Assembly (NCBI GenBank): GCA_016934825.1 | Contig: JAFGSB010000018.1 | Span: 1 to 64,000, forward strand | DNA: 64,000 nucleotides | DNA from: Candidatus Zhuqueibacterota bacterium | GTDB lineage: Bacteria; Zhuqueibacterota; Zhuqueibacteria; Residuimicrobiales; Krinioviventaceae | Reading direction: 5' to 3' | In this document: positions 1 through 64,000 of the stretch, one piece after another | Layout: each line of letters begins with the position of its first letter | Numbering within the stretch: the first letter of the stretch is position 1 | Translations under genes and position numbers: made by a program | Notes under the pieces: model-generated | Database searches by the model: none | The model's input: the letters and a program-made list of their open reading frames with translations, nothing else | Told to the model about the DNA's origin: nothing

Positions 1-367
1 AACGATTAACCTACTAAATTTTTTGTCTGATAAAACACAGATAAACAAAAATTTACAGGGATTTAGCGCTTTTCGATTCCTTAATACTGACTGGCCTATA
101 AATAATCGTTAATAATAATTTATTTAACGCTATATTTAAAAACACTTGAAAGGGAAAATTAGTTCTATTCAGGTAAAATTTATATCTTTATTAGGTGATT
201 TTATTGAATTAAAATCTCTATTATTTTCACCAGTGTACTAATTTAATAAATTATTTTAAATAACAAAATTAGTTGTTGAAATTTGTAAATAAATTTAAAA
301 CAGCTTGACTTTTAAAATACAGCTTAGCCATGACCGCACAAGTCAACGAATAAAAAAAGAGGCTGTA
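1..367. other. AT-rich gene-free stretch upstream of the kinase locus
   Basis: Very AT-rich DNA with no supported reading frame. The only open frame entering it begins at a TTG at 305 and has no ribosome binding site, so I place the first start at ATG 368. A promoter for the two-component genes is expected here, but no convincing -35/-10 pair stands out against the AT background. Confidence 0.4.
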
Positions 368-670
368 ATGTTTATCCCGTTACAAATATTATTGCTGAAC
401 AATGCTGTATTAAATGCCGAATTATTGGATAATGAGCTTTTAGAAGCACATTTAAATCTTATAACCAACAATGAGAAGAATAAAGACGATTTTAATAAAA
501 AGATAAATCACTTTTCTCCCAACCTTATCATATCAGAACATAACATCTTAAAATTTAACCGAATTGAAAACCTTAAAAAAATAAAAAAATTCCACATGAC
601 ATACAATTTCTCATTATCACGAATTTGCCGAATGAAAAAATTGCCGAAGTGTAAAAGGCCTGGGTGGTGA
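368..670 (+). pseudogene. Decayed N-terminal receiver (REC) domain of the downstream hybrid kinase
   Basis: From ATG 368 (AGAGG six bases upstream) the frame encodes a receiver-like beta1-alpha1 (PLQILLLNNAVLNAELLDNE) and beta3 (SPNLIISEHNI). The two acidic-pocket residues after beta1 are Asn, and the phospho-acceptor Asp is replaced by Glu. After the A7 run at 583-589 this frame loses similarity, but the -1 frame continues as a receiver: IPHDIQFLIITNLPNEKIAEV, then TAA at 652-654, then KAWVVTFLKHNHKK, which enters the start of the kinase and holds the usual FLK before alpha5. One frameshift plus one stop therefore separate a former REC domain from the kinase. Seen: the frames and residues. 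Inferred: the ancestral gene was REC-PAS-PAS-kinase-REC. The remaining ORF overlaps the kinase GTG start by 7 bases and could still be translated as a short peptide. Confidence 0.6.
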
Positions 671-2655
671 CTTTTTTAAAACATAATCATAAAAAGCTAG
701 AATCCGCAGAAAAAATTATGAATTCCAAAAATGAAATAAAAGAGCCCGAACTTATACTAAGTGAAGATATTTCTCAACTTCAGGCAATCCTCGGGTCATT
801 AAGGGAAACTTTGATCGTTGTTTATGATCAGGATGGGTGTCATAAATATGTTTTGGCAAGTCCCGAACTCAATGAGAGATACGGTTTAAAATGTTATGAA
901 TTAACGGGAAAATCATTATCCATATTATATTCTCCCACCGATGCAATCCAAAGAATCAACGATATAAAACATGTATTTAAAACCGGCAATAGTCTTAGAA
1001 ATGAGATTATTACAATCTTCCCCAACGGTCCTTTCTGGCATGATCTATCATTAACTCCTATGAAAAATAAACAAGGGGATATAACCGGAGTGGTTGGATT
1101 TCTTTTGGATATTACAAAAAGGAAAAAAGCCGAACAGGAACAACTCCGGCTGGTAACAGCTTTTGAACAGATAGCGGAAAGTATAGTCATAACAGACACG
1201 AATGCGAAAATTATCTATATTAATCCCGCTGTCGAAAAGGTGACAAAATATAGTCGTGATGAATTGATAAATCAAAACTGCCGGTTATTCAACAGCGGTA
1301 AACATGATCTTGACTTTTACAAGGAAATGTGGAAAACAATTCTGAGCGGTCAAATATGGACCAGCCAGATCATCAATAAAAGAAAAGATGGTACTCTGTT
1401 TGAAGAAAAAATCACCATATCGCCGATTAGGGACAAAAACGGCACCATTATTAATTATGTCGCGATTAAAAAAGATGTCACCGACGAAAAGCGATTGGAA
1501 CGACAGCTCTTCCAGGCGCAAAAAATGGAAGCAATCGGAACATTGGCCGGCGGGATTGCGCACGATTTTAACAACATATTAGCGGCCATCCTCGGATTTA
1601 CGGAATTATCTTTACGAAATACCAAATCAAACGCAAGGCTACAGCGAAATCTTGGATATGTACTGCAAGTCGGCTATCGCGCAAAAGACCTGATTAAACA
1701 GATACTGGCTTTCAGCCGTCTTAATCAACAGGAGAAAAAACCATTACAAATCAGTTTGATCATAAAAGAAGCGTTAAAACTTTTAAGGGCTTCGCTGCCG
1801 ACAACGATTGAAATCCAGCAGAAAATAATTGCAAAATCAAGTATTGTGATGGCTGATCCAACCCAAATTCACCAGGTATTGATGAATTTGTGTACAAATG
1901 CCGCTCATTCCATGCGGGACATCGGTGGAATTTTGGAAATCGGGCTTTTTAATGTAAATATTTCCCATGAAGACATTGTTCATTATCATGATATAAAACC
2001 GGGTCCCTATGTCAAATTCACTGTTAGCGACACGGGTTATGGAATAAGTCCTGATATTATTGAAAGGATTTTTGACCCGTATTTCACAACCAAAAAACCC
2101 GGGGAGGGTACAGGTATGGGATTATCTGTTGTCCACGGGATAATCAAAAGTCATCAGGGAGATATAGTCGTCTACAGTGAAAAAAACAAAGGCACCAGTT
2201 TTCATATATTACTGCCCCGGATGGAAACGGAAATAGAGGAAGAAGAAGAACAAATAAAACCCCTGCCTCATGGACATGAAAGGATACTGTTTGTTGATGA
2301 TGAAAAATCATTGGTAAATATCGGCAAGGAAATGCTGGAACAATTAGGATATAAAGTTGTAGGAAAAACAAACAGCATAAAAGCCCTGCAAGTATTTTCC
2401 GCACAACCCGGAGATTTCGATCTGATCATAACGGATCAAACCATGCCGCATTTAACAGGCGCTGAACTGGCAAAAAAAATCTTTCTTATTAGGCCGGATA
2501 TTCCTATTATACTATGTACAGGATTCAGTGAAGTCATCTCGGAAGAAAAAGCAAAGTCAATAGGCATTCGTGAATATATTATGAAGCCCATATTCATGAA
2601 AGAAATTGCATATGTTGTCAGGCGTCTGCTTGACGTAAAAATCCGGGGAGAATAA
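664..2655 (+). CDS. Hybrid sensor histidine kinase, PAS-PAS-HisKA-HATPase-REC
   Basis: Cytoplasmic two-component kinase without membrane segments. Two PAS domains (about residues 36-150 and 160-280) are followed by a HisKA dimerisation domain with phospho-acceptor His300 in GGIAHDFNNILA, an HATPase with N box (LMNLCTNAAHSM), DTGYGI and GTGMGLS, and a C-terminal receiver with DD near residue 545, acceptor Asp591 (LIITDQTMP) and Lys641 (YIMKPI). It should autophosphorylate on His300, pass phosphate to its own Asp591, and possibly on to the separate regulator encoded 2 bases downstream. The GTG at 664 has AAAGG upstream. An in-frame ATG at 718 is an alternative start that would drop the receiver alpha5 remnant (VTFLKHNHKK). 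The ligand sensed is unknown. Confidence 0.93.
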   Translation: MVTFLKHNHKKLESAEKIMNSKNEIKEPELILSEDISQLQAILGSLRETLIVVYDQDGCHKYVLASPELNERYGLKCYELTGKSLSILYSPTDAIQRINDIKHVFKTGNSLRNEIITIFPNGPFWHDLSLTPMKNKQGDITGVVGFLLDITKRKKAEQEQLRLVTAFEQIAESIVITDTNAKIIYINPAVEKVTKYSRDELINQNCRLFNSGKHDLDFYKEMWKTILSGQIWTSQIINKRKDGTLFEEKITISPIRDKNGTIINYVAIKKDVTDEKRLERQLFQAQKMEAIGTLAGGIAHDFNNILAAILGFTELSLRNTKSNARLQRNLGYVLQVGYRAKDLIKQILAFSRLNQQEKKPLQISLIIKEALKLLRASLPTTIEIQQKIIAKSSIVMADPTQIHQVLMNLCTNAAHSMRDIGGILEIGLFNVNISHEDIVHYHDIKPGPYVKFTVSDTGYGISPDIIERIFDPYFTTKKPGEGTGMGLSVVHGIIKSHQGDIVVYSEKNKGTSFHILLPRMETEIEEEEEQIKPLPHGHERILFVDDEKSLVNIGKEMLEQLGYKVVGKTNSIKALQVFSAQPGDFDLIITDQTMPHLTGAELAKKIFLIRPDIPIILCTGFSEVISEEKAKSIGIREYIMKPIFMKEIAYVVRRLLDVKIRGE

Positions 2656-2657
2656 TT

Positions 2658-3026
2658 ATGGCGAGAATTTTAATCATTGACGATGATAGTCAGATTCGTT
2701 TTATTATTCGTGAACTTTTGGAAAATTCGGGCTATACGGTTGGAGAAGCATCTGATGGAGATGAGGCGATAAAACTAAATCATCAGGAGGCATTTGATCT
2801 GATCATAACCGACATTATTATGCCGGGGAAAGAGGGGATTCAAACGATACAGGAATTAAAAAAAGAAAATCCGGACGTAAAAATAATTGCCATTTCCGGT
2901 GGCGGCCATATCGGACCCACAGTATATCTGGATATGGCTCAAAAAATGGGGGCCGATTTATCAATCCCCAAACCTTTTAATCTGGACCTGTTTCTTAAAA
3001 AAGTTAAAGAACTGTTGAAAAAGTAA
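2658..3026 (+). CDS. Single-domain response regulator (CheY-like receiver)
   Basis: A stand-alone receiver of 122 residues with no output domain. The acidic pocket is D8-D9-D10, the phospho-acceptor is Asp52 (LIITDIIMPGKEG), the switch Ser lies in AISGG, and the conserved Lys is in IPKPF. It begins 2 bases after the kinase stop behind GGGGAG, so the two are cotranscribed and it is the natural phosphate partner of the kinase. Output must pass through protein-protein contact or a further phosphorelay protein not seen here. A weak stem (GTAACC/GGTTAC, 3023-3043) overlaps the stop but lacks a T tract, so I do not call a terminator. Confidence 0.92.
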   Translation: MARILIIDDDSQIRFIIRELLENSGYTVGEASDGDEAIKLNHQEAFDLIITDIIMPGKEGIQTIQELKKENPDVKIIAISGGGHIGPTVYLDMAQKMGADLSIPKPFNLDLFLKKVKELLKK

Positions 3027-3111
3027 CCTGTCTCAAAGGTTACAACAGCGGTTAATACACGGGGCCATATAAATAAATTTTATTTGATAAAATTCTACCG
3101 GGAAGATATTA

Positions 3112-4401
<1,290 letters not shown>

Positions 4402-4403
4402 TT

Positions 4404-4438
4404 AAAAAAACTCCGGCAAACAAAAAACCGGAGTTTTT
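4404..4438 (-). terminator. Rho-independent terminator or attenuator hairpin before purA
   Basis: CTCCGG (4411-4416) pairs with CCGGAG (4428-4433). An A7 run on one flank and a T5 run on the other allow it to work on both strands. On the minus strand it lies after the secD-secF-STAS genes and just before the purA start. It either ends the upstream operon or terminates a short purA leader. Confidence 0.75.
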
Positions 4439-4458
4439 CGTTCAAAATGAAAACCTTT

Positions 4459-4493
4459 TATATAATAACTTGTCTGTTATATCGCAACAGACA
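4459..4493 (-). promoter_or_regulatory. Possible purA promoter with an overlapping inverted-repeat operator
   Basis: The 8-base inverted repeat TGTCTGTT-atatcgc-AACAGACA (4471-4493) is perfect. Read on the minus strand, its loop and arm overlap TTGCGA (4482-4487), which is followed after 17 bases by TATATA (4459-4464), a sigma70-like pair pointing at purA. The operator and promoter reading is inference; promoter consensus in this lineage is not established. Confidence 0.35.
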
Positions 4494-4587
4494 TAAACCT
4501 GATTGTAATGAAATAAAAACCGATTTACTATTAAAAACTTGACAATACAGATGAACATCAATCGGGGTTCTGCGGATTAAATATTTT

Positions 4588-4929
4588 TTATACTAAAAAA
4601 CTTTTAACAGCATCATCCGTGTTATCATAAGTACTAAAAACTGTGAGGAGTTTCGTAATTTTCAGCAGGCTTTTAATTTTTTCCGTGATCGACGCAAGCT
4701 TAAGATCACCTCCGGCGTTTCGAATGGTTGTCAATGCATTTATTAAAATTCCCAGTCCCGAACTATTCATCCAATTTACATTTGAAAGATCGGCAACCAC
4801 CCGCGTATTACCGGATTCGACCAGATCATGCAGCTTTTCGTTCAGCGTTGCCGCATCGGGGCCGCCCATTATTTTACCGGATAATTCAAGAACTACAATT
4901 CCATTTTCAATACGTTCGATCATTTCCAT
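4588..4929 (-). CDS. STAS-domain anti-sigma factor antagonist (SpoIIAA-like)
   Basis: A 113-residue single STAS domain. The phosphorylatable serine is Ser57 in the NSSGLGIL signature, where the usual DSSG has Asn for Asp. Such proteins bind or release an anti-sigma kinase according to Ser phosphorylation; neither kinase nor sigma factor is present here. The ATG at 4929 is preferred over an upstream TTG because GGGAG lies 7-8 bases before it. It follows secF by about 35 bases, a gap holding the perfect palindrome CCACAAATTTGTGG (4945-4958). It is probably cotranscribed with secDF. Confidence 0.88.
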   Translation of the reverse strand: MEMIERIENGIVVLELSGKIMGGPDAATLNEKLHDLVESGNTRVVADLSNVNWMNSSGLGILINALTTIRNAGGDLKLASITEKIKSLLKITKLLTVFSTYDNTDDAVKSFLV

Positions 4930-4964
4930 AATCTTTCTCCCTGCCCACAAATTTGTGGAAAGAT

Positions 4965-5873
4965 TTATTTTCTTTTATTTGTCTCGGCACGTTTATACCA
5001 TTCAATGATTATTGGGCTGGCAACATAAATTGAAGAATACGTTCCGATTAATACACCAACAATTAATGCAAACGCAAAATTATGAATAACTTCACCGCCC
5101 ATAATGAAAAGGATAAAGACAACGATAAGCGTAGTAAATGAAGTTATTATGGTTCTGCTCAATGTTTGATTTATACTGGTATTGATCAGATTTTCAAATG
5201 TTTCCCGTCTTAATACTTTTAAATTTTCACGTATTCTGTCAAAAACAACAATTGTGTCGTTAAGGGAATAACCCACAATAGTCAGAAAAGCCGCTACAAC
5301 AGCGAGCGAAATTTCATAATTCAGGAGTGAAAAAATTCCAAGAGTAATAAGAACATCATGGAACAATGCAATAACTGCGCCTACAGCAAATTTAAATTCA
5401 AATCGCCAGCTAATATATATAAGTATGCCAAACAAGGAAAATAAAATAGCAAATATAGCGGCCCGGCGTAATTCGCTTCCGATTTTAGGGCCGATTTCCG
5501 TAACAGCTCGAATATCATATTTATTATCCGGAAAATCTTTATTCAACTCTTGTTCCATGATGATGGCAACATCCGAACCCTCTTCCATTTGTTCGACACG
5601 AATGATAAATTCATTTTCTGCAGGTAAACCAATTCGCTTTATTTCAGCATTTCCAAAACCGATATCGCTTAATGAATTTCTTAAAGTTCCGGCATCCATT
5701 TGTTTTTCAAATTTTATCTGAAGTGAGGTCCCGCCTGTGAAATCGATTCCGTATTTAATACCTTTGTGAAAAAAAATGGATATAATACCGATCAGGATCA
5801 AAGCTCCCGAAAAGATATAAGCATACTTTCTCTGCCCAATTATATTTAATTTTAAATTTTTAAATAGTTGCAT
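4965..5873 (-). CDS. secF: Protein translocase subunit SecF
   Basis: Inner-membrane RND-type subunit that with SecD uses the proton-motive force to help complete preprotein export through SecYEG. At 302 residues it has the N-terminal helix, the GIDFTGGTSLQIKF motif after TM1, a periplasmic P1 loop, and five further membrane segments with GYSLNDTIVVFDRIRE. It is separated from secD by 48 bases on the same strand, the usual secD-secF order. Confidence 0.96.
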   Translation of the reverse strand: MQLFKNLKLNIIGQRKYAYIFSGALILIGIISIFFHKGIKYGIDFTGGTSLQIKFEKQMDAGTLRNSLSDIGFGNAEIKRIGLPAENEFIIRVEQMEEGSDVAIIMEQELNKDFPDNKYDIRAVTEIGPKIGSELRRAAIFAILFSLFGILIYISWRFEFKFAVGAVIALFHDVLITLGIFSLLNYEISLAVVAAFLTIVGYSLNDTIVVFDRIRENLKVLRRETFENLINTSINQTLSRTIITSFTTLIVVFILFIMGGEVIHNFAFALIVGVLIGTYSSIYVASPIIIEWYKRAETNKRK

Positions 5874-5921
5874 TCTGATTCCGTCTCCTCAGACTAATTA
5901 TTTAGATTTACCGGTCTTTCT

Positions 5922-7988
5922 TTAAATGCTTAATTTTTTAATGGCATATCTGGATGTAATCATTTCAAATACAAGTCTGGTCACGACAATGGCCGTAAAC
6001 ATACTCGCTAAAATTCCAATTGATAAAGTAAGGGCAAACCCCTTTATCGGGCCGGTGCCGAAACTATATAACACTACGGCGGTAATTAATGTAGTTACAT
6101 TGGCGTCCAAAATTGTTCTGAAAGCCCTGTTATAACCGCTGTCAATTGAAGCCCGGATTGTTTTCCCGGTCTGCAATTCTTCCCGTATCCTTTCAAATAT
6201 AAGCACATTTGCATCAACGGCCATACCTACCGTAAGAATAATACCGGCAATTCCGGGCAGGGTTAATGTAGCGTGAAAACCGGCCATAAACGCCAATACA
6301 AATACAATATTCAACATCAACGCGAAATCAGCCACAATACCGGACGCCCTGTAATAAAAGATCATAAACAAAATGACCAATAACAAACCGATTAAAACTG
6401 AATTCTTGCCTTTGGCAATGGAGTCATGACCCAGGGAAGGGCCGACCGTATTTTCAGTAATCGAATGGATCGGAGCGGGCAGGGCGCCGGCTCTCAGAAC
6501 CAATGCCAGGTCTTTTGCTTCTTCCATTTCCCCGACTTCAATTCGGGCGCTGCCGGATGGAATTTTTTCTTTAATACGCGGTGCGGAAGCGACTTTATTA
6601 TCCAATACAATAGCCAAAAACTTGCCCACATTCATACCGGTAACGACGGCAAATTTTTTGGTACCTTCACCATTGAGTTCCATATGTACTTCCGCTCCGC
6701 CAGCCTGCAAACTGGATTGGCCGCCGCCGCCTATTTGTACCTGCGCATTGGTCAGCATTGATCCCAATAATTCGGGTTCTTTCTTGACTAAATGAAGATC
6801 GTAATACTGTTCCTCACCCATGGTCGTGGTTTCCCGACCCCATAAAAATTCCGAATCTCCGGGGATGATTTCCTGTACTTCGGGTAATTGCAGAATCCTT
6901 TGCACGGCTCTTTCATTTTTTACCGGAACAAAAATTTCATTTCTTCCCTGTATCTGTCTTAACAGGGAAGAGAAAGGTTTTTCAGAAAATGTTTTCTCAT
7001 CGATAACTACTTCTTCGCCTTCCTGCGGTTGTTCCTGCTCCTGTTCCTGTTCGCCAAAAAGTTCCTCAATGGATACTTCTTTATCTTCCGCCTTTTCACC
7101 ATCGGCGATTGTCGTTGTATCAGTTTCTGCTGAATCATCACCTGTTAAGGACTCAACGGAAATAGCTTCCCCTTTTCTCAATTTGCGAAGTATACGATCA
7201 ATATCATTGATCAGGGAAACGACAATATCGGCATCCTTTACCAGTTTGAATTCAAGCAACGCCGTCTTGCCGATAACCGATTTGGCTCGTTGTATGTTTT
7301 GTATACCGGCCAATTCAATAACGATCCTGCGGCTCCCTTCTTTTTGGATGGACGGCTCGGAAACGCCGAACTGATCGATACGATTTCGAATATTCTCCAA
7401 CGTCCGATCTATGGCATCTTCGGCTTCTTGTTGCAATTCTTTGATTATATTATCATCGGCTTCACCTTTGCGCCCATAATAACGATTTAATCTTATATCC
7501 CTGCTTCTAAAATTTGCCTGCAAAGCGCTAAAGAAATCCGTGCCTTCTCTGTCAGTCTCTCTCTGCGTCGCATTAATAATATCCTCTAATCTATCGTCCT
7601 TGTTTTTCGCTTTTTCACGCAGTAATTGCGGCAAATCTACTTCATAAACCAGATATGTACCGCCCTGAAGGTCCAAACCCTGCCGTATCGCATTTCCTTC
7701 AACTTTGATCAATCTGGCATTCAGTTTAATTAATTTATCACTCAGTTCAAGAGCGTAATCAAGTGAATCATCATTTACTTTTTCACGCACCAGGGTTTCC
7801 AAATCTCCCTGTGTTAAACCGGCTTCGATCTCCGCTTTTCCCAATCCGGACAACGAACTGATTTTCTCTATAAAACCCGCTTCACCCTTTTGTAATCCCC
7901 CCAATTGTAATGTTGGATATAATGAAATAACTGATAATACTATCAAAACTAAAATAAGTACTAATCTGAATGCATGCTCTTTCTGCAT
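5922..7988 (-). CDS. secD: Protein translocase subunit SecD
   Basis: Partner of SecF in proton-driven preprotein release. The 688-residue protein has TM1 near residues 7-28, the GLDLQGGTYLVYEV motif, a P1 head with RNRIDQFGVSEPSIQ and GKTALLEF, and the C-terminal five-TM bundle with ENTVGPSLG and GMAVDANVLIFERIREEL. About residues 280-345 form an acidic, Gln/Glu-rich, low-complexity insert in the periplasmic head, which makes it longer than typical SecD. The roughly 290-base gap upstream is shared with a divergent plus-strand gene and should hold promoters for both. Confidence 0.96.
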   Translation of the reverse strand: MQKEHAFRLVLILVLIVLSVISLYPTLQLGGLQKGEAGFIEKISSLSGLGKAEIEAGLTQGDLETLVREKVNDDSLDYALELSDKLIKLNARLIKVEGNAIRQGLDLQGGTYLVYEVDLPQLLREKAKNKDDRLEDIINATQRETDREGTDFFSALQANFRSRDIRLNRYYGRKGEADDNIIKELQQEAEDAIDRTLENIRNRIDQFGVSEPSIQKEGSRRIVIELAGIQNIQRAKSVIGKTALLEFKLVKDADIVVSLINDIDRILRKLRKGEAISVESLTGDDSAETDTTTIADGEKAEDKEVSIEELFGEQEQEQEQPQEGEEVVIDEKTFSEKPFSSLLRQIQGRNEIFVPVKNERAVQRILQLPEVQEIIPGDSEFLWGRETTTMGEEQYYDLHLVKKEPELLGSMLTNAQVQIGGGGQSSLQAGGAEVHMELNGEGTKKFAVVTGMNVGKFLAIVLDNKVASAPRIKEKIPSGSARIEVGEMEEAKDLALVLRAGALPAPIHSITENTVGPSLGHDSIAKGKNSVLIGLLLVILFMIFYYRASGIVADFALMLNIVFVLAFMAGFHATLTLPGIAGIILTVGMAVDANVLIFERIREELQTGKTIRASIDSGYNRAFRTILDANVTTLITAVVLYSFGTGPIKGFALTLSIGILASMFTAIVVTRLVFEMITSRYAIKKLSI

Positions 7989-8276
7989 AAATTCTTCACC
8001 TCCAAAAGAGAAATAATTTTAAAACATAAATAGCCGAATAATATAACGTTTTTTTATTATAAAAGTCAATTAAAAATTGAAAAATCAAGGTATCGCGCAA
8101 CATTCCCGAATATCAAAACTAAATTGGATGAAAAATGATATCATATTTTTGATAACGCATTCAATTAATACACGGATTAACAAAATTTGACCACCTTCCG
8201 CCTGAGCATCCGTATTGAATGTGAAACAAAAACAAAAAAATTACGTTTTTTTACTGAATAGTCAATGGAGAAAATT

Positions 8277-8915
8277 ATGAAACGTTTTTTCATCACATTC
8301 ATCATTTTGTTAATATCCTCAACCTTACCGGCAATGGATATGAGCATAAACAGATCGATCCGCATTGAAGACGGGCACAAACAGCGTCACGGCTGTATGA
8401 CAATTAGCGGGAATATCAACGTCGGTGAAAACAGCAAGGTCCTGGGTTCGTGCCGAACCGTTAACGGTAATATTCTGGTTGGCGCCCGTTCAACAGTAGA
8501 AAAATTGCAAACCGTCAACGGAAATATTTCGATTGATGAAGATACAAAAATATATTCTAATATCCAATCCGTTAACGGCAGGGTAACCTGTGCAACCGAT
8601 GTGACTGTCAGGGGTAGTATCCAAACAGTAAACGGATTTATTGAATTAGACCATACACAGGTTAAAAGGGATATTACAACTCACAATGGAGATATAAGCC
8701 TGAATAGCGGCTCGGTGGTCGAACGTAATATAATCATTAAACACAGCGACAGGGATAAACGGCGCAAAAAGCCTTTAAATATTTCTCTTTCAGGTAATTC
8801 CATTGTTGAAGGCGATATTATCGTTAAAGACAGAAGCCTAAAGGTTTTCGTTTATATTGAAGACGGCAGTAAAGTATTGGGAGAAATAAAAAACGCCAAT
8901 ATCATTAATGATTGA
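8277..8915 (+). CDS. Secreted bactofilin-like / beta-helix repeat protein
   Basis: I do not recognise a named family. The protein starts with a signal peptide (MKRFFITFIILLISS...LPA) followed by short repeats with the core VNGNI/VNGRV/VNGFI and HNGDI at roughly 18-residue spacing. This suggests a right-handed beta-helix like polymer-forming (bactofilin-type) proteins or DUF4097-like adhesion proteins, here exported. The C-terminal part is basic (DRDKRRKKP) and then returns to the repeat style. ATG 8277 is chosen because GGAG lies 6 bases upstream; an upstream in-frame start gives MEKI ahead of it. It ends exactly where selA ends on the other strand, with no spacer. Confidence 0.75.
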   Translation: MKRFFITFIILLISSTLPAMDMSINRSIRIEDGHKQRHGCMTISGNINVGENSKVLGSCRTVNGNILVGARSTVEKLQTVNGNISIDEDTKIYSNIQSVNGRVTCATDVTVRGSIQTVNGFIELDHTQVKRDITTHNGDISLNSGSVVERNIIIKHSDRDKRRKKPLNISLSGNSIVEGDIIVKDRSLKVFVYIEDGSKVLGEIKNANIIND

Positions 8916-10319
8916 TCAAACCAGTTTGTTTAATGCTTCTGCCAAAACGGAAACCTCTTTACGGGTAACGGTTCTTAAATCCAGAAACAGGCGTTCATTT
9001 TTTATATAACCCATGACCGGGGGGTTTCCGTTTCTTAATAATGCGGCCGTTTTTTCAATATCTTTTCCCTTATCGATCAAAGTAATCGCGTAACTTTTAA
9101 TTTTTTCGAGGGGCATGGAACCGCTGCCCGTTTGGGCGTAACTTTCTTCAATTACCAAAATATACTTTTGCCGCAATTCCGGTGACAACAATTTCATAAG
9201 TTTGCCGGCCCGCGCTTTAACGGAGTCCGGCGATTCGGTCAGCATTCTTAAAGTTTTATTATTTTTCAACAAAGTATCCGGATGAATATACAGCTTTAAA
9301 GTAGCCTCAAGGGCGGCAAAAGTCATTTTATCGCAGCGAACCGCACGCATAATGGGATTGGCGTGAATTTTCCTGATATACTCCTTTTTCCCCACGATAA
9401 TTCCGCATTGCGGACCTCCAAGCACTTTATCGCCGCTAAAGGTAACAATGTCCGCGCCATCCCTGATACTGTCCTGAACCAGGGGTTCATAGGGTAAACC
9501 AAGTTTTTCCAGATTTACAATGATCCCTCCGCCCAGATCATATAAAATGGGGACCCGATGTGATTGCGCCAGTTTTTTCAATTCCCGGATTTCAACTTCT
9601 GCAGTAAATCCCACAACCCTGTAATTGGATGTATGCGCGACCACAAGGGCGCCGGTATTCGGACTAATTGCTTTTTCATAATCGGTATATTTTGTTTTAT
9701 TTGTTGTTCCCACCTCGCGCATAATAACGCCGCTCTTTTCCATAACTTCCGGAATTCGAAATGAACCGCCGATCTCAACAAGCTGGCCGCGGGATATGAT
9801 CGCTTCTTTACCAAAGGCCAGCGTATTCAAAGCTAAAAAAACTGCCGCCGCGTTATTGTTGACAACAACCGCCGCTTCAGCTCCGGTAAGTTTACACAAC
9901 AGCCTGCCGACATGTGCGGTTCTCTCACCTCTTTTCCCGGATTCCAGATCAATTTCAAGGCTGGAATAACCACGCATGACTTTATTCACATTCTTTCGGG
10001 CGGCCCTGGACAGCGGCGCCCGTCCAAGGCCCGTATGCAATATAACACCGGTCGCATTGATTACGGGACGAATACCCGGCGCGAATTCCCCGGTTAACTG
10101 TTCTTTGGCCGTATTGAGAATATTTTTAATCATGTTTTCCCGGGACAACCCTGCATTTAATATATTATTTTTTATTTGCTCCCTTGTATCTTTTAAAATA
10201 TCATTCAATTTCTCCTTGACGATATCACGGGAATATTGAGCTGTCAGTTCCTTCGCCTCATCCCGCAACAACAACGTATCTATAGAAGGTAATATCTGCA
10301 TTTTATCTTGTATTGTCAT
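8916..10319 (-). CDS. selA: L-seryl-tRNA(Sec) selenium transferase
   Basis: PLP enzyme converting Ser-tRNA(Sec) to Sec-tRNA(Sec) with selenophosphate. The PLP lysine is Lys298 in TFSGDKVLGGPQCG. Other family marks are RPVINATGVILHTGLGRAPL, EIGGSFRIPEVM and GTTNKTKYTDYE. ATG 10319 gives 467 residues, the normal length; it has CGGAG upstream and follows the MFS stop by about 19 bases, whereas an upstream start would overlap the MFS gene. Presence of SelA implies a selenocysteine system, but selB, selC and selD are not in the window. It ends flush against the convergent secreted-protein gene. Confidence 0.95.
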   Translation of the reverse strand: MTIQDKMQILPSIDTLLLRDEAKELTAQYSRDIVKEKLNDILKDTREQIKNNILNAGLSRENMIKNILNTAKEQLTGEFAPGIRPVINATGVILHTGLGRAPLSRAARKNVNKVMRGYSSLEIDLESGKRGERTAHVGRLLCKLTGAEAAVVVNNNAAAVFLALNTLAFGKEAIISRGQLVEIGGSFRIPEVMEKSGVIMREVGTTNKTKYTDYEKAISPNTGALVVAHTSNYRVVGFTAEVEIRELKKLAQSHRVPILYDLGGGIIVNLEKLGLPYEPLVQDSIRDGADIVTFSGDKVLGGPQCGIIVGKKEYIRKIHANPIMRAVRCDKMTFAALEATLKLYIHPDTLLKNNKTLRMLTESPDSVKARAGKLMKLLSPELRQKYILVIEESYAQTGSGSMPLEKIKSYAITLIDKGKDIEKTAALLRNGNPPVMGYIKNERLFLDLRTVTRKEVSVLAEALNKLV

Positions 10320-10338
10320 AAATACTTGACTCCGAAAA

Positions 10339-11538
10339 TTAACTGACTTTATAAGTTTCTGGCAAAAACATGGCCGCAATGGCCGCCATAATACCGATAT
10401 ATATTAAATATACCATCGCATTTTGAATACCGATTTTATCAGCCAGAATTCCGAAAGGGGCTACCAGTAAACCGCCGACACCCCACGACACACCCATCAT
10501 AAAGGATGATACTGTATTCACTCTCGCTGGAAACAACTCCTGGGCCATAATAATGGCCACAGGTATCGATGAATAAATAAATAATCCGGCCGCAGCTAAA
10601 AAAACAAACGATAAAATTCCGGTAAATTTTAAAAACAAGAACAATCCGGGAAGGGCAAACACCAGAGAAAAAACAATTATTTTTTTTCGCCCGAAAAAAT
10701 CGGACATACTGCCTGCAACAAGAGCGCCAACGGAGCCGGACAATTCAAAAACAGTTATCGCAGAGCCTGAAAGAAATAACGAATAGGACTTGTTATGCAA
10801 ATAAATGGGTAAAAATGTTATAAAAGCACAGATTATAAAAGCCCGGATGGTTACTATGATCCACAGAAAGGCAATGGCATAACGGGGACGAGCATAACCG
10901 TTACGTACAATTTGATAGCTGTCTTTCGCGGATATATATCGTAATTTTGGCAAAGTGTAAAATAAAATTACTGAAATTGTCAGACCTAAAAAAACGGTTG
11001 ATAATGCAGATTTGAGTCCCCATAAAGTCACAATCGGAACAATAATTATCGGACCGAGAGCGTGACCTGCGCTGCCGCCGGTAACAAAAATAGACATTCC
11101 CAGTCCGGATTTATTGCCTCCGGCTCTGCCGGCATAGACGGCTGCCTGAGGGTGAAATGCCGCAGTACCAAGGCTTGATAATATAACAAACAGCAGAATA
11201 CTTTCATAGCTGTTTAAAAAACCGATAAAACCCATAAAAACAGCTGTCACCATTGGCCCGAAGATAACCAGATACGGAGTTTTTGACCTGTCGGCAATAT
11301 GACCGAAAAAAGGCTGCGCCAGGGAATTAAAAACAGACATAATCGAAACAAGCACCCCGGCAGCCGATAAACCAAAACCGACCCTGCTCATTAATAACGG
11401 CAGTAACGGCGGTATAAAACCCGGATATATATCATTTATAAAATGCGCTGCCGAAAGTAAAGCGACCCTGTCCTTTTGCATGGGTTCCTGTATGGACCGG
11501 GGTAATGGAATTTTATTCGAATTTATTATTTTTTTCAT
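10339..11538 (-). CDS. MFS transporter, fosmidomycin-resistance (Fsr)-like
   Basis: Twelve-helix major facilitator of 399 residues. HFINDIYPGFIPPLLPLLM in TM1 and SSLGTAAFHPQAA around TM4 are typical of the Fsr family of drug/proton antiporters; FGHIADR is the loop 2-3 signature and MSDFFGRKK its second copy. Substrate cannot be told from sequence. Its start overlaps the stop of the upstream small membrane protein by 4 bases, and selA follows about 19 bases later, so the three appear cotranscribed although no functional link is obvious. Confidence 0.88.
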   Translation of the reverse strand: MKKIINSNKIPLPRSIQEPMQKDRVALLSAAHFINDIYPGFIPPLLPLLMSRVGFGLSAAGVLVSIMSVFNSLAQPFFGHIADRSKTPYLVIFGPMVTAVFMGFIGFLNSYESILLFVILSSLGTAAFHPQAAVYAGRAGGNKSGLGMSIFVTGGSAGHALGPIIIVPIVTLWGLKSALSTVFLGLTISVILFYTLPKLRYISAKDSYQIVRNGYARPRYAIAFLWIIVTIRAFIICAFITFLPIYLHNKSYSLFLSGSAITVFELSGSVGALVAGSMSDFFGRKKIIVFSLVFALPGLFLFLKFTGILSFVFLAAAGLFIYSSIPVAIIMAQELFPARVNTVSSFMMGVSWGVGGLLVAPFGILADKIGIQNAMVYLIYIGIMAAIAAMFLPETYKVS

Positions 11539-12182
11539 TTCTTTTTAGAGGGCCTTATGATAAAATAAAGACCAATACATATCAATATAATCGATATTAA
11601 AAGATCAAATCCATGCCTTGTTGTCGTTTCGACAAATAAAAAAACTGACAGTAACAGGCAGGCGACGGCTGGGTATATCGCCCATTTGAGTTTGTTAACA
11701 TTATTTGCCAGTGTCCATAGATACAGAAAAGTTAAACCTGTTCCCAGAAAAAACACAACTCCGTCAAAACCGGAACGGACCAAATCCAAAACATCCAGAA
11801 ATACAACAGTTCCCAGGGTAAAAAATCCTCCCGAAGGGATAACGGCCCACCATTTTTTCTTGTCCCGGTAAAAAATATACCCGAATACCAATGCGGCGCA
11901 CCAAAAGATGGTTATTCCAATTAAATCATCCCTGAAAAAATAAAAATTCTTAAAAATCAGCGCGACGCCAAACAGGAAAAAGAATAACGCCGGAATGAGA
12001 GCCCACCAGTTTTTCGAATTTTGTTTATAAAAATGAAAACAGATAAAGGCCGCCAGCAAAAAAAAGATCCCGCCAAAAAAGTTTTCGAATGACGGTATAA
12101 TTCTGGTATTATGAAATAATAAAATCATCCCTAAAATAATTATAGTCATACCAAAAACCAGAGACCTGTCTTTTTCTTTCAT
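11535..12182 (-). CDS. Multi-pass membrane protein of unknown function
   Basis: 215 residues forming about eight short hydrophobic helices in pairs, with repeated K-x-W-W-A-[LV]-I-P motifs (NWWALIPALFF, KWWAVIPSGGFF, KWAIYPAVAC). This internal repetition resembles the LiaI/LiaF-like and DUF5668 style membrane domains. No catalytic residues are apparent. The gene overlaps the downstream MFS transporter by 4 bases (ATGA), so translation is probably coupled. I do not assign a function. Confidence 0.75.
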   Translation of the reverse strand: MKEKDRSLVFGMTIIILGMILLFHNTRIIPSFENFFGGIFFLLAAFICFHFYKQNSKNWWALIPALFFFLFGVALIFKNFYFFRDDLIGITIFWCAALVFGYIFYRDKKKWWAVIPSGGFFTLGTVVFLDVLDLVRSGFDGVVFFLGTGLTFLYLWTLANNVNKLKWAIYPAVACLLLSVFLFVETTTRHGFDLLISIILICIGLYFIIRPSKKK

Positions 12183-12248
12183 AGCTGTCCTTTCTTTCTT
12201 ATCGAACAGATTAGCTAAAAAATACCAATAAAAAATAATTAAAATGTT

Positions 12249-12275
12249 ACTGGTGTCCGGTTTACGGACACCGCT
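12249..12275 (+). repeat. Intercistronic GTGTCCGG hairpin repeat, copy 1
   Basis: The 27 bases from ACTGGTGTCCGG to GGACACCGCT form a hairpin (GGTGTCCG/CGGACACC). 22 of 27 positions match copy 4 at 32795. It lies behind the stop of the outer-membrane barrel gene, in the 263-base gap 12183-12445, which holds nothing else but copy 2. Confidence 0.6.
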
Positions 12276-12404
12276 CCCTGATCCGGCTTACAAATTAAAT
12301 AAAATCAGGTTACGTTATTATAAAAATTTATTTTCACCCAAACAAATCAATTAATGATGTTATTTCCGAAAACGTGAATCATATAAATATGTTACGAGTG
12401 ACGC

Positions 12405-12432
12405 GTCCGGGTTAAACCGGACACTGGTGTTA
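12405..12432 (-). repeat. Intercistronic GTGTCCGG hairpin repeat, copy 2
   Basis: GTCCGG-gttaaa-CCGGAC followed by ACTGGTGTT. It is in inverted orientation to copy 1 about 150 bases away and begins 13 bases beyond the stop codon of the outer-membrane barrel gene. Confidence 0.6.
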
Positions 12433-12445
12433 AAATGTAAGAAAA

Positions 12446-14038
12446 TTAAAATTTGTATGAAAGCTCAAAGTTAAAAAGATTACTGTTTGCGTCCCCGCTT
12501 TCCAGGCTTATATCCCTGTCATAATCGAGCATACTCATAACAATGAGGTCCCAATCCCGGCTAAAGCTCCAGGTCAGATAAAAAAACAGGGAATTAATAT
12601 CCCGGTTGGAATAGAGTGATAACCCCGAGTCATCATAACTTGAATAATTAGGATAACGCCGCTGCTGAAATGAATTGGAAAGGCTCGCCAGTAAACCGCC
12701 CACAAGATACATATCCAGTGTAAAAACAGGTCCTTGTGAATAATAATCTTCGATCGACGCGGATATATCTTCAGTTGACTGTATATTATGCCGCTTGCTT
12801 CGGAAACGGTAACCCGTATAAAGTGTGATACCGGAACCGATACCCAAACCGAAAGACGGTTCTATATTATAATCAGTGTAATTGGGCATTGCCGTAGAAA
12901 ACAATTCATAATTTCTCTTTTCGAATTCAAATTCCAATTTCAATTCCATGCTGTGGGTAAATTGATAATCCACATCGAAAGAACCATAAAATTCATTGAA
13001 ATTATTGGTATACAAACTGTCAACATAACCATACACATAATCCCTGGTACGTTTACGCAAACGGCCGGTCAAAGAAAATTTTCCGGTAAAATCCGGCCAC
13101 ATTTTCAATCCATAAATGAATTCATTGTAATTACGCAGTTCTTCATATCCATAACTTAACAGCCTGTGCTCCAGAGTAAATTCAGTCCTCGTATATTTTT
13201 TTAAAATATGGGTGGAACTGAACCTGGCCTGGTTCTGGAAATAATTTGAAAAAAATAATGATTGCGCCGCGTAGCGGCGATATTGCATCTCATTTTCAAA
13301 TCCCAGCATAAAATCGGACCACAAATCAAAATATAAATCCGTATCCAGCCTGTCATCCCAATATCGAAAATCCGGCTGATATTTGTATGACGTTCCTTCA
13401 ATCGAATTCCTGATGAACACCCGGCATTTACCGGACATCCTTTTATAATAATCCAGCAGCAATTGACCGGACAAATATTCGTTGCTCAATTTACCTTCCA
13501 AAAGCCATTGTGTTTGAGCGCCGGTATTTTTGCTTTGGTCCAGCATTGCCCGGAAACCGACAAACGGATTGTTCTCTTTCTCGACGAGGGTACTGTCATT
13601 CTCGGCTAAAACGATGCCAAATTTTTGCTGCCAGAATTCAGTCCCCATAAAAACGGAATAATCCCATTGCGAGTTGGAGAGGAATTTTGTCCCGGACGTC
13701 TCATCAGGCGGTTCATCTGCATCCGGCCCGATAATTGTTATGGCCTGATCTAAAAATTCAACTGCCAGGTCGTAAAGTCCCTGATCGGCAAACTGAACGG
13801 CATCTTTGACCCATGATTGTAATTCAGGAGTTATTTCGTCCCCCTGCGAGCCGCTTGAATCAATATTTAACAATCGTTGCAGACGGGATAACTTTATTTG
13901 ATATAATGTGGCAACCGCATCGGAATTATTGTCCGCATTTGATTCCAGTAACGTCTGCGAATGTAACGGACCGGAAAAAATCAGAATACATGTTAAAATA
14001 ATTAAAGGATGTGTGTGCAATAATATTTTCAATAACAA
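12446..14038 (-). CDS. Putative outer-membrane beta-barrel protein with TPR-like N-terminus
   Basis: Not a family I can name. A signal peptide (hydrophobic residues 11-27, ending LHSQ) precedes a short helical segment resembling one TPR unit (DAVQFADQGLYDLAVEFLDQAI, about residues 70-92). A long region follows of alternating aromatic/polar strands with many Tyr, Phe and Arg, ending in FNFELSYKF; the terminal Phe is the usual outer-membrane insertion signal. The likely location is the outer membrane, as a barrel of roughly 16-20 strands. The start is a TTG without a clear ribosome site, so the exact N-terminus is uncertain. It is the last of three minus-strand exported-protein genes (18810 to 12446). 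Confidence 0.72.
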   Translation of the reverse strand: MLLKILLHTHPLIILTCILIFSGPLHSQTLLESNADNNSDAVATLYQIKLSRLQRLLNIDSSGSQGDEITPELQSWVKDAVQFADQGLYDLAVEFLDQAITIIGPDADEPPDETSGTKFLSNSQWDYSVFMGTEFWQQKFGIVLAENDSTLVEKENNPFVGFRAMLDQSKNTGAQTQWLLEGKLSNEYLSGQLLLDYYKRMSGKCRVFIRNSIEGTSYKYQPDFRYWDDRLDTDLYFDLWSDFMLGFENEMQYRRYAAQSLFFSNYFQNQARFSSTHILKKYTRTEFTLEHRLLSYGYEELRNYNEFIYGLKMWPDFTGKFSLTGRLRKRTRDYVYGYVDSLYTNNFNEFYGSFDVDYQFTHSMELKLEFEFEKRNYELFSTAMPNYTDYNIEPSFGLGIGSGITLYTGYRFRSKRHNIQSTEDISASIEDYYSQGPVFTLDMYLVGGLLASLSNSFQQRRYPNYSSYDDSGLSLYSNRDINSLFFYLTWSFSRDWDLIVMSMLDYDRDISLESGDANSNLFNFELSYKF

Positions 14039-14080
14039 AAAATCCGGAAAATCGATGAGTTTTATAAAGAATAAATTATT

Positions 14081-14128
14081 TGACCTGAAAACATAACGGG
14101 AAAAAGTCCTTCCCGTTATGCCAGGTCA
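14081..14128 (-). terminator. Long hairpin after the repeat-protein gene
   Basis: CATAACGGGAA (14092-14102) pairs with TTCCCGTTATG (14110-14120) around a 7-base loop. The stem extends outward through TGACCTG/CAGGTCA (14081-14087, 14122-14128) past a small bulge. It starts 16 bases beyond the stop of the 1001-residue gene. The T tract is weak, so it may be a terminator or an mRNA-stabilising stem. Confidence 0.6.
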
Positions 14129-14143
14129 TTTATTATCGACATG

Positions 14144-17100
14144 TTATTTTAACAAAATCATACGCCTGTTTTCCACAAATCTTTCGCCATTCGTTTCCGC
14201 TTCCAGACGATAAATATATATTCCGGTAGCCAGATTCATGCCCCGGTTATCGGTTCCGTCCCAGGATATTGAATAGACCCCGGCCTGCCGCTGTCCTGCA
14301 AATATCGTTTTGACTTCTTTCCCGAGTAAATTAAATATTGTCAGTTTGATATTGGCCGTCTTTGGAACGACAAACCGTATTTCCGTAACCGGATTAAAGG
14401 GATTAGGATAATTTTGTTCCAGCCGGAATTTTTCGGTCAGTATGCCGGTATTTCCGATTCCCGTTATTTCATCATTCAGGGCGATATCGGCATCGTACTT
14501 GTTGATTCCCGATCCTACCGGAACGGTCTCGGCGGTTTCGAGCGATTCCCCGTTGTAATAACCATCCTCAAAACCGGTCAGTGAGGCGGAAAGACTGTAC
14601 AAGCCGGCGGGTAAATTGTCCAAATGATAACCGCCGTCTTCGTCGGTTAAACCCGCGGCAATCATCCGTCCGTATTCCTGCGCCCGCACAAGAGCGCCCT
14701 CCACGGGAGCGCCCGTCCGGTCCGTTACCGTACCCGAAACAGCATAGGCGCCCTCTTCCTGAGGTGCAAGGCCAAAGTTTATGTTATCCGTTATCTGGTC
14801 GGCTTCCACCTTTATATGTTTGGCTTTTAACCAGAAATGGGTGTTATCATAAAATTCGCCGATATATCCTTGTGCCCGGCACACCGCAATATAGACACCG
14901 GGTTTTACTCCCGTCAATTCGTATGTTCCGTCCTGCCCGGTTACAGTCCGTTTGGGTTTAGCATAGGTCAACGGCATGATGGCCACCACGGCTCCCTCAA
15001 TGGGCTGGCCGGTTGAGTCATCCAGGACTACACCGGACAATCCTCCGCCTCCCGGCTCCACAGGGGACAGTGTAAAATCTATATCGGTTTGGACGCCTGA
15101 AGCGGTCAACTCAATCGGCGTGGCTTCACTTTTTATTTCCTTTTCCAAATACCATTCGCGCACATATCCCTTCTTTACCGCTGAGGCTTTATATGTCCCG
15201 GCCGGCAGACCGTAAACGGTATATTCACCATTTTCATTGGTTTTGACGCTTTTTTTCACATGTCCATGAACCTGTAATACCGCGACAATTGCTTTTTCCA
15301 GGGGCGTGTTATCTTTTGCATTCAGAACACGGCCGCCGATCTGTCCGCCGGCAACAAGAGTAAAATCGATTTCATCGTTCAGTTTTCCGCTTTCAACCGT
15401 CACCGGGGTCGCGCTGCCGACCGAATCGGCCTCCTGCCAGAATTCGACCAGATAGCTGTCCGCTTTGGCGGCAATCATATAATCGCCCGGGGGAATCGCG
15501 TCAAAACTGTAAGTTCCATCTGTTCCGGTTAAGACTGAAAAGAACCTGCCGTCGCCTTTGATTCGTCCCTCATAAAAAGCATTAACCCTTGCTCCGGCTA
15601 TCGGAAGTTGAGAATTCTCGTCAATCACTGTTCCGGATATGCCGCCGTAAGGGGCAAGATTTATCCGGATCGTTGTGTGCTGATCTGTAAACACCTGGAC
15701 CGGGGTGCCTTCCGCCGGTTTTTCAGCCTCCTGATACCATTCCGGCACAAATTCTTTTGCTTTTGTATAAACAAGGTAAAAACCGGCCCGCAACTGCATG
15801 GCAAACTCGCCCTGGTCATTGGTACGGGTCATATGCTCAAAGTGCGTTACCTCGCCCGGTTTTTCCGTTAATAAGGCATGCACCGCGACAACAGCCCCGG
15901 CAACGGGAGTCCCGTCCTGTTCGTTCGTCACAACACCGGTCAGGGCGTTGGTCATTTGAAGTGAAAAATCAATTCCCGGCGTTTCGTCCGGGGCTGTAAC
16001 ATTTACGGGTGTTATGTCCTCCGGTAATTTAACGCCGTTATAAAATTCGGCGGTATACCCGGCCTGGTTGGCCAGGACGGCATAGGAACCGGAACCCAAA
16101 CCTTCAATTTTATAAATACCGTCTTTATCCGTATACGTCTGGTATTTTCGATTGGGATTCACGATCAGGTAAGCGACAACATGCGCACCTTTTAAGGGGC
16201 TGGCCGACAATTCATCACTGACCAGCCCGGAAATACTGCCACCTTTCTCCAATTGAAAATCAATTCCCGGAATGGAATCATTTTCCGCCACTGTTACAAC
16301 GGAGGCCTCCATCAGGGTTGTCACGTCATCATAAAACTCGCGAACATATCCCTGCGTTTCGGCCATAACGACAAAATTCCCGGGTACCAGATTGTTGACG
16401 ACATATTCCCCGTTTTCATCCGTGTTTATCTTTTTGTATTGCGCGGGAACTCCCAGCCGTTTAACAGAAACGGTTGCGCCGCTCAGCGGCCCGTTTTCTT
16501 CATCGGTTACATGTCCCGCAATAACGCCGGACGGTTTCTCGCTGACCCATATTGTTGCCGCGCCTCTGTATATTTTATTTTCAATCTCAACCAGAGCTAT
16601 TATATCTCCTTCTCCATGACGCGGACCGGCGGTAAATACGCCTTTATTATTTATAAATCCCAGAGTTTTCGGTTCAACAAACCAGCGGACGCCACTGATG
16701 CGTAAAGACATGCCGTTTGGACCGACGGCTATTGCTTTAAAATTCCGGGTCCCCAGCGGGGGCACAACCGCTTTTTCCGGTTCAACCACTATTTTTATTG
16801 CCGGGTCCGGCGGTTGCCCTACCATCACTTCGGCCGATCCGGAAAATCGTTGGTTGCCGATTTGCGCTCCGGCCAGTATTTTCCCAAAATCCGGCTCGGT
16901 TCCGGCGACAAAATAACCTTCATTTGATATGACCCCCAGGTTTTCTGGAACAACTGTCCAGTCAAAATTATCAACTCTTACCGGTTGACCGGATTCGTCA
17001 AAGGCAAAAGCCTCAAATTGCACACCGCCGGCCGGTTCCACACGAGCCTCCTGCGGGGTGATCACAATCGAATTGCCATAGACGAAAGACGCTGTAACTA

Positions 17101-17149
17101 TCAAAGTTAAAATTAGCGGTAAAACGCTTGTTAATCTATTTTTAAACAT
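14144..17149 (-). CDS. Large exported repeat protein with C-terminal sorting domain
   Basis: 1001 residues. Signal peptide 1-25; two Ig-like (BIG2-type) repeats at about 26-115 and 118-205, each ending in a V-G-Q/V-S-E linker; then seven carboxypeptidase regulatory-like beta-sandwich repeats from about 210 to 880, each opening G-x-[IVL]-x-G-x-V-x-D and containing P-[LIV]-x-G-A-x-V and a D-G-x-Y turn. The last ~95 residues are a type-A sorting/FlgD-Ig-like domain (QNYPNPFNPVTEIRF, ATGIYIYRLE). This indicates export through a type IX-like system and surface attachment or release. No catalytic domain is visible, so an adhesive or scaffold role is inferred. The start has AAGGAG upstream. Confidence 0.88.
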   Translation of the reverse strand: MFKNRLTSVLPLILTLIVTASFVYGNSIVITPQEARVEPAGGVQFEAFAFDESGQPVRVDNFDWTVVPENLGVISNEGYFVAGTEPDFGKILAGAQIGNQRFSGSAEVMVGQPPDPAIKIVVEPEKAVVPPLGTRNFKAIAVGPNGMSLRISGVRWFVEPKTLGFINNKGVFTAGPRHGEGDIIALVEIENKIYRGAATIWVSEKPSGVIAGHVTDEENGPLSGATVSVKRLGVPAQYKKINTDENGEYVVNNLVPGNFVVMAETQGYVREFYDDVTTLMEASVVTVAENDSIPGIDFQLEKGGSISGLVSDELSASPLKGAHVVAYLIVNPNRKYQTYTDKDGIYKIEGLGSGSYAVLANQAGYTAEFYNGVKLPEDITPVNVTAPDETPGIDFSLQMTNALTGVVTNEQDGTPVAGAVVAVHALLTEKPGEVTHFEHMTRTNDQGEFAMQLRAGFYLVYTKAKEFVPEWYQEAEKPAEGTPVQVFTDQHTTIRINLAPYGGISGTVIDENSQLPIAGARVNAFYEGRIKGDGRFFSVLTGTDGTYSFDAIPPGDYMIAAKADSYLVEFWQEADSVGSATPVTVESGKLNDEIDFTLVAGGQIGGRVLNAKDNTPLEKAIVAVLQVHGHVKKSVKTNENGEYTVYGLPAGTYKASAVKKGYVREWYLEKEIKSEATPIELTASGVQTDIDFTLSPVEPGGGGLSGVVLDDSTGQPIEGAVVAIMPLTYAKPKRTVTGQDGTYELTGVKPGVYIAVCRAQGYIGEFYDNTHFWLKAKHIKVEADQITDNINFGLAPQEEGAYAVSGTVTDRTGAPVEGALVRAQEYGRMIAAGLTDEDGGYHLDNLPAGLYSLSASLTGFEDGYYNGESLETAETVPVGSGINKYDADIALNDEITGIGNTGILTEKFRLEQNYPNPFNPVTEIRFVVPKTANIKLTIFNLLGKEVKTIFAGQRQAGVYSISWDGTDNRGMNLATGIYIYRLEAETNGERFVENRRMILLK

Positions 17150-17216
17150 GAATTAACTCCTTATCCGCCCAGTTTTTGGTTGATTTTAAAAAATCTTCAT
17201 GCTACATTCATATTAA

Positions 17217-17284
17217 GGCTCTGTTCAAAACTGTTTTCAATTGGCGGGCAAACCAAATATGAAATTCTGATTTTGAGCAGGGCC
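17217..17284 (+). repeat. Inverted repeat between surface-protein genes
   Basis: GGCTCTGTTCAAAA (17217-17230) and TTTTGAGCAGGGCC (17271-17284) pair over 14 positions with 12 Watson-Crick matches; the two others are G-U if transcribed from the plus strand. It could be a hairpin or the ends of a small non-autonomous element; no transposase is nearby. Confidence 0.45.
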
Positions 17285-17328
17285 TGTTTATTTTGTCTTT
17301 TTATGTATCATAAGCCTCCTTTCGTTTT

Positions 17329-18810
17329 TTATTCTAAATCATTGCCGCTTGTACTGTTCACTTTATTAATCAGATCATTGCCTAATTTTATATATTCATT
17401 CGCCAGTTCGAGCTGGTTTTTATCCAAAGCTGATTGTGCTTTTTGCAGCATCTTTCCGGCCTCCTGTAGCAACGGTTCCGTAGATTCGTCCTTTTGTTCT
17501 GAATTTTCCAACAGGATTATGGCATCTTTCAACCGGGCCAGGTTTTCTCTTAACCGGACGGCATCAATATCGGACTTTTGTTTATCGCCGGCATCAATCG
17601 CGGATAAAAACCGGTTACCGGCAAAAATCGACTCAAGGGCCAGACGAACCCGTCCCCGGGCAAGAAACCGCTCGGCGTCGGCTGCGCTTGATTCGGCAGC
17701 CCGCAAAAGCGGTCCCTTTTGTTTATCATCCAAAATTTCAGCATTACTTTTGATTGTTTCGATCTCTGCTCGCAACTGTTCGAGTTCCTGTTCTGTTTTT
17801 TCCGGCAGGGATTGCGATGATTCTCCGCCCCACAGACGACTGAGTACTGCCTTCCCCATAGTGGTATGACGGATCGCCATTGCGAAATTCTCTGCTTTTA
17901 TGGCATCATCAGCCTGCTGATATAACCGTGACGCTCTTTGTAAAATGAATGTATTTTGCCTGTTCCCGTTCAGGGTTGGCTGCTCCCGGGCAGACGCCAG
18001 CAAATCGCCAAACAGTTCCAGTTCTTCAACCGCCTGTTCGCGAAGCGAATATTCCTGTCCCTGGCACAAGTCTATTGCCCGGAGCAATAAACGCGTATTG
18101 CTGTAATATAAATTCAAAGCAATTTGATAGTTGCCGTTTTGCAGCGCCCGCCTGATATTTTGAAACTGGTTGAGCGCCTGGTTCAGTAATTTATGGGCCT
18201 GATCATTATTACAGGAAAATACGATTTCCCGGGCGCGCTGTAACAATTCTTCATAACGTAATTTTTCGTCGTTCAGGTTTTCCTGTATATTCCCTTTGGG
18301 GCCCTGCAGTATACTGACCGCTTTCTCCGCATAAAATTTTGCAACCCGAAGATGTTCCATCGCTTTCCAGTTGTCCCTTCGCTGAAAAGCCGTAACAGAT
18401 CTATTCCGGTTTTGTTTGGCCTGCTGTAATAAACGTTCGGCCTCTTTACTATTTTCCCCGATACTTAATTGTTCGGCTTTTCTGATCAGTTCATCCACCT
18501 GCTCCTTTAATCGTTCCAGCGGAACCCTTGACAGCAGATCGATTGCCCTGTTGACCAATGCCAATGCCGTTTTTATTCTGGCAACAGCTAATCGTTTCCG
18601 GTTGCTGTTATACAAACTTATCGCCTCATTTCTTTGTTTTTCAGCATCCTGAACAAGCAATTTGGCCTGGGGATCGGGAAAAGTTCGCAACAACTCTTTT
18701 GCGGTTGTGATCCGGTTATTTAATTTTTGAAAATCACTCCTCTCCGATTGGGCAGGCAGACTGTTAACCAGTAATAAAAAAAGTAAAAATGTGTTGAATA
18801 ATTTTTTCAT
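17329..18810 (-). CDS. Exported alpha-helical (coiled-coil/TPR-like) protein
   Basis: 493 residues starting with a clear signal peptide (MKKLFNTFLLFLLLVNSLPAQS). The mature protein is almost wholly helical, charged and Gln/Asn/Arg-rich, with recurring helix pairs of the form A-x-x-L-L-x-x-A-x-x-x-R-N-x-A and A-E-R-x-L-x-x-G-R, resembling tandem helical-hairpin repeats; no enzymatic motif. ATG 18810 is chosen because AAAGGA lies just before it; an upstream GTG would add four residues. It is the first of the three-gene exported-protein group with the 1001-residue repeat protein and the outer-membrane barrel, suggesting a periplasmic partner role (inference). Confidence 0.75.
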   Translation of the reverse strand: MKKLFNTFLLFLLLVNSLPAQSERSDFQKLNNRITTAKELLRTFPDPQAKLLVQDAEKQRNEAISLYNSNRKRLAVARIKTALALVNRAIDLLSRVPLERLKEQVDELIRKAEQLSIGENSKEAERLLQQAKQNRNRSVTAFQRRDNWKAMEHLRVAKFYAEKAVSILQGPKGNIQENLNDEKLRYEELLQRAREIVFSCNNDQAHKLLNQALNQFQNIRRALQNGNYQIALNLYYSNTRLLLRAIDLCQGQEYSLREQAVEELELFGDLLASAREQPTLNGNRQNTFILQRASRLYQQADDAIKAENFAMAIRHTTMGKAVLSRLWGGESSQSLPEKTEQELEQLRAEIETIKSNAEILDDKQKGPLLRAAESSAADAERFLARGRVRLALESIFAGNRFLSAIDAGDKQKSDIDAVRLRENLARLKDAIILLENSEQKDESTEPLLQEAGKMLQKAQSALDKNQLELANEYIKLGNDLINKVNSTSGNDLE

Positions 18811-19191
18811 AAATCCTTTCACTCGTTCGACGCCCTTTACCTCATATAATACTGAATTTTTGGGTATTATATTGATTATTGATTAAGAGTATTACATTTA
18901 TCATTCAATCACCGGATAAAATTGACCCTGTAAACAGGGTAGGAATATGGGTCGCCATTAACCGGACAGCAGTGAAATCCTGTATTTTTATTAGTCTTAA
19001 TGCAATGGATATGCCATACTGATACAAATTACAGACATGCACGTTAAGTATATTAAAAACAATCAATTGTTATTATTGTTTTTCTTCAACGGAATATGGA
19101 TTTCCCCATTTTTTGTACGTCATGGTACAGCCTGATGAACCTGAAGGTACAATAAAATATCGGTATTGGAGCTCAATTTGAGAAAAAGGGA
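18811..19191. other. 381-base gap between the helical protein gene and the DinG gene
   Basis: No reading frame of note. It contains a small stem ACCCTG-taaa-CAGGGT (18925-18940) and a diverged copy of the GTCCGG repeat (18949-18974). The promoter of the exported-protein genes is expected here. Confidence 0.5.
18949..18974 (-). repeat. Intercistronic GTGTCCGG repeat, diverged copy 3
   Basis: Read on the minus strand as CACTGCTGTCCGGTTAATGG then CGACCC. It shares the ACTG-x-TGTCCGGTT core with copy 1 but has lost much of the pairing arm. Confidence 0.4.
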
Positions 19192-21717
19192 TCAGGAACC
19201 AAAAAATTTTTTCAATTCAGTATAGATCTCGTCTTTACTGCCGATCACATTATGGCAGGCCGGCAATGAACGTAAAAATCGCTTGCCGTAACTTTTACTG
19301 ACAACGCGGTTGTCCAATATAATCACGCTACCCCGGTCCGTTTTGCGGCGGATCAGTCTGCCAAAACCCTGTTTAAATTTCAATACGGCGATGGGCACCG
19401 CGTAATCCATAAAGGCATTACCGCCTTCTTTTTCAATTGCTTCATAACGGGCTTCAATAATAGGTTCGCTGGGCACTTTAAACGGCAGTTTGGTAATGAT
19501 AACCGATTCAAGCGCATCTCCCTCCACATCGACACCTTCCCAAAAACTGTCGGTGGCAAATAGAACCGAGGATTTGTCTTTTTTAAAAAGCGTTAACAAT
19601 TCATGGCGATTAAGCGTGCCCTGTTTAAGCGCTTTAATACCGACAAGGTTAAGTGATTCTTCCAGTTCCCTGTAGATCATTTGTAATAAACCGTATGAGG
19701 TAAACAGTACAAACGCGCTTCCCCGGGAAATGGTCAGGGATTTGAAAATAGCCGCGCCGAGTTCGGAAGCAAAAGAAGAATGCCGGGGATCGGGCATATC
19801 GGTCGGGATGGCCATAACAACCTGATTTTCATAATCAAAAGGGGCGGGCAGTTGCAGTTCCAATATACCGGTTTTATCGACCTGATTTAATCCCAGTCTA
19901 TCCGCTAAAAAGGCAAAACTGTTATCGGTTGTAAGGGTTGCGGATGTCATAACAATGGTATTAAAAACATCAAAAACCGCCAGCTTCATCATATCTTTTA
20001 CATGCAGAGGCGAAACCTGGAAATGAAGAATATTTATTTTTTTATAACCTGTCCTTGCTTCAATCCAGCGGATATTGTCTTCATCCCGGGTAAAGATGAC
20101 ATCCTGAAGAATATCGGCAACGGCCGAAAGTCTTTCCGCATTCGCTTCGATTTCAATCAGCATATTCGTCCAATCATCCGGGTCTTCCTGAACCGTTTTT
20201 TTGGTCAGGTCAATTAACTGCGACAAAACAATAGCTGCGGATTTTAAGGACTGTATATAATCTCTAAAATGCTGGTCCAAACCGGTTTGTGTAAATATTT
20301 TTTCAACGTTATCGGGCAGCATCCGAACCTTGACTTCTCTCTCTTCGTTTTTATTGAATTTTTGCAATACTTCGAACAGAAAATCCATTATTTCAAAAGT
20401 CGTATCGGTCAATTCTTCAATCTGGGGGACAATCGTACTGTGTATCATGTCCATGACTTTTAACAAATTTTTTTCCGCCGATTGGTCTTTTAATTTTAAT
20501 AATCTGTTACGCAGGTTATGTATATGACCCTTGAAAATCCCTTTTTTTTGCCTGTGAAGTCTGCGTAAAATCCTGACAATTCCTGCCCTGGTAATTTTGC
20601 TGCCGAAATAATTCGTGGCCACATTTTCGAGATGGTGCGCTTCATCAAAAATAATACACTGATAAGGCGGCAGGATAGCGGCGTCTTCGAAACTACCCGT
20701 TTGCTGCCGGATAGCCAGGTCGGCAAACAACAGATGGTGATTTACGACAAGGATTTGCGCCCGCGCGGCGTTGCGGCGCGCTTTATTCACAAAGCACTCC
20801 CGAAAATGCGGGCATTTACTGCGGGTGCAGGTATCGCTCTCGGCCGCGATTTTCTCCCACACATTCAGTGAAGGTATTTGTACCAGGTCTGCCTTACTGC
20901 CGTCTTTTGAGTGCCGCGCCCAGGTTATCAGATTTTTTAATTCCTCGATTTCATCTTCTTCCGCAAGGGTGGTAAAATCGGATTCCACTTCGTCCACCTT
21001 GCGTAAACACACATAATTTGAACGTCCTTTAACCAGAACGGCGTCAAATTCCAAATCCAGCACTTTTTTGAGTAAGGGGATATCTTTTTTAACAAGCTGT
21101 TCCTGCAAATTTATGGTATTGGTGGAAACCACAACACGGTCTTTGTTTTGCACCGCCCAGTGAATCGCCGGCAACAGATAGGCCATGGTTTTCCCGGTTC
21201 CCGTTCCGGCTTCAATAACCGCGAGTTTTTTCTGATTAAAAGCCAGGCTGACCGTTTCAATCATTTGTAATTGCTGCGGTCTTTCTTCGTAGCCGGACAA
21301 TGCCCCTGAAACGGGGCCTCCCGGCTCAAGTATCTTTTTTAAAAGTCCGGCGTCAACAGGATGTAGCTTTTTTTTCTTAAAGGGTTCTACAACGACATAA
21401 ATGTCCGATACGATATTATTGACGATATAAAACGCCACACTAAACCTGTCCAGACCGGAAGCGATGGACAGGTCCGCAGCGGAAGGTTTGAGCAAGCCGG
21501 ACGGGTGATTGTGAATGACAACATCCGCCTCCCGGGCAATTTTCAATACTGCCGGAACGGCAGATTCATTCCCCCTGGCAATGACATCTATTTTGTGTAC
21601 TATCAGGTCCTCTTCGGTGTAACCGACAAAAAAAACTTCATTCCCGCCGGTTTCCAAAACTGCCTGCTGAATGGATTCAATTACTTCTATAGACAGATAT
21701 TTATCAACTTTTGACAA
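19192..21717 (-). CDS. DinG/XPD-family Fe-S helicase with N-terminal RadC-like JAMM domain
   Basis: 841 residues. Residues 1-115 form a RadC/JAB domain with the complete JAMM signature: Glu27, His69-x-His71-Pro72, Ser79 and Asp82 (HNHPSG then PSAAD). The rest is a superfamily 2 DNA helicase: Walker A EAGTGTGKT (169-177), four Fe-S cysteines (Cys237, Cys297, Cys302, Cys308), DEAH (358-361), and late motifs TSATL and QGFGRLIRR. DinG-type helicases unwind 5' to 3' and remove D-loops, R-loops or G4 structures. The JAMM domain could be a metalloprotease or isopeptidase, or a nucleic-acid-binding module. The start is a TTG 6 bases after the upstream nuclease stop, with a poor ribosome site, so translation is probably coupled. 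Confidence 0.92.
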   Translation of the reverse strand: MSKVDKYLSIEVIESIQQAVLETGGNEVFFVGYTEEDLIVHKIDVIARGNESAVPAVLKIAREADVVIHNHPSGLLKPSAADLSIASGLDRFSVAFYIVNNIVSDIYVVVEPFKKKKLHPVDAGLLKKILEPGGPVSGALSGYEERPQQLQMIETVSLAFNQKKLAVIEAGTGTGKTMAYLLPAIHWAVQNKDRVVVSTNTINLQEQLVKKDIPLLKKVLDLEFDAVLVKGRSNYVCLRKVDEVESDFTTLAEEDEIEELKNLITWARHSKDGSKADLVQIPSLNVWEKIAAESDTCTRSKCPHFRECFVNKARRNAARAQILVVNHHLLFADLAIRQQTGSFEDAAILPPYQCIIFDEAHHLENVATNYFGSKITRAGIVRILRRLHRQKKGIFKGHIHNLRNRLLKLKDQSAEKNLLKVMDMIHSTIVPQIEELTDTTFEIMDFLFEVLQKFNKNEEREVKVRMLPDNVEKIFTQTGLDQHFRDYIQSLKSAAIVLSQLIDLTKKTVQEDPDDWTNMLIEIEANAERLSAVADILQDVIFTRDEDNIRWIEARTGYKKINILHFQVSPLHVKDMMKLAVFDVFNTIVMTSATLTTDNSFAFLADRLGLNQVDKTGILELQLPAPFDYENQVVMAIPTDMPDPRHSSFASELGAAIFKSLTISRGSAFVLFTSYGLLQMIYRELEESLNLVGIKALKQGTLNRHELLTLFKKDKSSVLFATDSFWEGVDVEGDALESVIITKLPFKVPSEPIIEARYEAIEKEGGNAFMDYAVPIAVLKFKQGFGRLIRRKTDRGSVIILDNRVVSKSYGKRFLRSLPACHNVIGSKDEIYTELKKFFGS

Positions 21718-21723
21718 ATTTTT

Positions 21724-22704
21724 TCAATAATTTAAGTTAGGCAATTCAACACTGCTGGATGGCTGCAGTAATTCCGCCTCGTAACCAATTTCATTGATAT
21801 AGGATGGAAAATCCTTGTCGCCATGTGTTGTGAAAACTTTTCGGGGATTGACTCTTTTAATAAATTCCAACAAATCTTCAAAATCCGCGTGATCGCTCAA
21901 CGCGATGGACAAATCACTTTTAAACCACACGCCATTATTGGAATTTGCCCACCCGGATAAAAAAGCCGTTTTATATTTAGAAGGCAGATATTTTAGCTTT
22001 CCCCACTTCATTAAATGCGGGGGAATAATGAGTACCTCGTCCGGTTCGACATTTTTTTCCTGCCATTGTTCACAATTTTGGAATGTCACTCCGAATTCAT
22101 TATAAACTTTGGCGAACCGCCACGCCGTATGATGAACCCGGACCCTGTAGCCCCTGTCTCCGATGATTTTCATGGCTTCCTGGGCTTTGCCAAGACTGTA
22201 TCCCAGAATAACAGGTGTATAACCCGTGTGTAAACAGTCCTCGATAAAAGAAACAACCTCATTGATTAAAAATTCACGGCTTTTCCTGACAACGAAATCC
22301 GGGTGCCCGAAAGTGGATTCCATAATCAGGTAATCCGCTTGCGGGATAACAATCGGCTCGCACGTTTCACTTTCCTGCAGTTTAAAGTCGCCGGTATATA
22401 AAAGTGAAACATTTTGGCGTTCAACTTTTATCATCGCGGAACCCAGAATATGACCCGCCGGGTACAAACTGATCTTTAAATCTTCATATTCAAAAAGTTC
22501 TTTAAAATCCAAAGGGATACTGTCTTTTTGCCTGGCCCGCATGGCGTGGAACTTAACGGTAGCCGGCGTCGCAAGAATTTTTTCATGGTTCTTCAGATGA
22601 TCGCCGTGTCCGTGAGAAACAAATGAAAATTTTGTGTTTCTGTGCGCGTCCATCCAAAAATCGGTTTTTTGTATTTTTATTCCTTTAACATCATATAAAA
22701 ACAT
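21724..22704 (-). CDS. MBL-fold/beta-CASP-like exonuclease
   Basis: Metallo-beta-lactamase-fold nuclease of the YSH1/ligase-associated exonuclease type, 326 residues. Metal motifs are HGHGDH (residues 31-36), PAGHILGSA (His85), LYTGDFK (Asp106), ALSDHADF and TTHGD. It begins behind AGGAG. Relatives process DNA ends or act with DNA ligase; an RNA role is also possible for the wider family. It follows pdxT by 32 bases and precedes the JAMM-DinG helicase by 6 bases. The nuclease-helicase pairing suggests a repair function, whereas linkage to pdxST is probably only transcriptional. Confidence 0.9.
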   Translation of the reverse strand: MFLYDVKGIKIQKTDFWMDAHRNTKFSFVSHGHGDHLKNHEKILATPATVKFHAMRARQKDSIPLDFKELFEYEDLKISLYPAGHILGSAMIKVERQNVSLLYTGDFKLQESETCEPIVIPQADYLIMESTFGHPDFVVRKSREFLINEVVSFIEDCLHTGYTPVILGYSLGKAQEAMKIIGDRGYRVRVHHTAWRFAKVYNEFGVTFQNCEQWQEKNVEPDEVLIIPPHLMKWGKLKYLPSKYKTAFLSGWANSNNGVWFKSDLSIALSDHADFEDLLEFIKRVNPRKVFTTHGDKDFPSYINEIGYEAELLQPSSSVELPNLNY

Positions 22705-22736
22705 TTTTCTCCTAACGCCGGATTCAAATTTATCTG

Positions 22737-23309
22737 TTAGCCTTTCACTTTTGTCAAAAAGTATTCATGTATCCTGGTATCATTTGTTAATTCCGGGTGA
22801 AAAGTGGCAGCTAAAATATTATTCTGTTCGACCATGACAACGTTTTGCCGATGCCAGGCCAGGGGGGTAACATTCTTTCCTGATGACACAATTTTGGGAG
22901 CGCGGATAAAAACGCCTTCAAATTTGTACTCCATCCCGGACATTTTGATATCAAGTTCATCAATAAAAGAGTCAATCTGGCGGCCGTATGCGTTACGTTC
23001 CGTAACAATATCTATTAAATCCAACGTCTCCACCGGTTCTTTGACAATTTGGCGTGATAAGATAATCAATCCGGCGCAGGTCCCAAAAACCGGCTTTTCC
23101 ACGGCAAAGTTATATACTTTTTCCCATAACTGGTGTTTTTTCAATAATTTGGTTAAAGTAGTCGACTCTCCTCCCGGAATGACAAGCCCGTCGCAAATGT
23201 CCAGATCCTTTTTAGTGCGAACCAAAACAGTATGCTGACCCAGAGTATCCAATGTAATTTTATGTTTTTCAAAATCACCCTGAAGAGCTAAAACGCCTAT
23301 CCTATTCAT
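22737..23309 (-). CDS. pdxT: Pyridoxal 5'-phosphate synthase glutaminase subunit
   Basis: Class I glutaminase delivering ammonia to PdxS for PLP synthesis. 190 residues, with GVLALQGDFEKH, the oxyanion segment PGGEST, nucleophile Cys78 in FGTCAGLI and the His-Glu pair in TFHPELTND. It follows pdxS by 28 bases, the standard pairing. Confidence 0.96.
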   Translation of the reverse strand: MNRIGVLALQGDFEKHKITLDTLGQHTVLVRTKKDLDICDGLVIPGGESTTLTKLLKKHQLWEKVYNFAVEKPVFGTCAGLIILSRQIVKEPVETLDLIDIVTERNAYGRQIDSFIDELDIKMSGMEYKFEGVFIRAPKIVSSGKNVTPLAWHRQNVVMVEQNNILAATFHPELTNDTRIHEYFLTKVKG

Positions 23310-23337
23310 ACCGTATTTTCACATTCATAAATTAATA

Positions 23338-24222
23338 TTACCACCCTCGTTTTGCCATACGTTCTTGTTCAGGAATAGCGGCAATTTCCAGTCCGGGCAT
23401 CGCTTCTCCCAATCCTTCCGAGACCCGGGCGATTAAATCGAAATCCATATAATGGGTTGTCGCCGACACGATCGCTTTTGCCCGCTCTTCAGGATCGGTG
23501 GATTTAAAGATACCGCTGCCGACAAAAACAGTTTCAGCGCCCAACTGCATCATTAAAGAGGCGTCCGCAGGTGTGGCAACACCGCCGGCGGAAAAATTCG
23601 GCACCGGCAGTCTTCCGAGCTTTTTAACTTCCCGGACCAATTCCACAGGTGCTCCCAGATTCTTGGCCTCGGTGACCAGTTCTTCATCGCCCAATACGGT
23701 AATTTTTTTAATCCCCTGTTGAACCGTCCGCATATGTCTTACAGCTTCTACAATATTACCGCTGCCCGCTTCTCCCTTTGTTCTTATCATAGCCGCTCCC
23801 TCGGCTATCCGGCGTAAAGCTTCACCCAGGTCTCTGCAGCCGCATACAAAAGGAACTTTAAATTTCCATTTATCGACATGGAATTCTTCGTCGGCAGGTG
23901 TTAATACTTCACTTTCATCTATAAAATCAACTCCCAGTGCTTCTAAAATCTGTGCTTCGGCAAAATGACCGATTCTGCATTTTGCCATGACGGGAATGGA
24001 AACAACATTCTGGATTGCTTTGATTACCTTGGGATCGGACATTCTGGCAACTCCGCCGTGAGCGCGAATATCAGCGGGGATCCGTTCCAGCGCCATGACT
24101 GCAACGGCTCCCGCATCCTCAGCTATTTTGGCCTGATCCGGTGTTGTAACATCCATAATTACACCACCTTTCAACATCTCGGCCAATCCAATTTTTAATT
24201 TTATATCCTTAGAATCTCGCAT
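23338..24222 (-). CDS. pdxS: Pyridoxal 5'-phosphate synthase lyase subunit
   Basis: Forms PLP from ribose 5-phosphate, glyceraldehyde 3-phosphate and ammonia. The 294-residue TIM barrel contains [52 protein letters not shown] and [25 protein letters not shown], all family signatures. ATG with GAGG upstream. It is the first gene of a minus-strand set pdxS-pdxT-nuclease-helicase; the 292 bases upstream hold no gene and should carry the promoter. PLP made here serves SelA and the MalY/PatB aminotransferase in this window, among others. Confidence 0.97.
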
Positions 24223-24514
24223 TTTTGCGCCTCACATTAAAATTAGTACATATTAAAAAATTAATCTATTAATTATTTACACAATTTACAAGAAAAATCA
24301 AAAATGGTTAACGTAGACTGTTCCGCTGAATAATTGTCTTTATCATAAAACAGGGCTTAAATCATTTTATAAATAATCCACTTTAAGAAAGGTACCTGCA
24401 TTTTTTTTCAAAGTCACCCACTTTTACCGGGACGGCAAAAAAAACAATACAGATATTTTTCTTGTATGAAATGATAATTCCGGAGTCCCTGAAAAATCCG
24501 GCTGGTGAACGAGC

Positions 24515-26725
24515 TTAATAGCTTAATCGTTTTTGTGAGGAAACCGGACGATTCCCTTTTTCACCCGTATGAATATCACAATGCTTTTGAGGTAAAAAAC
24601 GTATATCACATATTTCTTTTAAAACACTCGGACAATTATCGTTTGCCAGAAGTTTTGTTTCCCTGCAGATCTCGATTTCAACGACACCTAACGGTCGTTC
24701 AAAATCCAGAACCGGCAAATCAAGTGTGTCATGCGCGGCTTTCATAAACGGCGCAGTGATGGGTAATGCCGCCCTGGCCCCGGACTGCCTTTCACCCAGA
24801 CTCAATGACGGATCATCAAGACCGATCCATACCCCGGCGACAATTTGCGGAGTAAATGAAATGTACCACGCATCGGTAAAATCATTGGTTGTGCCGGTTT
24901 TGCCGCCGGCAGGACGATAAAACTCAAAACGTGATCTCGAAGCCGCCCCCGTTCCTGAGGTCGCAACTGTTTGCAGCAGATTTGTCATTATATATGCCGT
25001 TTCCTCGCGTAACACACCTTTGCTTTGCGGGTGAACCTGCTCAAGAACATTGCCGTATTTATCCTCTACTCGTAACAGGGAATGAGATTCAACAAGCACG
25101 CCCTTGTTTGCAAATGCACCAAAAGCTGAAATAATTTCAATCGGTTTAACACCTATAGCACCAAGCGCTATGGCATCAACCGCTTCAAGCGGTGTTGTAA
25201 TTCCAAGATTACGCGCATATTTAATGACCTGCTCCGGCGGGACATCTTCCTGTACAATTCGGGCCGTAACCAGGTTCAATGATTTTCGCAAAGCCTCCCT
25301 CATTGTCGTTTTCCCCCCCAGCGATCCGTCATAATTATGAGGGGTCCAACGGGTGCCGTCGACCATCTGCACGACTATCGGTTGATTCAACTTTTCATAA
25401 AATGGCATATACCCGTTATCAACTGCCGCCGTGTAAACAAACGGTTTAAAAACGGAACCCGGCTGCCTGACGGCCTGTGTAACCCGGTTAAATTCACTTT
25501 CTTTGAAATCCCGTCCGCCAACCATTGCTAAAATATTACCGTTCCGGGGGTCCATGGCGACAAAAGCTACCTGTACAGGACATTTGGCTTCAATTAATGA
25601 ATCGACATAAGCGCTGTTCGCCATAATCTGCTGAATCGACTTTTTTTCCAGCAAACTTGGCGGCACCAGTTTTATAAAATTCTTTTTCTTGCGCATATTA
25701 CTATTAACAACATTCTGCATCAGCGGCAAATGTTCCGCAACCGCCTTTTCCGCACATGCCTGTACACGTGTGTCCAGAGTCGTACGAATACTCATGCCGT
25801 CTGTATAAATTCCCATATCATATCTTTTGATCAGATCTCTTCTGATTTCTTCGGTAAAATAGGGAGCTATATCGACCAGGGGATTATCTTCTGCCTGGGA
25901 AAACACTATTTCTGAATTGATTGCCTTTTTATATTCATCATCGGTAATAAAATGACGAGCCAGCATACGTCTGAGAACCAGATTTCTGCGATCCAGAACA
26001 TAATTCCGGCGCTCCTCGGACGAATCCAATTTTGCCGGATTTAAATTTGCCGGCCGTTGCAATACACCGGTTAATACAGCACATTCCGCTATTGTCAAAT
26101 CATTTACGGTCTTTTTAAAATATTGTTGTGCGGCCGCTTCGATTCCGTATGTCCCGTATCCAAATGACATGTGGTTTATATACATTTCCAGTATTTCTGA
26201 TTTTGTATACTTTCGTTCCAGTTGAATGGCTGTTAAAATTTCCTTGATCTTTCTCGTTATTGTTTTTTCACGATTCAGAAACAGGGTCCGGGACAATTGC
26301 TGTGTTAGTGTGCTGGCTCCCTGCTGTTTGCTTCCGGTTGTAAGAAAATTAATGGTGACTTTTAGTAACCTGGACGGCACAATCCCCCAGTGTTTATAAA
26401 ACCGATGATCTTCTGTGGCAATAACAGAATTTTTGACCAGATCGGGTATTTCCGATAACGGTTTATAAATACGTTTTTCTGTGAAAAACTCTTTTAACAA
26501 TACCCCGTCAGCTGAATACACCTTTGACGGAAGGTTGGGTGTTGTATTCTCCAGTTTATCGGAGGTCGGAAGATTTTTGGAAAGATAAAAAACAACTCCG
26601 GAAAGACATATCAGCGGGAGAATAACCAAAAATAAAATTAATAATATTTTTTTTAAGTGTCTCTTTGGCTTTTGTTTTGAAGGATGGTTATCGGTATTTT
26701 TATTTTTTTTTCTTTTTAAGGCCAT
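24515..26725 (-). CDS. Class A penicillin-binding protein 1A (glycosyltransferase/transpeptidase)
   Basis: Bifunctional peptidoglycan polymerase and cross-linker, about 736 residues from ATG 26725 (an upstream GTG would add ten). A basic cytoplasmic tail and one TM helix precede the GT51 domain (EDHRFYKHWG, GASTLTQQLSRTLFL, RKIKEILTAIQLE) and the transpeptidase with SxxK in GSVFKPFVY, SLN and KTGTTNDFTDAWY. Most of the linker between them is short. It sits directly downstream of mreB, separated by 79 bases that contain a hairpin repeat, consistent with a shared role in cell-wall elongation. Confidence 0.95.
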   Translation of the reverse strand: MALKRKKNKNTDNHPSKQKPKRHLKKILLILFLVILPLICLSGVVFYLSKNLPTSDKLENTTPNLPSKVYSADGVLLKEFFTEKRIYKPLSEIPDLVKNSVIATEDHRFYKHWGIVPSRLLKVTINFLTTGSKQQGASTLTQQLSRTLFLNREKTITRKIKEILTAIQLERKYTKSEILEMYINHMSFGYGTYGIEAAAQQYFKKTVNDLTIAECAVLTGVLQRPANLNPAKLDSSEERRNYVLDRRNLVLRRMLARHFITDDEYKKAINSEIVFSQAEDNPLVDIAPYFTEEIRRDLIKRYDMGIYTDGMSIRTTLDTRVQACAEKAVAEHLPLMQNVVNSNMRKKKNFIKLVPPSLLEKKSIQQIMANSAYVDSLIEAKCPVQVAFVAMDPRNGNILAMVGGRDFKESEFNRVTQAVRQPGSVFKPFVYTAAVDNGYMPFYEKLNQPIVVQMVDGTRWTPHNYDGSLGGKTTMREALRKSLNLVTARIVQEDVPPEQVIKYARNLGITTPLEAVDAIALGAIGVKPIEIISAFGAFANKGVLVESHSLLRVEDKYGNVLEQVHPQSKGVLREETAYIMTNLLQTVATSGTGAASRSRFEFYRPAGGKTGTTNDFTDAWYISFTPQIVAGVWIGLDDPSLSLGERQSGARAALPITAPFMKAAHDTLDLPVLDFERPLGVVEIEICRETKLLANDNCPSVLKEICDIRFLPQKHCDIHTGEKGNRPVSSQKRLSY

Positions 26726-26770
26726 AATTTTATCACATAAATACTGTAAATACACGTTTAATATCGTTCA

Positions 26771-26796
26771 TCGCTGGGTTAACCCGGACCCGGGTG
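26771..26796 (-). repeat. Intercistronic GTCCGG repeat, diverged copy
   Basis: TCGCTGGGTTAACCCGGACC then CGGGTG. It contains the perfect palindrome GGGTTAACCC and, on the minus strand, GTCCGGGTTAA as in copy 2. It lies 9 bases behind the mreB stop. Confidence 0.45.
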
Positions 26797-26804
26797 ATAA
26801 TTTT

Positions 26805-27830
26805 TTAATAATGTTTTATATATGTCAGAATTTTTTTATAAAAATTGAGATTCTCCAGTACCATGCCTGTGCCCCGAACCACAGACAGTTTGGGTTCTTC
26901 GGAAACAATAACCGGTAAATTTGTTTCCTGGCGGAGCCGGACATCCAGTCCGCGAAGTTGTGATGCCCCGCCGGACATAAGTATTCCTCTGTCCAGTATA
27001 TCCGCAGAAAGTTCAGGCGGCGTCGTTTCCAAACATTGTTTTACCGCATCTATAATGGTATTCACTGTTTCCGCCAGCGCTTGCTGAACCTGCGCCGCCG
27101 TAATCATCACTGTTTTGGGGATACCTTCCACCAGATCCCGTCCTTTTACCGTGGTTTCACCTATTGCGTCCACCGGTAATGCAGAGCCATACTCGCATTT
27201 CAAAATTTCCGCCGTATTTTCGCCTATCAGCAAATTAAATTCTTTTTTAAAATACTGAATTATGGCTTCATTCATTTCATCACCGGCGATTCTGATGGAT
27301 TTGGCATTAACAATTCCATACATGGAAATAACCGCAATTTCCGTGGTCCCGCCGCCGATATCAATAACCATACTGCCGACAGGTTGGTCAATCGGCAGTC
27401 CCAGCCCGATGGCTGCGGCCATGGGTTCTTCGATCAGGTGAACCTCTTTGGCGCCAGCGTGTTCAGCCGCATCGCGCACAGCTCTTTTTTCCACCTCGGT
27501 TATACCGGAAGGAATACATATCGCCACGCGCGGCCTGGGAATAAGAGAAGGCGCCGATTTTTTAATAAAATATCTTATCATTTGCTCGGCCAGATCAAAA
27601 TCGGCAATCACTCCATCCTTTAACGGTTTGACTGTTATGATTTCTCCGGGCGTACGGCCGACCATTTCTTTGGCTTCGTTGCCAAAGGCCAAAATTTCAT
27701 GTGTTCTTTTCCGTATAGCGACAATCGACGGTTCATTTAATACAATGTCCCGGTTCTTTGCAAATACAAGCGTATTCGCTGTTCCCAAATCTATTGCCAG
27801 ATCATTTGTAAACATTGATGACAATTTCAT
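26805..27830 (-). CDS. mreB: Rod shape-determining actin homologue MreB
   Basis: Bacterial actin that directs lateral wall synthesis, implying a rod-shaped cell. 341 residues, with phosphate-1 motif DLAIDLGTANTLVF, EPMAAAIG, phosphate-2 VIDIGGGTTEIAVIS and the adenosine motif MSGGASQLRGLD. mreC and mreD do not follow; the next gene is a class A PBP, so the classical mreBCD order is broken. It lies 72 bases downstream of purH. Confidence 0.96.
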   Translation of the reverse strand: MKLSSMFTNDLAIDLGTANTLVFAKNRDIVLNEPSIVAIRKRTHEILAFGNEAKEMVGRTPGEIITVKPLKDGVIADFDLAEQMIRYFIKKSAPSLIPRPRVAICIPSGITEVEKRAVRDAAEHAGAKEVHLIEEPMAAAIGLGLPIDQPVGSMVIDIGGGTTEIAVISMYGIVNAKSIRIAGDEMNEAIIQYFKKEFNLLIGENTAEILKCEYGSALPVDAIGETTVKGRDLVEGIPKTVMITAAQVQQALAETVNTIIDAVKQCLETTPPELSADILDRGILMSGGASQLRGLDVRLRQETNLPVIVSEEPKLSVVRGTGMVLENLNFYKKILTYIKHY

Positions 27831-27902
27831 AACGATATTCTTTATATTGATTAACTATTCTGGTAAACTATGTTACAGCTTATGGCCTCTTAACCGAAAA
27901 AA

Positions 27903-29471
27903 TCAATGCCGGAAATGCCTGATCCCGGAAAATACCATGGCCATATTATATTCGTCGGCAGCTTCAATGACTTCGTTATCACGAATTGAACCACCCGGCT
28001 GAATGACGGCGGTTGCGCCCGCAGCAGCGGCCGCGTCAACGCCATCCCGGAACGGGAAAAACGCATCGGAAATAGCAACCGAACCGTTTAAGCTCAGACC
28101 GGCATCTTTGGCTTTTTGCACCGCAAACCGTGACGAATCTACTCTGGACATCTGACCGGCGCCAATTCCTAATGTTTGTTTTTCATTAACAAAAATAACC
28201 GCGTTGCTCTTAACCCATTTTACTACTTTCCAGCCGAAACGCATGGCATTCCATTCCGAATCCGTCGGTTGTCTTTTTGTCACGACTTTAAAATCAGCTT
28301 CATTATCAAAACCCAAATCAAAATCCTGGAACAGATAACCGCCGGATACGGTCTTCATATCATACCCTTTGAAAATTTCCGATTTGGGGGGCAATTCAAT
28401 TAATCTTATATTTTTCTTTTTTGTCAGTATCTCAAAGGCCTTTTCGGAAAATTTCGGCGCCACAATCACCTCCAAAAAAACTTTGGCCATTTTCTCGGCC
28501 AGCTCTTCCTGTATCTCCGAATTGGTCGCGACGATGCCGCCGTAAGCCGATACAGAATCCGTTTTGAACGCGTTATCATACGCGATTGAAATATCTTCGT
28601 CCACTGCCGCGCCGCAGGGATTATTATGTTTTAATATGATGACACACGGTTTTTCGAATTCGCTTGCAAGGCCGATCGCGGCATTCAGGTCCAGGATATT
28701 ATTGAAGGATAATTCCTTACCGTGTAGCTTTTTCGCGGATACGATCCCGTATGGCGTTAAAGATTCGTCCGCATAAAATCCGGCTTTTTGATGCGGATTT
28801 TCACCATATCTTAAATCCTGAACTTTATTTAACCGGAGCAATACCGTTTCGGGCATCGGCTCTTCAGTTGCTGCTTGCCCAGATAAATAGGCCGTGATAG
28901 CCCTGTCATATTCGGCTGTCCGCTTAAACGCGGCATTTGCCAGTTCTCTGCGAACATCTATAGGCAGAACGCCGTTATTGGCCTGTAACTCTTTTATGAC
29001 TTTATCATACTGAACCGGATCGGTTAAAACGGCGACACCCGGGAAATTCTTCGCGGCAGCACGGATCATACACGGTCCGCCAATATCGATATTTTCAAGT
29101 GCTTCGTCAATCGTCACGTCGGGTTTGGCCACTGTTTTTTCAAAGGGATAGAGGTTCACAATAACCATGTCAATCGGCTCAATATTAAACTCTTGTATTT
29201 GCTGCATTTGTTCCTTTTTGGAACGTTTGGCTAAAATCCCGCCATGAATTTTCGGGTGCAGGGTTTTGACCCGGCCGCCAAGGATTTCAGGGAATCCGGT
29301 TATTTCCGAAACATTTGTCACTTTGAAACCATTTTCCTGAAGGTGCTTTGCCGTTCCACCGGTGGAAATAATTTCTACATTAAAAACGGATAACTTTTTT
29401 ACAAACTCTGCCAGACCTGTTTTATCGTACACACTTATTAAAACTCTTTTAATTTTAATGTTATTATCCAT
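27903..29471 (-). CDS. purH: Bifunctional AICAR formyltransferase/IMP cyclohydrolase
   Basis: Catalyses the last two steps of IMP synthesis. 522 residues: N-terminal IMP cyclohydrolase domain (SVYDKTGLAEFVKKL, SEITGFPEILGGRVKTLHPK, HGGILAKR) and C-terminal AICAR transformylase (LRYGENPHQKAGFY, KHNNPCGAA with catalytic Lys-His, SDAFFPFRDGVD). ATG with AAGGG upstream. purN lies upstream on the same strand after 272 bases, consistent with a purine gene pair. That gap shows no gene, only a possible eroded GTCCGG-type repeat near 29622-29650. Confidence 0.97.
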   Translation of the reverse strand: MDNNIKIKRVLISVYDKTGLAEFVKKLSVFNVEIISTGGTAKHLQENGFKVTNVSEITGFPEILGGRVKTLHPKIHGGILAKRSKKEQMQQIQEFNIEPIDMVIVNLYPFEKTVAKPDVTIDEALENIDIGGPCMIRAAAKNFPGVAVLTDPVQYDKVIKELQANNGVLPIDVRRELANAAFKRTAEYDRAITAYLSGQAATEEPMPETVLLRLNKVQDLRYGENPHQKAGFYADESLTPYGIVSAKKLHGKELSFNNILDLNAAIGLASEFEKPCVIILKHNNPCGAAVDEDISIAYDNAFKTDSVSAYGGIVATNSEIQEELAEKMAKVFLEVIVAPKFSEKAFEILTKKKNIRLIELPPKSEIFKGYDMKTVSGGYLFQDFDLGFDNEADFKVVTKRQPTDSEWNAMRFGWKVVKWVKSNAVIFVNEKQTLGIGAGQMSRVDSSRFAVQKAKDAGLSLNGSVAISDAFFPFRDGVDAAAAAGATAVIQPGGSIRDNEVIEAADEYNMAMVFSGIRHFRH

Positions 29472-29743
29472 TTATAGATCCCTTTATATAATTTTTAAAT
29501 TAAATTTTTCCCCGGTTTCCGTTCATCCGATACACTGCCGGCTTGTTGCTATCCAATCGATTTAGAAACACGTTTTATTCAAAACAAAAATGCGACGTAC
29601 CCATTTTTATTTTTCATAACAAAGCAGTGTGTGATGTCCGATAATCCGATACCGGTATTATTTTAAATATAATAAATTTTACTTCTATAATCAATAATGA
29701 CGTGTATTTGGTGAAATTTAAACCGTTATTCACGTTACATCGT

Positions 29744-30388
29744 TTACGGATTCGCAATGATGGTTTTGCGGCCATGGACGGTTACACGTCCTTCGGCAAA
29801 TAATTGAATGGCTTTGGGATAAATTTCATGTTCCACTTTTAAAATCCGGGCGGCAAGCGTTTCGGGAGAATCATCATTTAGAACCGGTACGCATTGCTGG
29901 TAAACCGGGGGTCCGGTGTCGTACTCTTCATCGACAATATGCACTGTAGCGCCGGATACTTTGCACCCATATTCCAATACGGCTTCATGAACGTACTTTC
30001 CGTACAGGCCCTTTCCGCCGAACGAAGGAAGCAAAGCGGGATGAATATTTAATATCCGGTGTTTATATGTTTGTATAATTTTCACCGGCACCTTTTTCAT
30101 ATAACCGGCCAGAATGACCAATTGCGTATCACACTTTTTCAGCACTTCTAAAAGGTGGTTAATATAAGACTCTTCGGTTTCAAACTGCAGCCTGGAAATA
30201 TGATGCGCCGCTACTTTATTGTTTACCGCCAGTTCCAGCGCTCCGGATTTGGAGTTGTTACTGATGACAACGACAATTTTTGCGTCCAGTCTGCAGGCTT
30301 TAATGTTATTCATAATCGATTCCAGGTTAGATCCCCGGCCGGATGCAAAAACAGCCAAACGAATGGGTTCAATATTATTATTTTTCAT
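29744..30388 (-). CDS. purN: Phosphoribosylglycinamide formyltransferase
   Basis: Transfers a formyl group from 10-formyl-THF to GAR. 214 residues, with FASGRGSNLESI, the catalytic triad region NIHPALLPSFGG, and the His/Asp segment SGATVHIVDEEYDTGP. Its start overlaps the end of the LD-carboxypeptidase gene by 11 bases, so it is translated from the same message. Confidence 0.96.
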   Translation of the reverse strand: MKNNNIEPIRLAVFASGRGSNLESIMNNIKACRLDAKIVVVISNNSKSGALELAVNNKVAAHHISRLQFETEESYINHLLEVLKKCDTQLVILAGYMKKVPVKIIQTYKHRILNIHPALLPSFGGKGLYGKYVHEAVLEYGCKVSGATVHIVDEEYDTGPPVYQQCVPVLNDDSPETLAARILKVEHEIYPKAIQLFAEGRVTVHGRKTIIANP

Positions 30389-31331
30389 TAATTACGGGCT
30401 CCGTTAATTCCAGGGTTCCTGTTATTGTATCTAATTTTACCTTTCCGCCAACAGGGAAAGTCATTTTTATTTTACTGTGCCCATAAGGAATATTCCCAAC
30501 CACCGGTATTCCCAAATCCTTTGTATATTTTGAAATAATTTGATCAAATTCCGCAGCCGCGTTGTTTTGAGAAAAAGCGGAACAGTTGACAAACTGACCC
30601 AAAACAAGCCCTTTTATTTGTTTCAATATTCCGAAATAATACAAATGGGCAAAATAGCGGTCAATTTTGTACAAATCTTCTCCGACATCCTCAAGGAACA
30701 ATACACTCTTTTTGAACCGCGGTAAATAATTCGTACCCAACATGGCACTGATTACGGACAAACATCCGCCTAAAAGTCTGCCTTCCGCTGATCCGCCTGT
30801 ATAAATTTTAACCGGGTCATCCAGTTCGTTAAACTCTAATTTAAACAGCGATGGTTTTGTGAGCATATTCCACAAAGCCTGATCGGTAAAATAATGAATT
30901 TGTTCATTCAAATCAATAGCGACCATTGGCCCGGAAAATGTAACCAAACGGGACCGGTAATACAAAGCGAGCTGCAGTGCGGTAATATCGCTATAACCGA
31001 CAATTATTTTAGGTGATTTTCGGGCAGCGCGATAGTCTATTTTTTCAAGTATACGCGGGGTGCCGTATCCCCCGCGGGAACAAAAAATAGCCTTGATTTC
31101 GGGATTGTTTAACATGAAATTAAAATCAAAAGACCGTTGTTCGTCGGTACCGGCCAGATAACCATCCTGGTTATGAACAAACCGGCCTTCCAAAACCCTG
31201 TATCCCTTGTTATATAAATATGTTAACCCGTTTTTATACCCCTGTTTTTTTTCATTATTCGGAGGACTGGCGGGAGAAACAACTCCGATCAAATCTCCCT
31301 GTTTCAGTTTAGGGGGTAAAACTAACTTCAC
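30378..31331 (-). CDS. LD-carboxypeptidase (MEROPS S66)
   Basis: Serine carboxypeptidase of 317 residues that removes the terminal D-Ala from murein tetrapeptides in recycling, or hydrolyses related peptides (microcin C self-immunity in MccF relatives). It has the N-terminal GDLIGVVSPASP, FCSRGGYGTPRILEKID, nucleophile Ser in VGYSDITALQLALY, and the Glu-His relay in the C-terminal half (GNIPYGHSKIKMTFPVG). There is no signal peptide, so it is cytoplasmic. The GTG start lies behind a minus-strand terminator of the upstream gene. Confidence 0.9.
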   Translation of the reverse strand: MKLVLPPKLKQGDLIGVVSPASPPNNEKKQGYKNGLTYLYNKGYRVLEGRFVHNQDGYLAGTDEQRSFDFNFMLNNPEIKAIFCSRGGYGTPRILEKIDYRAARKSPKIIVGYSDITALQLALYYRSRLVTFSGPMVAIDLNEQIHYFTDQALWNMLTKPSLFKLEFNELDDPVKIYTGGSAEGRLLGGCLSVISAMLGTNYLPRFKKSVLFLEDVGEDLYKIDRYFAHLYYFGILKQIKGLVLGQFVNCSAFSQNNAAAEFDQIISKYTKDLGIPVVGNIPYGHSKIKMTFPVGGKVKLDTITGTLELTEPVINEK

Positions 31332-31365
31332 CTGTTTCTCAAATTTCGGTTTTTATTTATAAAAT

Positions 31366-31395
31366 TTGAAAAAGCCCGGAATCATAGCCGGGCTT
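31366..31395 (-). terminator. Rho-independent terminator of the GWxTD gene
   Basis: AAGCCCGG (31372-31379) pairs with CCGGGCTT (31388-31395). On the minus strand the stem ends in TTTTT. It lies 48 bases after the GWxTD stop and before the LD-carboxypeptidase start. Confidence 0.8.
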
Positions 31396-31442
31396 GATAT
31401 GGTAGATTGAATATAGAATTAAAATATGTTTTAATCAAGAAA

Positions 31443-32729
31443 TTAACGCAGGAAAAGCTGCAGCTCATACATAGAATAGGGCCTGTAAAACCTGTAGTCG
31501 CCAAAACCTGTATAATCGATAAACTCGAACCTGCGATTGATCCTGTAATAGTTCCAAATTTGCCAGGGGCGCATATCGCTTGGATAGGGGTCCCGGACAA
31601 TATCATCCGGCGGGCCAAGAACGATATAAACCATTCCTCTGTCCGTTTTCCATCCTTCCCTTTGCATCACGGAAAAATTCTGATTTGCGTATTCAACTCG
31701 CCCGTAATGCGCCTCCATAGCCTCATTGACTTCAGTACCCGGAGTAGGATCATGCCGTTTCCAGAAACTTTTGAATTCCTCAAGTTTATTTTCGTCTGAA
31801 GCCTTATCGAGCGCCTTCCACTCATCCGGTGTTGCTATATAAATCACCTGTTTGATTGCGGATTCAATATCCCTTGCGGCGAACGGAATTCCCTGCCAGC
31901 GGATATAAAAATTCTTTTCCAGTTTTACTTTTTTACCGGCTTTGATATTAATCGTAAGTTGATAAATATCATGTTTTAAACTGTCAATCGGAATTGTAAA
32001 AGCTTCCAATGTCCTTATCCCGGTAAGTGGGATTGTATACGAATCTTTAATCTCGAACTTTGAATTTAAGCCCCTTATGGTATAGTTTATTTCGGCTTCG
32101 GGCTCCCCGCTTGGATTATATATTTCAAAATACGCGTATGCCGGTACCGTTAAGCCTTTATAGGGATTTGTTAATTCGGGAGTAATTGATTTAATTCCCA
32201 GAGAATCATAACTCACACCTTTTAAAAAAATGATATCACTTGCCGTAACTTTATTTTTGGAAAAATCACGTAATTTGGTATCAAATTTTATTCCTTGTGC
32301 CTTTTCGGTTTCCAAATCCTGTACGGAAACCATGATTTTATATTTATCCGGGTCCAGATCAAAGGATGTAAACGTAAAACTAAAATCATTTTGTGAATTT
32401 GTCTTATCATAATCATCTAAATATATAGTTTCTTTCCATAATTTCCCATCAACCTGAAACTCGTCATCATCGTAAACAATGACGGTGACTTCATAATTGG
32501 CTTCAAATCCGTCCTGAATTTTAATAAATTGCAACTCATCATACACGATCTGAAAATAAATATTTAACCTGCTCATGTCAAAATTATCAGGCACGGCGGT
32601 ATTTGCAATATCAATATTATAAGAGGGGCCTTTTTTTTCTAAGGTTTGACTCATGTCCGCCTGAGCCCATATAAAAGAAAAAGGCATTAAAATTAACATT
32701 AACAAGATAATTGTTCTGTATAATTTCAT
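31443..32729 (-). CDS. Exported GWxTD-domain protein
   Basis: 429 residues from ATG 32729 (AAAGGA eight bases upstream; an upstream start would add MFMKKGSI). Signal peptide MKLYRTIILLMLILM...WAQA. The middle is a beta-sandwich with YEVTVIVYDDDEFQ. The C-terminal ~120 residues are the GWxTD domain (REGWKTDRGMVYIVLGPPDD then RPWQIWNYY), a family concentrated in Calditrichota, KSB1, Ignavibacteria and related FCB lineages. Its biochemical function is not known. A single-gene unit, bounded by a terminator downstream and a repeat hairpin upstream. Confidence 0.88.
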   Translation of the reverse strand: MKLYRTIILLMLILMPFSFIWAQADMSQTLEKKGPSYNIDIANTAVPDNFDMSRLNIYFQIVYDELQFIKIQDGFEANYEVTVIVYDDDEFQVDGKLWKETIYLDDYDKTNSQNDFSFTFTSFDLDPDKYKIMVSVQDLETEKAQGIKFDTKLRDFSKNKVTASDIIFLKGVSYDSLGIKSITPELTNPYKGLTVPAYAYFEIYNPSGEPEAEINYTIRGLNSKFEIKDSYTIPLTGIRTLEAFTIPIDSLKHDIYQLTINIKAGKKVKLEKNFYIRWQGIPFAARDIESAIKQVIYIATPDEWKALDKASDENKLEEFKSFWKRHDPTPGTEVNEAMEAHYGRVEYANQNFSVMQREGWKTDRGMVYIVLGPPDDIVRDPYPSDMRPWQIWNYYRINRRFEFIDYTGFGDYRFYRPYSMYELQLFLR

Positions 32730-32794
32730 AATCGATCCTTTTTTCATAAACAACTTTAAAATTTTACAACATAAAATTATTACATTTTTTTAAC

Positions 32795-32821
32795 ACTGAT
32801 GTCCGGTAAAAGAACACCGCT
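32795..32821 (+). repeat. Intercistronic GTGTCCGG hairpin repeat, copy 4
   Basis: ACTGATGTCCGGTAAAAGAA then CACCGCT; same length and 22 of 27 bases as copy 1. It lies 43 bases behind the rimO stop. Confidence 0.6.
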
Positions 32822-32864
32822 GACCTTTAATGTATCAGTAATATTTAACAACAATTAACAGGTT

Positions 32865-34166
32865 TCACATTCCATTTTTATTTAAACTTTCTACCCGGCC
32901 ATACAGATCGTAATGATCCGCAGAAATGATTTTTACCTGATAGATTTCTCCAGCTTTAACCTCTGATTGAATCATTACTGTATTATCAATCTCGGGCGAA
33001 TCCCATTGCGTTCTGCCGACGGCATAATCCTGGTCTTCCTCGTTCTCATCAATCATTACGTTTATGGTTTTCCCTATCAATTGTTTATTGTTCATATACG
33101 ATATTTGTGATTGAAGCTCCATTATTTTTTGCTGGCGTCGTAATTTTTCTTTCCGGGGAACATCATCATCAAATTCATATGCTCTGGTGTTTTCTTCGTG
33201 TGAATAGGCAAAAGCACCTAACCTTTCAAATTTTATAGTCTTAATAAAAGCCAAAAGTTCCTGAAATTCTTTTTCCGTTTCACCCGGAAATCCGGTAATA
33301 ACAGAAGTTCGTAATGCCAGATCAGGAATATTTTTTCGTAATTTCTCTATTAATGTTTTAATTTGTGTGCTATTGACTTTCCTTCCCATCCTTTTCAGTA
33401 CGGTATCGGAAATATGTTGAATCGGTAAATCGATATATTTTACAATTTTATCCAAACCGGCCGCCGTTTCGATCAGCCTGTCGTCCCAATGGGCCGGATG
33501 AGTATATAAAAGGCGTATCCATTCAAGACCCTCAATATCATTCAGGGAAACCAGCAGATCACTAATCGATTTTTTATTCCCGAGGTCACGGCCATAAAAT
33601 GTAGTATCCTGTGCAACAAGTAAAAGTTCCTTAACGCCGTTATCGGCGAGATAACAGGCTTCATCCAAAATTTTCCGGTAGGGTCGGCTTTTATAATCAC
33701 CTTTTATTAAAGGTATCGCGCAATAACTGCAACGATTATTGCATCCATCCGCAATCTTTAAATAAGCGTAATGTTGCGGAGTAATTTGTACTCTTGTTTC
33801 GCTCTTTTTACTTTCACTTTTTAAATATCTCCGCACCTGTTGAATGGTGAGTGATATATCATTGGAATAAAAATACTCATCAACCTGCGGTATCTCTTTA
33901 CTTAACTCCTCTTTGTACCTTTGAGGAAGACAGCCTGAGACAAGTACCTTAAAATCAGAGTTGTTTTTCTTTTTTTGCAGGGCTGACAAAATATGATCGA
34001 TAGATTCCTGTTTTGCTGGATCTATAAACGCACAGGTATTAATAATAACAACATCCGCATCATCAAAATTTTCAACAATATGAAATGAATTATCCAGGCT
34101 GCCGAGAATATATTCCAGATCGATCTCGTTTTTCGGACAACCCAAACTGATATATGATATATTCAC
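32865..34166 (-). CDS. rimO: Ribosomal protein S12 methylthiotransferase
   Basis: Radical-SAM enzyme adding a methylthio group to the S12 Asp near the decoding centre. 433 residues: UPF0004 domain with three Cys (SLGCPKNEID, NTCAFID, SGCLPQRY), radical SAM cluster C-x3-C-x2-C in DGCNNRCSYCAIP, and a C-terminal TRAM domain. The SGCLPQRY and SLGCPKN forms distinguish RimO from MiaB. It overlaps ftsY by 4 bases as the last gene of a long minus-strand run. Confidence 0.96.
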   Translation of the reverse strand: MNISYISLGCPKNEIDLEYILGSLDNSFHIVENFDDADVVIINTCAFIDPAKQESIDHILSALQKKKNNSDFKVLVSGCLPQRYKEELSKEIPQVDEYFYSNDISLTIQQVRRYLKSESKKSETRVQITPQHYAYLKIADGCNNRCSYCAIPLIKGDYKSRPYRKILDEACYLADNGVKELLLVAQDTTFYGRDLGNKKSISDLLVSLNDIEGLEWIRLLYTHPAHWDDRLIETAAGLDKIVKYIDLPIQHISDTVLKRMGRKVNSTQIKTLIEKLRKNIPDLALRTSVITGFPGETEKEFQELLAFIKTIKFERLGAFAYSHEENTRAYEFDDDVPRKEKLRRQQKIMELQSQISYMNNKQLIGKTINVMIDENEEDQDYAVGRTQWDSPEIDNTVMIQSEVKAGEIYQVKIISADHYDLYGRVESLNKNGM

Positions 34167-35080
34167 TGAAACAATGCCTCGACAAACATTTCCGGATCAA
34201 AGTCTTCAATATCATCAAGTTGTTCACCGAGACCAATATACCTCACCGGGATATTCAATTCCTTAACGATTGAAAAAACAATCCCTCCCTTTGCTGTTCC
34301 GTCCAGCTTTGTTAAAATCAGTCCTGAGACATTGACGGATTCGGCAAACTTTTTTGCCTGTGTCAACCCATTCTGACCGGTGGTCGCATCCATAACCAGA
34401 AACACCTCATGGGGCGCTTCCGGCGATTGACGGTTGAGCACTCTATGTATTTTATCCAGCTCCGCCATCAAATTCACTTTTGTGTGCAGTCGGCCTGCCG
34501 TATCGACAATTAAAATATCGGAGTTTCTTGCCAGAGCCGCTTTATAAGCGTCAAACGCCACAGAAGCGGGATCTGCGCCTGATTGAGGAATAACTACATC
34601 CACACCGCTTCGTTTGGCCCACTCGTTCAACTGTTCGATAGCGGCCGCCCGGAATGTATCGGCCGCGGCCAGCATCACTTTGTATCCTTCATTCGCAAAC
34701 AGATAAGCCAGCTTCCCGATTGTCGTTGTTTTACCGGTTCCGTTGACGCCGACAATACTGATTACGAACGGTTTAAATTCATTAATATTTTTTGGTTTTA
34801 TACTTTGATTATTAAACAAAGCGACCAGTTCATTTTTTAAAACATAAAGTACATCGTTTTGATCTTTAATCTTGTTCTGCCTGATTTTTTCACGCAGTTG
34901 TTCAATGATCGTTTCAGAAGTATCCACACCCATATCACTTAAAATGAGCTGTTCTTCAAGTTCCTCAAGCACACCCTCATCAATTTTTCGCGCCATTGAC
35001 ATGACATGATTTATATTTTCAACCAGATTGGCTTTGGTTTTCGAAAGTCCCTTTTTGAGTTTGGAAGCGATTTTGAGCAA
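34163..35080 (-). CDS. ftsY: Signal recognition particle receptor FtsY
   Basis: SRP receptor GTPase that delivers ribosome-nascent chains to the membrane translocon. 305 residues made of the N and G domains only, with a very short N-terminal tail. G motifs: GVNGTGKTTTIGKLA, DTAGRLHTK, TKLDGTAKGG. The TTG start (35080) has AGG at suitable distance; the next ATG (residue 27) would cut into the N domain. Together with secDF it supplies export machinery in this window. Confidence 0.95.
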   Translation of the reverse strand: MLKIASKLKKGLSKTKANLVENINHVMSMARKIDEGVLEELEEQLILSDMGVDTSETIIEQLREKIRQNKIKDQNDVLYVLKNELVALFNNQSIKPKNINEFKPFVISIVGVNGTGKTTTIGKLAYLFANEGYKVMLAAADTFRAAAIEQLNEWAKRSGVDVVIPQSGADPASVAFDAYKAALARNSDILIVDTAGRLHTKVNLMAELDKIHRVLNRQSPEAPHEVFLVMDATTGQNGLTQAKKFAESVNVSGLILTKLDGTAKGGIVFSIVKELNIPVRYIGLGEQLDDIEDFDPEMFVEALFQ

Positions 35081-35111
35081 ATCTAATACCTGTATTGTTT
35101 ATTAAAAAAGA

Positions 35112-35717
35112 TCAATTAATAAATTCGGACATTTTTTCTTTTACAACATTTGATTGCTTGACAATATTTTCTTTGTGCGAGATGAAATATTTAATTAAAG
35201 AAAGGGGCACCAATATCAATGAAATACCGATTGCCACATCCTTTGCAATCGGGATATTCACAGTATACAGGATAATAACCAGAGCAAAAGATGCGGCTGT
35301 AAATTTTCCCAATAAATTTGATTCGGCGACAAACTTTTTTGTTTTGATGACATACAAACTGGCGCCAAGGATCGAAATATCCCGCCCGATCACAATAAAA
35401 ACGAACCAATATGGCAGTTCCTTATGGGCGGCCAATGTTAACATGACAACAGCCACGGTTATCTTGTCCACTAAAGGATCAAGCATGGTCCCGAATACGG
35501 AACGCATTTTTAATTTCCTGGCAAAATAACCATCCAGGAAATCGGTTACACAGGCCAAAAGCATTAACCCGATAGCAATCCTGTCCCCTTTTTGAGTAGC
35601 TTGTGATAAAAAATAAACGATAAACGGCAGGAAGAATATTCTGGCAAAAGTGAGAATATTGGGCAAACCAAAAAAATGTTTATCTTTTTCAAGTATTTCT
35701 TTAATACCTGTTTTCAT
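35112..35717 (-). CDS. pgsA: CDP-alcohol phosphatidyltransferase (PgsA-like)
   Basis: Membrane enzyme of 201 residues with the CDP-alcohol transferase signature D-G-x2-A-R-x8-G-x3-D-x3-D in DFLDGYFARKLKMRSVFGTMLDPLVDK and about six helices. The closest assignment is CDP-diacylglycerol-glycerol-3-phosphate 3-phosphatidyltransferase, the first step to phosphatidylglycerol. Because the next upstream genes are a geranylgeranyl reductase, a ferredoxin and a UbiA prenyltransferase, action on an isoprenoid lipid precursor cannot be excluded. Gap to the reductase is 8 bases. Confidence 0.88.
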   Translation of the reverse strand: MKTGIKEILEKDKHFFGLPNILTFARIFFLPFIVYFLSQATQKGDRIAIGLMLLACVTDFLDGYFARKLKMRSVFGTMLDPLVDKITVAVVMLTLAAHKELPYWFVFIVIGRDISILGASLYVIKTKKFVAESNLLGKFTAASFALVIILYTVNIPIAKDVAIGISLILVPLSLIKYFISHKENIVKQSNVVKEKMSEFIN

Positions 35718-35725
35718 TTTTCCCT

Positions 35726-36895
35726 CTATGTAAAAACTTTAATAGCATCAACAATTAAAGACGGCTTTTTAAGAAGTGCAGTTTTGAAAAGTTGAAGTAT
35801 TGTACGCCTTTCCTTTGGGTTATGCAATATCAATCTTGCTGTTTCATCAAGGTCTTCATCACTCATATTATACACAAATTCTTTTAATTTATAAAATATT
35901 TTATTTTTTTTGCCTTCCGCCTTTTGCCAGAGTTTCACATATTCTTTTAACCGTTTTTCACTCACATCGCCCTCTTTTAAGGCATTACCGGCGACCTGAC
36001 CGGCAATCTTTCCGGCCACCATTCCATTGACAATTCCGCCGCCGGAAACCGGGTTGACCTGATGCGCGGCATCACCCACCAGCATGAGTCCATCCATCAC
36101 GATTTTTTCCAGTTCCATCGCACATGGTACACCGCCGGCCACTGTTGTTAAAATGGCCGCCTGAGGAAAATGTTCATTCAGGAATTCCTCGAGATATTCA
36201 AATGGTGATTTGTTACGTGAAACCTCTCCGGATATCCCCAAACCCACATTTGCTAGGCCATCACCCTTCGGAAAAATCCACAGATACCCCCGGGGAGCTA
36301 TTTTTTGTGAAAAATACAGATGAATATAATCGTCCCTTATATTAATATTTTGCGCTGTCACTTGCGCGCACGTTTCCATATCCCGCATTGGCGTTCTTGT
36401 TTTCATGCCGGCCCACCGCCCGACGCGTGATTCAACTCCGTCCGCGCCGATCACAATGTCCGCTTTTAGTTGATATTCTTTACCTAAATGCTTCATTTTA
36501 ACACCGGACACCCTGCCGTTCTCATGCAGCAGATCGTACACATACGCTTTGGTTTTGATCTCGGCGCCTGATTTCGCGGCCAGTTCAGCCAGACCGGCAT
36601 CAAATTGTTTTCTGTTTAATACATACCCGACTTCGTTTGTGGCCAAAGTGACTTCCATACCGGAAGGAGAATATAATGAAACGCCTGAAATCTTTTGCGC
36701 AATCCAGTTTGGATTTATATCCACAACCGATCTCAGTCCTTTATCTCCGACACCTTCCGCACAACGTACGGGGATACCGACCTCCCGGTCTTTTTCCAAA
36801 ATCAGGACCGATGCACCGGACAATGCCGCAAAGCGGGCGGTTGTTGTGCCCGATGGTCCAGCACCCACAACAATTATATTATATTTATCCTTCAT
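35726..36895 (-). CDS. Geranylgeranyl reductase family FAD protein
   Basis: FAD-dependent reductase saturating isoprenoid double bonds. 389 residues from ATG 36895 (GGAGGA upstream). N-terminal Rossmann GAGPSGTTTAR, the PVRCAEGV segment with the family cysteine, the active-site Y-x-W-x7-G-x-G pattern in YLWIFPKGDGLANVGLG, and the second FAD motif LMLVGDAAHQVNPVSGGG. In archaea such enzymes reduce digeranylgeranyl-glycerophospholipids with ferredoxin as donor; in phototrophs they reduce (bacterio)chlorophyll or quinone tails. Its start overlaps the ferredoxin gene by 11 bases, so ferredoxin is the probable electron donor. Confidence 0.92.
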   Translation of the reverse strand: MKDKYNIIVVGAGPSGTTTARFAALSGASVLILEKDREVGIPVRCAEGVGDKGLRSVVDINPNWIAQKISGVSLYSPSGMEVTLATNEVGYVLNRKQFDAGLAELAAKSGAEIKTKAYVYDLLHENGRVSGVKMKHLGKEYQLKADIVIGADGVESRVGRWAGMKTRTPMRDMETCAQVTAQNINIRDDYIHLYFSQKIAPRGYLWIFPKGDGLANVGLGISGEVSRNKSPFEYLEEFLNEHFPQAAILTTVAGGVPCAMELEKIVMDGLMLVGDAAHQVNPVSGGGIVNGMVAGKIAGQVAGNALKEGDVSEKRLKEYVKLWQKAEGKKNKIFYKLKEFVYNMSDEDLDETARLILHNPKERRTILQLFKTALLKKPSLIVDAIKVFT

Positions 36896-37067
36896 CCAAC
36901 TCCTCCAATGCACGAACCGGGCAAATATAAACACAATTCATGCATAACGTACATTTGTCGGTTATCCTCAAATCACTCTCCAGCAATTCGATCGCATCAT
37001 GCGGACACACACCGACACAAGTACCGCAAAAATCACAAAGTTCTCTATTAAATTTTATACTTTTCAT
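36885..37067 (-). CDS. 2[4Fe-4S] ferredoxin
   Basis: 60 residues with two complete cluster motifs: Cys11, 14, 17, 21-Pro and Cys39, 42, 45, 49-Pro. No extra domain. It is translationally coupled to the geranylgeranyl reductase (11-base overlap) and follows the UbiA-family gene by 15 bases, which points to electron transfer to the reductase rather than a general ferredoxin role. Confidence 0.95.
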   Translation of the reverse strand: MKSIKFNRELCDFCGTCVGVCPHDAIELLESDLRITDKCTLCMNCVYICPVRALEELDEG

Positions 37068-37082
37068 AACCCGAAATCCCTT

Positions 37083-38036
37083 CTAAGTGCGTAAGCTCGG
37101 ATATGTTATGTTGAACCTGTTCCTGTAATACCATTTTGAAAAAAAATAAAGAAAAACCAGTAATACCAGATATAAAGGGTAATGAAAACATATTATCAGT
37201 GATAAAAATAATGCTGCAAATTTATTCGTTTTTAACACGATCCTGTTTGATTTTGTAATTGCCGATTGTATAAAAAAAGGTAAAATGAGTATGGTTGGAA
37301 TTAATATAATTATATCCCGGGTAAACAATCCCGCGATTATCGCCAGAATATCAACAATTAAACCGGCCATAATTACCCTGTTGGCGCCGTATTTTACAGC
37401 CACTGTTATTTTGTTCGCACCCTTATCCCCTTCAATATCAGGAACGGTTGTCAAAAAGTATACAGCAATCAATCCAAGCACATACGGTGTTGCGTAATAA
37501 ATCATTTCCATGCCGGAATCTCCTTTGATCATCCAGCCGTAGATAAAAATAATATATCCTCCGAAGAAATTGGGTAAAATACCGCCGATTGGCTTATCCT
37601 TTAAAACGATCGGCCGACAGCTATACATCCAGCCCATAATAATAAATGAAATCGCCATCAATAAGGCGAGGTCGGACCGCTTCCAGATCATTATGATAAT
37701 TGGTATAACGATCAATAAAACAGTCTCAATATATGCCTTGCGAATGGATATATCTCCGTTGGCAATTAAAAAAAGTTTATTGTTCAGTTTATCGCTTTCA
37801 ACATCTTCTATTTGATTGATTAAAAAAACAGCGCCCATAAGCATGGTAAAAAGAGCTAAAAACAAAAAATTGTTTAAATTAATATATTCAAACCGGACTA
37901 ACCGATCGGTTATCGAATTATATGAACCAAACCGGGATTGTGCCCATAAACCGGCTAAAGACAGCGTCCAGACAGGGAAAAACAAAGTAGGCCTTAATAC
38001 AAAAAAATAATCAAAATATTTTATTATTTTCTTCAT
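37083..38036 (-). CDS. UbiA-family prenyltransferase
   Basis: Intramembrane aromatic or glycerol-phosphate prenyltransferase, 317 residues and about nine helices. The first Asp-rich motif is N74-Q-I-E-D78-V-E-S-D82, with Gln in place of the usual first Asp (NDxxD), followed by KLNNK. YSCRPIVLK (138-146) and the second motif D200-I-E-G-D204 are intact. Substrate cannot be decided: UbiA members make quinones, chlorophylls, hemes or archaeal digeranylgeranylglyceryl phosphate. The adjacent ferredoxin and geranylgeranyl reductase favour a saturated isoprenoid product. Confidence 0.9.
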   Translation of the reverse strand: MKKIIKYFDYFFVLRPTLFFPVWTLSLAGLWAQSRFGSYNSITDRLVRFEYINLNNFLFLALFTMLMGAVFLINQIEDVESDKLNNKLFLIANGDISIRKAYIETVLLIVIPIIIMIWKRSDLALLMAISFIIMGWMYSCRPIVLKDKPIGGILPNFFGGYIIFIYGWMIKGDSGMEMIYYATPYVLGLIAVYFLTTVPDIEGDKGANKITVAVKYGANRVIMAGLIVDILAIIAGLFTRDIIILIPTILILPFFIQSAITKSNRIVLKTNKFAALFLSLIICFHYPLYLVLLVFLYFFSKWYYRNRFNITYPSLRT

Positions 38037-38092
38037 CTTTTATTCATTGGTGTAAGATATGCTTTTTCTGTTGGGATTAAAAATATAAAAAA

Positions 38093-39526
38093 TTAATCTG
38101 TGATTTTAACTTTTTTTGCTTTTTCGTGCTGGAATTTACCAATATTATCTTCGATAACGATTGGGTATTTGCCGGTAAAACAAGCGGTACAAAAGCCCCC
38201 TTGCTCCTGGGAAACCGAATTCATCAAGCCATCTATTGATAAATAATGTAAACTGTCACATCCCAGAAAATCTGTGATTTCATCGACTGATTTATTATGT
38301 GCGATAAGTTCCTCTTTACTGGGGAAATCCATACCATAATAACAAGGGGATATGATAGGCGGGGAACTGACACGTACATGAATTTCCGTCGCTCCGGCCT
38401 GCCTGATCAGTTTTACCAGTTGTTTTAAAGTCGTACCCCGCACTATTGAATCCTCAACAACAACAACCCTTCTTCCCTGCAGAATACCTTTAACCGTATT
38501 GAACTTGATCCGAACTCCAAAGTCACGCATATTTTGTTTCGGATGAATAAATGTTCGCCCAATATAATGGTTCCTGATTAAACCGAGATCAAATTTTATG
38601 TTCGATCGTCGTGAAAATCCAACTGCGGCTGTATTACTTGAATCCGGGACGGAAATGACAATATCCGCATCCGTAGGGAGTTCCAGGGCAAGATTTTTAC
38701 CCAGTTTTCTCCTGACTTTATCTACATTTTCATTGAAAATTTTACTGTCCGGTCTGGAAAAATAAATGAACTCAAAAATACAGGCATGTCTTTTTTGGGA
38801 GTCATCAATCTTAAAGGCTCTTAAGCCTTGGTCACTCAACTCAACAAGTTCGCCCGGTTCAATGTCTCTTACATAATCGGCTCTCAGGATATCCAGCGCA
38901 CAGGTTTCTGAAACAACAAAATAGGTTTTCCCTTTTTTCCCGATACATAAAGGCCGAACACCATGGGGGTCCCGGGTCGCATAAATCCTGTCACGGGTCA
39001 TCATAACCAGGGAATAAGCACCTCTTATTTGACGCAAGGCGTCTATTATTTTTGCGGAAAATTCTTCCTTCTGAGAGCGGGCAATCAGGTGGGCAATCAC
39101 TTCGGTGTCCGTTGTCGTCTGAAATATGGACCCCTTTCCTTCCAGTTCCTGGCGTAAAATGCCGGAATTGGTAAAATTCCCATTGTGACTGATGGCAAGC
39201 GGTCCGTCTTTGCCCGTTAATAATAACGGTTGTGCGTTGATCAGATGTGTTGAACCGGTCGTTGAATAACGATTATGGCCAATGGCGATATGACCCTGTA
39301 AATAATTAAATATGTTAGGGTCCGAATAAACATCCGCTACCAGACCCTGGGCGATATGACGTCTGACTTCTTCACCATCACTACATACAATACCCGAACT
39401 TTCCTGGCCCCGGTGCTGAAGGGCATACAGTGCAAGGTAACTCAAATGAGCGGCTTCTTTATCTCCAAAAACTCCAACTATACCACAGTTCGATTCCGGT
39501 TTGTCTAAAATTCTTTTCTTCATCAT
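38093..39526 (-). CDS. purF: Amidophosphoribosyltransferase
   Basis: Commits PRPP to purine synthesis using glutamine. 477 residues, of the Bacillus-like type: a propeptide of about 13 residues precedes catalytic Cys14 (CGIVGVFGD). The glutaminase domain has HRGQESSG and GHNRYSTTG; the PRTase loop is VVVVEDSIVRGTTL. Four cysteines at the [4Fe-4S] positions are present (HACIFEF, LGCDSLHY, CTACFTGKY), implying autocatalytic maturation and oxygen sensitivity. Two consecutive Met codons make the exact start ambiguous. Flanked by unrelated genes. Confidence 0.96.
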   Translation of the reverse strand: MMKKRILDKPESNCGIVGVFGDKEAAHLSYLALYALQHRGQESSGIVCSDGEEVRRHIAQGLVADVYSDPNIFNYLQGHIAIGHNRYSTTGSTHLINAQPLLLTGKDGPLAISHNGNFTNSGILRQELEGKGSIFQTTTDTEVIAHLIARSQKEEFSAKIIDALRQIRGAYSLVMMTRDRIYATRDPHGVRPLCIGKKGKTYFVVSETCALDILRADYVRDIEPGELVELSDQGLRAFKIDDSQKRHACIFEFIYFSRPDSKIFNENVDKVRRKLGKNLALELPTDADIVISVPDSSNTAAVGFSRRSNIKFDLGLIRNHYIGRTFIHPKQNMRDFGVRIKFNTVKGILQGRRVVVVEDSIVRGTTLKQLVKLIRQAGATEIHVRVSSPPIISPCYYGMDFPSKEELIAHNKSVDEITDFLGCDSLHYLSIDGLMNSVSQEQGGFCTACFTGKYPIVIEDNIGKFQHEKAKKVKITD

Positions 39527-39534
39527 ATTTATAT

Positions 39535-39915
39535 CTATTTAGTGGTTAATATTAATAATCCGACTCCTGTTCCTGCTATATCAGCCGCAAGATCTTTATA
39601 ACTGGGGGCACTTTTTTTTATTGTACCGTCATAAATTTCTTTCAATATTCCAAATGATATCGAAAATCCAATGGAGAAATTCTTTGACGATGTACTTGAA
39701 AATTTCAATTCGTTTTTGGCAGTGTAATATCCAAAACCGGTTAAAAATGCACTTGCCGCAAAATGATGAACTTTGTCCCGGGCAAACCAGCGATCTGTAT
39801 TGTTGAACCGGGGTGTGTGACCTTTTAATGAATCAGGATTACTCTTATATTGTTCCTGTGCAGATAATGAAATAAAGGAAAATAAAATTAATATTATAAA
39901 AAAAAATATACGCAT
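39535..39915 (-). CDS. YfiM-like (DUF2279) exported protein
   Basis: 126 residues with a signal peptide (MRIFFFIILILFSFISLSAQ). The conserved pattern is DKVHHFAAS, then GILKEIYDG and DLAADIAGTGVG, typical of YfiM/DUF2279 proteins, small membrane-associated proteins of unknown function. It sits 8 bases before purF and 8 bases after the NSS transporter, so it is cotranscribed with both. Confidence 0.8.
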   Translation of the reverse strand: MRIFFFIILILFSFISLSAQEQYKSNPDSLKGHTPRFNNTDRWFARDKVHHFAASAFLTGFGYYTAKNELKFSSTSSKNFSIGFSISFGILKEIYDGTIKKSAPSYKDLAADIAGTGVGLLILTTK

Positions 39916-39923
39916 TTCAAATT

Positions 39924-41297
39924 TTAAAAATATTCTCCTGTAATGACAATATAAACAAAAATTATGAATATTGCAACGGGGCAGATAAAGCGAACCATAA
40001 ATGCCCAGAATTTGTTAAAATAAAAAATATTTTGATTTAACTCGATTTCCTTGAAAACGGATTTTAACCCCCATTTATAAGCAACAAAAATTGAAATAAG
40101 AAAAGCTCCGATGGTCAGCGAATAGTTTCCTAAAAGGGCATTTGCCAGATCAAGAAATCCCATATGTAATAATGGCAAATCGGTAAACCACCCGGAAGCG
40201 CCTGTCGACAGAGCGGACGGTATCCCGAGCAGAAAAGCAAGAATTGACATAACGATCACCGCGTTTACCCTTTTCCATTTCCATTCATCAACCATATAAG
40301 AAACCGTTACCTCCATCAAAGAAATAGTCGATGTTAACGCGGCAACCGACAATAACAGAAAAAATCCGGCTCCAAAAATAAAACCGCCAGGCATTTCGGC
40401 AAATATGGACGGTAATAAAACGAAAACCAGACCCGGGCCGCTCTCTTCCGGTTTTAATCCAACGAAAGACAGGGCCGGGAAAATCATCAAACCGGCAATA
40501 ATGGCAATGAGTGTATCAAATAAACAGACATATCCGGCCGAAATGGTTAAATTATCCCGCTTCGAAATATAACTTCCATAGGTTATCATGGCGCCCATAC
40601 CCAGACTTAACGAAAATAAGGCCTGACCAAGAGCATTGCCCACCGTTCCGGCGGTAATTTTAGTAAAATCCGGCTTTAAATAAAAGACCAGTCCTTCAGC
40701 GGCATTATTTAATGTTACGGAACGGATTGTTAATAATATGAGCAGAATAAATAATATCGGCATCAAAATTTTGGTCCAGCGTTCAATCCCCCTGGAAACT
40801 CCCCCAACAACAACATAAGCAGTAAAAATGATAAACACAAATAAATACCCGACCGCGGAATAAGGATTCCCCACAAAATTTTCGAATATTTGCTGCGAAA
40901 TATCTTTGGCAATAATAGTCGAAAATTCTCCGGATATTGTTTTCACAAAATAACCGACAGTCCACCCGGCGATAACGGAATAATAGGAAAGAATTCCGAC
41001 ACCGGTAGCCACACCCAGCATACCAACGACAGTCCATAAACTGCCGGGCGCCAGTTTGCGAAAAGCGCCCACAGGATTCAACTGCGTATTACGGCCGATT
41101 GCCAGCTCGGCTATCATAACCGGAGCACCGATCAGGATAACAAATAAAATATATAACAAAACAAAAGCGGCCCCGCCGTTTTGACCGGTTGCATATGGAA
41201 ACCGCCATATATTACCTAAACCAATGGCTGAACCGGCCGCTGCCAATACAAAGCCCATGCGGGAACCCCAGACGCCTCGTCCTTGTGAGGTTTGCAA
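39924..41297 (-). CDS. NSS-family sodium-dependent transporter
   Basis: Neurotransmitter:sodium symporter family protein (LeuT fold), 457 residues with 11-12 helices. TM1 holds the unwound substrate/sodium segment AAAGSAIGLGNIWRFPY; TM3 and TM6 regions are conserved (VGYFVKTI; LGQALFSLSLGMGAMITYGSY). Bacterial members usually move amino acids such as Leu, Trp or Tyr; substrate here is unknown. The TTG start is supported by AGGAGG six bases upstream. Confidence 0.93.
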   Translation of the reverse strand: MQTSQGRGVWGSRMGFVLAAAGSAIGLGNIWRFPYATGQNGGAAFVLLYILFVILIGAPVMIAELAIGRNTQLNPVGAFRKLAPGSLWTVVGMLGVATGVGILSYYSVIAGWTVGYFVKTISGEFSTIIAKDISQQIFENFVGNPYSAVGYLFVFIIFTAYVVVGGVSRGIERWTKILMPILFILLILLTIRSVTLNNAAEGLVFYLKPDFTKITAGTVGNALGQALFSLSLGMGAMITYGSYISKRDNLTISAGYVCLFDTLIAIIAGLMIFPALSFVGLKPEESGPGLVFVLLPSIFAEMPGGFIFGAGFFLLLSVAALTSTISLMEVTVSYMVDEWKWKRVNAVIVMSILAFLLGIPSALSTGASGWFTDLPLLHMGFLDLANALLGNYSLTIGAFLISIFVAYKWGLKSVFKEIELNQNIFYFNKFWAFMVRFICPVAIFIIFVYIVITGEYF

Positions 41298-41343
41298 TTA
41301 CGCCTCCTCCTTGTTATATTGTCAATTTCAATCAGACTGTACT

Positions 41344-41868
41344 TTATAATGGTATCCGCAAATTCAACGATATAACTGAGTATTTCGTATTATTCAAAGG
41401 TTCAATTTCTTCTTTAACTTTCATGCTCAAATTCGGACTGTCGTCAAAATTATAAAGATGTGCATCCACATACGCATCTGTAATACTGTACAGAATTGTC
41501 GCTCCCAGCCACCATATTGAAAGACTTTTATTTTCCCTGTAAAATTCTTTTTCCAGCTCCGTTTCAGACTGAACAGCATAATGATTCTGTATAACCGCGT
41601 TGATAACAAGTCCGATCTCGGTACCGCCGATTAATATTCCCTTAAACCATTTACCGTTATAAAACTGGCCCCATCCCGGAACAACCAGGGAACGTAACAT
41701 CGCCCCCCGGGGTGATTTGGTAATCTCCACTATGTTTGTATCCGGGTTAACGGGTAATTGTGTTAATTTTTTATTCGAAACTTTCAGGGTATCCTGACCA
41801 TAAGATGCTAAATTGACCAGTAACAAATACAAAATAACATATAATATCTTTGGGAGTGCTGTTTTCAT
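41344..41868 (-). CDS. DUF5683 exported/membrane protein
   Basis: 174 residues: signal peptide, a linker, then the DUF5683 core SPRGAMLRSLVVPGWGQFYNGKWFKG and two or three weakly hydrophobic helices with DAYVDAHLYNFDDSP. This family is common in Bacteroidota and relatives; function unknown. It follows ridA by 3 bases on the same strand. Confidence 0.82.
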   Translation of the reverse strand: MKTALPKILYVILYLLLVNLASYGQDTLKVSNKKLTQLPVNPDTNIVEITKSPRGAMLRSLVVPGWGQFYNGKWFKGILIGGTEIGLVINAVIQNHYAVQSETELEKEFYRENKSLSIWWLGATILYSITDAYVDAHLYNFDDSPNLSMKVKEEIEPLNNTKYSVISLNLRIPL

Positions 41869-41871
41869 TCT

Positions 41872-42261
41872 TTATCCAGCCAATTCGGCTATCACTTCAA
41901 TCTCGATCAATACATCTTTAGGTAAACGGGCAACCTCAACCGCTGCCCGCGCAGGGGGATCACTGCTGAAAAAGGACTCGTATACTGTATTCATTGCAAC
42001 AAAATCATTCATGTTTTTCAAAAAAACAGTAGTTTTTATTACATGAAGTAAATCCGAACCGGCGGCCTGCAAAACAGATTCAACATTTTTCAATACCTGT
42101 TTAGTTTGTTCTGTAATTCCCCCTTTAATAATTTCTCCTGAAACCGGGTCCATAGCAATTTGACCGGACACAAAAACCAGCTTTTGCCCGGACAGCACCA
42201 CAGCCTGACTATACGGGCCGATGGCTTTCGGAGCTTTATCAGTGCTTATTATTTTTTTCAT
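41872..42261 (-). CDS. ridA: RidA family enamine/imine deaminase
   Basis: Hydrolyses reactive 2-aminoacrylate and related imines formed by PLP enzymes. 129 residues, with KAPKAIGPYSQAV, GQIAMDPVSGEI, the active-site Arg in PPARAAVEVARLPKD, and the terminal IEVIAELAG. Its start lies 23 bases inside the end of the HD-GYP gene, in another frame, so translation is likely coupled. Confidence 0.95.
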   Translation of the reverse strand: MKKIISTDKAPKAIGPYSQAVVLSGQKLVFVSGQIAMDPVSGEIIKGGITEQTKQVLKNVESVLQAAGSDLLHVIKTTVFLKNMNDFVAMNTVYESFFSSDPPARAAVEVARLPKDVLIEIEVIAELAG

Positions 42262-43561
42262 TATGTTCCCTGATGTTTTCCCTGCGATGTTTTCTGAGAT
42301 AATATTTATTAAATAATACTTTTAATTCCCTATTTCCCTTTTCCCCGCTATGTAGTAAATCGTTCATATTATAAGATGATAAAATCTCAAGATCTTTTGG
42401 ATCAATTTTGTGTTTATTTCCATCTTCCATAATAATAACTATATTGTCCAGGCTGATCCTTTTTAACGCTTCGATATAAACGTCTTTAAATTTGGTCCCG
42501 GCGCCGTCTGACAAGACTTTGATCAATTCGGGGAAATTCATCCGCTCCCGGTAATGTCTTTTTGAGGAAAGGGCGTCAAAAACATCCGCAACGGCAATTA
42601 TCTTACTTAAACTGGGTATTTCTTTGTCTTTAAGTCCTTTCGGGTACCCGCTCCCGTCCAGGTTTTCGTGATGGGACGATGCAATAAGCGGAACATCCCT
42701 CAACTCACGGGAAAAATTAATTCTTTCCAGAATACTTTTTGTATAGTTGGAATGCTCTTTTATATGTTCAAATTCCTCGTTCGAAAGCTCCCCCTCTTTT
42801 GTTAAAACCGCTTCACGGATCGCGATTTTGCCATAATCATGCAGGAGAGAAGAAATTTTCAATATCCGCCTTTTATGGTCATCGAGGCCGATAATTTTAG
42901 CAATTTCATCGGTATACATGGCTATTCTTTTGGAATGGCCCGAGGTTAAGGGATCCCTGGCGTCAATTGTGCTGGCCAGCGTTTCGAGAAAACTGTCAAA
43001 AGTTTTGATTTGTTCCTCGTAAAGCTGTGCATTTTCTATTTGACTGGCGGAAAGCACGGCTATCGCGGATAATAATTCCTCATCATCCTTTGTAAACGCC
43101 CCGCCTTTTTTATTCAGGGTCTGAAACACACCGATTATTTCACCTTTCTTATTCCGGAGGGGCGCATTGAGTATATTACGCGTACGATAACCCGTTTTCT
43201 TATCGATATTCGGATTAAACCGTTCGTCCGAATACGCATCTTCAATGTTCAGTATTTCACCTGTCGAGGCAACATAACCGGCAATTCCAAGATGACTGGA
43301 AAAACGTATCTCTTTTTCCCCATGTGCGACTTTGGACCACAATTCTTTTTTATCCCGGTCAAGAATAAATACCGTGCACCTGTCGCAATTTAATGCTTTT
43401 TTAACTTCATCCATGATCAACATTAAAAGCCGATCAATTTCCAATTCCTGGGAAATATTACGTGTAACGCTCAGCAATAGTGATAATTTTTTGTGTTCCC
43501 TGCGATAATTTTCCAGTTCATCGGAGTATTTATAGTCGTCAATTTTATGATAATGTACCAT
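42239..43561 (-). CDS. GAF-HD-GYP cyclic-di-GMP phosphodiesterase
   Basis: Cytoplasmic signalling enzyme of 440 residues. GAF domain about residues 30-180 (FDSFLE marks its end), then HD-GYP with His209, His241-Asp242 and Lys245 (LLHDYGKIAI), His297-His298-Glu299 and Gly305-Tyr306-Pro307 (HHENLDGSGYPKG), and DVFDALSSKRHYRE. All catalytic residues are present, so it should hydrolyse c-di-GMP under control of the GAF ligand. The last ~60 residues are basic. It is the first gene of a long minus-strand run reaching rimO. Confidence 0.94.
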   Translation of the reverse strand: MVHYHKIDDYKYSDELENYRREHKKLSLLLSVTRNISQELEIDRLLMLIMDEVKKALNCDRCTVFILDRDKKELWSKVAHGEKEIRFSSHLGIAGYVASTGEILNIEDAYSDERFNPNIDKKTGYRTRNILNAPLRNKKGEIIGVFQTLNKKGGAFTKDDEELLSAIAVLSASQIENAQLYEEQIKTFDSFLETLASTIDARDPLTSGHSKRIAMYTDEIAKIIGLDDHKRRILKISSLLHDYGKIAIREAVLTKEGELSNEEFEHIKEHSNYTKSILERINFSRELRDVPLIASSHHENLDGSGYPKGLKDKEIPSLSKIIAVADVFDALSSKRHYRERMNFPELIKVLSDGAGTKFKDVYIEALKRISLDNIVIIMEDGNKHKIDPKDLEILSSYNMNDLLHSGEKGNRELKVLFNKYYLRKHRRENIREHNEKNNKH

Positions 43562-44034
43562 AATGATAAAATCATTTATACAACTAAAGTTTTTATAAAA
43601 CCACCTGAACCAGGCCTGTAAAACGTCTATAAACAGTAAACATCACCAAATCGCTTTCATTCCGTTCAGAAAATATATAAAATAAAACATCTGTAACTTG
43701 GAATCCATTCTTTAAATTATGGCCAAAGATACAGATTTTTATTCTATTTCAAAAATCAAATAATTCACTCGTATCCGAAATCAACCGGAAACTTTTAAAT
43801 ATAACCATTAAATATCATAAATAAAAACGCTATTCATCACTTATAACAGTTGCCAACAGCATTATACACACAACTGCCGCTTGTTTGTGACACACGATAC
43901 AACGGTTATTAGCTTTAAATTCATTAAATTTATGTTGCTTTACAAAAATATAAATCAATGAACTATTATAAAAACCGTTTACCAATTCATTTTATACAAA
44001 TTAATCGTATGCGTAGGAACGTTGGTGATTGAAA
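43562..44034. other. 473-base gene-free region
   Basis: Largest gap in the window. No credible reading frame on either strand. It includes an imperfect 67-base palindrome at 43843-43909. The HD-GYP operon promoter should lie near its left end and the 3' end of the msbA-like transcript near its right end; no T-tailed terminator is seen. Confidence 0.5.
43843..43909. repeat. Imperfect palindrome with complementary ends
   Basis: ATAACAGTTG (43843-43852) is complementary to CAACGGTTAT (43900-43909) at 9 of 10 positions. Inside, CCAACAGC partly pairs with GCTTGTTTG. The AAC...GTT ends recall attC-like or REP-like elements, but the integron core consensus is not met. Confidence 0.35.
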
Positions 44035-45897
44035 TTACAATTTGAATTGCATATTATAAAGTTTTTGATACAAACCCGGGACATTAACCAGTTCGTCGTG
44101 TTTGCCAAGCTGTACAATTTTTCCGTTATCCAACACGACTATTCTGTCAGCGTTCAAAATAGTCGATAAACGGTGCGCAATCACAAATGATGTTCTGTTT
44201 TTCATCAATCGCTCAATAGCCTGCTGAACCAGCAATTCGGATTCCGTATCCAGAGCGGAAGTCGCCTCATCCAAAATCAGCAACGGCGGATTTTTAAGAA
44301 TCGCACGGGCAATGGCCAGTCTTTGGCGTTGTCCCCCGGATAGCGTAACGCCGCGCTCTCCGATATTCGTATCATAACCCTGTGAAAGATTTTTTATAAA
44401 TCCATGCGCATTGGCGATTTTGGCGGCCTGTATAACCTGTTCAAGAGATTTATCCGTTAACCCGTAAGCAATATTGTTCCTGACAGTATCATTAAAAAGT
44501 ATGGTTTCCTGAGTTACAAACCCCATAAGCCGGCGCAGCGAACCCAGATCAATTTCAGTTAAATTGATCCCGTCCAGTAATATCCTGCCATCAACCGGAT
44601 CATAAAATCTTGGTAACAGGTCGACAAATGTCGATTTTCCGGCGCCGCTGGGCCCGACAATGGCCAAAATTTCTCCCTTTTGCACGTTGACGGAAATATT
44701 CTCAAGAACGTTAACCTTATTGTTATAACTAAAACTTACATCGATGAATTCTATTGATTTGTTAAAATCTTTGACATGGACGGGGTTGGCAGGATTTTTA
44801 ATATCAGATTCCAGGTCCAGCACCTTAAAAATGCGTTCCCCGGCTGCCAATGCCTCCTGAATACGATTGTTAACACTGGAGAGTTCTTTAACCGGCTGCA
44901 TAATTGAAAATATCAACAATAAAAAAAAGATAAATTCATCCGGTGTCAACAATTGTCCTTTTAAAACCATATCACCGCCGAACCATAAAATGCCAACAGC
45001 CACCGAAGTCCCCAAAAATTCGGTTAACGGCGACGAAAGATTACGCGTGCGGGTTATCCTGAGCAGCACCTTGAAAAATTGCTGGGTTTCGTGTTTAAAT
45101 TTTTTGATCTCGAAATTTTCCATGGCAAATGCTTTGACAATACGCACTCCCGATATGGATTCCTGCAGAACCGATGTTACATTTGCCATCTTTTCCTGAG
45201 ATATTTTGCTCTGCTTTCTTAATTTCAAACTAATCCAGCCGATAATCACAAGACTGAATGGTGCGACGACCATGGCAATCAACGTCAACTTCCAGCTTAT
45301 CATGACGGCAAGAGATAAAGCAATGATTATCATCAGGGGGTTTTTGATCATTGTGACAAAACTGGCGGAAACGCCGTTATTGACCAGTGTGACATCATTG
45401 GTAATTCTGGAGATGATTTGCCCGGTTCGCGTTCTGTGATAATAACTGAGAGATAAATTATTGATATGACTGTAAATATCGTTACGGATGTCCCTGATAA
45501 CCCCCTGTTCCACAAACGCCATTAAATAGGACTGTAAATAAGAAAAAATATTTTTAAAAAATATCAGTATAATAATGAAAATACAGACTCGCTGCAATGC
45601 TTCCCGGCGGTTTTCACCGGAAAAGAAATCATACAATTTGGACTTTATTGTTTTCCATTGTTTGTTTAACGTGCCCGGTATGGCCTGTTCAATCGGATTA
45701 ATCGAAGATGAATCCATAGTCCCTTCTGAAACCGTAACAGTATTATTTTGTGAATGGAAAATTGTATTCAGAAAAGGCATAACGGACATTAATGAAGCGC
45801 CGTTAAACAGGGTGAACAGCAAAATGCACAAAATTGAACAGGATAAACGAAACCAGTAGGGTTTAAGGTACTTTAATATTCGGAAGAAAATTCTCAT
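44035..45897 (-). CDS. ABC transporter, MsbA-like lipid/drug exporter (half transporter)
   Basis: 620 residues: a six-helix exporter TMD (about 1-340, with a longer than usual TM1-TM2 loop rich in Ser/Thr) and an ATPase domain with Walker A GPSGAGKST, Q-loop VTQETILF, signature LSGGQRQR, Walker B LLILDEATSALD and H-loop AHRLST. It functions as a homodimer, and closeness to MsbA suggests flipping lipid A core or phospholipid; drug export is the alternative. It follows the DUF4834 gene by 12 bases. Confidence 0.9.
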   Translation of the reverse strand: MRIFFRILKYLKPYWFRLSCSILCILLFTLFNGASLMSVMPFLNTIFHSQNNTVTVSEGTMDSSSINPIEQAIPGTLNKQWKTIKSKLYDFFSGENRREALQRVCIFIIILIFFKNIFSYLQSYLMAFVEQGVIRDIRNDIYSHINNLSLSYYHRTRTGQIISRITNDVTLVNNGVSASFVTMIKNPLMIIIALSLAVMISWKLTLIAMVVAPFSLVIIGWISLKLRKQSKISQEKMANVTSVLQESISGVRIVKAFAMENFEIKKFKHETQQFFKVLLRITRTRNLSSPLTEFLGTSVAVGILWFGGDMVLKGQLLTPDEFIFFLLLIFSIMQPVKELSSVNNRIQEALAAGERIFKVLDLESDIKNPANPVHVKDFNKSIEFIDVSFSYNNKVNVLENISVNVQKGEILAIVGPSGAGKSTFVDLLPRFYDPVDGRILLDGINLTEIDLGSLRRLMGFVTQETILFNDTVRNNIAYGLTDKSLEQVIQAAKIANAHGFIKNLSQGYDTNIGERGVTLSGGQRQRLAIARAILKNPPLLILDEATSALDTESELLVQQAIERLMKNRTSFVIAHRLSTILNADRIVVLDNGKIVQLGKHDELVNVPGLYQKLYNMQFKL

Positions 45898-45909
45898 AAA
45901 AAATCTTTG

Positions 45910-46086
45910 TTATTCTTTAATTTCCTTGAAATCAATATCCTCCACTTCCTGATCTTTTAAATCAAGCGGCTCATTTTGAGATTGTCCTTTGACTTCAATA
46001 TTGGATTTACCGGAACTAAATAATTTAACAAAAATTTTTAATACCCAGTAAACGAGTATCCCCACAACAATATATTGTAAAATCAT
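45910..46086 (-). CDS. Small DUF4834-like membrane protein
   Basis: 58 residues, ATG 46086 with AAAGGA close upstream and TAA at 45910-45912. One N-terminal membrane helix (ILQYIVVGILVYWVLKIFV) is followed by a polar linker and an acidic C-terminus (DQEVEDIDFKEIKE), the layout of DUF4834 proteins of Bacteroidota and relatives. It lies between the deoxynucleoside kinase and the msbA-like gene, 12 bases before the latter. Function unknown; an accessory role to the exporter is inference. Confidence 0.8.
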   Translation of the reverse strand: MILQYIVVGILVYWVLKIFVKLFSSGKSNIEVKGQSQNEPLDLKDQEVEDIDFKEIKE

Positions 46087-46115
46087 TTTTATCCTTTTTA
46101 CTCCAAAAACCTGAA

Positions 46116-46134
46116 AAGAGGGTTTTGCCCTCTT
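46116..46134 (-). terminator. Hairpin terminator after the folB-folK-kinase genes
   Basis: AAGAGGG-ttttg-CCCTCTT, perfect 7-base arms. On the minus strand it is followed by TTCAGGTTTTT. It lies 29 bases beyond the kinase stop. Confidence 0.65.
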
Positions 46135-46163
46135 GTTTTACAAATAAAATATATTTCCAACTC

Positions 46164-46820
46164 TTACTTTTTTAATTTATTATCCAGATGAGCCGGGGAA
46201 TAATACTCTATACCGTAATGGGGACGCATGATTTGCTGTGCCAAATCTTCAAATTCGGATTTATTATTTACAAAGTCTATCTGAGTACTGTTTATAACCA
46301 GTAAGGACGTATCATTATAATGAAAAAAGAATTTATTATACGCTTCATTCAAAGATTGTATATATTCGAGAGAAATATCCTTTTCATAAGAGCGACCGCG
46401 CTGCCAGATATTGTACTTTAATCTTTCAGGTGAAGACTGCAAATAAACAACAAGGTCCGGCTTGGGAATATTTTGTTCCAACAAACTGGCAACTTTATCA
46501 TAGAGGAACAACTCTCGATCCTCCAGATTCAGATGAGCAAAAATTCGGTCTTTTGCAAACAGATAATCCGAGATCATTAAATCATGGAAAAGATCCGGCT
46601 GAACGCTTTCCTGTTGCTGTCGATACCGGCTCAGAAGAAAAAACAATTGTGCTTGAAACGCAAAACGCTGCGGGTCCTTGTAGAAATCCTTAAGAAACGG
46701 ATTTTCCTCGGGCTGCTCATAAATGACCTGCGCATCCAAATGTTCACCTAATTTTCTGGCAAGACTTGTTTTCCCGGCGCCAATCACGCCTTCTATGCAT
46801 ATATATTTTGGTATGGACAC
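46164..46820 (-). CDS. Deoxynucleoside kinase
   Basis: Phosphorylates deoxynucleosides for salvage. 218 residues, with P-loop EGVIGAGKTSLA, the substrate-site YEQPEENPFLKDFY, DRE-type loop (DYLFAKDRIFA) and LID arginines in WQRGRSYEKD. The GTG at 46820 is preferred because GAGG lies 7 bases upstream; a TTG at 46826 overlapping the folK stop would be too close to it. The folK-dNK order is common in Bacteroidota-like genomes. Confidence 0.92.
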   Translation of the reverse strand: MSIPKYICIEGVIGAGKTSLARKLGEHLDAQVIYEQPEENPFLKDFYKDPQRFAFQAQLFFLLSRYRQQQESVQPDLFHDLMISDYLFAKDRIFAHLNLEDRELFLYDKVASLLEQNIPKPDLVVYLQSSPERLKYNIWQRGRSYEKDISLEYIQSLNEAYNKFFFHYNDTSLLVINSTQIDFVNNKSEFEDLAQQIMRPHYGIEYYSPAHLDNKLKK

Positions 46821-46822
46821 GT

Positions 46823-47344
46823 TCAAACCTCATTGAGCTTGTTTAATACTGCATCGGAGGTCATATATAATTCTACATTACTTTTATCCGGCGTTTTTTT
46901 TAACAATTGCCTGACGGTCTGTCCCGCGCCGTTTACAACCACATCTGATGCAATTTCATACAAAGGTTCCAGGACAAAACGACGAAAAGCCAGTTCTTTA
47001 TGCGGCAATACCAAATTTTTACCGTTCATCTCAACCGATTCGACAAACAAAATATCCAGATCAATGATACGCGGACCCCATTTTATTCCCCGGGTCCTGC
47101 CCATCCTTTTTTCAATTTTTTGCAGCTCGTCCAGTAACTTTTCAGGGCTAATGGAAATCGTTATTTCAATTACCGCATTCAGAAAATTTTCCTGCCGAAC
47201 ATGTCCTACCGATTCTGTATTATACAGGCCGGATACCCGCCCGAAATTTACTCCCGGTATTTTTTTCATCTCCGTTATCGACAGTAAAATATGTGCGCAT
47301 CGGTCGCCAATATTTGAACCCAAACCTATAAATGCGCGACGCAT
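46823..47344 (-). CDS. folK: 2-amino-4-hydroxy-6-hydroxymethyldihydropteridine pyrophosphokinase
   Basis: HPPK of the folate pathway, transferring pyrophosphate from ATP to 6-hydroxymethyl-dihydropterin. 173 residues, with FIGLGSNIGDR, YNTESVG, FLNAVIEI and the signature RTRGIKWGPRIIDLDILF followed by LPHKEL. It follows folB by 7 bases. Confidence 0.96.
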   Translation of the reverse strand: MRRAFIGLGSNIGDRCAHILLSITEMKKIPGVNFGRVSGLYNTESVGHVRQENFLNAVIEITISISPEKLLDELQKIEKRMGRTRGIKWGPRIIDLDILFVESVEMNGKNLVLPHKELAFRRFVLEPLYEIASDVVVNGAGQTVRQLLKKTPDKSNVELYMTSDAVLNKLNEV

Positions 47345-47351
47345 AAATTTT

Positions 47352-47717
47352 TCAGGACCTCCGGCGGGTAATCTCGACTTCCGTTCCGTTTGCCAGGCCG
47401 CCTAACGGCGCGAACGGTTTTCTCACGCGTATCGTTATCTCATTGACGTCGAATTTGTCAAATATCTCATCGGCGATACGTTGACTGATCGTTTCGATCA
47501 AATAAAAACGTTTGTTGATAATAATATCATGTACGACTTTGTATATCTGCCGGACATCGATCGTGTCTTTTAACCTGTCGCTTTGGGCGGCCTTTGCGCC
47601 GTCATGCAGCATCTCAACATCGACTTCGAACCGCTGTCCGTTTATCTGTTCACTGTCATCCAGGCCGTGATAAGCATGAAACGTCATGCCTAACACTTTC
47701 AATTTGTCGCTTTTCAT
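47352..47717 (-). CDS. folB: Dihydroneopterin aldolase
   Basis: Cleaves dihydroneopterin to 6-hydroxymethyl-dihydropterin, the substrate of FolK encoded next. 121 residues from ATG 47717, which has GAGG five bases upstream; a longer frame upstream adds an unrelated hydrophobic stretch. Features: FHAYHGLDDSEQINGQRFEVDVEM, catalytic Lys/Glu region with LIETISQRIAD and VRKPFAPLGG. Confidence 0.94.
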   Translation of the reverse strand: MKSDKLKVLGMTFHAYHGLDDSEQINGQRFEVDVEMLHDGAKAAQSDRLKDTIDVRQIYKVVHDIIINKRFYLIETISQRIADEIFDKFDVNEITIRVRKPFAPLGGLANGTEVEITRRRS

Positions 47718-48102
47718 TTCCTCTTTTGCGTAAAGCCTCAAAAATATAATAAAAATAAATATATTAAAATAACGTGCTATTGTCAAGTTAAATTCCCCTT
47801 TTCAAAGACGTTAGCTCGACTCGAAATAAATGTAACTATGCAAACTGGAAAATTTTGTCGGTAACTGATGAACAAATCGCGCCGGATATTCATCCGCTGC
47901 GGGATAGGTTAGCTGAATTGTACCTCTGTTTTTCGTGACCTCAGTGGTTAAATAAAAATCTTACGGGATAAAAAGGAATGATAATATTCATATTCTATGC
48001 TACACTATACTACAACGGATGAATGCCAAAAATCGCATATGAGCTGAACATAGATAAGGGCGCACCCCGCTTAAATCAAAAAGATAAAAATATATTTTTG
48101 TA
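47718..48102. other. 385-base gap upstream of folB
   Basis: I see no gene, repeat or clear hairpin. It should carry the folB promoter; no confident -35/-10 pair is visible. Confidence 0.4.
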
Positions 48103-49734
48103 TCAATATTTCTTACTATCAATCAACTTCAATGCGGTTTCCATAAAAACATCTTTTCCGTCAAGAAAATCCTGATAGGTTACTTTCACCGGATAATCCG
48201 GAATAACAGGCTTTGTTTTATCCATTCCTTCCACAGCCGCAGCAAACGTACCGCGTCCGAAATACAGCATTATCCTTGTATTTCTTAGATGAATTTCTGT
48301 ATTTTTCCCCGCATTGCATTTGTATGTTGAACCGCTTTCCGTTCCAACAAAATCTCCAATGTTGTGGTATTTCAACAAGGCACAAAAATGTCCGTTGGTG
48401 GAAAAACATCGCCCGTCAATCAGCGTTAAAAGATAGCCGGTAAAGTGTTTCTCGGCCATTGGGATTGGATCGGCAAACCCGGAATACTTGCCATAAGGTT
48501 CGGCAAAATAAGGAAAAGGCTCCGGTTCAAGACAGGAAAACAGCGGAACAGCACAGAATGGATCCCCGCCATCGTTTCCTCGAAGATCAAGGATCAGATT
48601 TTTTATCTCCTTATCATGTATGACTTGAAAACAACTATCAATATAGTTTTTGAAATATGGTACACGGTCATAATATATAAATGTTTTTATGGTCATTATT
48701 GCCGTACTTTTTTCTTCGATTAGTTCAAGAGTCAGTTCCGGGTGATTAAAATTCGCAAAAACAACCGCCCTGACAGATTGCAGGTTTGCCGGCAAGAGTT
48801 CCGCCGTTTTTTTGGTTTTTCGATCCGGCAAGGTAAAAGTCACCTTATATTTATCAGAAAATCCAAATCGTCTTGCCAGGATCATTGAGAATCGTCTTTC
48901 AATTTGAGAAATAATAAAATTTTTATTAAAAGCGTCGGCAGAGTAATTTGCTTTCATTTCCTCGATAATGTCGTTAATAGGCCGATCATTAATTTTTAAA
49001 ATGATACTCCCAAAAGGGATCTGAACTGAATTGTTATAGCTTCCCGAAACGACTACCTTATCTTCAATCAATCTAATCTGAAGCGGAAACAACTTGTCAG
49101 GTCCCAGATCCCAGTAACCGCCCGGCATCCAAACTGCAGTATGGCCGCACCCTATTTTTGCTGTAAGAGGTGTAAGAATTTTGTAAAATTCGTTCAGCTT
49201 CATAGGTTTGTCTATTAAACCGCATTGCCGGGCAAACAGGCGGTCAAATGTTTCTTTGTCGGTATATTCATACAAACAGCAATGATTATCTTCGAGTGTC
49301 TTTCTCATTTGTTTGAAATCTTCCTGCATCTCCTCAACTGTGAATATATCATATTTGACTTTTTGGAAATCTTTTTCACCGGTATATTCCCAGCCATCCC
49401 CGGCAAGTGTGAATTTGTTGATATTTCCTTCTTCATTTCTGATAAACCTGATCTGGAAATATTCAACGCCGTTATAACCGGTGAATTGAAGCTCTCCCAG
49501 GTTCACGGGTGTGACAGTAATTGGATCGAATCCCTTTTGCTGCCCCATTAAAATACCGTTCTCGAGATAAATCCTGATCGGGCTGTATTTCTCTGAGATA
49601 TAAAACTCGTATTCACCGTACAATTCGGAATAGATTTTCAGCGTGTCAGGAGGATTTTGCCCATCGGCAATAGTTGAGCTATTCAATCCACAAGGCATTA
49701 CGATTAAAAACATTAATACCAATTTATTAAACAT
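48103..49734 (-). CDS. Exported S41-like (C-terminal processing) peptidase
   Basis: 543 residues with a signal peptide and AGGGG before the ATG. An N-terminal ~130-residue beta domain is followed by a helical bundle (EEMQEDFKQMRKTLEDNHCCLYEYTDKE), a short PDZ-like segment (GSIILKINDRPINDIIEEMK) and the S41 core NLILDLRGNDGGD with the likely nucleophile Ser in DGRCFSTNGHF. This resembles tricorn/CtpA-like hydrolases of Bacteroidota. Substrate unknown. It is a single gene with no operon partner. Confidence 0.85.
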   Translation of the reverse strand: MFNKLVLMFLIVMPCGLNSSTIADGQNPPDTLKIYSELYGEYEFYISEKYSPIRIYLENGILMGQQKGFDPITVTPVNLGELQFTGYNGVEYFQIRFIRNEEGNINKFTLAGDGWEYTGEKDFQKVKYDIFTVEEMQEDFKQMRKTLEDNHCCLYEYTDKETFDRLFARQCGLIDKPMKLNEFYKILTPLTAKIGCGHTAVWMPGGYWDLGPDKLFPLQIRLIEDKVVVSGSYNNSVQIPFGSIILKINDRPINDIIEEMKANYSADAFNKNFIISQIERRFSMILARRFGFSDKYKVTFTLPDRKTKKTAELLPANLQSVRAVVFANFNHPELTLELIEEKSTAIMTIKTFIYYDRVPYFKNYIDSCFQVIHDKEIKNLILDLRGNDGGDPFCAVPLFSCLEPEPFPYFAEPYGKYSGFADPIPMAEKHFTGYLLTLIDGRCFSTNGHFCALLKYHNIGDFVGTESGSTYKCNAGKNTEIHLRNTRIMLYFGRGTFAAAVEGMDKTKPVIPDYPVKVTYQDFLDGKDVFMETALKLIDSKKY

Positions 49735-49903
49735 TTTAATTCCCCTTTCATCATACTAAATTTTTATTAAAAGAAGTAGAACGGTTGAGTTCATCTTTTT
49801 TATAGTTACAACGATTGCGGAAAATGTCAGGTGGAAAGTTTTTTCTGTGGTATCACTTGACCGGCCTTCCATAAGACAATTATCAATTGGTTTTATGATT
49901 AGA

Positions 49904-50623
49904 TTAATCTTTTTTAAAACTTTTCCTCTTGCTTTTAAGTCTTTTCCAGAAATGTTTGTAAAGAAAACTGTTTTCATCCAATTCGTTTAGTTGTTTATAC
50001 ATTGGTTTGTTTACAGTAAAAGCAAGAATATCGGGGGGTAAATATTCTCTCATCGCAATATCGGTTGCGCCAATCACAGCCTTTGGAGTTTCCGTAAAGT
50101 CACCTAATAACGCCGCTATTTGTCCGCAGCCGGAACCAAACGCGGTTATTACCGGATTATTTTTTACTGACGCATTGTTATACTCGGCGCCGAGAAGCAA
50201 AAGACTTAATTGATCGGGATTAACATAAAATGTAACTGTCTTCAGGTGCGCATATTGATCGTCTTTTAAAGGACCGATCACAACATATCCGTTTTCTATT
50301 TTATATGGTTTTTGATTCTCAAGCCATCGATACATCAGTTCATCAGAAGATTTAAATCCTTCACGTTTATTCAGGGTTCCGGCAAAATTTTCACGGCTCG
50401 TAAATTCGACGCCGCCAATCCAGTAGCCTCCTCCCCTGCAACTGCAAAAACCTTCGGATAAACATATACTTTCACCCTTTACCCAGTTCATGTAACAGGA
50501 AAAAATACACCGTTTTGGTTTAACAAAAGGTTCAAAAGGTTTTGGATCGGACACATCGTAGAATCCGATTAATGGGGTTTTTATAGCTGCTATTTCAATC
50601 AGTTTTGCGGGATCTGGTATCAT
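49904..50623 (-). CDS. DUF169 family protein
   Basis: About 239 residues from ATG 50623 (an upstream TTG would add seven). Matches DUF169 in style: IEIAAIKTPLIGFYD, several conserved Cys (RCIFSCYMNWVKGESICLSEGFCSCRGGGYWIGG), and a central FGSGCGQIAAL. The Cys-rich N-terminal part suggests metal or cluster binding, but function is unknown for the family. Monocistronic. Confidence 0.8.
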   Translation of the reverse strand: MIPDPAKLIEIAAIKTPLIGFYDVSDPKPFEPFVKPKRCIFSCYMNWVKGESICLSEGFCSCRGGGYWIGGVEFTSRENFAGTLNKREGFKSSDELMYRWLENQKPYKIENGYVVIGPLKDDQYAHLKTVTFYVNPDQLSLLLLGAEYNNASVKNNPVITAFGSGCGQIAALLGDFTETPKAVIGATDIAMREYLPPDILAFTVNKPMYKQLNELDENSFLYKHFWKRLKSKRKSFKKD

Positions 50624-50835
50624 ATTAACTTTTACGTAGAGCAAAATGGACTACATAACAAATTAATCTGTTGTTTTGATGTGAATTCTAAAATACATAT
50701 CTTTTGTTTGTTTTACAAGAAAATTTACAGGTTTGCAGTAGCGGGAACCACACGATCGTCCGGGGTTTTTTATCCCCGAACGGAAAATGCACAGGGATTT
50801 CGGGGCGAGCAGAAGCTCATTCCAGCAATCCCACT

Positions 50836-50933
50836 CTCATTTCGAGTCGCACAGCGACGAAAAATCTTTGACCTGACAAAACTAACGGCTCACATAAAAC
50901 AAATAAAGATTTCTCCCTGCGGTCGAAATGACA
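50836..50933. repeat. REP-like palindromic intergenic element
   Basis: TTTCGA (50841-50846) pairs with TCGAAA (50923-50928), AAATCTTT (50863-50870) with AAAGATTT (50905-50912), and an inner hairpin GTCGC-aca-GCGAC sits at 50847-50859. TCATTTCGAG...GAAATGACA ends are typical of REP elements mobilised by RAYT transposases in many bacteria. No RAYT gene is in the window. The rest of the gap 50624-51018 shows a GGGG-tttttta-tCCCC-type stem near 50760 and a terminator. Confidence 0.7.
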
Positions 50934-50980
50934 GATTGAGTGTTTTTTCCAGTACCTGCGTGAAACTTTTCCCGGTCGCT

Positions 50981-51013
50981 AAAAAAAAGGGCGGCCCAAT
51001 CCGGACAGCCCTT
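50981..51013 (-). terminator. Rho-independent terminator of the M48 protease gene
   Basis: On the minus strand AAGGGC (51008-51013) and GCCCTT (50987-50992) enclose a GC-rich loop and are followed by T8. It begins 6 bases beyond the protease stop. Confidence 0.8.
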
Positions 51014-51018
51014 ACATT

Positions 51019-52473
51019 CTATTTCACCACAACCTTAATTTTTGTATTAACAGCGATATTGTCATCCAGCTTTTTGCCGTTCAGGATGGCCATCTCCTCC
51101 AGCTTGTCCGACGGCACGCCGTATGCCGTTAAAACCGAGCGCAGGGTCCCGGCTTTGGTCACATTTTTGACGCTGAGCTGCGCCGGTTTGACATTGATTT
51201 TGTTCGGGTCCGTCAGTTTATTAAAATGACTCATGGTATTGACAAACGACTGCTGATAGTTTGAAAACCCGGTCGAATCGGCAAAACCGTGAAAGGCAAA
51301 TACTTTACCTTCTTTTTCAATAAAATACGACACGACCCGGAGCCGCTGCTGCTCGGACTGCACTACGCTGTACACGCGCTGCGCTTTCATACCGTTCACC
51401 GTGACCGCGTCCGACGAACTGACCCGCGCGCCGGCGTTGGTGGTAAAATTGACCGATGCCTGCTGCGGTGTGGACGCGTTATCCAGAGCGAATAAAATAG
51501 CGGCATCCTGTTTTTGCGATACGACCTGAACCTGGGCGGGTGTATTGTTGACCTGCCACTCTGACGGAACGGGAAAGGTAAATTTCATCTCCGGGTGATA
51601 AAAGGCGTTGCCTTCTACATAACCCTGCCGCGGGTCTTCGCCAAATGTGATACCATCAACTTCAGTCAGATACTCGTTCCGCTTCAGGACAAAATTTTCC
51701 CCGGTAACCTGTTTTTGCCATTCATCTGTTTTTCGGTTGACCGCCCCGATACGGTCAACCGGATTGGGGTGCGTGGAAAACCACTCCGGCAGTCCGCTCG
51801 CACCGGAGCTGGGATGCATGCGCTCCAGTGTCTCAAAAAACGTGGCCATTGCGTGCGAATCATACCCGGTTTTGGTGGAATATTCAACGCCGAGGTCATC
51901 GGCCTGCCGTTCGTTGTCACGGCTGAATCGTAAGAACAGCATACTGACTCCAAACTGGGCCAGCCCGGCGTATTCGCGGAACCGCTCCGAAAAAATCATA
52001 CCCACACCCAGGCCAAGCTGCGCTAACTGGGCGCGACTGTATTGCACGGCAGAGTGCCTGGCGTTGACGTGCCCCAGTTCATGGCCCATCACCCCGGCCA
52101 GTTCCGCTTCGTTATTCAGGTAGCCCAAAATTCCGCGGGTAAAATAAACGTACCCGCCCGGCACGGCAAATGCGTTGACGACCGGCGTATCCAGCACTTT
52201 GAAGGTATATTTCAGGTTCGACCGGTGCGTGATCTTGCTCATATTTTGACCAAGGCGGTCAATATAGGCGGTCAATTCGGGATCATCATAAATACCATAA
52301 GTCTGGATAACTTGCTGGTCCGTTTGCTGACCTAAAGCGATTTCATCGCTCTCAGTGAGAAGCATAAATTCTTTTTTGCCGGTTACAGGATTAACGGCGC
52401 AGGATATGATCCAGACAGCCACACTCAGCAAAACAATTGCCGAAAATATGAAAATTAACTTTTTGGTTTTCAT
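51019..52473 (-). CDS. M48 family metalloprotease, lipoprotein
   Basis: 484 residues from ATG 52473 (AGGAG upstream; the longer upstream frame overlaps the neighbouring gene). Lipoprotein signal with lipobox ending IISC, then NPVTGKKEFMLLTE as in BepA/LoiP-type periplasmic proteases. Zinc site HExxH in MGHELGHVNARH, third ligand Glu in NERQADDLGVEY. The C-terminal ~60 residues resemble a LysM-like or Peptidase_M48-associated domain (LRSVLTAYGVPSDKLEEMAILNG). Probably outer-membrane protein quality control. It follows the 5'-nucleotidase by 28 bases. Confidence 0.9.
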   Translation of the reverse strand: MKTKKLIFIFSAIVLLSVAVWIISCAVNPVTGKKEFMLLTESDEIALGQQTDQQVIQTYGIYDDPELTAYIDRLGQNMSKITHRSNLKYTFKVLDTPVVNAFAVPGGYVYFTRGILGYLNNEAELAGVMGHELGHVNARHSAVQYSRAQLAQLGLGVGMIFSERFREYAGLAQFGVSMLFLRFSRDNERQADDLGVEYSTKTGYDSHAMATFFETLERMHPSSGASGLPEWFSTHPNPVDRIGAVNRKTDEWQKQVTGENFVLKRNEYLTEVDGITFGEDPRQGYVEGNAFYHPEMKFTFPVPSEWQVNNTPAQVQVVSQKQDAAILFALDNASTPQQASVNFTTNAGARVSSSDAVTVNGMKAQRVYSVVQSEQQRLRVVSYFIEKEGKVFAFHGFADSTGFSNYQQSFVNTMSHFNKLTDPNKINVKPAQLSVKNVTKAGTLRSVLTAYGVPSDKLEEMAILNGKKLDDNIAVNTKIKVVVK

Positions 52474-52501
52474 GTGTTTCTCCTGTATTTTATGAATAAA
52501 A

Positions 52502-54022
52502 TTATTTGACCTCTTTAATTCTGCCGTCAATTTTTGTATTGATAACGGGATTTTTAAATATATAATTTTCCAGCATATCGGACAGTAATATACCTGTTGA
52601 TTCCGTGCCGCCGGGATCAAAGCCAAAGTATTTTTGAGCTTGACCCTGTAAAATAAAATCCACCGTTGCGCCGGTAAAAACTTTTTGCGTATCGATATTT
52701 TTGCCGTTAATGAGGGCCGTTATTAATTCGATCTCATTTCCCGGGTAAAAACGGTAGGTATAGTGCAATCCGGAAACCTGCAAAAGTCCGTGTTCTCCGC
52801 TTCGGACCCCTTTAATATTTTCTTTAATTAAAGTTAAAAGTTGTTCTCCCGTACATTGAAACAATTCCACATAATTCGAAAACGGCAGAATTTCCTGTAT
52901 GTCCAGTCGGGTTATCGGACCGGAAGGATGTTGTGGTTTGCGTATACTGCCGCTATTGATCAAAGCGAAATCCGAGTTTGTTTCCGAACGCATGGCATCC
53001 GCTATGAAATTCCCGATATTGGATTCTCCATGCCGGTTACTTTCCCAGTCCGATTTTAATATCCCGACCTGCTGATTGTATTCCGCATCTATTTCCTTTT
53101 TATATTTTTCGACCAGGCTGACCATATCCGGATTCGGATCTTTCACACTGTCCACCCAGGTGTCGATCAGGTTATAGTCATAATCCGACACACAGTCTCC
53201 GGCGACATGAACGACCATCCGTCCCAGGTTTGTTGTTTTTGACCCGGCCTGGCAGATCAACACGTCATTAACTTTTTGCGGCTGTTGCAGCCGTGTGTGG
53301 CTGTGCCCGCCGATAATAATGTCCGCGTTTTGTATCTTTTGGGCCAGCGCCACGTCGCCTTCAATCCCCAGGTGGGACAGTATCACGATCAGGTCGGTTT
53401 TACCGTCAATCTGATCGATAATTTGCTGCGACACTTTTACCGGATCATCAATACGGACGTCCGCTAAATTTTTATGGGCGGCAACATCGAAAATGTCCTT
53501 TAATATCAATCCGATAACCCCGATCCGCAGGTTATTGACACGATAAATTTCATAACCCTTTTTGGCTACGGGCCGATCCTTAATATATAAATTTGCCGAC
53601 AGGATATCAAAATCACACAAGTCCAGTAATTTGAAAAGATTACTCTGACCCTCATCAAAATCATGATTGCCGATTGTATAAGCGTCGTATCCGATGATAT
53701 TCATCATATTAACAAAACCACCGCCGTAGGCGCTGTCCACCATAACTCTGGAAATGGGCGTGCCGGTAAGCAGGTCGCCCGAATCCAAAAGCAGGGAATT
53801 GGGATATAAACCGCGCTGGGTGCTGATAAAATATTCAAGCGCAGTCATACCGCCGATGAGCGGCTTTGGCTGCCCGTCCACCCATGTTGCCGGCATGGGA
53901 AGATACTGACAGTGCATATCATTTGTAAACAATATTGTAACTTTACCGGCCTGTGGTCGGGAACATACCGAGAAAGATACCAATATCCCCATGAGCATCA
54001 TAATCATTGCGGTTCGTTTCAC
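52502..54022 (-). CDS. Exported 5'-nucleotidase/UshA-like metallophosphoesterase
   Basis: 506 residues, GTG start behind AGGAG. Lipoprotein-type signal (VSFSVC). Metallophosphoesterase domain with FTNDMHCQYLP, LLDSGDLLTGTP, YTIGNHDFDEG, ILSHLGIEGD and IIGGHSHTR; C-terminal substrate domain with SNIGNFIADAMR and LPFSNYVELFQ. Releases nucleosides from nucleotides at the cell surface, possibly feeding the deoxynucleoside kinase and purine pathways. Forms a two-gene unit with the M48 protease. Confidence 0.92.
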   Translation of the reverse strand: MKRTAMIMMLMGILVSFSVCSRPQAGKVTILFTNDMHCQYLPMPATWVDGQPKPLIGGMTALEYFISTQRGLYPNSLLLDSGDLLTGTPISRVMVDSAYGGGFVNMMNIIGYDAYTIGNHDFDEGQSNLFKLLDLCDFDILSANLYIKDRPVAKKGYEIYRVNNLRIGVIGLILKDIFDVAAHKNLADVRIDDPVKVSQQIIDQIDGKTDLIVILSHLGIEGDVALAQKIQNADIIIGGHSHTRLQQPQKVNDVLICQAGSKTTNLGRMVVHVAGDCVSDYDYNLIDTWVDSVKDPNPDMVSLVEKYKKEIDAEYNQQVGILKSDWESNRHGESNIGNFIADAMRSETNSDFALINSGSIRKPQHPSGPITRLDIQEILPFSNYVELFQCTGEQLLTLIKENIKGVRSGEHGLLQVSGLHYTYRFYPGNEIELITALINGKNIDTQKVFTGATVDFILQGQAQKYFGFDPGGTESTGILLSDMLENYIFKNPVINTKIDGRIKEVK

Positions 54023-54150
54023 GCTTTTCTCCTGCAGGTAAAATTGATAAAAATTAAACTAAAGATCTGTCAAATCAAAATTACAACAAAATAAAATTGT
54101 TAAAAATTTTCAATATTGTCATTTAATTTTATTCAAAGGGATTCAAAAAA

Positions 54151-55122
54151 TTATTTTTTCACCCCGACCACGATCATTTCATCCCCAATTCTCATAAAAG
54201 ACAGTGTTTTATAAATGATGTTATGGCCCAGCACCAATAATTTCCGGTACCACAAGGGTTTTGCCGTTATTTTATTGAACTCCTGCTGCCGGTCGCTGAC
54301 CGTCCAGGTATGAAGCGGTTTTTTTCTTCTCCTTAACCTCGGTAAAATAACATACAAAAACACATTTTTGATTTCAAGTGAGGATTTGATCCTGACGACC
54401 TCGATTCCATACTTTTCAAATAATAATTTTATGGTTTTATGAGAGAAATAATTAACATGATCGAGACCCATTTCCCACCATTTGTCCTTTAACGTTCTTG
54501 CGAAAAAGCTGTCGATTTGGGGAACCTGTATAAAGATATACCCGTTTGGCTTTAACATTACTGATACTTTGGCGATAATTTTATCGGCGTCATCGATATG
54601 TTCAAGCACATCCCAAAGCGTCATAATATCATATTTTTTATCTTCTTTTACATCCAGGAAATTTTTCCCCATCACATCAATATCCAAATTGTTTCTGATA
54701 TATTCCAGGTTGGCCCTGCTCATTTCAACACCGGTGACGTTATAGCCCAATTGTTTCCCGGTCAGCAGGAAATGCCCGAAACCGCAGCCGATATCGAACA
54801 GGTTCCCGGCTTTTTTATATTTTCGAATCAACCGGTATCGCAACAAATTCCTTTGTATCTTGAGCCAGACATCGGCCTTTGCCACTTCCTTCCCGGCTTC
54901 ATCGGATTTATAAGCGGTATAATCGATAGCTTTACGAAAATAGGGCGGGATAAAATGAAACGAGCAATTTTGGCATTCGACAACGATACAGTTTTCTTTA
55001 AAATACTTTTTATTGAAACGCGATTTATCCCTGTTTCCGCAAACGATACAACGAATCTCTGCAAAAATATCTTTAGTTTTATCTTGGATTACAATTTTTT
55101 CGGAACTGTCCTTTACGGTCAT
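54151..55122 (-). CDS. Class I SAM-dependent methyltransferase with N-terminal zinc ribbon
   Basis: 323 residues from ATG 55122, which has GGAG seven bases upstream; another ATG four codons earlier lacks one. Two CxxC pairs (CIVCGN, CQNCSF) form a small zinc ribbon, followed by a class I fold with motif I LFDIGCGFGHFL, acidic GVEMS and WDVLEHIDDAD. This layout is typical of methyltransferases in cell-surface glycan or polyketide clusters, but no such cluster is adjacent. Substrate unknown. Confidence 0.85.
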   Translation of the reverse strand: MTVKDSSEKIVIQDKTKDIFAEIRCIVCGNRDKSRFNKKYFKENCIVVECQNCSFHFIPPYFRKAIDYTAYKSDEAGKEVAKADVWLKIQRNLLRYRLIRKYKKAGNLFDIGCGFGHFLLTGKQLGYNVTGVEMSRANLEYIRNNLDIDVMGKNFLDVKEDKKYDIMTLWDVLEHIDDADKIIAKVSVMLKPNGYIFIQVPQIDSFFARTLKDKWWEMGLDHVNYFSHKTIKLLFEKYGIEVVRIKSSLEIKNVFLYVILPRLRRRKKPLHTWTVSDRQQEFNKITAKPLWYRKLLVLGHNIIYKTLSFMRIGDEMIVVGVKK

Positions 55123-55464
55123 TTTTTTCTCCATTCAAAAACAGTATCTCCCGGACCTTAAATGTAATATACTCATTTTTTAACGGAAAAAGTGGTTTTT
55201 CATTTTACACAAAACACAAACGCAAAATACATTTACCTTTTTCCATATCAAAATTAAATTTTTCGTGGGAATCAATTCAAAATCACCCTGTTTCAATATA
55301 AATTCCCTTGATTACTAACTCCGAAGGTGTTATTTTCTATTTTTATAAAGGTTTTACTTCTTTTTGAAAAACTCGAAAGAGACAGTTTTGTCTCCGGTTA
55401 GTCCTGAGCAAGAACAAGAAAAATATTTACCGGCCAAATTTATTATTTTCAAACAACAATAGAT
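55123..55464. other. Divergent intergenic region between methyltransferase and Nudix genes
   Basis: No gene visible. It must hold promoters in both directions. A small perfect inverted repeat GAGACA-gttt-TGTCTC lies at 55379-55394, about 70 bases before the Nudix start, and could be an operator or a leader hairpin. Confidence 0.4.
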
Positions 55465-56058
55465 ATGAAAGTAGAAATTATAAAAAGAGAAACCATTTTC
55501 AAAGGTTTTTTTACACTGGAAAAAGCGAAACTGCGTTTTGAAAAATTCGACAACAGCATGAGTGAACAGGTCTCCCGGTTGAATGTTTACCGCGGCGACG
55601 CCGTTTCGGTTTTGTTATATAATTCTGTTAAAAAGACCCTGCTTTTTGTAAAACAATTCAGATATCCGATATTCACCGTCGAACCGGAAAACGCCTGGAC
55701 GCTTGAAGCCGTCGCCGGTTCCATTGAAAATGACCACACCCCGGTAGAAACCGCGGTCAAAGAGGTGGAGGAAGAGGTCGGTTACAAACTGGCGCCGCAT
55801 CAGCTTGAATATATCGGCAAATGTTATCCGAGTCCCGGCGGAACCTCCGAACGTATCTATTTATATATCGCCGACATTGCGGGTTGTTACCGGACAAACG
55901 GCGGTGGTGGTCTTGATCACGAGGCGGAAGATATTCAGGTTGTTGAATTGAGTTATAAAGAAACATTAGACAGAATCAAATCCTTTGATTTATGTGATGC
56001 GAAAACCCTGATCAGTCTCTCACGTTTTAAAAGCATTGTGGAAACCGTTTCGCCATGA
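55465..56058 (+). CDS. Nudix hydrolase, ADP-ribose pyrophosphatase-like
   Basis: 197 residues. The Nudix box GSIENDHTPVETAVKEVEEEV retains the three catalytic Glu of the KEVEEE segment, but the first Glu is His and the usual Arg is Lys. Upstream parts (VYRGDAVSVLLYN, FVKQFRYPI) and downstream CYPSPGGTSERIYLYIAD match the NudF/TrgB ADP-sugar group. It overlaps the LysE gene by 4 bases (ATGA). Confidence 0.9.
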   Translation: MKVEIIKRETIFKGFFTLEKAKLRFEKFDNSMSEQVSRLNVYRGDAVSVLLYNSVKKTLLFVKQFRYPIFTVEPENAWTLEAVAGSIENDHTPVETAVKEVEEEVGYKLAPHQLEYIGKCYPSPGGTSERIYLYIADIAGCYRTNGGGGLDHEAEDIQVVELSYKETLDRIKSFDLCDAKTLISLSRFKSIVETVSP

Positions 56059-56669
56059 TTGAACTGACCGCAAAAGGAATTATCCTGGGTTTATCGGCGG
56101 GTTTCAGTCCCGGACCATTGCTGGCCCTGGTCATTTCCGAAACCATAAACCATAATTTCAAAGCAGGCGCCAAAGTCGCCGTTGCCCCGCTTCTGTCGGA
56201 CACACCCATAATCCTGTTATGTTTTTATGTCTTGTCCCGTTTCGCCCAAAGTCATGTTGTTTTAGCCGTTATTTCTTTTATCGGCGCCCTGTATATCTTT
56301 TATCTCGGAATTTCCGGTCTTAAAGTCAAACCCTTTGTCCAGTCAACAAACCCACCTAAATCAAACTCTCTGTTAAAAGGTATACTGGTCAACCTGCTCA
56401 ATCCGAGTCCATACCTGTTCTGGCTGACAATCGGCTCTACGATAATGATCAACGCGCTCAAATCCGGTATTTCTTTTCTGCTTTTGTTCCTGGCCGGTTT
56501 TTATGTTTGTCTTGTCGGTTCAAAATTACTGGTGGCGGCTTTAACAGGACAATCAAAATCATTCATCATCGGCAAAGCTTACATATATATCAATCGTATT
56601 TTGTCGGTTTTACTTATTCTTTTAGCGTTTGTTGTGGCGTATGATGGATATCAATTATTAATTTCATAA
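56055..56669 (+). CDS. LysE/RhtB family amino-acid exporter
   Basis: 204 residues and six helices, with the LysE signature GLSAGFSPGPLLALVISETI near the N-terminus, GALYIFYLGISGLK and NPSPYLFWLTIG. Probable exporter of amino acids or related metabolites; substrate unknown. Translationally coupled to the Nudix gene and followed by the PhoD-like gene after 29 bases. Confidence 0.88.
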   Translation: MIELTAKGIILGLSAGFSPGPLLALVISETINHNFKAGAKVAVAPLLSDTPIILLCFYVLSRFAQSHVVLAVISFIGALYIFYLGISGLKVKPFVQSTNPPKSNSLLKGILVNLLNPSPYLFWLTIGSTIMINALKSGISFLLLFLAGFYVCLVGSKLLVAALTGQSKSFIIGKAYIYINRILSVLLILLAFVVAYDGYQLLIS

Positions 56670-56698
56670 AAAATATTTTGTCAAATTCGGAGGCAATT

Positions 56699-59401
56699 AT
56701 GAAATTCAAAAAAACACGCCTTTTTATTGTTTTGGCATTCATCCCCTTATTGTTCTGCGGCAAAACTCCGGTAACTTTTAAAAGTCAACTGCCTGAAAAT
56801 GTAACACGGGTTTGGGCAGGTCCCGAGTACTGGGCCAACCGGCTGCAGGACTGGCAGATCAATAACGGCAGAATCGAATGCGTTGACGGCAGGTTGCCGT
56901 TACGCACGCTGCATTTGCTCACCCGCTCCATCGAACCGGTAACCGGCGATATAATAACCACTGTAAATGTGGGTGTTTTATCAGCAGAAAATACCGTAAA
57001 CGCCGACGACTGGTGCGGATTTTTGATCGGGGCGGGCTCAGATGATATGGACTACCGGGCCAGGGCGATCATTCACCTGTGCAGCGGCGAAAACGGCGGA
57101 CTGGCCGCGGCCATAAACGGCGAAGGCAGAATTGTCTTTTTCGATAATGAAAAAGATCTGGCCCCGATTACTACCGCTTCATCCGAGGGTGAACCGGTAA
57201 AACTCACAGCAGAACAGGACATACAACTTTCCGCTGCCGTCAAACCGGATGGTGACAAATACAGCATCATTATGACGGCGACGAACGCCAAAACCGGCGA
57301 GTTGTTGAACAAGGCGAGTATCGATAATGTGGATGCGGCGCGGCTTTCCGGCAATATCGCGCTGGTTGCCAACGGCGGCGCCGATGCCGGCGGACGTTCA
57401 TTCTGGTTTAAAAAATGGCAGGTTTCGGGTTCTAAAATGGCCGCCCATGATGAACGGACTTTTGGCCCGGTGCTCTGTTCCATGTTTACTCTCAGCAAAA
57501 AAACTCTGAAAATGACGGCGCAGATGCCTCCCCTCGCGGAAAACGATCCGCAGACGGCCATTCTGCAAATTTCGGAAATGGGACAGAACAATTGGCGGAC
57601 CGTTAGCGAGGGAGAAATGATTGTTCCGGGCTGGACCATCCCGTTCCGCGTCGAAAACTGGGATGACGGCAAAGATTATGATTATCGGATTGTTTATACC
57701 TTACCGCTCGCTACCGGCCCGAAAGACTTTGTATACACCGGCGTCATCCCCAAAAACCCGGTGGACAGGGATGAATTTATCATTGCCGCATTTACCGGCA
57801 ACAGCAATTCCCACGGAACGTTCCGGCAGAACTATTCATTTTCCAACAACCGGATCTGGTTCCCGCATAAAGAAATTGTCGACCATGTTAAGAAGCATCA
57901 TCCCGATTTCCTTGTCTACACCGGCGACCAGGTCTACGATGGCCGGCCGACGTCACCGGATGTAAGCGGGGAAATGAGTTCCTATTACGATTATTTGTAC
58001 AAATGGTACATGTTCTGCTGGGCGCACGGTGAACTGGCCCGGGATATTCCGATCGTATGTATGCCGGACGATCACGATGTTTTTCACGGTAATGTATGGG
58101 GCGCCGGGGGACGTAAAGCTCCCAAAGCGCCAATGAACGGCATTTATCCCGCACATTACAAAGGTTTTGAAGTTCACTGGCAGCAGGACCAGGGCGGTTA
58201 TAAAATGCCGCCGGATTTTGTTAAAATGGTGGACCGTACGCAAACAAGTCACCTGCCCGATCCGTTCGATCCGACGCCAATCCTGCAGGGAATCGGCGTT
58301 TATTACACGGACATCAATTACGGCGGTATAAGCTTTGCCGTACTCGAGGACAGAAAATTTAAATCCGCGCCATCCGTCGTTATCCCAGAAGGCAAAGTAA
58401 TAAACGGATTTTTGGAAGATAAAAATTTTGACATACATAAAGCGGATGTGCCCGGCGCGAAATTGCTGGGCGACCGGCAATTAAAGTTCCTGAGAGACTG
58501 GGCCGCCGACTGGCAGGGAGCGTGGATGAAAATAGCTTTATCACAGACCGTGCTCGCGACCGTATCCACTTATCCGGATTCTTTCAGAACCGATGCAGGG
58601 ACTACCGATTTGAAACCAATTCCTGAAGGCGTCATACCGCCGAATTACAGCATGTCTAGAGATATGGATTCCAACGGCTGGCCGCAAACGGGGCGCAACA
58701 AAGCCCTGGACGAACTGCGTAAAGGATTCGCCTTTACCATTGCCGGCGACCAGCACCTGGGCAGTATTGTACATCACGGTATAGACGAATGGGACGACGC
58801 CGGATACTCATTATGCGTTCCATCCATCGCCAACCTGTGGCCGCGCCGATGGTACCCGCCAAACCCGGGTCTCAATCATCAGAACGGTATGCCGGACTAT
58901 ACCGGCAGTTACCTGGACGGGTTCGGCAATCACATCACCGTATGGGCTGTGTCCAACCCGGTTTTATCCAACCATGAACCCGCGACCCTGCATGACCGGG
59001 CGCCAGGCTACGGCATCGTCAAATTGAACAAAAAACAGCAGACCATTACCATGGAATGCTGGCCGCGGTATGCCGATCCGGACGCGCCGGACGCCAAACA
59101 ATATACCGGTTGGCCGAAAACGATTACGGTTGCCGACAATTACGGAAGACAGGCCATAGCTTTCCTGCCGGTGTTACAATTCACGGGACTTGAATACCCG
59201 GTCGTTCAGGTTGTCGATGAATCGAACAACGAAATTGTTTATACTGTAAGAGCAAAAGGGAACAGTTTCAAACCCAAGGTATTCAAAAGCGGTACATATA
59301 CGCTGATTGTCGGCGAGCCCGGCACGGATAAAATGAAAACGTTAAAAGGGATAAATTCCATCGGCCTGACGGAAGAAATGAATTTGCCCGTCGAGTTTTA
59401 G
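56699..59401 (+). CDS. PhoD-like alkaline phosphatase/phosphodiesterase, lipoprotein
   Basis: 900 residues from ATG 56699 (CGGAGG upstream). Lipoprotein signal with lipobox LLFC. Residues ~30-270 form a concanavalin/LamG-like beta domain, then an Fn3-like stretch, then a metallophosphatase core of the PhoD/DUF7800 type: FTGNSNSHG, VYTGDQVYDG, CMPDDHDVFHGNVWG, SQTVLAT and AGDQHLGSIVHHG. It is longer than Bacillus PhoD because of the N-terminal domain. Likely outer-membrane or periplasmic hydrolysis of phosphodiesters. GC and codon use are higher than in neighbouring genes. Confidence 0.88.
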   Translation: MKFKKTRLFIVLAFIPLLFCGKTPVTFKSQLPENVTRVWAGPEYWANRLQDWQINNGRIECVDGRLPLRTLHLLTRSIEPVTGDIITTVNVGVLSAENTVNADDWCGFLIGAGSDDMDYRARAIIHLCSGENGGLAAAINGEGRIVFFDNEKDLAPITTASSEGEPVKLTAEQDIQLSAAVKPDGDKYSIIMTATNAKTGELLNKASIDNVDAARLSGNIALVANGGADAGGRSFWFKKWQVSGSKMAAHDERTFGPVLCSMFTLSKKTLKMTAQMPPLAENDPQTAILQISEMGQNNWRTVSEGEMIVPGWTIPFRVENWDDGKDYDYRIVYTLPLATGPKDFVYTGVIPKNPVDRDEFIIAAFTGNSNSHGTFRQNYSFSNNRIWFPHKEIVDHVKKHHPDFLVYTGDQVYDGRPTSPDVSGEMSSYYDYLYKWYMFCWAHGELARDIPIVCMPDDHDVFHGNVWGAGGRKAPKAPMNGIYPAHYKGFEVHWQQDQGGYKMPPDFVKMVDRTQTSHLPDPFDPTPILQGIGVYYTDINYGGISFAVLEDRKFKSAPSVVIPEGKVINGFLEDKNFDIHKADVPGAKLLGDRQLKFLRDWAADWQGAWMKIALSQTVLATVSTYPDSFRTDAGTTDLKPIPEGVIPPNYSMSRDMDSNGWPQTGRNKALDELRKGFAFTIAGDQHLGSIVHHGIDEWDDAGYSLCVPSIANLWPRRWYPPNPGLNHQNGMPDYTGSYLDGFGNHITVWAVSNPVLSNHEPATLHDRAPGYGIVKLNKKQQTITMECWPRYADPDAPDAKQYTGWPKTITVADNYGRQAIAFLPVLQFTGLEYPVVQVVDESNNEIVYTVRAKGNSFKPKVFKSGTYTLIVGEPGTDKMKTLKGINSIGLTEEMNLPVEF

Positions 59402-59449
59402 TTCTTACAGGCAGATAAAATTTAGTAACACATTATATTTAATTTAACA

Positions 59450-59496
59450 AGCCGTAAACCACAGGATTTATAAAGCGGTTTACGGCTATTTTTTTA
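59450..59496 (+). terminator. Rho-independent terminator of the PhoD-like gene
   Basis: AGCCGTAAACC (59450-59460) pairs perfectly with GGTTTACGGCT (59477-59487), followed by ATTTTTTTA. It overlaps the stop codon of the convergent dehydrogenase gene. Confidence 0.9.
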
Positions 59497-60648
59497 TAGC
59501 GCCCTTTTCAATATCTCCGCCAGTACATCATACTCCAGTTGCACGGGATTGCCTTTCATACTGCTTGCTTTTTGGGATTTTTCGACCGCCAGCGGGATGT
59601 CCCGTTCCGTCATCCCATAATCGGATAAAGGCGGCACATTCAGTTCGGCGTACAATTCCCGGATCCAAACCACGCCGTCGGAGGCTGTAGCGGCTGCGAA
59701 GCCGGTCAAAATCCTCGCGATCTCATCAAAACGTCCAAGTAACTGTGAACCGGGCTGTGTTTCCCGGATGGCATTCACATTGGCCTCGACCACAAACGGC
59801 AGCAGCCGGGCGCAGATCGCGCCGTGCGGCGCGTTGAACAGACCGCCCAGCGGACCGGCGAACCCGTGCACAGCGCCCAGGCCGGCATTGGCCAGCGCCA
59901 GGCCGCTGAACATTCCGGCCAATGACATGTCTTCACGTGCTTTTATGTCTTTACCGTTCAAATAGGCGGCTTTCAATGACCGGGCCGCCCGCGACAGTCC
60001 TTCCCGGCAAATGCCGTCGATCAACGGATTTGCTTTTTTAGTCACAAATGCTTCCAATAATTGTGTCAACGCGTCAAGACCGGTGCTGGCGGTAACTTCC
60101 GGCGGCATGGAGAGCGTCAGTTCCGGGTCGACCAGCGCCACGGACGGCAGCAAAAACGGGCTGCGCATGCTCACCTTGACTTTATGCTCGGGGGAACTCA
60201 GCACGGCGTTGCGGGTGACTTCAGCGCCGGTTCCGGCGGTCGTGGGAACGGCAATATAAGGAAGGGACGGTCTGTCCAGCTTTTGCCCCTTGCCGATCAC
60301 TTCAAGGTAATCCGATAACTCGCCCTCATTTGTCAGCAGCGCGGCCACTGCTTTGCCCGTATCGATGACGCTGCCGCCGCCGATACCGATGACCATAGTG
60401 CACTTTTCCCGTTTAGCTCTTTTTACGGCATCTAATACAATCCCGGTTGTGGGTTCATGACCCACATCAAATAATACTGTCGCAATATTTTGTCGGTGTA
60501 ATAAATTGATCACAAACTGCACCCTGTCGACATTACTGCTGGTAATCAGAAACACTTTCCCGGCCGGGTCGGGGACCAGGGAAACCAGTTCCGTAATTTT
60601 TCCCGCGCCAAAAATAATCCTGCCGGCAGTGGCAAATTCAAAAAACAT
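59494..60648 (-). CDS. Iron-containing alcohol dehydrogenase family protein (group III)
   Basis: 384 residues from ATG 60648 (GAGGG upstream; the frame also opens at a GTG eight codons earlier). NAD(P) region with IGIGGGSVIDTGKAVAALL and AVPTTAGTGAEVT. The usual metal His of DALTH is Gln (GLDALTQLLEAF), and the second His of the VHGxAH segment is Gly (AVHGFAGPLGG); Asp of GLDA, VH and APHG are kept. This is a recognisable subclass whose substrate is unknown. It follows the ABM gene by 65 bases holding a perfect hairpin. Confidence 0.9.
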   Translation of the reverse strand: MFFEFATAGRIIFGAGKITELVSLVPDPAGKVFLITSSNVDRVQFVINLLHRQNIATVLFDVGHEPTTGIVLDAVKRAKREKCTMVIGIGGGSVIDTGKAVAALLTNEGELSDYLEVIGKGQKLDRPSLPYIAVPTTAGTGAEVTRNAVLSSPEHKVKVSMRSPFLLPSVALVDPELTLSMPPEVTASTGLDALTQLLEAFVTKKANPLIDGICREGLSRAARSLKAAYLNGKDIKAREDMSLAGMFSGLALANAGLGAVHGFAGPLGGLFNAPHGAICARLLPFVVEANVNAIRETQPGSQLLGRFDEIARILTGFAAATASDGVVWIRELYAELNVPPLSDYGMTERDIPLAVEKSQKASSMKGNPVQLEYDVLAEILKRAL

Positions 60649-60670
60649 ATTACCCTCATTATTTACATCC

Positions 60671-60697
60671 ACTGTGTCCGGATTTAACCGGACACAA
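60671..60697. repeat. Intercistronic GTGTCCGG hairpin repeat, best-paired copy
   Basis: GTGTCCGG (60674-60681) - atttaa - CCGGACAC (60688-60695), a perfect 8-base stem. It lies 19 bases after the ABM gene stop and 23 before the dehydrogenase start. Confidence 0.7.
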
Positions 60698-60713
60698 ATA
60701 ATTTACATTAAAA

Positions 60714-61022
60714 TCAATCCCAGCCTTTATCTTCCGGGAAAAGGTTGTCATATTTGATCCCTTGTCTCGGTTCTGCCATCATATCGGCAACCGTATCCCG
60801 CCATTTCGCATAATGGGCGGTTTCCTTGTGTCTGGCGGCGTCCTCGACTGTTCGGTAAACCTCGACCAGCACAAACCGGGTGTTATCATCCTGCCGCCGG
60901 ATGACATCAAACCGGACAATTCCCGGTTCCTGAATACTGTTACGCGCGTTTTCCAGCGACGCCCTGATAAAATCTTTTACCCGGTCCGATTTGACATGCA
61001 CATTCACATGAACAATAAACAT
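60714..61022 (-). CDS. Antibiotic biosynthesis monooxygenase (ABM) / LsrG-like protein
   Basis: 102 residues of dimeric ferredoxin-like alpha-beta fold. [43 protein letters not shown] and MMAEPR closely follow the LsrG pattern (autoinducer-2 phosphate isomerase), but other ABM proteins are quinol monooxygenases. Starts behind AAAGGAG. Pairing with a dehydrogenase suggests a small catabolic unit (inference). Confidence 0.85.
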
Positions 61023-61063
61023 AGCTTTCTCCTTTATTTTAAATAACGGATTTGATAAATCGT

Positions 61064-62008
61064 TTACTTTTTTTCAAACCGATACAAAGGCGCGGACTTT
61101 TTTTCAGATGTCAGATAAAGCGTCCGTCCATCCAGGCCGAAACATAACGACTCCGATTGAACCAAAAGGGGGATCTGTATGTGTTTCGGTAGCGCCGTAA
61201 AAGTTTTTGTCCAGTCCGTATTGAACTCAAACATATAAGCGTCTTTATATGTCAGCACAACCGCGACCTGTCCGTCCGGCGAAATATCCATTGCCGTAAT
61301 CCACGTACTGTGAATTCCGAATCGACGTTCCAGTTGTTGTTCTTCTTGTGACGGCGGCGGTATAGTCGGTACTTTTGTCAAACGTTTCGCAATAAGGATT
61401 GTATCCGGGGGGAACACATTTAGCGGCAGTTCATACAGGACAGGCGGCGAGTCGCGTTTGGATAATAGTAAAATTTTCTTCCCGACAATATCGACGGCTA
61501 CGGCTTCACAATCACGCGGACCATCCTCGTAACTGAACTGCATCCTCCCCGCGACCGTGACGGTTTGCTTTTTTTTATTGCCGGTTTTTCTTACGTCAGG
61601 TTCCGGCACAAAATATAATATATTTTTTTTATGTACGGCGTCATTATCCCCGGTATCGGCAATAAGCAGGTATGGCTTATTCTCCAGGCGAAAAGAGGCC
61701 ATATCTTCCCAGTCTCTGTTCTCCGCGTCATCGACTTTAAAATCTCCGAGGTCCGAACCGTCCGTCCCGACCGCGTAAATTCTCCCCTTATTGCCGCTGT
61801 CGTTCAAAACCCACAGTACATCCCGATGTATCCGCGAACAGGTTATACCGCTGGCCTCTTTTAGCTTTTTATTCTCCAGGATTCCCGCTTGCACCGCCAC
61901 GTCGTAAGGTGCGGATTCCAGGTCCCGGATTCGTAACGGTTCCTCTGCGGGTAAAACAGATAAAAAATATAACATTATCAAAACAAATACATTGTTAATT
62001 TGGGTCAT
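61064..62008 (-). CDS. Exported beta-propeller-like protein of unknown function
   Basis: 314 residues with a signal peptide ([18 protein letters not shown]). Motifs [41 protein letters not shown] and [11 protein letters not shown] are recurrent in propeller proteins resembling esterase-like phytase domains. Four or five blades can be traced by the repeated Y/F-x-V/L-D/N-x-G pattern. No catalytic assignment is made. It precedes the ABM gene on the same strand by 41 bases. Confidence 0.75.
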
Positions 62009-62054
62009 GAGAAAGTCCTTTTACTATGTAGTTCCTGATTGTCGGGTATCCGAT

Positions 62055-63242
62055 CTATTTATTCACGGCGTTCAATACCGCCTGTTCTATTCTTCGCAGC
62101 GCCTTTTTTAGTAACGGACGCGGACAGCCGAAATTCAATCGTAAAAATCCCGGCGCGCCGAACTCTTTACCATCCGACAGACCGACGCCGAATCTCTCAA
62201 AGTGGGCGGCAGGATCATCGAGTCCGGTTGCCGTTAAATCCAGCCATGCCAGGTATGTCGCTTCAACATGATTCACGTTTATACCGGGCAGTTTATTGAT
62301 CCGGTCTGCCATCAGATCACGATTGTCAGCCAAATAAGTCAATAAATTCCTGTGCCACTCCTCGCCGTTCCGATAGGCAGCCAACGCCGCGGTATAACCA
62401 AACACATTGACGAACGGTACGATGCCCTGCATAGCCCGGTGGAATTGGGCTCGCAAATCCGGATTAGATATAATCGCAAACGAACATCCCAGACCGGGGA
62501 GATTAAAAGTCTTGCTCGGCGCCATAAATGTGATGGTGCGCCGCGCGATTTCCGGTCCCAGTGCGGCGGTCGGAATATGATGTTTGTCGGCTTCCAGGAT
62601 TAAATCGTTATGGATCTCATCGGAGCAGATGAAAATGTTATGTTTATCACATATTCCTGCCAGGGTTAATATTTCATCCCTGCTGTATACCCGGCCTGTC
62701 GGATTATGGGGATTACATAACATAAACAGTACGGTATTTTGTGTAATGGCTTTTTCAAATTCCTCAAAATCAAATATCCACCGGTTATTACTTTTAACCA
62801 GCGGAACCGTGAGTAAATTCCGGCCGGAATTCCCGGGTGCCGACAAAAAAGGCGGGTAAATAGGTACCACTGTCAGGACATCGTCCCGTTCCTTTCCGAC
62901 AGCCCGGCAGGCAATATTCAAACCGGTAACCAGCCCGGGCAGCCAGATTATCCACTCACTTTCTACGGTCCAGTTGTACTTTTGCGCCAGTCTGGTCATA
63001 ATTTGCTCCGTCAATTCTTCGGGAGCGTGGGTATATCCGAAAACCCCGTGTTCCGCACGTCTTTTTAAAGCGTCTACCACACATTGCGGGGATTTAAAGT
63101 CCATATCAGCTACCCAGAGAGGTATTATATCCCTGTTTTTGTACCTGTCCCATTTTAAACTGGCGGTATTGACGCGGTTGATGATCCTGTCAAAGCCATG
63201 TTTATGCTCCGCTCTTTTCACTGTTCTTTTCCTGTTATCCAT
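62055..63242 (-). CDS. MalY/PatB-type PLP-dependent aminotransferase (C-S lyase)
   Basis: Fold-type I PLP enzyme of 395 residues. PLWVADMDFKSP near the N-terminus, CNPHNPTGRVYSRDE, SDEIHNDLI and the PLP lysine in APSKTFNLPGLG mark the MalY/PatB branch, which acts as cystathionine or cysteine-S-conjugate beta-lyase. ATG 63242 is used because the frame further upstream encodes an AT-rich hydrophobic stretch unlike this family; no good ribosome site is seen for it. Its enamine products are the kind of substrate RidA removes. Confidence 0.9.
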   Translation of the reverse strand: MDNRKRTVKRAEHKHGFDRIINRVNTASLKWDRYKNRDIIPLWVADMDFKSPQCVVDALKRRAEHGVFGYTHAPEELTEQIMTRLAQKYNWTVESEWIIWLPGLVTGLNIACRAVGKERDDVLTVVPIYPPFLSAPGNSGRNLLTVPLVKSNNRWIFDFEEFEKAITQNTVLFMLCNPHNPTGRVYSRDEILTLAGICDKHNIFICSDEIHNDLILEADKHHIPTAALGPEIARRTITFMAPSKTFNLPGLGCSFAIISNPDLRAQFHRAMQGIVPFVNVFGYTAALAAYRNGEEWHRNLLTYLADNRDLMADRINKLPGINVNHVEATYLAWLDLTATGLDDPAAHFERFGVGLSDGKEFGAPGFLRLNFGCPRPLLKKALRRIEQAVLNAVNK

Positions 63243-63543
63243 TTTATTTAAACGGCTGTTTCGAGTCAATAGGGTAAATAAATATAAGAATATAAAACAA
63301 AATCTCAAACTGTTCAACAAATCAATCGTTGTATCGTAATCAAACACTTGTTACGGTATCTGTTTGATGATCCGTTAAACAAACACAAAGCATGAAAATT
63401 AAATTTCATAAAAACAACAACTTAATTCATCAATTCATTTTTGTAAAAATAATTATAGCAGGTGTGGTATTTGCAACATTTGTTTTAAAAATTTTCCTTT
63501 AATAAATCGAGTTACAACAACAATAAAACAGGGTAAGGTAAAC
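63243..63543. other. Divergent intergenic region, 301 bases
   Basis: AT-rich. No gene, repeat or terminator seen. It must hold the promoters of the aminotransferase and of the exported plus-strand gene. Confidence 0.4.
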
Positions 63544-64000
63544 ATGATTTTAAGAAAAAAAATATTAAAAAATCCTTTGCTGCTTTTCTGCATTTCATTT
63601 CTTCTTTCAATTACAACTGCTTTCGCTGTTGATGTGGACGACCTGCAAATCATTCCCAAATATGTACTGGATACGGACGGCTACAATGCCGATGTCGCTC
63701 TCAATCCGGTTGACAAATCCGTTCACGTCTGCTGGGTTAAGGACGGGGACCTGTATTATGCTTATAGAACAACAAACGGTTCGTGGAGTTTTACCGAGAA
63801 AATCCCGGATGGCGGGATAACATTATTTGGAGTAGAAGACAGATATAGTGACGGCACAACCATACAGGGCACATGCGCGGCAATGACCGTGACGGAAAAC
63901 GGCGAGGTTTGTTTTGCCTACACGGAGGAAGCCGGCAATGTCTATTTTGTTAAAGGCTCGTCCGGGAACTGGAGTGCTCCGGTTAAAATCTCCACGTCAT
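63544..64000 (+). CDS. Exported sialidase/BNR-like propeller protein, 5' part only
   Basis: Open from ATG 63544 (TAAGGT upstream) to the window edge, 152 codons with no stop. Signal peptide residues 1-28 (NPLLLFCISFLLSIT then TAFA). The mature part has short repeats of the type DVALNPVDKSVHVCWVKDGDLYYAYRTT, SWSFTEKI and GEVCFAYTEEAGNVYFVKG, NWSAPVKIS, typical of BNR/Asp-box-like propeller blades. Function and C-terminus (a sorting domain would be expected) lie outside the window. Confidence 0.8.
   Translation, partial: MILRKKILKNPLLLFCISFLLSITTAFAVDVDDLQIIPKYVLDTDGYNADVALNPVDKSVHVCWVKDGDLYYAYRTTNGSWSFTEKIPDGGITLFGVEDRYSDGTTIQGTCAAMTVTENGEVCFAYTEEAGNVYFVKGSSGNWSAPVKISTS

Follow-up and report, generated by a model that had tools for sequence, protein, structure and literature searches.

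A RadC-like JAMM domain joined to a DinG-type helicase in Candidatus Zhuqueibacterota and its relatives

Among bacterial proteins that lack a settled function, RadC is one of the most common. Fusions of RadC domains to DinG/RAD3 helicases were noted by Iyer and colleagues in Aravind's group, and JAB domains of the RadC clade were reported to lack the groove and tunnel residues for a ubiquitin tail; on this ground, and because RadC occupies nuclease positions, a nuclease was predicted (PMC5512222, PMC3482391). As relayed in PMC5512222, the first such prediction was made in a 2011 deaminase-fold paper. The fusion was named RadC-like DinG by Cheng 2025, who listed its E/H/H/D residues, modelled a zinc and found DALI similarity to PfJAMM1 and CsRpn11, but left its function open and stated that there had been no research on it (PMC11981726). 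The published hints on RadC chemistry point in two opposite ways.

Related helicases are better characterised. The nuclease and helicase of Staphylococcus aureus DinG are both required for resistance to mitomycin C and formaldehyde (PMC12345164), and Bacillus subtilis DinG, which is located close to forks, degrades single-stranded DNA as well as the RNA strand in hybrids (PMC12525004). In Escherichia coli, dinG mutants show hypersensitivity to DNA-protein crosslinks that are covalent and not to complexes that are tight but non-covalent (PMC4437897), and FANCJ, an XPD-family helicase, translocates into a crosslinked protein and unfolds it, after which SPRTN cuts (PMC12279946). A RadC-type domain is tied to a helicase with relatives in crosslink or fork repair, and the fusion bears on whether bacteria possess a fused helicase-protease for DNA-protein crosslinks.

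Here, we describe such a gene in a 64,000-nucleotide stretch of a Candidatus Zhuqueibacterota genome (contig JAFGSB010000018.1; hereafter the window). The original prediction had been made in the belief that such a repair system was not known to be described; this is rejected for the architecture, which has been published (PMC11981726, PMC5512222), and stands for the biochemistry. The source gene is a member of a published, uncharacterised family, to which we add evidence on conservation and distribution.

The fusion gene and its JAMM site

The fusion is encoded on the minus strand at 19192–21717 and reads as 841 amino acids from a TTG start, as defined by its open reading frame and domain matches. 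The RadC-like JAB/JAMM domain takes up approximately residues 1–115 (21373–21717, minus strand), as delimited by a PF04002 match at residues 26–91, modelled strands to residue 110 and Foldseek. The Pfam match itself is marginal (22.8 bits against a gathering cut-off of 22.1), and the same profile is matched by 38/38 diverse fusion homologues (E ≤ 0.01). Direct reading of the codons from E27 to D82 (21472–21639, minus strand) gives the complete JAMM set E27, H69, H71, S79 and D82, exactly as the original prediction had it. AlphaFold2 modelled the JAB domain alone with a mean pLDDT of 89.5, and a Foldseek search with that model returned RadC (2qlc) at the top, followed by CSN5, PfJAMM1 and Rpn11. 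Sequence and model together place an E..HxHx(7)SxxD motif within an MPN fold at the N-terminus.

The rest of the protein is a DinG/YoaA-type XPD helicase (about residues 138–823; 19249–21306, minus strand), recognised by NCBIfam and PRK matches and by Foldseek. Its Walker A motif GTGTGKT lies at residues 171–177 (21187–21207, minus strand), its iron-sulphur cysteines are C237, C297, C302 and C308 (20794–21009, minus strand), its DEAH box spans residues 358–361 (20635–20646, minus strand) and a Helicase_C_2 profile match covers residues 659–819 (19261–19743, minus strand; Pfam, 162.7 bits). C237, C302 and C308 are kept in 81/81 homologues and C297 in 71/81. The claim that a RadC/JAMM N-terminus is joined to an intact Fe-S helicase is therefore upheld, with Walker A, DEAH and all four cysteines present. 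NCBIfam YoaA/DinG models span approximately residues 136–839, each scoring under its equivalog cut-off (for NF053712, 594 bits against 680), and PRK08074 and PRK11747 match the helicase part as well. In the full-length AlphaFold2 model (mean pLDDT 87.3, pTM 0.82), the best Foldseek match is E. coli DinG (6fwr) and the second is S. aureus DinG (9ii8); the helicase presumably translocates 5'-to-3' on single-stranded DNA. A profile search found no second Helicase_C_2 match elsewhere in the source genome, which also encodes a separate stand-alone RadC.

To gauge conservation we used 82 members from the window's class, a sample of Geobacter's phylum and one order, chosen by whole-domain similarity with the motif not required. 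All five JAMM residues (E/H/H/S/D) are intact in 82/82. Only 11 of the 143 alignment columns are invariant over these members (E27, R48, G49, H69, N70, H71, P72, P78, S79, D82 and N101), and all five JAMM positions are among them (hypergeometric probability of about 1e-6 with invariant columns placed at random). The set is also intact in 80/80 named loci (81/81 homologues aligned); these loci were retrieved with patterns containing the JAMM motif, so they were not used alone and profile-found members were added.

Degeneration was seen once, in a fusion (locus L208) of genome G139, in which HNHPSG has become RVRPGS, with E27G, H69R, H71R and S79E, and D82 aligned to E. The JAMM residues are lost there, save possibly the acidic position, and the helicase and Fe-S motifs are intact. 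Seven fusions in the same order are intact, and the loss is secondary because L208 sits inside the RadC-like DinG clade. A majority of homologues with a degraded JAMM site, the outcome looked for as a check on the original prediction, is rejected by this single degenerate case against 82 intact ones. Judged by this conservation, the predicted JAMM site of the fusion is very likely a working active site. The degenerate gene (L208:2000–4546, plus strand) can be called a 'pseudo-RadC' DinG and parallels the known pseudo-exonuclease DinG.

Distribution and relation to exonuclease-type DinG

The closest named relatives of the fusion are in metagenome-assembled genomes of candidate division KSB1/Calditrichota. 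Within the window's class the fusion occurs in 57/63 genomes; five of the six others lack Helicase_C_2 genes altogether, and in the sixth a contig end leaves a fragment. None of these 63 genomes shows a DinG that lacks the RadC domain. The distribution in the rest of the phylum is reciprocal: in 19 genomes of its other classes no DinG has an intact RadC-like domain profile match, and the DinG proteins there are approximately 915–990 amino acids long, with a DnaQ-like N-terminus in those read and an RNase_T exonuclease domain confirmed in two sister-class proteins. One family of the phylum (f20) encodes DinG proteins in which the exonuclease motifs are lost and RNase_T is not matched (L162:236–3085 and L163:200–3034, both minus strand). 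Outside the phylum, the fusion was found in records of Thermodesulfobacteriota, Myxococcota, Spirochaetota, Nitrospirota, Acidobacteriota, Poribacteria and Dependentiae. In the search set from Geobacter's phylum, there is exactly one Helicase_C_2 gene in each of the 18 genomes that carry an intact fusion, and likewise in the genome with the degenerate copy.

A tree of 66 helicase regions, built by a quick method with SH-aLRT support only, places all 35 RadC-like helicases in one clade (SH-aLRT 99). This clade adjoins the exonuclease-bearing ExoDinG of the sister classes (SH-aLRT 88), with stand-alone YoaA-like proteins falling outside. By this tree, the RadC-DinG fusion probably arose once. 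By tree and distribution together, RadC-DinG and ExoDinG appear to be two alternative ways of doing one job. An in-place exchange of the exonuclease for a RadC domain within the phylum is unsupported in its simple form, given that the RadC-like helicases are a single cross-phylum clade; an old divergence or a gene replacement appears likelier from these sequences.

Stand-alone RadC genes were met in two further settings during this survey. A 613-aa match at L209 proved to be a stand-alone RadC preceded by a long, spurious open reading frame and was discarded as a fusion. A RadC-like DinG with a stand-alone RadC match about 3.4–4.1 kb away on the same strand occurs in two genomes of Geobacter's phylum (G261, contig C44, 116122–116247 and 119635–120042; G209, contig C60, 7964–8074 and 12216–12632).

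The upstream hydrolase and the gene neighbourhood

Directly upstream of the fusion lies a gene for a metallo-beta-lactamase/beta-CASP-type hydrolase of 326 amino acids (21724–22704, minus strand), which matches RMMBL and, below the cut-off, TIGR04122 (195.8 bits against a curated 325). Its metal residues H31, H33, D35, H36, H85, D106, H272 and H294 are invariant in 24 homologues. An assignment to the ligase-associated exonuclease TIGR04122 was rejected on account of this sub-cut-off score and the missing cognate ligase, as TIGR04120 has no match in the source genome (95% complete). The hydrolase gene stops 6 bases before the TTG start of the fusion. The two genes share a reading frame, with a TGA stop and two codons between them (21717–21726), and suppression of that stop would fuse their products.

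A beta-CASP gene is found near the fusion, mostly immediately upstream, in 23/31 KSB1/Calditrichota-type loci, or 21/27 of those with at least 1.5 kb of upstream sequence, and in 0/49 other fusion loci. It is consequently at most a lineage-specific partner, and a general partnership is rejected; in KSB1/Calditrichota only, co-transcription with the fusion as a partner is probable. The nuclease partner of the original prediction survives in this limited form: a linked beta-CASP-type gene is indeed 6 bases away, but it is not a general feature. Across the loci compared, no other widely conserved neighbour of the fusion emerged, and the same comparison found no conserved ubiquitin-like partner gene. 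HolC is the known partner of YoaA in E. coli. It was not found in the source genome by PF04364, which scores over its cut-off in 0/30 class genomes.

Two further observations concern the surroundings. Immediately upstream of the hydrolase gene are a gene for a PdxT-type glutaminase of the SNO family and a PdxS-like gene (22737–24222, minus strand). A few KSB1 loci have genes of corresponding sizes in these places, and the repair genes may therefore sit in a vitamin B6 operon. On the other side of the fusion, a 1,001-aa protein (14144–17149, minus strand) carries seven CarboxypepD_reg repeats and a FlgD-Ig/secretion-tail C-terminus.

Proposed role and comparison with known systems

We favour, at a little under an even chance, a crosslink- or fork-repair helicase whose active JAMM metal hydrolase does the job of the ExoDinG exonuclease, with nucleic acid as the preferred substrate. 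RadC-like DinG would be loaded where crosslinks or stable protein or RNA barriers block a fork, the helicase would open the blocked structure and the N-terminal JAMM domain would hydrolyse the exposed material. We consider a phosphodiester or damaged end the more likely substrate, given that the JAMM domain takes the place of the DnaQ nuclease on the nearest sister helicases, and nucleic acid is favoured by this position together with the published groove argument (PMC5512222). In KSB1/Calditrichota, the upstream beta-CASP-type hydrolase would then probably process the resulting ends or RNA. A crosslink- or fork-repair role, as originally proposed, is plausible by analogy with the published DinG relatives.

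Several points count against this favoured reading. A positional match with a nuclease is no proof of the same chemistry, and our literature search found no JAMM or RadC protein with demonstrated nuclease activity. The predicted domain structure resembles the peptidases CSN5, PfJAMM1 and Rpn11 by Foldseek, in agreement with the DALI result of Cheng. E. coli radC mutants are reported to have normal DNA-damage sensitivity, as cited in PMC11981726, and the sister relation of ExoDinG and RadC-DinG has 88% support in a quick tree.

The resemblance to peptidases leads to the main alternative, in which the JAMM domain is a peptidase acting on covalently DNA-bound protein: the helicase would unfold the adduct and the fused domain would clip it, as a one-polypeptide counterpart of FANCJ and SPRTN. 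We regard this as possible but on the unlikely side. For the putative metallo-isopeptidase of the original prediction, the published comparative argument points instead to nucleic acid as the substrate. Characterised JAMM enzymes cleave peptide or isopeptide bonds and share the fold predicted here, FANCJ prepares crosslinked protein for SPRTN by unfolding it (PMC12279946) and the hypersensitivity of E. coli dinG mutants is specific to covalent crosslinks (PMC4437897), but JAB domains of that clade reportedly have no groove and tunnel residues for a ubiquitin tail, RadC included (PMC5512222, PMC3482391). There is also no conserved ubiquitin-like gene near the fusion to act as a partner. JAMM enzymes usually have a narrow specificity, and we know of no RadC for which protease activity has been reported. 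In its full form, with RadC-like DinG as a one-polypeptide DNA-protein crosslink repair enzyme made of an XPD-type helicase and a JAMM metalloprotease that cuts the adduct, we consider the proposal unlikely. If it were true, bacteria would have yielded their first JAMM protease of this kind, and a RadC domain would for the first time have a firm role.

Rather improbable, in our judgement, is a mainly structural or regulatory RadC-like domain for which catalysis is irrelevant, with the metal holding the fold or the domain serving to bind DNA ends or, instead of HolC, a partner in the replisome. The intact helicase of L208 beside its lost JAMM set, the existence of pseudo-exonuclease DinG (L162 and L163 here; pExoDinG in PMC11981726) and the missing HolC would all fit such a role. 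Yet the loss occurred once against 82 intact members, and the catalytic Glu and the Ser, both needless for a purely structural metal site, are invariant too. DinG helicases serve in phage defence, in type IV CRISPR among other systems, but that the fusion is a defence component of this sort is very improbable: the PADLOC typeIV_DinG models that match its helicase part (448.6 bits) match any DinG helicase, its loci have no conserved defence neighbours, csf/CRISPR-type genes included, and it is a JAB-bearing, single-copy core gene rather than a short CasDinG, near-universal in the class, that follows clade history. A patchy occurrence within defence islands, which would favour this reading, was not seen.

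With an active site kept in nearly every lineage examined, and a RadC domain at the position of the nuclease in the nearest relatives, the fusion offers a direct route to asking what RadC domains cut. One comparison is with FANCJ and SPRTN, which likewise pair an XPD-family helicase with a metalloprotease; the likeness is one of function only, as these are two separate proteins and SPRTN belongs to a metalloprotease family different from JAMM. The JAMM/MPN+ isopeptidases (PfJAMM1, Rpn11, CSN5 and AMSH) share fold and metal ligands with the fused domain but differ from the source fusion in its lack of a ubiquitin-like partner and in the tail groove reported missing from the RadC clade. Stand-alone RadC (PF04002, 2qlc), the best structural match, has the JAB fold and the HNHPSG..PS..D motif in common with the fused domain; it is approximately 230 amino acids long, whereas the fused domain forms a conserved group of its own with ARGN and IVNN motifs. 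ExoDinG (S. aureus and B. subtilis DinG; TIGR01407) is nearest in the tree and has the same type of helicase with a hydrolase at the same N-terminal position, but there the hydrolase, about 230–280 residues long, is a DEDDh exonuclease of the DnaQ type, whereas the source fusion has a JAB fold and no RNase_T/DEDDh match in Pfam. RadC-like DinG as described by Cheng 2025 from Desulfuromonas soudanensis shares the domain order, the E/H/H/D metal residues, the YoaA-like helicase and the absence of HolC, and nothing essential differs in the source gene, for which domain order, metal residues, helicase motifs, missing HolC and clade grouping all agree with membership. What sets it apart from other RadC-like DinG is its place on the KSB1/Calditrichota branch and the beta-CASP-type gene just upstream.
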